From a virus: a DNA stretch of 30,907 bases. Position 1 is the stretch's first letter. The number at the start of each line of letters is the position of its first letter. The stretch is from positions 1-30,907 of the IMG/VR virus record IMGVR_UViG_3300009428_000039; one strand, 5' to 3'. Below, in pieces: positions 1 to 30,907 of the stretch. Made by a program: the position numbers and the translations under genes. The notes below the pieces were generated by a model that worked only from the letters and a program-made list of their open reading frames with translations, ran no database searches and was not told the DNA's origin.

Positions 1-1
1 A

Positions 2-211
2 GATAGTACAATTATACTAAATGGCGTGAATATGGAAGCGTATAAATACTACATTAATGACTACACAAATATATACTATTGCTTAATGGTAGATATGGAA
101 GTTAAGTATACATTGGTTAAGAATGCCAAATATCCATCCTTAACTATCTTGGCTAAAGATGAAATGGGGGAAATGAATAAAACATTTATACCCTTAAAAA
201 ACAATAAATAA
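2..211 (+). CDS. Hypothetical protein, 5' end outside the window
   Basis: The frame is open from the window edge to a TAA at 209-211. Internal starts exist (GTG at 26, ATG at 32), but codons 2-25 read on without a stop, so the true start probably lies upstream. The visible part ends in a lysine-rich tail and has many Tyr and Asn residues in its first half. It has no recognisable motif, membrane segment or signal peptide. It is co-directional with the downstream genes and is followed by a small hairpin (216-229) and a tRNA-like element. I do not recognise the family. Confidence 0.5.
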   Translation, partial: DSTIILNGVNMEAYKYYINDYTNIYYCLMVDMEVKYTLVKNAKYPSLTILAKDEMGEMNKTFIPLKNNK

Positions 212-215
212 AACC

Positions 216-229
216 TTCCTAAAAAGGAA
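216..229 (+). other. Small hairpin before the tRNA-like element
   Basis: TTCCT (216-220) pairs with AGGAA (225-229) around an AAAA loop, five bases before the tRNA-like element. It has no U tract, so a processing or boundary role is as likely as termination. Confidence 0.35.
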
Positions 230-233
230 TGGA

Positions 234-290
234 TGGCGGGTAGCTCAATTGGAAGAGCCTAGGATGTGAGTTCGATTCTCACTCCGTCAG
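234..290 (+). tRNA. tRNA-like element lacking the anticodon arm
   Basis: The order of parts is that of a tRNA. There is an acceptor strand TGGCGGG (234-240), TA at the position 8-9 linker, and a D arm GCTC/GAGC (243-246/255-258) with loop AATTGGAA. Then comes only CT, a normal 5-nt variable loop AGGAT (261-265), and a T arm GTGAG/CTCAC (266-270/278-282) with loop TTCGATT. The closing acceptor strand TCCGTCA (283-289) gives 7 pairs including two G-U, followed by discriminator G. The 17-nt anticodon arm is absent, so it cannot decode. CCA is not encoded. It may be a tRNA remnant or a functional tRNA mimic, for example an RNase P or CCA-enzyme substrate. Confidence 0.6.
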
Positions 291-337
291 CAATTAATAA
301 CAAGTAAATTAATAATAACTAAACTAAAACAGAAATT

Positions 338-550
338 ATGAAAATCATTAAAATTATTGTAATATTAGGCATATTAGCCGTAGCATTAAACTCATCTGCA
401 AGTGCAGGACAGGTAGCAACAAGTAATTTGAATACTACAGAGTCAACTTACCCAGGTGGTAAGAAAAAGAAAAACAAAAGAGTAAAAAGAAAAAATAAAA
501 AAAGAAAAGCTTATTGCCACAGAGCAGCAAGACGAAATTTCGCAGGATAA
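338..550 (+). CDS. Secreted polybasic small protein
   Basis: This 70-residue protein starts with a clear signal peptide: M-K-I-I-K, a hydrophobic core (residues 6-17) and a likely signal peptidase I site after A-S-A (about residue 23). The mature part is a short Ser/Thr/Asn linker followed by an extremely Lys/Arg-rich stretch (about 41-70) with one cysteine near 59. No family is recognised. Export plus strong positive charge, three genes upstream of an endolysin, would suit a peptide that binds or disturbs the outer membrane or peptidoglycan, like phage disruptins; this is inference. The upstream sequence is A-rich with no Shine-Dalgarno. A terminator-like hairpin follows directly. Confidence 0.7.
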   Translation: MKIIKIIVILGILAVALNSSASAGQVATSNLNTTESTYPGGKKKKNKRVKRKNKKRKAYCHRAARRNFAG

Positions 551-558
551 ACATTAAT

Positions 559-586
559 AAGGGGTGCTAAATAGTACCCCTTTTTA
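559..586 (+). terminator. Rho-independent terminator
   Basis: AAGGGGT (559-565) pairs with ACCCCTT (576-582); G-T and CT/AG extend the stem inward to an AAAT loop. A run of T (581-585) follows. It closes the transcript of the secreted basic peptide. Confidence 0.75.
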
Positions 587-601
587 CAAAACTAAAAGAA
601 A

Positions 602-667
602 ATGAAAAAGTTATTAGAATACATATCAATAGTAATAATTTCAATAGTATATAGAAATAACCAATAG
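602..667 (+). CDS. Possible 21-residue hydrophobic micropeptide
   Basis: An ATG-to-TAG frame encodes M-K-K-L-L-E-Y followed by an Ile/Val-rich stretch and a polar end (R-N-N-Q). It sits after the terminator and ends 4 bases before the next ATG, the tight spacing of real genes here. The A-rich context before the ATG matches neighbouring starts. It could be a small membrane peptide or a leader peptide for the HExxH gene; equally it may be chance. Confidence 0.3.
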   Translation: MKKLLEYISIVIISIVYRNNQ

Positions 668-671
668 AAAT

Positions 672-968
672 ATGTGGAAAACAAAAGAATTTATGTTAGG
701 TGCTGTGAAATGGAAAGTAGTAATTGACAACAGAAAAATGGATGATCTTAAGACACTTGGTCTTACATCGTTTACTGAATCAACTATATATCTAGCAGAC
801 ACACATAAAGGTAAAGCTGTCCCTCAAGATTTGATAGCTCAAACATTCTATCACGAGTTAGTTCACGCTATACTTGATGCAATAGGACAGGATGAGTTGA
901 CTTATGATGAGAAAATAGCTCAAGGTATGGGACTGTTATTACATCAGTTTCAACAAACTAAAAACTAA
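672..968 (+). CDS. Small HExxH zinc-metallopeptidase-like protein
   Basis: This 98-residue protein has the zincin signature H-E-L-V-H at residues 61-65 inside a hydrophobic helix (F-Y-H-E-L-V-H-A-I-L). E80 in the following segment (D-E-K-I-A-Q) is a possible third ligand. Before it come a short beta-rich region and an 'STIYLAD' strand, an arrangement like compact ImmA/IrrE-type or SprT-like phage metallopeptidase domains. The HExxH pair would bind zinc and activate water. The substrate is unknown. It lies between small accessory genes upstream of the amidase. Family assignment is tentative, but the motif is unambiguous. Confidence 0.7.
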   Translation: MWKTKEFMLGAVKWKVVIDNRKMDDLKTLGLTSFTESTIYLADTHKGKAVPQDLIAQTFYHELVHAILDAIGQDELTYDEKIAQGMGLLLHQFQQTKN

Positions 969-972
969 ACGC

Positions 973-1104
973 ATGAAAGGAAAAATAATTACAGATTTAG
1001 ATGAACTTTGTAACTGTAAAATGTGCAATGGTAAAGGTTATCATAAACTAAGCTGTCCTAGCAATGCTAAGAAACCAGTTAAGACAAACGTTAACATTAA
1101 ATAA
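973..1104 (+). CDS. Small zinc-finger protein (43 residues)
   Basis: ATG at 973 opens a frame ending with TAA at 1102-1104, six bases before the amidase start. It reads C-N-C-K-M-C-N-G-K-G-Y-H-K-L-S-C near residues 13-28, resembling one half of a DnaJ-type C-x2-C-x-G-x-G zinc finger. The rest is Lys/Asn-rich. Tight spacing on both sides (4 bases after the previous stop) and the ordered cysteines argue for a real gene. A nucleic-acid or protein-binding zinc microprotein is likely; its function is unknown. Confidence 0.6.
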   Translation: MKGKIITDLDELCNCKMCNGKGYHKLSCPSNAKKPVKTNVNIK

Positions 1105-1110
1105 AAAAAG

Positions 1111-1731
1111 ATGAGTAAATACTTATATATTTTAGATGCAGGTCATGGTGGAAAATATCCAGAAGGGCATGCTAAAGCTGGGGAATATACAACTCCAGGA
1201 AAAAGAATGGTTAAAGATGACGTTGTTTTCTATGAAGGTGTAAATAACCGAGATAACGTTAAACGTATTATCGAAGGTATGGAAAAGGCAGGATTAGAAG
1301 CCATTGACATTATTAACGATTGGCGTGATGTTCTATTAAATGAAAGAGTAAGGCGAGCAAACGAACTTGGAAGAAGTCGGAAATGCGTCTATATTTCTAT
1401 TCATTCCGATGCAAATAGCAACGGCAAAGAGTGGAATCAGGCTAGTGGAATTGGTACATACGTGTACACTAAAGGAAGTAAAGCAAGTAACGATCTCGCT
1501 AAGTATATGCACCAAGAATTAAGCTGTAATTTCTACGGAGTTGCAAAAGACAGAAAGATTAAGAAATGCGCATTCTATGTTGTTAGAAATACATCAATGC
1601 CTGCAGTGCTTCTGGAATTAGGCTTTCATACAAACAGAGACGAGGTTAAACTTATGGCAGGTGAAGACTGGAAACAGAGAGTAGTCAAGTCAGTTGTAGA
1701 TGCCTGTAGTATATTTGAAATTAAAAATTAA
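1111..1731 (+). CDS. N-acetylmuramoyl-L-alanine amidase (endolysin, Amidase_3)
   Basis: A 206-residue enzyme that should cleave the amide bond between MurNAc and L-Ala of peptidoglycan during host lysis. Family landmarks are present: L-D-A-G-H-G-G with zinc ligand H12, the second ligand E42 in F-Y-E-G, the third ligand H98 in S-I-H-S-D-A, and catalytic E169 in L-L-E-L-G-F-H-T-N. The length fits a bare Amidase_3 catalytic domain with no separate cell-wall-binding domain. No signal peptide is visible, so it would need a holin or other route. The next gene starts 2 bases after its stop. A second lytic enzyme, a T4-type lysozyme, is encoded at 12844. Confidence 0.92.
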   Translation: MSKYLYILDAGHGGKYPEGHAKAGEYTTPGKRMVKDDVVFYEGVNNRDNVKRIIEGMEKAGLEAIDIINDWRDVLLNERVRRANELGRSRKCVYISIHSDANSNGKEWNQASGIGTYVYTKGSKASNDLAKYMHQELSCNFYGVAKDRKIKKCAFYVVRNTSMPAVLLELGFHTNRDEVKLMAGEDWKQRVVKSVVDACSIFEIKN

Positions 1732-1733
1732 AA

Positions 1734-2027
1734 ATGTCAAAATTAAAACTAGTAAAAGTTATGTTTAGTAATCCTAAATATAACTATGATACATTCATAG
1801 CCGCAAATAACACAGAGTCAAGTGCAAAAGATTACTTTGTATCTACTGTATTTAATTTAGGAGTAGCAAACGAAGATAATCTACAAGAATGTGTAGATAT
1901 TGAGTTTGATTCTAATGAAGATTCAGAAGGTTCAGATAAATGCGAATGCTTGTCACCTACATTTACACTATCACGAGGAGAAACACTCCGCACGTGTACT
2001 TATTGTCATAAATTAATTGAACACTAA
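1734..2027 (+). CDS. Hypothetical protein with C-terminal zinc ribbon
   Basis: This 97-residue protein starts 2 bases after the amidase stop. Residues 1-60 look like a small alpha/beta domain; a central acidic stretch (D-S-N-E-D-S-E-G-S-D) links it to a cysteine-rich tail. That tail carries C-E-C at about 70-72 and C-T-Y-C-H at about 89-93, a plausible four-cysteine zinc ribbon. I do not recognise the family. Co-transcription with the endolysin is likely from the spacing, but a lysis role is not shown. Confidence 0.7.
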   Translation: MSKLKLVKVMFSNPKYNYDTFIAANNTESSAKDYFVSTVFNLGVANEDNLQECVDIEFDSNEDSEGSDKCECLSPTFTLSRGETLRTCTYCHKLIEH

Positions 2028-2028
2028 G

Positions 2029-2080
2029 ATAATACTAACAAATTTAAACTAAATAATACTAACAAATTTAAACTAAATAA
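2029..2080 (+). repeat. 24-bp tandem direct repeat, about 2.2 copies
   Basis: A unit beginning TAATACTAACAAATTTAAAC is present at 2030-2053 and exactly repeated at 2054-2077. The period-24 match spans 2029-2080. It fills the gap between the zinc-ribbon gene and the next start. The unit is very AT-rich and resembles the A-rich translation leaders used here, so it may be replication slippage that duplicated a leader. Confidence 0.85.
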
Positions 2081-2081
2081 A

Positions 2082-2327
2082 ATGGCAAAACGTAAAAACA
2101 CTAATGATCTAGTAAAACATTTAATGGATTACTCTAAGACAGGAGCGATAGCTCAAATTGCAATTATAGAGGCTATAACTCGCTACGCAAAAGAATGTGC
2201 AGCAGTAACAGACCAAGACATAGAAGATAACTCTAGAAGTATGATATCTTACGAAGCTCTTCGTAGTTGGGGAGTAGAAACTCAAGAAAGAATGACTTTA
2301 TTCTTTGATAAAAACGAATTAGGATGA
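2082..2327 (+). CDS. Hypothetical protein, mostly helical
   Basis: This 81-residue protein has a basic start (M-A-K-R-K) and then predicted helices rich in Ala, Ile and Glu, with no cysteines in metal-binding patterns and no membrane segment. It is preceded directly by a tandem repeat and its stop overlaps the next start (ATGA at 2324-2327), so the two are translationally coupled. The family is not recognised. Confidence 0.65.
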   Translation: MAKRKNTNDLVKHLMDYSKTGAIAQIAIIEAITRYAKECAAVTDQDIEDNSRSMISYEALRSWGVETQERMTLFFDKNELG

Positions 2328-2560
2328 AAAATAACGATGGAATAATTAATTTTTTGTATTTTGGTCATAATTACTTACCTAACTTTATTTCTAAAGTATG
2401 GAGTGATAATCAAAACATAGCAGATCATTTACAATCTAAATTCAATGCAGTCTATGATAAAAAAGGAACAATGGCTTTCTTTAGTTGGTTTATGGAATTA
2501 AGTCCTACAAATAAAGAAATTTTAACATCATGGATTACAATAAACTATAAATATATCTAA
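2324..2560 (+). CDS. Hypothetical protein
   Basis: This 78-residue protein has many aromatic residues (Phe, Trp, Tyr) and starts within the previous stop codon. It has no signal peptide or recognisable motif. The pattern suggests a compact mixed alpha/beta domain. The coupled start supports a real gene working with the preceding helical protein. No function can be assigned. Confidence 0.6.
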   Translation: MKNNDGIINFLYFGHNYLPNFISKVWSDNQNIADHLQSKFNAVYDKKGTMAFFSWFMELSPTNKEILTSWITINYKYI

Positions 2561-2571
2561 AAATTTAAAAA

Positions 2572-2904
2572 ATGGCATACAAAGAAAGAGACTTCGTAGT
2601 AGATTTAATAACAGGTAAGATGGTTACTAAGACTGACAAAAAGACAGGAAAAAAAATTACTGACTTTATTGCAAGTAAACCCAATGTTAACCCTACGTTA
2701 GCACAATTAGCAGCAAAAAACCCAACATTAACAATGGATGACATTTTAATTATGGAGAGACTTCGTTGCAAAAGAGTACATCTAAATCCTACAATTAATC
2801 AAAAAGATGCAATTGAAAAAGAGGATTTAAAATATCACAAAAAAGCGCATAAGGCTCGTTTGTATTCTCTAGGAGTAGATCCTAAGAAGCAGATGAACGC
2901 ATAA
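2572..2904 (+). CDS. Hypothetical basic protein
   Basis: A 110-residue Lys-rich protein. The first 30 residues look like a beta-hairpin (T-G-K-M-V-T-K-T-D-K-K-T-G-K-K). The middle is helical (P-T-L-A-Q-L-A-A-K-N-P-T-L) and the C-terminus is strongly basic (K-K-A-H-K-A-R-L). The charge would suit nucleic-acid binding, but no motif confirms it. The start is preceded by AAAATTTAAAAA, typical of this genome. It is the last gene before the 1.1-kb noncoding RNA region. Confidence 0.65.
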   Translation: MAYKERDFVVDLITGKMVTKTDKKTGKKITDFIASKPNVNPTLAQLAAKNPTLTMDDILIMERLRCKRVHLNPTINQKDAIEKEDLKYHKKAHKARLYSLGVDPKKQMNA

Positions 2905-3041
2905 AGATAAGATAGGTACTACACAGTAAATCTGAGAAGTGTAGCTAAGTCATTCCAGAACCACTGAGCTGTATTAAACTACAGTGGATAGAAGGGATAA
3001 ACAAAGCCTGTTGTTTTACTAGTTTTCTCAAAACTAGATAT
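2905..3041 (+). other. Structured noncoding lead-in to the tmRNA
   Basis: No gene is visible. Three hairpins are: CTACAC (2919-2924) with GTGTAG (2939-2944); CCACTG (2961-2966) with CAGTGG (2982-2987); and CTAGTTTT (3019-3026) with AAAACTAG (3030-3037) around a CTC loop, ending 4 bases before the tmRNA. The last lacks a T tract and could mark the 5' processing site of the tmRNA precursor. Confidence 0.45.
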
Positions 3042-3404
3042 GGGGGCGTACTTGGATTTGACCGGGCGGGAAAGATCTATTATGATTTAGCAGCCAGTGA
3101 TGGCTTTAAACATCGTAGGTGAAATATAATAACTGGAAACGAAAACAACGATTTAATCGTAAATTCAACAGAGTCAGCAATGACAGAGATCATGTCTATC
3201 TTCGGATCAGATGTAGTGCTAGAATCACAAATGGCAACATTGGAAGCAGCATAGTACCCGTTTTTCCTAGTTTTTCTCAAAGACTAGGTGGTGGACTCAT
3301 ACAATCTGTATGACCTCGTGACCTTAACACATGAAAAAAGGGAAGCTATATAAAATCGAATGGTGAAGCGTTTTGGGACGAGGGTTCGAAACCCTCCGCC
3401 TCCA
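3042..3404 (+). ncRNA. ssrA: tmRNA (transfer-messenger RNA) with a 39-codon tag frame
   Basis: This is a complete one-piece tmRNA, which frees stalled ribosomes and adds a peptide tag. The acceptor stem pairs GGGGGCG (3042-3048) with CGCCTCC (3397-3403), 7 of 7 including one G-U, with discriminator A3404; CCA is not encoded. CTTGGATTTGACCGGG after the 5' strand matches the conserved tmRNA D-region. The T arm is GAGGG/CCCTC (3380-3384/3392-3396) with loop TTCGAAA. The tag frame starts at GGA 3135-3137 (G-N-E-N-N-D), resembling Bacteroidota tags, and ends E-A-A then TAG at 3252-3254, giving 39 residues instead of the usual 8 to 15 or so. A 10-bp hairpin at 3266-3288 belongs to the pseudoknot region. 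SmpB is not in the window, so host SmpB is presumably used. Confidence 0.9.
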
Positions 3405-3410
3405 CTGATA

Positions 3411-3443
3411 CCCAGGTAGTTACAAGAGCTACCTGGTCTTTTA
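3411..3443 (+). terminator. Terminator-like hairpin after the tmRNA
   Basis: CCAGGTAG (3412-3419) pairs perfectly with CTACCTGG (3429-3436) around a 9-nt loop and is followed by TCTTTTACTTT. It begins 7 bases past the tmRNA 3' end, so it may end the tmRNA transcript, shape its 3' end, or separate it from the structured RNA that follows. Confidence 0.6.
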
Positions 3444-3456
3444 CTTTAAGAAAAAA

Positions 3457-3954
3457 GTACCCATAGAACCTCTCCTGGTAAAGCTTCGGCTCAGTGATAT
3501 GTAATGGAGTTCGTGAGATAGGAGTCGGCCCTAATTCTCATCACTGGTATGTGCTTTCTCAACAAGCGATATACTACGGTCCTAAGTGAAAGTCAGGGAC
3601 CTGACGCAGGTAGAAGTATAAGCAGGGATACGTACTCTCTCAAATACCTTGCATTAGCATAACACGGTTATGTGAGGAAAGCCCTAGAGAAACCTGAACT
3701 ACTACAGAATACGTGTCAAGCTGCGATAAGCTGATTGAGGTGCACGTACCTACGAAATCAGATTTATTCTGTAATACGATATAGGAGTATACATGGTCTT
3801 GAAATCATCGAAGTATACTTACAATGTCGCACCGCCCACCAGACTTATGAGACGGGGAGATGTGACGTATCTAACCCAGGAAAGCTTGATCGCTTCCCTG
3901 GGTACTAAAATCCACAAAGCGTGGTACAAACTGTTAACATATTAGCAATAACAG
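3457..3954 (+). ncRNA. Large structured noncoding RNA, family unknown
   Basis: About 500 nt without a credible ORF, visibly richer in G+C than the flanking genes and dense in helices. These are a UUCG-capped AGC/GCT hairpin (3482-3491), CAGTGAT/ATCACTG (3492-3498/3540-3546), GTCAG/CTGAC (3592-3605), and CATAAC/GTTATG (3658-3663/3667-3672). A branched domain is closed by ACAGAATA/TATTCTGT (3704-3711/3765-3772), enclosing CTGATT/AATCAG and AGGT/ACCT. AGTATAC/GTATACT (3786-3792/3813-3819) and ACCCAGG/CCTGGGT (3874-3880/3897-3903) follow. GTACCCA (3457-3463) could instead pair with TGGGTAC (3899-3905), closing the whole RNA. Size, structure and position beside a tRNA-type gene in a phage recall GOLLD and ROOL RNAs; I cannot show homology. 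Confidence 0.6.
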
Positions 3955-4013
3955 TCCAAATTAGGCCCAAATTGCCAATATATTAACAATTAAAAATAAA
4001 CTAAAATAGTAGC

Positions 4014-4220
4014 ATGACAAATTCAGAAATACTAATGTACCAGAGCTGCAAAAAGCCGGTAGAATTAAATAACAATTGTAAAATTGAAAATGGTATTGAA
4101 AACGATGAAATTTTCACAATAAATACTGTAATAAAAGACTTCGAACAGCTTGAACTAGTTAACCAGTATGGTCAGTTTGTAATTATTAACCCTAATCAAA
4201 TTATCAATGAAAGTATTTAA
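4014..4220 (+). CDS. Hypothetical small protein
   Basis: A 68-residue acidic protein with two cysteines in the first third and an Ile/Asn-rich end (N-P-N-Q-I-I-N-E-S-I). No motif is recognised. The start follows ACTAAAATAGTAGC, an A-rich leader without Shine-Dalgarno. It is the first gene after the noncoding RNA region and overlaps the next gene by 14 bases. Confidence 0.55.
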   Translation: MTNSEILMYQSCKKPVELNNNCKIENGIENDEIFTINTVIKDFEQLELVNQYGQFVIINPNQIINESI

Positions 4221-4452
4221 AATATTAGTAGTAAGCCTTAACACAAATAGCTTCGGGTTACGTAGAATGGTAATTGTTGCAGAAGATGGCACTGCATTTG
4301 AAGTATATGCAAGTTACCTCAACACAAAAGAAGAAGGTGACTCAATGCTCCAAAATACTAACGGTTTATTTTCCGGGTGTGAAATGGCGGTTCAATTAGA
4401 CGATGCACCAAAAGAAGCAATTGATTTACTATTTAAAAACAAAAAATCGTAA
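4207..4452 (+). CDS. Hypothetical small protein
   Basis: An 81-residue protein with a predicted beta-rich first half (K-V-F-K-I-L-V-V-S-L, then M-V-I-V-A) and an acidic helical end. The start overlaps the previous gene by 14 bases in another frame, so the pair is probably translationally coupled. No known family is recognised and there is no signal peptide; the N-terminal strand is too short for a membrane helix. Confidence 0.6.
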   Translation: MKVFKILVVSLNTNSFGLRRMVIVAEDGTAFEVYASYLNTKEEGDSMLQNTNGLFSGCEMAVQLDDAPKEAIDLLFKNKKS

Positions 4453-4457
4453 TTATA

Positions 4458-4610
4458 ATGAATAATATAGAATATAGACTAGAAGAACTGCGTACAGAAT
4501 TACGCGCAGAAAGAATCAGTTATGAAGAATTAAGTGAATTACAATCCCTTGTTAAATACATAAATCCGGCAGATGTAGAATTACTAGAAGCTGCAGGTGT
4601 CCCCGAATAA
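4458..4610 (+). CDS. Small coiled-coil-like protein or leader peptide (50 residues)
   Basis: ATG at 4458 follows the previous stop by 5 bases. The product is almost wholly helical and highly charged (E-Y-R-L-E-E-L-R-T-E-L-R), with leucines spaced as in a short coiled coil. Its last codons, including the TAA at 4608-4610, lie inside the 5' strand of a stem that competes with the terminator before the DNA polymerase gene. A ribosome finishing this ORF would cover that strand, so the gene may double as an attenuation leader; that part is inference. Confidence 0.6.
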   Translation: MNNIEYRLEELRTELRAERISYEELSELQSLVKYINPADVELLEAAGVPE

Positions 4611-4692
4611 CCGTATAGCAGACCGGTGAACTGCGTAAACAAACACACCGTTTGGGTTATAAGGGGATTTGGTGATGCATTTCCCCTTTTTT
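4601..4692 (+). promoter_or_regulatory. Putative attenuator or riboswitch-like leader of the DNA polymerase gene
   Basis: Two exclusive folds share GGGG at 4663-4666. In the antiterminator, CCCC (4601-4604) and ATAACC (4607-4612) pair with GGGG (4663-4666) and GGTTAT (4655-4660) across a GA/AA internal loop. In the terminator, AAGGGGA (4661-4667) pairs with TCCCCTT (4682-4688) and runs into T residues. Inside the first fold, GCAG/CTGC and CGGTG/CACCG interleave as a possible pseudoknot. The layout is that of a transcriptional switch; ligand or trigger is unknown. Confidence 0.55.
4661..4692 (+). terminator. Rho-independent terminator before the DNA polymerase gene
   Basis: AAGGGGA (4661-4667) pairs with TCCCCTT (4682-4688), 7 pairs, followed by TTTT (six T in a row at 4687-4692). 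It lies 33 bases upstream of the polymerase start, so it must be read through, bypassed by antitermination, or followed by a new promoter. Confidence 0.75.
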
Positions 4693-4724
4693 ATTCAAAT
4701 TAATTACACTTAAAATTAAAAACT

Positions 4725-6743
4725 ATGAATTACGGTAAAATAGATTACAGTAAAATAAGAGTTGTAACAAATTCATTAGAACTGGATAGTACATTTAGAC
4801 GTGCTACACTAGACGAAGCAGTTGCATACTGTAAAAGTATACCTGTAATTGGTTACGACATTGAAACAACGCGCTTGCATCAAGATAAATATTTAGATTT
4901 TGGAGGATTAGATCCCTATACTTCAGATATTGTCATGGTGCAAGTGGGAGACTTAAATAGACAATACGTCATTGATGTACGAAACGTGAACATAGGTCCA
5001 CTTACAGATGTCTTTTCAGACATAAATAAAGTGATTGTAGGTCACAACTTAAAGTTTGAGTATAAACATACTTTACACAAGTACAAAGTACGCTTAAATG
5101 GAGCGTATGACACTATGATTGCAGAAAGAATACTTTATAATGGTTTACCAGAAGATAAACAATTAAGTCTAAAGGCTTTAAATGAGCGTTACCTTGATAT
5201 TACAGTTGATAAGTCAATTAGACTTAGCTTTTTAACTATCGGTGACAGACCTTTTTCAGTAGATGAAATTGCGTATGGAGCTGCAGATATATTGTATCCC
5301 CTTTGGATCAGAGATCAACAATTAAAAGAATTTAAGAAAAAAGATTTGTGGGAAACTATGAAACTAGAAATGAAATTCTTATTGATTTTAGCAGAAATTG
5401 AGTATGCAGGTGTTAATTTTAACCCACCTAAATGGCTTGAAACTTACGATGCTAATTTAATTGAACACAGCTCTGCACTTGAACTACTAGATGAATTCAT
5501 TATGGATAACTATGCTGATACTCAGTTTGTTGATAAGCAATACGATTTATTTAGTAGTGGATTTTCGTGTAAAATAAAGTGGTCATCTTCTAATCAGGTA
5601 ATTGAATTTTTCAGGTACCTTAAGATTTGTCCAGAAGTTAACGCTAAACCTACTAAAACTAATCCAGATCGTAAAAAGAAGTTTACGGTAGAATCTAAGG
5701 AAGTAAAGGCTATGATGCATGAAATGGCATTGTCTGATAAATTAATAGAATTTGTAAGCTTATATTTAAAAGCTAAAAAACACGAGCAATCTGTGACAAC
5801 TTTTGGGAAATCATTCCTAAAATATGTTAACCCTATTACAGGAAGATTGCACTCTAATTATAATCAGATTGTCAATACTGGTCGTATCTCTAGTAGATCA
5901 CCTAACAATCAGAATATTCCTAGTGATGATTCATTCCGGAAAGCATTTGATGCTCCTCCAGGTAAAGTTATTGTTAATGCGGATTATTCTGGCCAAGAAA
6001 ACATAGTACTAGTAAATAAGTCAATGGACGAAAATTTATTAGAATTCTATGAAGGAGGTAAAGAGGGTGAAACACAAGATATGCACGCGTTTATTGCATC
6101 TAAACTTTTCCCTACAGAATTAGCCGGAATGACTTTGGATGACATTAAATCTAAAAGATCTGATCTTAGGCAAATTGCCAAAGCTGCTGGATTTGCATTA
6201 GCATACGGTGGCACAGGCTTTACTATTGCCAAAAACTTAGGACTAGCTCCAGAAGTAGGTGAAAAAGTTTATGAAGATTACTTTAATGCCTTTCCAGGTA
6301 TGAAAGCTTTCTTTGAAAAACTAAAAAGTACATCTATGCGTAAGGGCTTCATTTTAATAGATGACGTCACCAAACGTAAGTATTACTACCCTGATTGGAA
6401 GTGGTTAAAGCAAGCAGAACGAAATGGTGAGCATAAAAAAGTAAATCAAATGAAAGGTAAAATGGAAAGGGCAGCTATGAATTATGTAATTCAAGGCGAA
6501 GCTGGAAGTATTACCAAATTAGCAGCAATTTACTTATACGAATGGATAAATAAGAATAATTTCTGGGAAGATGTAAAAGTTACACTTCTTGTACATGATG
6601 AAATTAACCTAGAAGTTACAGATGGTTTACAGCATATAGCAGCACCTGCACTAGAAGAGTGTATGGAGCGAGCTGGATCTGTATGGTGTAAGCGTATTCC
6701 CCTTAAAGCGGATGCAATTACAACAACTTACTGGACTCACTAA
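4725..6743 (+). CDS. polA: Family A DNA polymerase with 3'-5' exonuclease domain
   Basis: This 672-residue replicative polymerase has both Klenow-type activities. The exonuclease domain (about 1-210) has Exo I D-I-E (45-47), Exo II H-N-L-K-F-E (N108, E112) and Exo III Y184-x3-D188. The polymerase domain has motif A D-Y-S-G-Q-E (D420), motif B R482-Q-I-A-K486 followed by G-F-A-L-A-Y-G, and motif C H-D-E (624-626). There is no 5' nuclease domain; a separate FEN-type nuclease is encoded at 13441. In Exo II the usual aspartate (D424 of Klenow) is replaced by Glu, which may alter proofreading. It heads the replication module behind an attenuator-like leader. The start follows AAAATTAAAAACT. Confidence 0.97.
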   Translation: MNYGKIDYSKIRVVTNSLELDSTFRRATLDEAVAYCKSIPVIGYDIETTRLHQDKYLDFGGLDPYTSDIVMVQVGDLNRQYVIDVRNVNIGPLTDVFSDINKVIVGHNLKFEYKHTLHKYKVRLNGAYDTMIAERILYNGLPEDKQLSLKALNERYLDITVDKSIRLSFLTIGDRPFSVDEIAYGAADILYPLWIRDQQLKEFKKKDLWETMKLEMKFLLILAEIEYAGVNFNPPKWLETYDANLIEHSSALELLDEFIMDNYADTQFVDKQYDLFSSGFSCKIKWSSSNQVIEFFRYLKICPEVNAKPTKTNPDRKKKFTVESKEVKAMMHEMALSDKLIEFVSLYLKAKKHEQSVTTFGKSFLKYVNPITGRLHSNYNQIVNTGRISSRSPNNQNIPSDDSFRKAFDAPPGKVIVNADYSGQENIVLVNKSMDENLLEFYEGGKEGETQDMHAFIASKLFPTELAGMTLDDIKSKRSDLRQIAKAAGFALAYGGTGFTIAKNLGLAPEVGEKVYEDYFNAFPGMKAFFEKLKSTSMRKGFILIDDVTKRKYYYPDWKWLKQAERNGEHKKVNQMKGKMERAAMNYVIQGEAGSITKLAAIYLYEWINKNNFWEDVKVTLLVHDEINLEVTDGLQHIAAPALEECMERAGSVWCKRIPLKADAITTTYWTH

Positions 6744-6753
6744 TAAAAATTCA

Positions 6754-7203
6754 ATGAAAAAGAAAACATATGCAGAAGAGCGTAAAGGTACTCCAGTATT
6801 TTCTGGCGTACTTAATTACTTTCCCGATGCAATAAGAGCTTTGGCAAAATGCTCACAAGCTGGTAACGATCAACATAATCCTAACAGCCCATTACACTGG
6901 GATAGAAGTAAATCAGGTGACGAGTTGGATGCTTTATCTAGGCACCTACTAGAAGCTGGTACTGTTGATACTGATGGGATTTTACACTCTACAAAAGTAG
7001 CATGGCGAGCTTTAGCTAATTTACAAAAAGAAATAGAAAATATGGAAAAAGAGAAAATTAAAACAGGAGCAATTAAAGTAGGTGTAAGAAACCTACAAGG
7101 AACTACAATGTCAATGGATAATAGAGATGCAGAGTTAATCAGTCGTGGTTACACAATAGAGAAAACTCCAAATGGTCGCATTGTTCATCCACCTAAAAAC
7201 TAA
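6754..7203 (+). CDS. dATP/dGTP pyrophosphohydrolase-like protein (DUF5664-like)
   Basis: A 149-residue all-helical protein. The start at 6754 was chosen over 6712 because it avoids overlap with the polymerase and follows AAAAATTCA. Residues 15-90 (N-Y-F-P-D-A-I-R-A-L-A, then H-W-D-R-S-K-S, then A-L-S-R-H-L-L-E-A-G, then S-T-K-V-A-W-R-A-L-A) match the order of the phage DUF5664 dATP/dGTP diphosphohydrolase N-terminal domain as I recall it. That family is MazG-like and hydrolyses dNTPs to dNMPs with magnesium. The C-terminal 50 residues look like a coiled segment plus a separate small unit. It would adjust the dNTP pool next to the polymerase. The assignment is from pattern memory. Confidence 0.6.
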   Translation: MKKKTYAEERKGTPVFSGVLNYFPDAIRALAKCSQAGNDQHNPNSPLHWDRSKSGDELDALSRHLLEAGTVDTDGILHSTKVAWRALANLQKEIENMEKEKIKTGAIKVGVRNLQGTTMSMDNRDAELISRGYTIEKTPNGRIVHPPKN

Positions 7204-7207
7204 AAAG

Positions 7208-7318
7208 ATGGACGACAAAGAAATATTTGAATCTGAGTATGAATGTGAATTCTGTAATATGGCAATGACCGAAGAAGAGCACAATTTTTGTGACATTTGT
7301 GGGGATTGCCGTAATTAA
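7208..7318 (+). CDS. Zinc-ribbon microprotein (36 residues)
   Basis: ATG at 7208 follows the previous stop by 4 bases and the frame ends at TAA 7316-7318. It encodes an acidic peptide with C-E-F-C (13-16) and C-D-I-C-G-D-C (28-34), a four- or five-cysteine zinc ribbon. The spacing from its neighbours (4 and 12 bases) supports a real gene in the replication operon. Function unknown; possibly a protein-protein adaptor. Confidence 0.6.
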   Translation: MDDKEIFESEYECEFCNMAMTEEEHNFCDICGDCRN

Positions 7319-7330
7319 AGAATTAACATA

Positions 7331-7939
7331 ATGGAAGATATTACAGTACCAATGAGCTTACTCGTAGAACTTAAGTTAGGCCCTTCGTTGTATTGTTACT
7401 TATATACAATAAAGAAAGGCGTACCTTTTGAATGCGTGGAACCGAGTGTTCGTAGAAATATGGACACTTACCTTCAACAGAATGGTTGGGTAGTACTTTT
7501 GCCAAATGCCCCTAGACTGACTCCCAAAGCGGAGGACATGTTAGCGGATGCCGCAAATAAATTACCTAAACCTAATGTTAAAGCACCTGCTTCGTACACA
7601 CTTGTAAATGACTGGATTAATGACTGGCGAGAATTATGGCCAGCAAAACAAAAATCAGGTGGTAGACGAGTGCGTGGCGACAAGCAAGGTGTTACCAAGA
7701 AGATGATTGCATTTTTAAGCATTTATCCCAAGACTACTAAAGAAGAAATATTTGAAGCAACTAAGCAGTATCTCCATGAGAAACGGCAAGTTGACTGGAA
7801 AATGATTTCTTGTGCAGATTATTTTATATCAAAAAACGGCACTTCGCTCTTAGCAGGCGCAGTCGAGGAAGTTCTAGAAAACGGAACTAACTATACTGAG
7901 TCTTCAGGTGCAGATAGTGTATGGTTTACTTCAGCTTAA
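7331..7939 (+). CDS. Hypothetical replication protein, possible helicase loader
   Basis: This 202-residue protein ends 4 bases before the DnaB-like helicase start. Residues 1-75 look like a winged-helix-type domain, with a helix, a wing-like stretch W-V-V-L-L-P-N, then L-T-P-K-A-E-D-M-L. A linker (K-L-P-K-P-N-V-K-A-P) leads to a second helical region with a basic patch G-G-R-R-V-R-G-D-K. Helicase loaders often sit directly before the helicase gene and carry DNA-binding plus helicase-binding domains, so that role is possible. No ATPase motif is visible. The family is not recognised with certainty. Confidence 0.65.
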   Translation: MEDITVPMSLLVELKLGPSLYCYLYTIKKGVPFECVEPSVRRNMDTYLQQNGWVVLLPNAPRLTPKAEDMLADAANKLPKPNVKAPASYTLVNDWINDWRELWPAKQKSGGRRVRGDKQGVTKKMIAFLSIYPKTTKEEIFEATKQYLHEKRQVDWKMISCADYFISKNGTSLLAGAVEEVLENGTNYTESSGADSVWFTSA

Positions 7940-7943
7940 TACA

Positions 7944-9125
7944 ATGGAAAATGAAGAATTAATATACGACACCCCTAGTACGGGTAAAGGCCCTACTGGA
8001 TTTGAGAGGGCTATGGGCGAAATGGAGGCAGGTTTACGTGGCGATAACGAAGGTATACCTATTCCATTTCACAGACTTAGGAAGTATTTACCTAGTATTC
8101 AGCAAAAAACCTATTATTTAATTGGTGCCGGTACTAAAGTTGGTAAAACAAGTTTTGCAGATGACGTGTTCTACTATGGAGCATACGATCATTATAAAGA
8201 ACTAAAAGATACTGATAAGTTAGATGGATTTGACCTAGGTATTGATTATTACTCTTTTGAAATTGATATTGTATCAAAAATTATTAAGGGTATTGGTAGA
8301 AAACTTTGGCATGAATACGGTATAATAGCAGACGCAAACACTATCTTATCTAAAGGTAAAAATCACTGTTCTAGTGAGTTATTTGAACTCATACGTGGAT
8401 ATAGAGATTACTTTGATGAGATGGAAGATGTTGTGACTATTCATGAGATACCAGAAAACCCAACAGGTATAAATAAGCATTTATTATCTGTAGCGGAAGA
8501 AAACGGTACAATTCATAAGTCCAATGTAAGTAAAGATCCGATGAAGCCTATAATTAAATTTAACAGATATGAACCTAAGAACCCAAAAAAACATTGGCTT
8601 ATTTTCTTAGATCATATTGCTTTAATGGAAGAGGAACGCGGATTTAATACTAAACAAAATATTGACAAAATGAGTCAGTACTTTGTTAAGTTACGGAATA
8701 ATTTCAATGCAACCCCAATTGTAATACAGCAAATGTCAGGGGATGTGGATAATGACTCTAGACATAACTCAGGTAGACTAACACCTACATTGAGAGATTT
8801 CGGTGATTCAAAATACACTACCAGGGATGCAAATGTAATAATGGCGTTATTTAGTCCTTTTAGGATGAAAATGCCAGAATTCCAAGGTTATAATATACCT
8901 CAATTAGGTAATTCATTTCGTAATGTTGAGATTTTGGAAAATAGAAATGGCGAGCCAGGTGTAAACTTAGGCTTAAATTTTATTGGCCCATCTGGTACAT
9001 TTCGCGAGCTACCCGTAGCTGCCCAAATGAACGATGCACTTTACAATGAAGCAAGGACAATGACTAATAATCACCCTACTCATATGAAAAGTAACGGAAT
9101 ATGGGTACCATCTAATAGAATCTAA
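7944..9125 (+). CDS. dnaB: DnaB-family replicative DNA helicase (SF4)
   Basis: This 394-residue protein is a RecA-fold ring helicase that should unwind duplex DNA ahead of the fork. The start at 7944 (TTAATACA before ATG) is preferred over 7908, which lies inside the previous gene. Walker A is G-A-G-T-K-V-G-K-T (61-69). Walker B is L-I-F-L-D-H-I (D223). I-Q-Q-M-S follows as the motif-3 sensor and a conserved L-R-D-F-G-D-S near 290 resembles the DnaB L-R-x-S-G region. The N-terminal DnaB helical domain is missing; only about 40 residues precede the RecA core, as in other short phage helicases. The order loader-like gene, helicase, RecA-like ATPase, SSB, primase forms a replisome operon. Confidence 0.85.
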   Translation: MENEELIYDTPSTGKGPTGFERAMGEMEAGLRGDNEGIPIPFHRLRKYLPSIQQKTYYLIGAGTKVGKTSFADDVFYYGAYDHYKELKDTDKLDGFDLGIDYYSFEIDIVSKIIKGIGRKLWHEYGIIADANTILSKGKNHCSSELFELIRGYRDYFDEMEDVVTIHEIPENPTGINKHLLSVAEENGTIHKSNVSKDPMKPIIKFNRYEPKNPKKHWLIFLDHIALMEEERGFNTKQNIDKMSQYFVKLRNNFNATPIVIQQMSGDVDNDSRHNSGRLTPTLRDFGDSKYTTRDANVIMALFSPFRMKMPEFQGYNIPQLGNSFRNVEILENRNGEPGVNLGLNFIGPSGTFRELPVAAQMNDALYNEARTMTNNHPTHMKSNGIWVPSNRI

Positions 9126-9144
9126 ATAAAATTAACACACTAGA

Positions 9145-9216
9145 GGGGCATAGAGCAGTTGAACTGACGTTCTAGCCGAATAAAAATGCATATAAAAACG
9201 CTATGCCCCTATTCGG
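9145..9216 (+). promoter_or_regulatory. Perfect H-type pseudoknot leader of the RecA-like gene
   Basis: Two interleaved helices without mismatch. GGGGCATAG (9145-9153) pairs with CTATGCCCC (9201-9209), 9 bp. CCGAATA (9176-9182) pairs with TATTCGG (9210-9216), 7 bp. The two 3' strands are contiguous, so the helices could stack. Loop 1 contains GAAC-TGAC-GTTC (9161-9172). It ends 16 bases before the RecA-like ATG, well placed to control translation or RNA stability. Confidence 0.7.
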
Positions 9217-9232
9217 TGTAAAAATTAAAAAA

Positions 9233-9991
9233 ATGAAAGAAGAAAAGAGAACAATTACACTTCCTACGGGAATGATCGCACCTACTATGGTAGATCCTGA
9301 GTTATTAATCTTGTATGGCTTGCCTAAAGTAGGTAAAACTGCATTATTAGCTCGTCTTGAAAACGCACTGATCGTTGACTTAGAAAAAGGCACTAAGTAC
9401 ATTAACGCGCTTAAGATTGAAGTAAATAGCATAGATGAATTAACTAATGTCATAAAGCAAGTACACACAGCCGGTAAACCTTATGATTTTGCAGTTATTG
9501 ATACTGTTTCTAAACTGGAAGACATGATGTTACCAGTAGCATTAGAAATGTACAAGGCTACTCCTATGGGGTCTACATTTAAAGGAGATGATATTTTATC
9601 TCTACCTAATGGCGGCGGATACCATTACTTACGGTTAGCATTTAGCGAATGGTTGCGGAAAATTAAATTTCTAGCAGATCGTATTATCTTAGTTGCTCAC
9701 ATGAAAGACTCTGTGATTGACAAAGATGGTAAAGATGTAACAGTAACTGACTTGCAACTTACAGGTAAAATTAAATTCTCTACAGCCGCAGAAGCAGATG
9801 GCGTAGGTTTTGTTCACCGTAATTTGAAAGGAGATTTACTAATTAGTTTCCAAGGTACAGCAGAATTGGTATGTGGTTCCAGAGTAAGTCACTTAAAGAA
9901 CAAAGTGATTAAGATGGCAGAATATGATGAAACTACAAATGAACTAGTAAATGTCAACTGGAAGGCAATTTATCCAGATAAACTAAAATAA
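9233..9991 (+). CDS. RecA-like phage ATPase (Sak4-type recombinase, AAA_24)
   Basis: A 252-residue RecA-fold ATPase. An upstream in-frame ATG at 9203 falls inside the pseudoknot, so the start at 9233, after AAAATTAAAAAA, is preferred. Walker A is G-L-P-K-V-G-K-T (29-36) and Walker B is D-F-A-V-I-D-T (D90). A later I-I-L-V-A-H-M strand matches the sensor region of the AAA_24/Sak4 group. Known Sak4 proteins are short RecA-core single-strand annealing proteins usually encoded near a phage SSB, as here (SSB-like gene at 10644). A role in recombination-dependent replication or repair is likely. Alternatively it is an uncharacterised nucleotide-binding relative. Confidence 0.78.
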   Translation: MKEEKRTITLPTGMIAPTMVDPELLILYGLPKVGKTALLARLENALIVDLEKGTKYINALKIEVNSIDELTNVIKQVHTAGKPYDFAVIDTVSKLEDMMLPVALEMYKATPMGSTFKGDDILSLPNGGGYHYLRLAFSEWLRKIKFLADRIILVAHMKDSVIDKDGKDVTVTDLQLTGKIKFSTAAEADGVGFVHRNLKGDLLISFQGTAELVCGSRVSHLKNKVIKMAEYDETTNELVNVNWKAIYPDKLK

Positions 9992-9999
9992 ATTAAACA

Positions 10000-10461
10000 A
10001 TGGACAACACAATGAATAACGTACCTGTAAAAAAACAAGGTATTAAAATCTCAACTGTATTAGATTTAATGAAAGACGGGTACACACGTACAAACTCTTC
10101 TAGGAATTATAACCCAGAGATCGGGTCTATACAAGAGTATTTCTCGCTATCTGACTACGAAGTAAAGCATTTGTTTTCTTTTAGTAAATTAAAAAATGCA
10201 AAAACAAGTGTAGCAAAGCCTATTAACTTCTTTATTGAACTAGAAGATGATACTGAGGATGCTGTACAAGTAGAGTCTACCCCTGAAGTAGTTGAACCTG
10301 AGTACGGTGGCAACGTAGCTGTACCTGGAGTAACGGCGTCTGGTGTAGTTGAAGTTGAAATTGAAGACGTAGTAGAGGAAACAGAACCAAAAACTGTACT
10401 GTCATTCAGTGCAGCAGACATGGGGAAAGTAAATTATGATGAGTCTATGCCTTTTCAGTAA
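10000..10461 (+). CDS. Hypothetical acidic protein with SSB-like C-terminal tip
   Basis: This 153-residue protein starts 8 bases after the RecA-like gene. Residues 1-75 are mixed and slightly basic. Residues 78-130 are very acidic and Val/Glu-rich (E-V-V-E-P-E-Y-G-G, then V-E-V-E-I-E-D-V-V-E-E). The tip reads D-E-S-M-P-F-Q, resembling the acidic D-D-x-P-F tail by which SSB proteins recruit partners. An in-frame ATG four codons in is an alternative start. Its place between the RecA-like and SSB-like genes suggests a recombination mediator or annealing partner; the family is not recognised. Confidence 0.65.
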   Translation: MDNTMNNVPVKKQGIKISTVLDLMKDGYTRTNSSRNYNPEIGSIQEYFSLSDYEVKHLFSFSKLKNAKTSVAKPINFFIELEDDTEDAVQVESTPEVVEPEYGGNVAVPGVTASGVVEVEIEDVVEETEPKTVLSFSAADMGKVNYDESMPFQ

Positions 10462-10498
10462 TGATATTTAGTAATAAAGTAGAACATTAAAATTGTAA

Positions 10499-10607
10499 GA
10501 CAAAGAGCAGTTGAAATAAGTAACGATTTGTCACATTTTAATAACTACTTAATTATAAATAATATCTTAAGGTAGACTAAAAACTGTCCGTAATACAGTA
10601 AAATTAC
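10499..10607 (+). promoter_or_regulatory. Structured leader of the SSB-like gene
   Basis: GACAAA (10499-10504) pairs with TTTGTC (10527-10532) around a loop holding GAGCAGTTGAA. CTACTTAA (10545-10552) pairs with TTAAGGTAG (10567-10575) with one bulged G. ACTGT (10583-10587) with ACAGT (10595-10599) interleaves with GTAAT (10590-10594) and ATTAC (10603-10607), a compact pseudoknot with loops of 2, 0 and 3 nt. The whole gap 10462-10643 is otherwise AT-rich and gene-free. Confidence 0.45.
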
Positions 10608-10643
10608 AGAATAAATTAATTAATTAATTGATAAATTAAAAGT

Positions 10644-11270
10644 ATGATTGGAGCAAGAAAAGACAAAAATGGTAAAGCAATTACAGGATCAGGTAAAGTG
10701 CAAGTAGTAGTAGGTACAAATGTACCAGGAAACAGAGTATTAGGTTTAGCTATTTCTAAAAATAAAGATGGATCATTTGCAGATGGTAAAAATGGTAAAA
10801 TGGCAAGAGCTACTTTAGCATTTCAACAAGTAAACGGATCTATCTTCTCGCACACATTCTTTGATTCAGATAAAGACTGGGGACAAGATAAATTAACTAT
10901 GCATTTGTTGCACGTATGTTTACCTTTCTTAGGCAATGACCCGTTAAAATTCTATAATATTGTAGAGACTCATTCTGATGGTACATTTGTATCGGTTATT
11001 CAGGCTTTAGCTGCGCACGTATTTGCTGCACCTGTAAGCGAAGGAACTAAAGTTTCTTTAAAACTGGTATTCTTACCTAACAGAGATGGTGATTTCTTTG
11101 CAAGTTTCCCTAAATACCTTAACTGGATTGAGCTAGATGGTACAACTCCAACTACATTAGTAGAAGGAACAGGTGATATCTATTCACGTCCATCTCAAAC
11201 AGAAATGGTAGAAGAAGGTGTAGCACCAGTAGCTGCAGCTCAAACACAAGTAGAAGACGCACCATTCTAG
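10644..11270 (+). CDS. Single-stranded DNA-binding protein-like
   Basis: This 208-residue protein has a beta-rich body (V-Q-V-V-V-G-T-N-V-P, R-A-T-L-A-F-Q-Q-V-N, K-V-S-L-K-L-V-F-L) compatible with an OB fold. A low-complexity linker rich in Ala, Val and Gln leads to an acidic tip Q-V-E-D-A-P-F. That tip matches the conserved SSB tail used to dock replication and repair proteins. It should coat single-stranded DNA at the fork and work with the nearby RecA-like ATPase. The primase gene starts 4 bases after its stop. A long structured leader precedes it. The body sequence is too diverged for certainty. Confidence 0.65.
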   Translation: MIGARKDKNGKAITGSGKVQVVVGTNVPGNRVLGLAISKNKDGSFADGKNGKMARATLAFQQVNGSIFSHTFFDSDKDWGQDKLTMHLLHVCLPFLGNDPLKFYNIVETHSDGTFVSVIQALAAHVFAAPVSEGTKVSLKLVFLPNRDGDFFASFPKYLNWIELDGTTPTTLVEGTGDIYSRPSQTEMVEEGVAPVAAAQTQVEDAPF

Positions 11271-11274
11271 TTAT

Positions 11275-12276
11275 ATGAATATTAGGAGACCTCTATCCAG
11301 AGCTAATATACTGGATAAAGTGAACCAGTATGATATATTTAACTATTATTGTACGCCTTTTAGTGAACTTCGTAAAATATTTCGGAGTGAGCTAAGGCCA
11401 GACAAAAATCCTACATGTTCAATCATGAAATCAGGGGATAAGTTGTATTACCGTGACTTTACAGACTCTAAGAAGCTAGATTGCTTTGATTATGTCCAAG
11501 TAAAGCACGGTGAAAGGTCATTTATACATGCAATGGAACGAGTTAATATTGATTTCGGTTTAGATCTAATGTCCAAAGGACTAGATGTAGTTGGATCAAA
11601 AATAGCACCTGTCTTATCAAATTTTAACATCGAAGATGTAGAAGAATTCACAACCGAAATTGGTGTGCGTATTCGTAAATGGGATTTGAGAGATAAAGCG
11701 TTCTGGGCAGATAAATACGGCCTAACCTCTAAAGAATTAGAGTTTTACAACATACACCCACTTGAAGGAATGTTTATTAATAATACTTATACGCAGTGTC
11801 AAGACATTGCGTATGGGTACTATTTTGGTAAACTACCAGATGGTAGGGCAGCCTGGAAATTATACCAACCTTACGCCGATAAAAAACGTAAGTGGCGGGG
11901 TAATTGTCCGGAAAGCCTTTTGCAAGGGTTTAAAGAGATGGAAAAAGAAGGGGATGTCCTACTTATTACTAAGTCATTAAAAGACGTAGTGGTACTTAAA
12001 AAGGCAGGTTACCCGTCATTTGCACCTCAAGCAGAGTCTGTACATATTAGTCATGAAGTAATGGCTGAACTTAAAGAAAGTTTTAAAACTATCTTAATCC
12101 TATATGATAACGATGTACCTGGTAAAAATGCAGCAGAAGCTATAGCGAAAGATCACAATCTTCCCCTATTTTACTTCCCAAGCGAAACCAAGGATGCATC
12201 TGATTTTGTAGAGATGTATAGTTACGATGAATTGGATTTATACTTAGAACAACAAGTATGTCGGTTTACAAAGTAA
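11275..12276 (+). CDS. Toprim-domain DNA primase, non-canonical
   Basis: This 333-residue protein has the layout of DnaG/T7-type primases. An N-terminal zinc-finger-like part (about 15-85) reads R-P-D-K-N-P-T-C-S-I, L-Y-Y-R-D-F and L-D-C-F-D-Y-V. A C-terminal Toprim domain has L-I-T-K-S-L-K-D (K233, D237), L-Y-D-N-D-V-P-G (D278, D280) and K-D-A-S-D-F. The CHC2 zinc ligands are absent at their expected places, and the usual Toprim glutamate (E in E-G-x-x-D) is Lys here. A primer-synthesis role follows from family and position after the helicase and SSB-like genes, but altered metal binding is likely. It overlaps the next gene by 19 bases. Confidence 0.75.
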   Translation: MNIRRPLSRANILDKVNQYDIFNYYCTPFSELRKIFRSELRPDKNPTCSIMKSGDKLYYRDFTDSKKLDCFDYVQVKHGERSFIHAMERVNIDFGLDLMSKGLDVVGSKIAPVLSNFNIEDVEEFTTEIGVRIRKWDLRDKAFWADKYGLTSKELEFYNIHPLEGMFINNTYTQCQDIAYGYYFGKLPDGRAAWKLYQPYADKKRKWRGNCPESLLQGFKEMEKEGDVLLITKSLKDVVVLKKAGYPSFAPQAESVHISHEVMAELKESFKTILILYDNDVPGKNAAEAIAKDHNLPLFYFPSETKDASDFVEMYSYDELDLYLEQQVCRFTK

Positions 12277-12923
12277 CTATACCTCACTGGGAAGATAGAT
12301 ATAAACTATCAGAGAGAACTCAGCCTAAATACTGGCTTTGGAAAGATAGTAAATCATTGCCCCTAAAACATCAAAAAGATTTAAGACCTAGCCCATTAAT
12401 TTTTAATAAGCAGGCTTTCTGTTGTGATAACTTAGGACAACGATTTTTAAAGAATGCAACAAAGGCTGGAAAGCCAAACGAGTGGATATTAAACGGACAA
12501 GAACTATATAACGCTAAAATGCATTATACACTGCGCAAAAAAGTTGCTGCGTATTACCATGATTATTTTAGTAAATTCATAGTCGATCAATTGGCACCTA
12601 TTAAAATGCCGCCAGGAGTGTATTTAAGCGTAAGCTGTGATATATTCCTAATTGAGAGAGGCAATATGCCCGATGTTGATAATATGTGGTTACTTGAGAA
12701 GTTTTTCTTGGATGCGTTACATCTAACAAATAGAATACCAGATGACGATAAAGACACTGTGCGAGAAGCAGGTAGAAAACGTTATCACATGGTGAAAGAT
12801 CCAAGCAAGCGAAAGCTTGTGTTTACGATTAAATTTCTAAAAGATGAAAAAGAGAATAATCATGTTGATAGTAAGTATTGTAATAGCTGCGGGAACGTAT
12901 TCCCTACGCCTTTCTACAACTAA
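12258..12923 (+). CDS. RusA-like Holliday junction resolvase
   Basis: This 221-residue protein has a RusA-type active site: P-D139-V-D141-N, then L-D-A-L (D152), then I-P-D-D-D-K-D (162-166). It matches E. coli RusA D70-L-D72-N and the later D-D containing catalytic D91. RusA enzymes cut four-way junctions symmetrically, so it would resolve recombination or replication intermediates before packaging. It is longer than RusA (about 120 residues), with an extra N-terminal region (1-115) rich in Lys and aromatic residues. Its last 27 codons overlap the lysozyme gene in another frame and encode C-N-S-C-G near the end. It starts inside the primase gene. Confidence 0.68.
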   Translation: MSVYKVTIPHWEDRYKLSERTQPKYWLWKDSKSLPLKHQKDLRPSPLIFNKQAFCCDNLGQRFLKNATKAGKPNEWILNGQELYNAKMHYTLRKKVAAYYHDYFSKFIVDQLAPIKMPPGVYLSVSCDIFLIERGNMPDVDNMWLLEKFFLDALHLTNRIPDDDKDTVREAGRKRYHMVKDPSKRKLVFTIKFLKDEKENNHVDSKYCNSCGNVFPTPFYN

Positions 12924-13434
12924 TCAATTGACTACGCCGGTGGTTGATACACTAAAAATTAACAAAATAGAGCCTGTAAAAACTACAGAGACCTCGCTAG
13001 TTACAGTTAACTACATTGATAGTGCTATAACTCATTTAAAGACTTTTGAAGGATTCAGGAGCAAAGTTTACCTAGATGCTGATGGCTCACGTACAATTGG
13101 ATACGGACATCACCTACTGTCAGGGGAAACTTATGCTAACATTTCTGAAAAAGTTGCCACAGAAATCTTAATGAATGATTTCAATACAAGATTAACTGAG
13201 GTAAAACAAAAGTATGACATGCATGGTAGTAAAGCAATTGCGCTAACATTATTTGGATTTAACCTAGGAATGGGAGGTCTAAGTAAGGCAGTGCAGAATG
13301 GATTAATTAAAAATCCAGAAAAATTCTTACTATATTGTCATTACAAAGTCCACAAAAATAATACGTGGATAACACACAAATCAAGTAAGTTATATGAACG
13401 AAGGACGTTTGAGTATAACTTATTTATAAATTAA
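12844..13434 (+). CDS. T4-type lysozyme (GH24 endolysin) with N-terminal signal anchor
   Basis: This 196-residue enzyme should hydrolyse MurNAc-GlcNAc bonds of peptidoglycan. The GH24 catalytic spacing is exact: E69, D78 and T84 correspond to T4 lysozyme E11, D20 and T26, within F-E-G-F-R-S-K-V-Y-L-D and R-T-I-G-Y-G-H-H. A hydrophobic segment (about 5-19) follows M-K-K-R and contains Ala, Gly, Ser and Thr, so it may be a signal peptide or a signal-anchor-release segment, giving export without a holin. A linker spans 21-60. The start lies 80 bases inside the RusA-like gene; the next in-frame ATG (12862) would shorten the basic N-terminus. Confidence 0.88.
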   Translation: MKKRIIMLIVSIVIAAGTYSLRLSTTNQLTTPVVDTLKINKIEPVKTTETSLVTVNYIDSAITHLKTFEGFRSKVYLDADGSRTIGYGHHLLSGETYANISEKVATEILMNDFNTRLTEVKQKYDMHGSKAIALTLFGFNLGMGGLSKAVQNGLIKNPEKFLLYCHYKVHKNNTWITHKSSKLYERRTFEYNLFIN

Positions 13435-13440
13435 ATAAGG

Positions 13441-14280
13441 ATGAATAAATTAGCAATTATTGATGCTGACTCTATATGTTATATCTGCAGTAAAGATACC
13501 ATAAAAGAAAGCATTGATGCTGTGGATTTCTTATTTGCCAACATAATGAGAGAGACAGGTAGTACACATTACTACTTGTTTCTTTCTGAGGGCAAGTACT
13601 TTAGACACAGCATTGATTCCAACTACAAAGGAAATAGAAAACAAACTGACTTAAAATTTGTCAGAACACTAAAATCATATCTTAAAGAAAATTATTACGC
13701 TGAAAGCTTTAAATTACTAGAAGCAGACGATATTGTGGCTTATGTTAGTAAACTAGCAGAGTCCGGTACGCTTGTAGAAAATGAAGATTTTACAGATTTT
13801 ACGATATGTGCTATAGATAAGGATATATCCGGGCAAGTTGCCGGGAATCACTTTAACTATAGTAAAGGTACTTGGAAAATTACCAATTCGCTGCAAGCTC
13901 ACAGATTCTTATTTACACAAGCAATCACAGGTGACGCAGGCGATAATATTAAAGGTGTACCTGGAGTAGGTGGAAAAAAAGCAGAAGAATACCTATTAGG
14001 TGTACTTCCAGAAAAACTAATAAGTAGAGCTATTAGAGCGTATAAAATCTACGAAGACGTAACTTATCCCAAAAAGCAAGCTAACATAATTAAGGCTAAT
14101 AGTAAGCTCCCAGATGGAGATATTAACCGTAAGCCAGAATTACCAAATTTACCTAAGAACTGGGCAATTGATAATTATGTTAAAAACTTTAGACTAGTTT
14201 ACTTACTTCGAGACGCAGAAAGAATTAAATCTGAGTGTGGGTATGTACCTAACATAAAAGCACCAATACAAATTAAATGA
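13441..14280 (+). CDS. FEN-family 5'-3' exonuclease
   Basis: This 279-residue protein is a PIN/FEN-type nuclease. Metal-binding acidic residues appear as I-I-D-A-D (D8, D10), L-E-A-D-D-I-V-A-Y and I-D-K-D. The helix-three-turn-helix DNA-binding motif G-D-A-G-D-N-I-K-G-V-P-G-V-G-G-K-K-A has its two conserved aspartates. A segment Y-F-R-H-S-I-D-S-N-Y-K-G-N-R-K matches the basic arch region. It supplies the 5' nuclease missing from the family A polymerase at 4725 and would remove RNA primers or flaps, like T4 RNase H and T5 D15. It starts 6 bases after the lysozyme and its stop overlaps the next start (ATGA). Confidence 0.9.
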   Translation: MNKLAIIDADSICYICSKDTIKESIDAVDFLFANIMRETGSTHYYLFLSEGKYFRHSIDSNYKGNRKQTDLKFVRTLKSYLKENYYAESFKLLEADDIVAYVSKLAESGTLVENEDFTDFTICAIDKDISGQVAGNHFNYSKGTWKITNSLQAHRFLFTQAITGDAGDNIKGVPGVGGKKAEEYLLGVLPEKLISRAIRAYKIYEDVTYPKKQANIIKANSKLPDGDINRKPELPNLPKNWAIDNYVKNFRLVYLLRDAERIKSECGYVPNIKAPIQIK

Positions 14281-15065
14281 TTAAAACACAAACACACAGT
14301 GTGTTAGCAAATGGTAAACCACTAGTACTGCGTTTCATTACAAATAGGACTATAGAAATAGATGCAGTTGCAGCTAGATTTGAAGAACTAGATGAAAACG
14401 GTAGGCTAGTGGCTTTACACTTTGATAACAATTACACAATTAAGCCAGGAGATAACGTAGTTATAGGTAAGTCTACTTTTCGTATTCAAAAATTAAAGAA
14501 AACTAAATTAGGTGCTCCACTAGGTTATCACTTATTAGTGCATACAAGTATAACTACAACTGCTAATTTTATTGTGCCGTTTTTGGGAATTTCTCAATGG
14601 AACATAAGATTTCGTAGAAACTTTGTAAACGCTTTTATAGGTACAGAAGAAAACGGAGATTACGGTAAGTTTATTTATTTACTATATCGACCTGGCGAAG
14701 ATGAGCAAATGCAATTTGAAACATGGAATACAAACTTAAAGAAAAATAAGCAATACGTAGATCAGAGTAACCCTGATAAAGAACAAATACTTATTAAATT
14801 TAAAATTCCAAAAGATGCAAAAACAGCCGTAAAACTTATTATGCAGGGTAAATACTCGCAGATAGTGGAAAAAGATAAAAAAACTATACTAGATTGGCAC
14901 GATGTAAAGAAAACCAACATTATAGGTCAAATTTTATACCGAGCTGTAGAATTAAAAGAAAAAAGAGAGGCAGAATTAGATTGTATATTGCCTGAAGATG
15001 TAGAATTAAAATCAATGTTCAATAAAGAACAAGAATTATTTACTAAAAAATTAATAACATGTTAG
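14277..15065 (+). CDS. Hypothetical protein
   Basis: This 262-residue protein begins within the FEN stop codon. Residues 1-105 are beta-rich with a conserved-looking K-P-G-D-N-V-V-I-G-K turn (possibly a small barrel). The middle contains F-I-Y-L-L-Y-R-P-G-E-D-E-Q. The C-terminal 90 residues are charged and helical (A-V-E-L-K-E-K-R-E-A-E-L). No catalytic motif is recognised. Coupling to the nuclease and, by a 7-base overlap, to the next gene suggests a role in DNA metabolism. Confidence 0.75.
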   Translation: MIKTQTHSVLANGKPLVLRFITNRTIEIDAVAARFEELDENGRLVALHFDNNYTIKPGDNVVIGKSTFRIQKLKKTKLGAPLGYHLLVHTSITTTANFIVPFLGISQWNIRFRRNFVNAFIGTEENGDYGKFIYLLYRPGEDEQMQFETWNTNLKKNKQYVDQSNPDKEQILIKFKIPKDAKTAVKLIMQGKYSQIVEKDKKTILDWHDVKKTNIIGQILYRAVELKEKREAELDCILPEDVELKSMFNKEQELFTKKLITC

Positions 15066-15388
15066 TTAACCAACCTAAAAAAGGTAGAAAAATAGAAGAA
15101 GTAGAGCTTTTTGGAAAAACTGTAAAAGAGCCGTTACTTAAAGTAACAAAGATGAGAGCTGGATTTTATCAGTATGCTACTAAACAAAATGGAATAATGC
15201 AAGTAAGTTCTATAGACATAGTAAATACGTTTATGGAAGAAAGCGGGTATCATTACTACGTAGTTGATCAAAAAGTAGGAACAGATGAAAATAATGACAA
15301 GATACAAGAAGATGACGACAGAATTTTACTAGTAAATGTAGAAGGTTTAGAAGAATTAATTAAAAAAGCTGAGAAAGAATGCGTGTAA
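15059..15388 (+). CDS. Hypothetical small protein
   Basis: A 109-residue charged protein that overlaps both neighbours (7 bases before, 10 bases after), so it is coupled to the reductase gene. An N-terminal [14 protein letters not shown] segment and two strand-like stretches (M-Q-V-S-S-I-D-I-V and H-Y-Y-V-V-D-Q-K-V) are followed by an acidic helical end. No family is recognised. Confidence 0.65.
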
Positions 15389-17712
15389 TAAAAAGAAACG
15401 GAGCAGATGAAGAAGTAATATTTGATAAAATTACTAAACGCATCGCCAATAAAGCAATAGGGTTAACTGACATAATTAAGCCAGAAGAATTGGCTATAAA
15501 AGTGATCAGTGGATTATACGATGGTGTAACTACAGTAGAATTAGATACATTAGCAGCAGAGACAGCCGCAGCAAAAGTAGTAGAGCATCCAGATTTCGGA
15601 ATACTAGCAGGTAGAATTGCAATGTCTAGTTTACATAAGTCTACTCCTGGTACATTCACAGAAGCAACAGCGAAGTTGTACGGAATGATTAATAGCAAGA
15701 CAGGTAAATCTGCTCCAATGCTGTCCGATGAGTCATTTGAATTTACAGTGGCTAATATCGAAGCACTAGAAGCAGTAATTGATTACTCCAGAGATTTTAA
15801 TTATGATTTCTTTGGTGTACGTACTTTGACTAAATCGTACTTGTTAAAGGACAGTGAGGGTAACATAATTGAACGTCCACAGCACATGATGATGCGTGTA
15901 GCTATTGGCATTCACTGCGGTAATATAGAAAAAGTAGTACAGACGTATAACTTGATGTCCGAAGGATTCTTTACACACGCTACGCCTACGCTATTTAATG
16001 CAGGGACTCCTCGTCCACAAATGTCCTCTTGTTTCTTATTACAAATGCAACAAGACAGTATTACAGGTATCTACGACACTCTAACACAATGTGCTAAGAT
16101 TTCGCAGCATGCTGGAGGTATTGGTTTAGCTATGAGTAACATTAGGGCTACTGGAAGCTACATAAAGGGTACCAACGGTACCTCTAATGGAATAGTGCCG
16201 ATGTTGCGTGTATTTAATGATACAGCAAGGTATGTAGACCAAGGTGGAGGTAAGAGAAAAGGGTCATTCGCAATGTATTTGGAGCCTTGGCATGCGGACA
16301 TCTTTGATTTTTTGGATTTGAAAAAGAATCATGGGAAAGAGGAACAGCGAGCACGGGACTTGTTTTACGGGTTGTGGGTTTGTGACCTGTTTATGGAAAG
16401 GGTAAAGGCCGGAGGCCTTTGGACTTTGATGTGTCCAAGTGAATGTCCTGGCTTACAAGATGCTTATGGAGATAACTTTAAAGAGTTGTACGAAAAGTAT
16501 GAAGCGGATGGAAAAGGAAAGAAGACAATTAAAGCACAAGAGTTGTGGTTTAAAATCTTAGAATCTCAAATTGAGACAGGTACTCCTTACATGTTGTACA
16601 AAGATGCAGCTAACAAAAAGTCAAATCAAAAGAATTTGGGTACAATAAAATCTTCTAACTTGTGTTGTGAGATAATTGAGTACACAGATCCTGGAGAAGT
16701 TGCAGTATGTAATCTAGCATCTTTAGCTTTGCCTAAATTTGTAACAGATGGTAATTTTGATCACAAAGCTTTATTTGATGTAGCGTTTGTAGCTACAACT
16801 AACTTGAATAAAGTAATTGATAGAAATTATTACCCAGTACCAGAAGCCGCAATATCTAACAGAAAGCACAGGCCAATTGGTGTAGGTGTACAAGGGTTAG
16901 CAGATGTATTTATGCTATTAGATATTCCATTTGATTCAGTAGAAGCTAGAAAACTCAACGCTGAAATCTTTGAGACTATTTATTTTGCAGCAATGAGTGC
17001 GTCATGTGAATTAGCATCTGTAGAAGGGCCGTATGATTCTTACGCAGGTTCACCTATATCTAAAGGTATATTCCAGTATGATGAGTGGGGAGTAACTCCT
17101 TCTACACGCTGGGATTGGGGAGCTTTGAAAGAAGACGTAGCAACTTACGGAGTACGTAATTCGTTACTAGTAGCCCCTATGCCTACAGCATCTACAGCTC
17201 AGATTTTAGGTAACAATGAATGTTTTGAGCCGTACACTACGAATATATTTACACGTAGAGTACTTGCAGGTGATTTTGTAGTTATCAATAAACACTTAGT
17301 ACTAGCTTTACTTAAAGAAGGTCTATGGGATGATAACATGCGTCAAAAACTAATGGCAGCAAATGGATCTGTTCAGAATATTCCTGAAATTCCTACACAT
17401 TTAAAAGAAGTATTTAAAACAGTATGGGAAATTTCTCAAAAAGCGTTAATTGATATGTCTGCAGATCGTGGTGCATTTATTTGCCAATCACAGTCTTTAA
17501 ACATATTCATGAAAGATGCTAACTTTGGGAAGCTTACCTCAATGCACTTCTATGGCTGGGAAAAAGGTCTAAAAACAGGTATGTACTACCTTCGCTCGCA
17601 AGCGGCAACAGACGCAATAAAATTCACACTTGATAAAACATCATCTGAAAACTTTGAAGCAATTGCTTGTTCCATAGATAACCCAGATGACTGTGAAGCG
17701 TGTGGAAGTTAA
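15379..17712 (+). CDS. nrdA: Ribonucleotide reductase, class I large (alpha) subunit
   Basis: This 777-residue enzyme converts ribonucleoside diphosphates to deoxy forms for phage DNA synthesis. An N-terminal ATP-cone (about 1-90, starting M-R-V-I-K-R-N-G-A) indicates allosteric activity control. Active-site residues are in place: C218 in S-S-C-F-L, N427-L-C429-x-E431 (thiyl-radical cysteine and partners) and C444 in V-A-V-C-N-L. The radical-transfer region [13 protein letters not shown] follows. The C-terminal pair C772-E-A-C775 is the relay reduced by thioredoxin or glutaredoxin. No small subunit is in this window, so NrdB must be encoded elsewhere in the phage or borrowed from the host. 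It follows its neighbour with a 10-base overlap. Confidence 0.96.
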
Positions 17713-17717
17713 TAACT

Positions 17718-17748
17718 GCTATGGGGTCTCTTCGGAGATCCCTTTAGC
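17718..17748 (+). terminator. UUCG-capped hairpin after the reductase gene
   Basis: GGGGTCTC (17723-17730) pairs with GAGATCCC (17735-17742) around a TTCG tetraloop with one G-U. GCTA (17718-17721) and TAGC (17745-17748) extend it past a small internal loop. The T tract is weak (TTT), so it may be an RNA-stabilising or processing hairpin and not a full terminator. Confidence 0.5.
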
Positions 17749-17761
17749 TTAAATATAAAGA

Positions 17762-18325
17762 ATGAATGAAGACTATATACTAATAGTAGACTTAGAAACT
17801 ACGGATTTATCTCCAAAAAAGGGTTACATAGTTGAGATAGGGATTACAGCTTTAAATATAATGACAGGTGCACGTGTGATCTTATTAGACAGAGTGTGTC
17901 ATCAACCAGGTATTACTAAAGCAGATTGTGATCGGTCGTGGATTGTTAATAATTCTACACTTACAACAGAAGATATAAGACTATCTACTAGATTTGAAAA
18001 ACTAAACGTACAAGGCATAATTGACAAGTACCCTAGAGGAATAACGGCTTTTAATAGTAAGTTTGATTTTGACTTCTTAAGTGCAGCCGGAATAAACTTA
18101 GGACTTAAGTTACCTTGTATTATGAAATCACTTACAGGAGAAGTAGGTGCACTTAATAAAAATGGAAGAGTAAAATGGCCTAAAGTAGACGAAGCTTGGC
18201 AACACTTTTTTAAGGATTCTGATTACCGAGAAACACATAGAGCCAGTGATGATGCATACCATGAAGCAGCATTGGCATATGAGGCAATTAAATTAGGATT
18301 ACTAATTATACCTATTTTAAAATAA
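17762..18325 (+). CDS. DEDDh-family 3'-5' exonuclease (DnaQ-like)
   Basis: A 187-residue exonuclease with all three motifs: Exo I I-V-D-L-E-T-T (D10, E12), Exo II N-S-K-F-D-F-D, and Exo III H-R-A-S-D-D-A (H and D spaced as in the DEDDh group). Two-metal hydrolysis of 3' ends is expected on DNA or RNA. The length matches a lone DnaQ/RNase T-type domain. The polymerase at 4725 already has its own proofreading domain, so this may act in recombination, RNA turnover, or nucleotide recycling from host nucleic acid. The start follows AATATAAAGA. Confidence 0.85.
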   Translation: MNEDYILIVDLETTDLSPKKGYIVEIGITALNIMTGARVILLDRVCHQPGITKADCDRSWIVNNSTLTTEDIRLSTRFEKLNVQGIIDKYPRGITAFNSKFDFDFLSAAGINLGLKLPCIMKSLTGEVGALNKNGRVKWPKVDEAWQHFFKDSDYRETHRASDDAYHEAALAYEAIKLGLLIIPILK

Positions 18326-18331
18326 ATAGAA

Positions 18332-18394
18332 AATGTGCTTACAAATAGGTGTAAAGTATAATCTTTACTAAGGGTTCGACTCCCTTGCACATTG
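18332..18394 (+). tRNA. Degenerate 63-nt tRNA-like element
   Basis: Acceptor AATGTGC (18332-18338) pairs 7 of 7 with GCACATT (18387-18393), with G as discriminator. The T arm is AAGGG/CCCTT (18370-18374/18382-18386) with loop TTCGACT. Between them lie a weak D-like hairpin (ACA-AATAGG-TGT) and a shortened arm (GTAAAG with CTTTAC around TATAAT). No 7-nt anticodon loop can be drawn, and 63 nt is too short for a standard tRNA. CCA is not encoded. Confidence 0.5.
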
Positions 18395-18429
18395 CAAAAA
18401 AATAACTAAAATTAAAAAAATAAAAAAAT

Positions 18430-19029
18430 ATGAAACAAATATTTAAAGGTAAAGAACTTACCACACGTAAAGTAATAAATAACATAAATCGTTATTTTGA
18501 ATTAAGTAATGGGGACGGCTTAAATTGGTATACCCAAGCAAATGAACTAGCAGTGGAAATAGCTAATAAAACAGGTTACAATGTTATGAATGTAGCCGGA
18601 GTAATAGCAGCACTTTCACCGCAGACTTCCTGGGAACTTAATAAAATATACCTAGTGAGATTTATGCGTGATGGCATTCAAGCTAAAGCAAATACAGGTG
18701 CTAACAAATACAAGGCACTAAAGTGTTTACAAGCTACTAATGTAGAAGAGATTAAAATAATTTTAAACGGTAACAAAACTACAAATTTCTTCTTAAATAT
18801 CCTATTTCCAGACGTAGATGGTATAGCGACAATTGATAGACATGCGGTAGCTATTTGTATACAAAAACCTGAAAAAGCATCTGCTATTTCAGAAGGGGTA
18901 GTCTTAACAGATAAGCAGTACTTATTTTTTGAGTCATGTTACGTGGCTTGTGCAAAAGAATTAGGAATTAAGGCACTAGAATTACAAGCGATAACGTGGG
19001 TATCGTATAGAAAAGTTAGAGGATTATAA
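18430..19029 (+). CDS. Conserved phage-type protein of unknown function
   Basis: A 199-residue helical protein. It carries a pattern I recall from phage proteins of unknown function: G-V-I-A-A-L-S-P-Q-T-S-W near residue 58, K-Y-K-A-L-K-C-L near 97, and G-I-A-T-I-D-R-H-A-V near 134. The last of these loosely resembles the V-D-T-H stretch of HhH-GPD DNA glycosylases, so a DNA-repair fold is possible but unproven. There are no membrane or signal segments. It follows the tRNA-like element behind an A-rich leader and is 10 bases from the next small gene. Confidence 0.7.
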   Translation: MKQIFKGKELTTRKVINNINRYFELSNGDGLNWYTQANELAVEIANKTGYNVMNVAGVIAALSPQTSWELNKIYLVRFMRDGIQAKANTGANKYKALKCLQATNVEEIKIILNGNKTTNFFLNILFPDVDGIATIDRHAVAICIQKPEKASAISEGVVLTDKQYLFFESCYVACAKELGIKALELQAITWVSYRKVRGL

Positions 19030-19039
19030 ATTTAATAAG

Positions 19040-19234
19040 ATGAAATTAAAATACATAACAAAAGGACGTGCATTAATGATAGAGTCACAGTCTACAATTC
19101 ATTACTACATAAGAGGAGAGGGTTCAAATGGTCGGGTACATGTAAAGTGCTTCACAAGAGACCACAAGAGGTACTCCTGGTTAGACCGGTTTATGGATAA
19201 GGAGACGAAAGTACAGCCTATAAAGTTACAGTAA
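19040..19234 (+). CDS. Hypothetical small basic protein
   Basis: A 64-residue Lys/Arg-rich protein with strand-like stretches (T-I-H-Y-Y-I-R-G and R-V-H-V-K-C-F) that could form a small beta-barrel or nucleic-acid-binding domain. It is the last rightward gene before the strand switch. Its start follows the previous gene closely with the usual A-rich leader. No family is recognised. Confidence 0.55.
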   Translation: MKLKYITKGRALMIESQSTIHYYIRGEGSNGRVHVKCFTRDHKRYSWLDRFMDKETKVQPIKLQ

Positions 19235-19249
19235 TAACAAATAAAATGG

Positions 19250-19287
19250 AAAAAGGGGATAATAGTACTAGCTATTACCCCCTTTTT
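19250..19287. terminator. Bidirectional terminator between convergent gene blocks
   Basis: AAAAAGGGG (19250-19258) and ATAATAG (19259-19265) pair with CTATTA and CCCCCTTTTT (19272-19287) around a short loop. The stem has A on one flank and T on the other, so it can stop transcription from either side. It separates the rightward replication genes from the leftward virion genes. Confidence 0.85.
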
Positions 19288-19307
19288 GACTTTTATCCTA
19301 CTTACCC

Positions 19308-19331
19308 GTAACCTACGCATTGCGTTGTTAC
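19308..19331. other. Second intergenic hairpin at the strand switch
   Basis: GTAAC (19308-19312) pairs with GTTAC (19327-19331), and ACGC (19315-19318) with GCGT (19322-19325) around an ATT loop. It lies 45 bases beyond the end of the leftward 1035-residue gene. It lacks a T tract and may protect the 3' end of the leftward transcript. Confidence 0.4.
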
Positions 19332-19376
19332 CCAATACATAGCCGATGTACCTCCCAGACTTCCCTCTAGGCGTAC

Positions 19377-22300
19377 CTACCGTTTTAAGAAATTATATTT
19401 ATCTTGAATAGACGTATTAAATTGTTTATAGACTGGCACAAGTTTACCTACTTTAGTAATAAGTCTATTTTCTCCAGCATTAGAGCCAGTTTCATATACC
19501 TCTAAAGGCGAGTATAACTGTACAGCTACATTCCAACCTGCTTCAACAGTACTAATAGCAATAGCGGGAGACCTAAATGTCCGTAATGCTTCATGTGGAT
19601 TTGCAAATGAGAATAGCTCCGAGTAAATTCTACGGGAAATGTATGCAGCGTATATGTTACTCATATCATCTGGGTCATCTGGGTCATCTTCAAAACCTTG
19701 AGAAAGAAGTAAAGCAGCAATCATTACACCTGCTTCTAGTACCGTCTTCTTAATATTACCTCTTTGTTTATCAGTCATCTTATTCCAGTTCTCTTTACTT
19801 CCTGCAATTAAGCCTAAAGTTTTCAATTCCATTTGTACAGACCTCATAAATCTTAGTGTAGTAATGTATTGTCCTTCTTCAAACTCGTTTACTTCTGAAT
19901 TAAAGTTAAGTCTATGTAAGTTATCCATTGTAAACTCTTCTCCTAATTTAAGAAACTGTTCGTTTTTATTAAACAATCCAACAGTACCTGCACCTTTGTA
20001 TCTTTTCTGGACACCTGCAACCAGCCAGCCCCTCATTTGAGTAAGTAAACCACCAGTAGCTGTTCTTTGTAATTCAGATTTATTTTCAGAATCGTAGTTA
20101 CCGTATAAATCACGTGTTACTCTACGAACTCTCTGTGATAACTTAAATACATCTGAGGTACCTACCCCGTCTGTTTTTTCAGTCTTAGCTACAGCTGCAT
20201 TAAACATTAATTTACCTTCTACAACTTCCATAGCATCAGGTACACCTATTGCTTTACTACGATCCATAGTAGGTTTAAAGTCTGCATCTAGGAAATTACC
20301 ATTTGCGTCAATTACTTTTACATTATTTAAGGTAGCCAGTGTAGCTACAGAGTTCATTATGTGCTCCCCTGATGAGTTAAATGCATATAAAGCACTTCCT
20401 GTCATGTGACGCTTCGCTTTATTATTTTGAATAAAAGATTTATGCCCCATTGCATCACTTTCACTAAATGCGTTAAAATGTCGCATTAACAAATTAGTTT
20501 TACTTTTAGGAGAAATAGCACCCATATCGCCAATAATACCTTTAAGGTCTTTATCGTACTGTTTAGCTGCCCTTAGTCTGTCACTTTTCCCAAAGAAACC
20601 ACTATCTGTTCCCGCAGACTCAATCCAAGACATAGTTGACCCGTGCAAATAATTGACAGCTCCTGATAAAGCGTTACCACTCATTGTAACAAATGACGTA
20701 GCCTTACCAAGTGATTGTAATCTCTTAGCTAATTTAGGGTCACCTTTAGTACCTATACCATATACACGGTGTTCAATAATTGAAGTAATGGCTCTCTCTA
20801 GATTAGATGCACCTTTCATAGTATGCACCTCACTCGTATCTTTGTTTACCTTCATTTTTCTACCAAACGAAGTAGTCTGTATAATTGAAGCTTCGTGGAT
20901 AACATCTTTAATAGCCTCTAAGAAAATAGCATTTTCAGCTTTAGCTTTAAATTTTAATGAGTTATGATAATCAAGAGTCATACTAGTTACAACATCGTAA
21001 GACATATTTTTTTCTTCCATTGTAGTGTTACGGTAAAACAAAGGAATTGTCATTCTTTCTTGTCCTGCTTCGTTTACACTAATCTCTTGAATAGCTGCTT
21101 CTCTTTTTTGTTCGTTTAATTGCTCATCAGTTAGGATACCTAATTCTATATCACTTTGACGCAACTTAACGCTATCTTTTATACCTTCTCTTACAGCAAC
21201 AAATGCGCCTCTATCACTCATTCTTTCTAAACCACCTTGTTCAATAAAAGGTAACTGGTACCCTAATCTTGCCCCAGCATATACCATTTTGTCCTTCTCT
21301 TTGATCATAGAAGTAAGGTGCTGATATAGATTCCATACGGCTGGTTGGTCCTTGTAAGTATCTCTAAATGTAACAAAGCCATCATCTATTGGGCTGATAA
21401 TTCTAGAAGTACCTGGGACTAGTAATGCTTCATACTGCTCTTTTGGGTTTGATCGCTTACCTACAGCATTAATAAATGCAGAATTTAATTCATCTGATTT
21501 ATCAACAACAGTAGACATAGTTTGCCATACTTCAAAATCAGTCTTATCTAAAGCTTCTACTGCAACGTTAATAAGGTCATGATTAAGATCTTTAGGATTA
21601 ACAATCCATGAAGCTAATGTACTAATGTCAGTAGTAGAAAGTAACATAGCCTGAATATAAGCCTCTGTTTGTCGCTTAATTTCAGAGTTACGCTGCGCCA
21701 TATAATTAGCAATGAATTCTCTACGACCCGCTTTAACTTCTTTTTTTGCTAAAAAAGGCTTACGCTCTTTATTAAACGCCAACTCTGCTTTTACTTCGTA
21801 TAGTGCGTATACTTTATTAAAGTTACCCTTCAACTGCTCTGCAATTAATTTACGACTCATTTTTAAATAAGATTGTCGTATGTTTTGATGCCTAGCAACA
21901 AGTGTACTTGCAGTGTCTATAATGTCTTTATGTTCTTGTGTTTCTACTAAATCCGAAGTCAATTCTTTTAATATAGAAAAAGATGCAACGTATTCTTCTA
22001 GTCTTTTAATAGCAGCGAGCGTTGGTATTTTTTCCCCTGACTCAAACTGCTCTAACCATGTGTCTGCAGTATCAGTCATACGTTGTGCTACACTGACAAA
22101 ATCTACAAGCGTTTGGTCCGCTTCATTTATATCAATGTTATTTAATACTTCTGCAAGTTCGTCTCTTCCGTCTTGTAAACGTGGATGTGGATGATCTTCT
22201 AAAATCTTGTCTAAATTTTGTAGCTTGGCGTCTAATAATGCTCTAGTTTGGCTAATCAGGCTTTGCTTTTGTATTAAAACAGGGTCTATTTCTAGAACTT

Positions 22301-22484
22301 CGTCTAAGATGTAGTCGTTATTTAGTACGTCTTCTGAGACCATAGCAATAGCCTCTGCAGGCATAGTTCTGCCGTTATCTTCCCACTGTTGAAAAGCTAG
22401 AGTAGGATTGCCTTCATTTAATTTTACAAGTGCTTCCCATGCAGCTTGATCTGCACGGGTTATACATTTTATATTTTTACTCAT
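19377..22484 (-). CDS. Large protein downstream of the RNA polymerase gene, probable virion cargo
   Basis: This 1035-residue protein starts 9 bases after the giant polymerase gene and is surely co-transcribed with it. Most of it is predicted helical, with long charged stretches compatible with coiled coils in the first 250 residues and a central region (about 560-720) richer in Ser, Gly and Asn. Near the C-terminus a hydrophobic segment (L-E-A-G-V-M-I-A-A-L-L-L, about 915) is followed by an Asp/Pro-rich run (D-D-P-D-D-P-D-D). No enzyme motif is visible. In crAss-like phages the genes beside the virion RNA polymerase encode large proteins thought to be packaged and ejected with the DNA; that role is inferred from position. 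It ends with TAG. Confidence 0.8.
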   Translation of the reverse strand: MSKNIKCITRADQAAWEALVKLNEGNPTLAFQQWEDNGRTMPAEAIAMVSEDVLNNDYILDEVLEIDPVLIQKQSLISQTRALLDAKLQNLDKILEDHPHPRLQDGRDELAEVLNNIDINEADQTLVDFVSVAQRMTDTADTWLEQFESGEKIPTLAAIKRLEEYVASFSILKELTSDLVETQEHKDIIDTASTLVARHQNIRQSYLKMSRKLIAEQLKGNFNKVYALYEVKAELAFNKERKPFLAKKEVKAGRREFIANYMAQRNSEIKRQTEAYIQAMLLSTTDISTLASWIVNPKDLNHDLINVAVEALDKTDFEVWQTMSTVVDKSDELNSAFINAVGKRSNPKEQYEALLVPGTSRIISPIDDGFVTFRDTYKDQPAVWNLYQHLTSMIKEKDKMVYAGARLGYQLPFIEQGGLERMSDRGAFVAVREGIKDSVKLRQSDIELGILTDEQLNEQKREAAIQEISVNEAGQERMTIPLFYRNTTMEEKNMSYDVVTSMTLDYHNSLKFKAKAENAIFLEAIKDVIHEASIIQTTSFGRKMKVNKDTSEVHTMKGASNLERAITSIIEHRVYGIGTKGDPKLAKRLQSLGKATSFVTMSGNALSGAVNYLHGSTMSWIESAGTDSGFFGKSDRLRAAKQYDKDLKGIIGDMGAISPKSKTNLLMRHFNAFSESDAMGHKSFIQNNKAKRHMTGSALYAFNSSGEHIMNSVATLATLNNVKVIDANGNFLDADFKPTMDRSKAIGVPDAMEVVEGKLMFNAAVAKTEKTDGVGTSDVFKLSQRVRRVTRDLYGNYDSENKSELQRTATGGLLTQMRGWLVAGVQKRYKGAGTVGLFNKNEQFLKLGEEFTMDNLHRLNFNSEVNEFEEGQYITTLRFMRSVQMELKTLGLIAGSKENWNKMTDKQRGNIKKTVLEAGVMIAALLLSQGFEDDPDDPDDMSNIYAAYISRRIYSELFSFANPHEALRTFRSPAIAISTVEAGWNVAVQLYSPLEVYETGSNAGENRLITKVGKLVPVYKQFNTSIQDKYNFLKR

Positions 22485-22493
22485 TTTTTAATT

Positions 22494-25400
22494 TTAAATT
22501 GCGCAAAATAGTAACCTATCATCTGCATCATCTCTATTTAAACTATCATCAACATCTCGAGTAGCTAAATCTTTGTTATTAGTTAAGTTTTCTACTAGCT
22601 TCTGTAGGTATGTAGGCAAAGATACGTTATTTTCTTCAAATATGGAAGTATTACCGTCACCAATGTACTCCTTTATGTTATTAGCTTGTCCTGTTTTACC
22701 TAAAGTGTTTGTTCGTATGTATACAGGCTGCCCACTTGATGTCTTACCCATAAATTTAAACAACTGTTGCTTATACTTAGTAGGTGTACCGAGTGGGTCA
22801 AATTCTGTTGCAACTTTTCTTTTAATAAACGGTGCGTAACTTGTGTAATCATACCCATCTGTAAAAGCAAGGTTACTACCTGCGGTAGTAGATAGTATAA
22901 AGCCGTAGTCTTCACTAACCACATAACCACCATCTACTTGGTGTAGCATAGGAGTAATTTGATTTTTAGCTACTACAGGTACAAGCTTATTATCTGCGTA
23001 CATATGCTTAAAAATTTGATCCAGTTTATCGTTATCAAGTAACGCGTATGCATCTGTATACTCTCTATTTTTTACCTCAATGTCTTTGTGGAAATCAGTA
23101 GCTTCTAAGTATCTATTTGGAATGTGCTCTGAAAAGTCACCTATAGTCTTAGAAAAACCTGACTTATAAAAAACGTAAGCAATAAGATCTTCCCCTAATT
23201 TCTTAGTTTGAGGGTTACCTAGTAATTCATCCCAAGATGCAAACATAACTTCTTTAGTTTCAAGTACACTTTCATTATTAGGCATCATTATATTATCAGG
23301 AGCACCATCACGACCTACTCGAATATCAAGTGAGTCTAAAAATAAGTTATTAAGACTTAAGTCGTTTTTAGCAATTCTAACCCGTTGTGCAATTGATAAA
23401 GTATCTTCAGAGCCAAAAAGTAATTCACGTAACTCCATAGGTGTTCTGTCAAAAGCTGCTGTATCTGTAGCAGTCATTGCGTAGACTTCATTAAGAATAC
23501 CTTGAGCTAATTGCTCTACTCCGTCTTTTTGAATAAGTCCTCCGTTATCTGTCATACGTAGCATAGTCTCTACTACTGACAGTGAGGCTTCTGAGCTAGT
23601 TACAAATAATGGACTGAATCTATCAATAGAGGCTACTACAGAGTTTTCAAAATAACGACTAGTCATTGTAGCACCTTTACCTTTATTAAATTTCAATACT
23701 CCATTATTTAAAGAAATCCCTAATAAGTTTTCTTTATTAGAAATTGAGTCATTACTCAATGTATCTCGTAGTAAGTTCTCTGCCATCCGTGCACCTAATA
23801 GTGACTTAGTTGCTCCTTCTACATCTACTTTAGCTACTCTTAAAAGTTGGTTTAAATCCCCTGCCTTACCTTGCCATTCGAGGAACTGTTTAAGTACACC
23901 TAATTGGTCCAACTTGAAGTTGTCAGATTCCATATTTGGATTCTGTATGTTGTTTGATAATTGTGCTGATGTCACGTGGATATCAGACTTCTTATCTTTA
24001 CGCATTTGGTGGTGTTTAGCCTGGTCGTAAGTTTCATCCAGTCCTACAGGTAATCCCTGTTTGAATTGTTTCTCTGTAACTTGACCCATACCGTAATCAG
24101 CAAGTACTAATTCCAATGCAGATGGGAAACGCTTATTAATAGGGTCCCAAACCTTCTCACTAAATCTACCTTCCATACTTGCCTGCTTCGCCACAAGTGC
24201 CTTTAAGATAGGTTGACCTATAAATGCAGAAACCCACTCTCTATCAACACCTGCGCGAGTTAACATAAAGGTAGTACCTGCGGTAAAGTGATTAACATTG
24301 GCTCTTGATATAAACGGGTCTTTTGCAGCATCTACAATAGCATTCATGTAAGCACCTAGCGTACCAGCTATAGACTTACCATTTACATCTGTTTTTTCAG
24401 AAATAGTAGTAGCACCATTAAAGTTGTCGCTACGGTTACCTACACCTAAGTAATAATCCGTAAACACTAGGTTTGAACTAGTAGTCATGGCATGGTGCGC
24501 TCCATGATTTGCAATAGCACCTACTAATGACTTTGCATTATCAAAAGTAGACTTTACTTTTAACTGATTACTTCCAGTAAAAAACTCAAACGGTGCCATT
24601 TTCACAGTAGCTGGGAATAACTCTGCGGCTGTCTTCTCTAACCAAGGGTTATCTACAGGTGCCATTACATCAATGTAAGCTGATGGGTGTAGGATAAATT
24701 GACGAATAAGATCTAATCTTAAATTTTGTAACCCCTTTGTACTAGATTTACTAATATCATCTCTGTCATACTCTGCACGAACTACTTGTCCTTTAGCTTC
24801 AGAAAAGTATATGCTAGGCATAACAATAAACATTTTATCAATATCAAAATCAGATCCAGTTTTAGCCGTGACATCTGAAAACATTACAATTGTATCTCCC
24901 ATTTCTGCAGGAAGAATTCCAGCTATAACAAACGCGTCATTAGAAGAAGGCCCTTGATTTGGAATTCTATATGAAAATCCTTCTAGTACAGATGGATCCA
25001 TTAATTCTTTAATCTCTGCCGAAGTTAAATCTTTTACTTTTTCTTTATTAAATTTAGTTTGTAAAACATTATTACCTTTTAGTTCTAACATTTCTACCAA
25101 CTTAGCATAAGGTAACAATACTTGAGCAGGTTTAACTTGCCCTTCTTCAATATGCATTGCCTTAAGTCGCTCTGATGGGTTACCAAACCATATTATATTA
25201 TTTTTAACGTTATCATTAATTGATGCCTCTTTTCCAATGAACCCTAAATCTGTCATTTGAATGAACGCTCCACCTTGTTGCTTTAATTTAACTGTGTGTT
25301 TAGTAATTAAAGCTTGTAATTTATTAGCTACTTTGCCCCTAATTGGTAAAGAATCTAATGGTATATTGGAATTCAAAGCTTCCATGTGATTTTCAGATAT

Positions 25401-28400
25401 ATCACCTTTAAATTCTTTTTGAAGTAACTTATAAATTTCTTTCCTTCCTTCTGAATCTCTAGTAAATTGTTTAGTATCTGAGTTATACCCAACTGCTTTA
25501 TCAAAATCAACTAGTCCTCTATCTGAAAGCTCACCTACAACTTCGTGGTACATATCCTCTGCTTCTTTTCCTGTAACTTCGCCGTCAAAGTAACTTCCCT
25601 TTAATTTAACAGTTCCTAGTGCACTTTTACTAGTCTGTGACGCAAAAAGCGTAGGTCCAATTCCATGTGGAGTAAGATCTTGTTGCAGGAATAAGTTATT
25701 GTAACGAAGATCTACTGGATTTAATTTAATATCTACAGATTCAAGTAAACTCCCTTGTTCGTTTGTAATTTTACTAATACCAGACCCTCCTACTTTTTTT
25801 CCATCAAGTACAATTACGTGACCTACTCCTTCTCTTTCCATTGCAGCCATAAGTCCACCTAAAGCAGTCTCTGCCATAAAAGGTAACAAAACCGCTTCTG
25901 ATTGTTTATTATAGTGCAAGATCATTTCCCCATTAATAGTAGGTACTAACTCGGAGTGAACTGTTTTTAAAGGCTGTGCTAATAATTTAGTATTAGATAC
26001 TGAGATAGGTTTCCCGCTAATAGCCTCTTCGTAAGCAATGTCGTGTGCAGGAGTCCACTTTCCTAAACCTAGTAGTCTTTCTTTATACACATCTAATGTA
26101 ATCCACGCTTGTGCATCTGTTTGGTTAATTTTCAAGTAAGGTTTAAAAAGAGCCTTAACTTGCGCAGGCTCCATACCTGATATGTTACTTACTTCTGTAA
26201 TTGATTCTTCATTAAATACTACACTGCCATCTTCTTTAACAGCACCGAAGTACGAAGATGCTACATCCACATTTTCAATAGTAGCCGATGTATAGTGAGT
26301 AGGTACAACTGGTGCACCAAATGAATCATTGTATACTCTAAAATCAGTTCCCGAAGCAAATGCAGCCGGTACTCTTTTCATAAAGTCACCAAAGTGATTT
26401 AAGCTAGACCACGTAGTTCTCTTTGCTGGGTCTGAGTGATTAAGTTTATCTACTTCTTTTACTTTAAATAATGCAGGAGATCCTAAAAATAACTTAGTTT
26501 GTTCTATACTTCCTATAATAGAATTAAGTGTATAATCAGCTACAAGAGCCGTAAAATCTGTATTATCACCTTGAGTGTAATCTGCTATTACTGACGAGTC
26601 AATAAGGCGATTAGTGTAAGAGCCGTCTTCTTTTTTAGTAATCAACTGGTTACTTGTGGCTGTATCTAGTTCTTTTTTTACTAATTTATAAAAAGCACTT
26701 TTAACTTCCTTATTTAAGCCTAAGTTATTAGTAAAGTTTTCTGCATTTGTAGCTAAAATAGTACCATCTGGACTTTGTAAGCCGTGCTTTTGTAAGTCAA
26801 TACTAGGAAATAAAAAGCTATTAAAAACATTACCTTTTACTTTATCCTTTTTAACACCATGTGTACCTGTGCCTGCAGTAACAGGGTAATAGTGATAATA
26901 AATAGTCCACTCTGATTCAGGCTTAGATTCTAAGACAGACTCCGCAACTCTCATTGAGTTAAGTTCATCCGCTAGGTATCCTTTAAATACTCGCATAGCC
27001 TTGGGATTAGATGTAGACCATGAGTCTTTACCTGAAGTAGAAATAAGATTAGCTCTAGTAAACGGCATTCCACTTACGTATGTTTGTTGTCCTTTATCTG
27101 CTTCAGCTAGTCCAATAAAGAACCCTTTCATTTGCTTATTAAAATTATCCATGTAAGCATCTGACGGCTTTAAAGCGGCTGCTTTGTCACCTTTATCACC
27201 TTTAGTTTCTAAATTCTTAACGTTACCGTATAGAGTTAAAGAGAAATTAGCTCTAGCCATTTCTCCTGCTAGTCCAGGTTGCATTAATTCTTTTAAGAAA
27301 ATAGAATTCTGAGCGTAAGGGGAACGAGCCAGTAACTCTAAGTGATGTAAGTCACCTTGTTTAAATTGAGATACTGTTTTAGACGTCATATCGTTATCCT
27401 GATATGGCCAAATTTGGTTACCACCAGGTCCTAAGAATGAATTTTCACCTGATATTTTTTTAAAGTAAGCTTCAGAAGCTGCAAGTAAATTCTTAAATAA
27501 CTTATCTTCATTTTTAATGAAGTTACTTTTTTGAGATAATTCGCCTGTGTAATTAAATAAACCATCAGTACCTGTAATAAGCGGAGTCAATACGCTTTCT
27601 ACAAACGCCTCCAGTTCATTTACTTCCTTAGTTACTCCTGGAATATTAGGCAAGTTATTATCAATAATAAACTGAAGTGTATTAGGGTTTAAAGTAACCC
27701 CTAACGTAGTCATTAAGTTATTAAATTTTTGTTTAGTTTCTTCTGTTACTCCAGATGCTGCATCTAGGGAATCTACGTGGTTTATAAATGCTCCCCTTTT
27801 TTCAAAGAAGTCTGCTATTTTATTAGAATCGTAAATTAAAGTTGATCCTTCATATACACCAAATTTATGAGTAAATGCTGCAGCCCAATTATCCCTAATT
27901 ACAACGTCTTTTGTTCCAGTATTAGAGTTAGTAATAACTGAAGTCATAGTTTCGCCTGGTGTACCTTTTATTAGGTGATCTACATAACCTCCTTTTTGTC
28001 TAGAAAACGCTCCAAAAAATTGTGTTTGGATTGCACTTGGTAAAGACATTAACTTATCTGCAAGCCCAAATAACTCTGGTTTATATTTAGCCTGACTTTT
28101 AATTAAGTCTATCATTTTTAAAAACGCATCTTCTGCTACACCACCTTGGTAGTTACCTGTAACACCTGCAAGTAAGTTTTCTAAATCATTGTAAGTAGTA
28201 GCATAATCTACTAATTGAGGTAACCCTGTTAACTCACTTGATTTGTATTGCATAACTCCATCAACAAACTCAGTCTGCTGTGTCATTGCTATTATGAATT
28301 TTACTGATGCCGTTGCTTTTTCTTTACCTGAAACATTGTAAGACGAAGCTAACATTAATGTCCTGTCATCTACTTGAGACTCAGGATCCATATTTTCTTC

Positions 28401-30434
28401 GTTTATTTCCTGTTGTTTTCTTTCTAATCCAAGTGATTGTTGTATATAACTATCCATCTCTTGAAACCAAAAAGAATCAAGATTAGTAGTACCCTTAGTA
28501 AATAATTTACTAATGCGGGTTGCTACTTTTATATCTCCCAGTTTAGCTACTTCAACTAATCGTGCTCTAAGTCTTGGCTCAATATTTTTTAAGTTAACTG
28601 CTGTATTTTCAATATCTTCAAGCGTACTTATTTCAGGAAATGCAAGTGATACCAACTCTCTAGTAGTAGTTTGTACTTCATAAATATCCATTTTAGGTCG
28701 TACTTTATATGCAACGCCCCTAACTGTATCAGGCGTACTATTTTTATAAGTACCCGATTCAATATTTCTAAATAGTGCTTTTGTTGTTGATACGTTTACA
28801 AATACATTTTTTATCCAATTTGCAATTCTAGCAAAAAAGCCACGAATACCTGTAGAGGCATTGTATAAGCTATCTTGCATATAATCCGCAAACATATCAG
28901 CCATAACTTCTTCATAGTATAATGTAGTAGCTGCAGCTGTATCAATTCCAAACTGTACTTCTAAAGCAAATAGCTCTTTTTCTGTAGGGTTTGTAGCTGT
29001 CTTTTTTACATCTGCTACTAGTGCAGCCTGTTCTTTTTTAGACAATAAAGTTCTAAATACTGCGTGAAAACCTTCGTGATAAGCTGTCCCTGCTGGTGCA
29101 GATTGCATAAGTGAAATAATACCATTTTCAAACTGACCTACTACACCTCGTCCACCTGAAAGTAGTTTAATGTAATCTGGAGTTATGTCTACTGCAATTG
29201 CTTTAGGAAGCAAACTTAAAATATGTGCCGCTTCATCTTTAATATCTTCACTTTTTCGTTCTGATGTAGGTATAGATTTAAAAGCAGGCGGCAATGTATC
29301 AGAGTTATTTTCTTCTGTGCTTTCTGTTTCTGCAAACGCAAGTAATGCTGCTAAGTGGTCCTCATCTGATATAGAAGATACTTCTTCTTTACTAGGCGTA
29401 GCCTGCAGATCAATAGACCCTACTTCTGAGTAAACTGTAAAGAAGTTAGCTAAATCTTGGTATTTTGTATTAGGATGAATTCTATCTACAGCTACTCTTC
29501 CATTAGAGTCAATAGTAGATTTAAGATCCTGTATTAGTCCGGACACCCACTCGTAAAAAGCTTTAATAGCTGACTTAGTGTTTGTACCTGTAGTTAGGTC
29601 AATGTTACCTTTACCATACTCTGATATAGTATAGGCTAGTAATTCTTTATTTTTTGTAAGCTCACTTGCGTTTGCATAGTTAGCCTCAATATGATTAAAA
29701 ATATTAGCCATTACAGGATTAGACTTATCCTGATTAATCTGTGATATTAAATTATTAAATAAAGCTGGGTTAGTCTTTACAATTGCATCTATAAAAGGAT
29801 GTGAAAACTCGTGTATTACAGTTTCCGGAGTTAAACCTTCTTCTGAAAAAGTAATAGCTCCAGAAGCTGCATCATAATGTGCGGTAGTTTTACCTTCTTC
29901 ATTTTTAAACTCAGATACACCAGGTGTAAGAATAATTGTATAGTATTCTTTTGCACCAATAGCAATTGGTATAACCTTTGCCTTTGCAGCATTTCCTGAA
30001 TTAATCTTACGGGCAATGTCTGTTACTTTTTTAAAGTTCGCATCTGTCTTGGACCACTTAATAGGCTTATTAGGATCCTTCTTGTCTACTAAATTAAAGT
30101 CTTTATAAAGTTGCTTTGATTCTTTTTTGGCAATGTCGTTGTTAATAAAGTCAAACAGTTGTTTAGCTGTAGGTTCGTTTTTTTCACCTCTGTAGCTTGA
30201 GGATGGGATGAAATCGTTCCTATACATATGTGATTTATAGGCTATTGCAGCACCCCTAGTTACCCCAGGGTTGCTCATGATTTCATTCCATAATGGTGAA
30301 GGCACACCCTTGTTAGTTTCCCAGATAGGGTGACCTTGATTTTCGTACCACACAGACTCTGCTATAGTTCCCCCCAAAGTGGAAGCCATTTCTACAAACT
30401 CTGCTGTATTTTTATTTGGACAAAATGCGCTCAT
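22494..30434 (-). CDS. Giant virion RNA polymerase fused to two metallopeptidase-like domains (crAss-like)
   Basis: This 2646-residue protein has three supported domains. Two zincin motifs lie near the N-terminus: H-E-F-S-H (208-212), with E-L-L-A-Y as possible third ligand near 264, and H-E-G-F-H (453-457), followed by E-E-V-M-A-D near 508. The polymerase signature is Y-R-I-P-N-Q-G-P-S-S, then G-D-T-I-V-M, then G-S-D-F-D-I-D-K with DFDID at 1862-1866, the metal-binding loop of the second double-psi barrel. In phage phi14:2, a single-chain crAss-like RNAP (gp66) with the same DFDID motif is packaged, injected and transcribes early genes. This protein is several hundred residues longer. The peptidase domains may mature virion proteins or act on the host after entry. 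Confidence 0.9.
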   Translation of the reverse strand: MSAFCPNKNTAEFVEMASTLGGTIAESVWYENQGHPIWETNKGVPSPLWNEIMSNPGVTRGAAIAYKSHMYRNDFIPSSSYRGEKNEPTAKQLFDFINNDIAKKESKQLYKDFNLVDKKDPNKPIKWSKTDANFKKVTDIARKINSGNAAKAKVIPIAIGAKEYYTIILTPGVSEFKNEEGKTTAHYDAASGAITFSEEGLTPETVIHEFSHPFIDAIVKTNPALFNNLISQINQDKSNPVMANIFNHIEANYANASELTKNKELLAYTISEYGKGNIDLTTGTNTKSAIKAFYEWVSGLIQDLKSTIDSNGRVAVDRIHPNTKYQDLANFFTVYSEVGSIDLQATPSKEEVSSISDEDHLAALLAFAETESTEENNSDTLPPAFKSIPTSERKSEDIKDEAAHILSLLPKAIAVDITPDYIKLLSGGRGVVGQFENGIISLMQSAPAGTAYHEGFHAVFRTLLSKKEQAALVADVKKTATNPTEKELFALEVQFGIDTAAATTLYYEEVMADMFADYMQDSLYNASTGIRGFFARIANWIKNVFVNVSTTKALFRNIESGTYKNSTPDTVRGVAYKVRPKMDIYEVQTTTRELVSLAFPEISTLEDIENTAVNLKNIEPRLRARLVEVAKLGDIKVATRISKLFTKGTTNLDSFWFQEMDSYIQQSLGLERKQQEINEENMDPESQVDDRTLMLASSYNVSGKEKATASVKFIIAMTQQTEFVDGVMQYKSSELTGLPQLVDYATTYNDLENLLAGVTGNYQGGVAEDAFLKMIDLIKSQAKYKPELFGLADKLMSLPSAIQTQFFGAFSRQKGGYVDHLIKGTPGETMTSVITNSNTGTKDVVIRDNWAAAFTHKFGVYEGSTLIYDSNKIADFFEKRGAFINHVDSLDAASGVTEETKQKFNNLMTTLGVTLNPNTLQFIIDNNLPNIPGVTKEVNELEAFVESVLTPLITGTDGLFNYTGELSQKSNFIKNEDKLFKNLLAASEAYFKKISGENSFLGPGGNQIWPYQDNDMTSKTVSQFKQGDLHHLELLARSPYAQNSIFLKELMQPGLAGEMARANFSLTLYGNVKNLETKGDKGDKAAALKPSDAYMDNFNKQMKGFFIGLAEADKGQQTYVSGMPFTRANLISTSGKDSWSTSNPKAMRVFKGYLADELNSMRVAESVLESKPESEWTIYYHYYPVTAGTGTHGVKKDKVKGNVFNSFLFPSIDLQKHGLQSPDGTILATNAENFTNNLGLNKEVKSAFYKLVKKELDTATSNQLITKKEDGSYTNRLIDSSVIADYTQGDNTDFTALVADYTLNSIIGSIEQTKLFLGSPALFKVKEVDKLNHSDPAKRTTWSSLNHFGDFMKRVPAAFASGTDFRVYNDSFGAPVVPTHYTSATIENVDVASSYFGAVKEDGSVVFNEESITEVSNISGMEPAQVKALFKPYLKINQTDAQAWITLDVYKERLLGLGKWTPAHDIAYEEAISGKPISVSNTKLLAQPLKTVHSELVPTINGEMILHYNKQSEAVLLPFMAETALGGLMAAMEREGVGHVIVLDGKKVGGSGISKITNEQGSLLESVDIKLNPVDLRYNNLFLQQDLTPHGIGPTLFASQTSKSALGTVKLKGSYFDGEVTGKEAEDMYHEVVGELSDRGLVDFDKAVGYNSDTKQFTRDSEGRKEIYKLLQKEFKGDISENHMEALNSNIPLDSLPIRGKVANKLQALITKHTVKLKQQGGAFIQMTDLGFIGKEASINDNVKNNIIWFGNPSERLKAMHIEEGQVKPAQVLLPYAKLVEMLELKGNNVLQTKFNKEKVKDLTSAEIKELMDPSVLEGFSYRIPNQGPSSNDAFVIAGILPAEMGDTIVMFSDVTAKTGSDFDIDKMFIVMPSIYFSEAKGQVVRAEYDRDDISKSSTKGLQNLRLDLIRQFILHPSAYIDVMAPVDNPWLEKTAAELFPATVKMAPFEFFTGSNQLKVKSTFDNAKSLVGAIANHGAHHAMTTSSNLVFTDYYLGVGNRSDNFNGATTISEKTDVNGKSIAGTLGAYMNAIVDAAKDPFISRANVNHFTAGTTFMLTRAGVDREWVSAFIGQPILKALVAKQASMEGRFSEKVWDPINKRFPSALELVLADYGMGQVTEKQFKQGLPVGLDETYDQAKHHQMRKDKKSDIHVTSAQLSNNIQNPNMESDNFKLDQLGVLKQFLEWQGKAGDLNQLLRVAKVDVEGATKSLLGARMAENLLRDTLSNDSISNKENLLGISLNNGVLKFNKGKGATMTSRYFENSVVASIDRFSPLFVTSSEASLSVVETMLRMTDNGGLIQKDGVEQLAQGILNEVYAMTATDTAAFDRTPMELRELLFGSEDTLSIAQRVRIAKNDLSLNNLFLDSLDIRVGRDGAPDNIMMPNNESVLETKEVMFASWDELLGNPQTKKLGEDLIAYVFYKSGFSKTIGDFSEHIPNRYLEATDFHKDIEVKNREYTDAYALLDNDKLDQIFKHMYADNKLVPVVAKNQITPMLHQVDGGYVVSEDYGFILSTTAGSNLAFTDGYDYTSYAPFIKRKVATEFDPLGTPTKYKQQLFKFMGKTSSGQPVYIRTNTLGKTGQANNIKEYIGDGNTSIFEENNVSLPTYLQKLVENLTNNKDLATRDVDDSLNRDDADDRLLFCAI

Positions 30435-30449
30435 GAATTTTCGTTTTTA

Positions 30450-30457
30450 CAAAGATA
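30450..30457 (-). promoter_or_regulatory. Possible Bacteroidota -7 promoter element before the giant gene
   Basis: On the minus strand the short gap reads TATCTTTG, matching the Bacteroidota -7 consensus TAnnTTTG, 15 bases before the start codon. No TTTG-type -33 element lies at the expected 19-21 base distance, so this could be chance in AT-rich DNA. Confidence 0.25.
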
Positions 30458-30464
30458 CAAATAA

Positions 30465-30907
30465 TTAACAAGGATTCTCGTTAAATTCGCCTTCATTTGG
30501 TAAATTAGTTATTATCTCACTTCCTGTAGCCGATACAATTCCTGCTTGGAACATGTCAATCGTAGTTTTAATGGTATTAGATTTAGATGATATAGATTGC
30601 GTTTCACTACTTTGTTGTGTTGGTTGTTCTAATGCAGTTGTTTTAGCAAGAGGACCTAATAACCACTCAGCAGTTGATGCATTAGTTTTACCTGATCTAC
30701 GAGCTTTTACAAATCTTTTTATCTGAGCTACATCAATCATATCATAGCCATAATTCTTACTTAAATTTACAACTAAATTTTCTATTCCTTTTTGTTCATC
30801 TTTTGCCCTTATAGCTTGTTCTATTTTAGCAGATAACATTTTTTTCTCATACTCTATGTACTTAGCATATTCTTCATATGTTTCTGGAATAAACTCATTC
30901 TTATTAC
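30465..30907 (-). CDS. Hypothetical protein, 5' end outside the window
   Basis: The leftward frame is open from the right window edge through ATG at 30839 to TAA at 30465. The 22 codons before that ATG (N-K-N-E-F-I-P-E-T-Y-E-E-Y) continue without a stop, so the start lies beyond the window. At least 146 residues are visible: a charged helical part (A-I-R-A-K-D-E-Q-K-G), a basic patch (F-V-K-A-R-R-S-G-K), then a Ser/Thr/Gln-rich linker and an acidic end. It is 30 bases upstream of the giant polymerase gene in the same direction, so it is probably another virion or ejection protein. The family is not recognised. Confidence 0.7.
   Translation of the reverse strand, partial: NKNEFIPETYEEYAKYIEYEKKMLSAKIEQAIRAKDEQKGIENLVVNLSKNYGYDMIDVAQIKRFVKARRSGKTNASTAEWLLGPLAKTTALEQPTQQSSETQSISSKSNTIKTTIDMFQAGIVSATGSEIITNLPNEGEFNENPC

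Follow-up and report, generated by a model that had tools for sequence, protein, structure and literature searches.

A complete tmRNA gene with a 39-codon tag frame in a crAss-like phage, and its likely kinship with viral long-tag tmRNAs

The window, by which we mean the whole of the 30,907-base virus record analysed here, encodes a DNA polymerase with Crassvirales (Steigviridae) among its best matches and, on the minus strand, a 2646-aa product that matches the RNA polymerase subunit of Cellulophaga phage phi14:2, this giant RNA polymerase gene and the DNA polymerase gene standing in a crAss-like layout. Judged from these genes and their arrangement, the phage is crAss-like, in line with the preliminary description, which had presented a crAss-like phage carrying its own tmRNA. 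Relatives of its polymerases were taken from IMG/VR (nearest at 43-56% identity) and tmRNA was sought over the full length of their records, most of which lack it; the gene is accessory among crAss-like relatives. A crAss-like relative (L324, record G002) has a probable permuted two-piece tmRNA scoring 41.2 bits, below the cut-off of 47, so both gene forms may occur within one phage clade.

Table 1. Coordinates of the tmRNA gene, its parts and the adjacent upstream element in the window.
Feature	Position	Strand	Basis or remark
Noncoding element upstream of the tmRNA	2907..3010	+	blastn to L334 7904-8029
One-piece tmRNA gene, acceptor 5' end to discriminator A	3042..3404	+	ARAGORN; Rfam RF00023
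Acceptor stem, 5' strand GGGGGCG	3042..3048	+	7/7 pairs with 3397-3403; sequence
Hairpin AGCCA-GTGA-TGGCT, just 5' of the resume region	3092..3105	+	probable first stem of pseudoknot 1
Tag reading frame, 39 codons, GNENNDLIVNSTESAMTEIMSIFGSDVVLESQMATLEAA	3135..3251	+	Rfam resume columns; A at -4; relatives
Tag stop codon TAG	3252..3254	+	sequence
Post-tag hairpin CCTAGT/ACTAGG, then GGTGGTGGA stretch	3266..3294	+	probable pseudoknot domain
T arm GAGGG-TTCGAAA-CCCTC, intact	3380..3396	+	sequence; Rfam alignment
Acceptor stem, 3' strand CGCCTCC	3397..3403	+	sequence; Rfam alignment

Two methods agree in confirming a complete one-piece tmRNA at this locus (Table 1), and its RNA architecture is established. 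The preliminary description had read a structurally intact molecule here and proposed a check with the Rfam covariance model and ARAGORN; both call a tmRNA at 3042, ARAGORN over 3042-3405 on the plus strand and RF00023 over 3042-3407 with 72.6 bits (E 1.3e-26, gathering score 47) and a full-length match to the model (1-374), and the fully paired acceptor stem and perfect T arm bear out that reading. The third acceptor pair, G3044-U3401, is the G3-U70 alanine signal, the discriminator A3404 is unpaired, and CCA is absent from the gene. Stems of probable pseudoknots around the tag are visible in the sequence, with poor posterior support there in the Rfam alignment. The hairpin preceding the resume region is replaced by AGTCA/TGACT at the equivalent place in the relatives L321 and L683-L686, a compensatory change; the post-tag hairpin arrangement recurs in related RNAs with stems altered yet paired, and the GGTGGTGGA stretch is also present in phage relatives. 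A DNA search of the window tmRNA region against GenBank phages gave no match. ARAGORN made a second call, a permuted tmRNA at 3315-3753, which was discarded, as it overlaps the real gene and scored 12.9 bits with the Rfam permuted model against a cut-off of 47.

The upstream element (TTCCAGAAC-ACTGAGC ... GTGGATAGAAGGGATAAA) is conserved in the crAss-like L334, where no tmRNA was found at the site matching the window locus. Directly after the tmRNA, the noncoding segment 3440-3960 folds better than 100 of 100 shuffles (z -2.5) and is possibly another structured RNA; it gave no Rfam match, and no relative was found in any fetched locus save the window itself.

The tag frame is likewise established. 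The frame starts at the resume codon GGA (3135-3137), with an A at -4 (3131), and the Rfam alignment places GGAAACGAAAAC on the conserved resume-codon columns; a covariance fit in another frame with an early stop, which would have spoken against the 39 codons from GGA3135 to TAG3252 given earlier, was thus not found. ARAGORN keeps the frame but places the tag start eight codons further on (VNSTES..., 31 aa). By our own estimate the chance of a single open frame of 39 codons is about 0.15, which is not improbable; the weight for the frame comes from the open frames in relatives. When tags were reread from the homologous resume codon, they measured 37 aa in L321, 31 in L322, 35 in L380, 38 in phi14:2 and 24 in L320. 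The four loci that have in common with the window the 5' element CAGTGATGGCTTTAAACATCGTAGGTGA (L683-L686, of which L684 lies on the same contig as L321) have open tags of 42, 37, 34 and 32 residues. Long open frames are kept in L321, L322, L380, phi14:2, L683-L686, Calle, phi38:1 and FpV4, in at least 128 loci altogether, and no homologue with a broken frame was found, L476 and L500 merely being cut by the end of their stretch. Both tests named in advance as able to overturn the long tag therefore failed to do so.

BLAST with the phi14:2 and L380 RNAs brought up tmRNAs, most of which lack annotation, in Cellulophaga phages Calle, phi38:1 and phi40:1 as well as in Flavobacterium psychrophilum phages. 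They carry a 5' element, GAGAGATAACTG N1-6 AAACTAAGGTGA, which occurs in at least 120 stretches of viral contigs (at least 128 loci once earlier loci are added) and has no match in 84,980 bacterial and archaeal species genomes; within the searches made, the family is restricted to viruses. Among the matches listed, 124 of 128 loci have tags of 24-45 residues (79 distinct peptides) with an A-N-M core, Q-[IV]-x-A-N-M-x-x-V-[FHY]-[SN]-[IL]-[IL], or in its looser form with x for [FHY]; tag lengths overall range from 24 to 49 aa with a mode of 35, again among the matches listed. The 49-aa tag (L431) is without the core, and L505 joins the family once its tag start is corrected. Since A-N-M served as the anchor of this count, the independent evidence for the core is the conservation of its Q (82 of 82 distinct coding sequences) and V (81 of 82). 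Nearly all tags end in hydrophobic-Ala-Ala, with AA at the end of 73 of the 79 distinct peptides, and in nearly all family loci the resume codon lies 11-13 bases past the conserved 5' element and has an A at -4. The named members belong to Crassvirales (phi14:2), Pervagoviridae (Calle, phi38:1 and phi40:1) and Fipvunavirus (FpV4-like phages), and a crAss-like polymerase was found in three of 50 family records, many of which are fragments. The tmRNA has probably moved between phage groups.

The pattern GGAAACGAAAACAAC was dropped, none of its 105 viral-contig stretches being called a tmRNA by ARAGORN. A general T-arm pattern brought in many ordinary tmRNAs, some of which may be host copies from sites of prophage integration, and its loci were therefore left out of the length statistics. 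Applied to 126 loci, ARAGORN called 74 tmRNAs, many with the start placed inside the tag; long viral tags are overlooked or truncated by a standard gene finder. Among the Cellulophaga and Flavobacterium phage genomes looked at, only those of Calle have a tmRNA annotation, which in Calle_1 sits about 50 bases downstream of the gene. In GenBank, phi14:2, FpV4 and FPSV-S29 (from the set L329, L395-L399) carry no tmRNA feature where the gene lies, and in phi38:1 and phi40:1 its opposite strand is annotated as coding for a hypothetical protein.

Conservation of the family core is strongest in the tag frame. In frame its pN/pS is 0.38 (0.18 for close pairs), versus 0.79 and 1.28 when the frame is shifted, and the tag frame stays open over a median of 35 codons, the other two over 6 and 11, all of these being counts that treat related sequences as independent, with no formal likelihood test. 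For close pairs the whole tag has a pN/pS of 0.61, so that its flanks are freer and constraint is loose outside the core. These values indicate that the core is under in-frame purifying selection and that the peptide is what is conserved. The RNA itself is also constrained. The stem count covered 69 distinct matches with both ends located, or 68 real ones after removal of a spurious 24-base match; all of these have G3-U70, all seven acceptor pairs form in 67, and the five T-stem pairs form in every case, with several pair types. Compensatory changes in the acceptor and T stems point to selection on the family RNA as a tmRNA.

The tmRNAs of potential hosts are of a different kind. A match was obtained in all 30 Bacteroidota genomes tried, with RF00023 scores of 117-161 bits, and 26 of the 27 host tags given by ARAGORN have nine residues, mostly GENNYALAA, the other being an evident miscall. 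Bacteroidota ssrA (RF00023) resembles the window gene in its one-piece form, G3-U70 acceptor stem, T arm, G start and AA end, whereas the latter has 39 tag residues, 72.6 bits and a different 5' region. By tblastn, a phage tag found a match in 35 of 50 phage records and in none of 395 Bacteroidota genomes. No SmpB gene was detected in the 50 family phage records, the control genomes giving matches, and host SmpB would therefore serve.

On the phage profile the 5' region of the window tmRNA reaches 21.1 bits, against 1.9 for the best of 100 shuffles, and on the host profile 2.9 bits; that of L321 scores 17.0 bits on the phage profile and nothing on the host profile. The exact GAGAGATAACTG N1-6 AAACTAAGGTGA element is absent from the window. 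Its tag has S-A-M where the family has A-N-M and reaches 3.0 bits on the core profile, a value equalled by 52 of 500 shuffles, and we do not count it as a carrier of the A-N-M core. With a phage-type 5' region and a tag lacking that core, the window RNA is best called a divergent relative of the family rather than a core-bearing member. The preliminary description had seen a Bacteroidota tag with about 30 codons inserted; the gene is instead one instance of a long-tag tmRNA type that is widespread among viruses. The Bacteroidota-like G-N start that it had noted is shared in part, G-K, D-N and D-K starts also occurring. The Glu-Ala-Ala end of the window tag is found in 2 of 79 distinct family tags, and with an end so rare in the family the degradation of tagged products may be weaker. 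AlphaFold gives the window tag as one long helix (mean pLDDT 72), which carries little weight for a 39-residue peptide. Strong amphipathicity was rejected as a trait of this tag, its moment being just 0.18 versus 0.47 (strong) for the family core.

Tags of tmRNA have been treated as short degrons, and a 2025 tmRNA database that covers RefSeq viruses gives tags of two residues and a most frequent length of 10 residues (PMC11915505). The files of that database may well contain some of the long-tag sequences described here. Long phage tags as such are already known, as in mycobacteriophage ET08, our stand-in for Bxz1 in this comparison, whose tag (ATDTDATVTDAEIEAFFAEEAAALV) has 25 aa. Like the window gene, the tmRNA of this cluster C1 phage (Bxz1 group) is phage-encoded, in one piece and long-tagged, but its sequence is unrelated (no score on the phage profile), its host is actinobacterial, and its shorter tag ends in V. 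The tmRNA of OM43 phage Melnitz is also phage-encoded, but is permuted, two-piece and of alphaproteobacterial type; in the paper on it, 402 phages are counted as having tmRNA genes, and it is suggested that host proteins are tagged selectively (PMC9004378). Related to the window RNA are the viral tmRNAs of Calle/phi38:1/phi40:1, phi14:2 and FpV4/FPSV, with tags of 30, 38 and 35 residues, which have the A-N-M core where the window has S-A-M and a diverged 5' element. No description of long tags in Bacteroidota phages was found in the open-access literature.

We favour, with a probability of about 0.65, a working phage tmRNA that adds a 39-residue tag and is a divergent relative of the viral long-tag group. 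The host would add CCA to the phage RNA and its AlaRS would charge it through G3-U70; host SmpB would then bring the charged tmRNA to ribosomes stalled in infection, where translation would resume at GGA3135 and append the tag. In the E. coli tag, the C-terminal residues are recognised by ClpX and an adaptor binds the N-terminal part. The ends of the phage tags keep the host logic, with a G-N-like start and a hydrophobic-Ala-Ala terminus (Glu-Ala-Ala in the window) that is probably a degron of the ClpX type, and the window terminus may leave room for altered degradation. In most members the core would be what a protease adaptor, a chaperone or a phage partner recognises, altering the fate of tagged proteins. 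A part in exit-tunnel arrest is disfavoured, given how widely the spacing between core and stop varies.

As possible roles of the tag, the preliminary description had offered an effector peptide, an altered degron and a diversion of ribosome rescue. A core that aids degradation is our first choice and an effector peptide the second, the present evidence fitting either. In the latter case, which we consider unlikely, the middle of the tag would be a functional peptide (targeting, protective or inhibitory) put on host or phage proteins rather than part of a degron. The core does show sequence conservation, lies well away from the C-terminus and does not occur in host tags, and the segments downstream of it look, by eye, swapped between phages; however, the hydrophobic-Ala-Ala ends of nearly all tags argue for proteolysis, and no known peptide with the core was found among phage records apart from the tmRNAs themselves.

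Two further explanations were considered. Conservation could lie in the RNA rather than the peptide, with the long frame a spacer in place of a pseudoknot and the true tag a short one further downstream where ARAGORN puts it; this would fit the shorter tags of that program and the variable RNA lengths and post-tag pseudoknots. It is very improbable, as synonymous change is favoured in the tag frame only, many ARAGORN starts, which are inconsistent among close relatives, fall downstream of the core, and the spacing of the resume codon and its A at -4 are kept at nearly all loci. Less probable still is a host-derived or decaying copy, acquired for example via an integration site, with the long frame left by chance. 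It is true that tmRNA genes commonly serve as integration sites (PMC11915505, PMC3029335), and the gene is patchy, several relatives, L334 included, being without it; yet the window gene is complete at both ends, its 5' region scores much higher with the phage profile than with the host one, the family stems are kept by compensatory change, and no close relatives with broken frames or stems were found.

Beyond the favoured reading of a working long-tag tmRNA, we tentatively propose, as a possibility we would not yet bet on, a virus-only tmRNA lineage that spans unrelated Bacteroidota phage groups and whose rescue attaches a conserved functional peptide of 30-45 residues with exchangeable parts, the window being a divergent branch with a peptide of its own. 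Viral tags are three to four times as long as those of hosts, mostly with a selected core, which suggests that the tag itself acts in infection. As members occur in cultured Cellulophaga and Flavobacterium psychrophilum phages, the question of why phages carry tmRNA is directly testable.

Long frames were also met elsewhere. Two related viral tmRNAs of another lineage, L159 and L184, have frames ANDNVDMEFAPSVAEADEILAKFGYVEEEALQPVA and ANDDIDMEVALSVAEADEILAKFGYVEEEALQMAV (35 aa each, reread by eye), so that long tags occur outside the GAGAGATAACTG-type family too. A Bacteroides genome has a second tmRNA (L669 4316-4694; G133:C52:118817-119195) with the frame GKNKIKAWGNKVSAKAANVINMFAQPAVRFSAAA (34 aa), adjoining RNase H-like and Band 7 genes; here a long tag lies on a bacterial contig, perhaps in a mobile element. 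The motif VIN[LM]F is common to the L669 tag and the short viral tags of L146 and L192.
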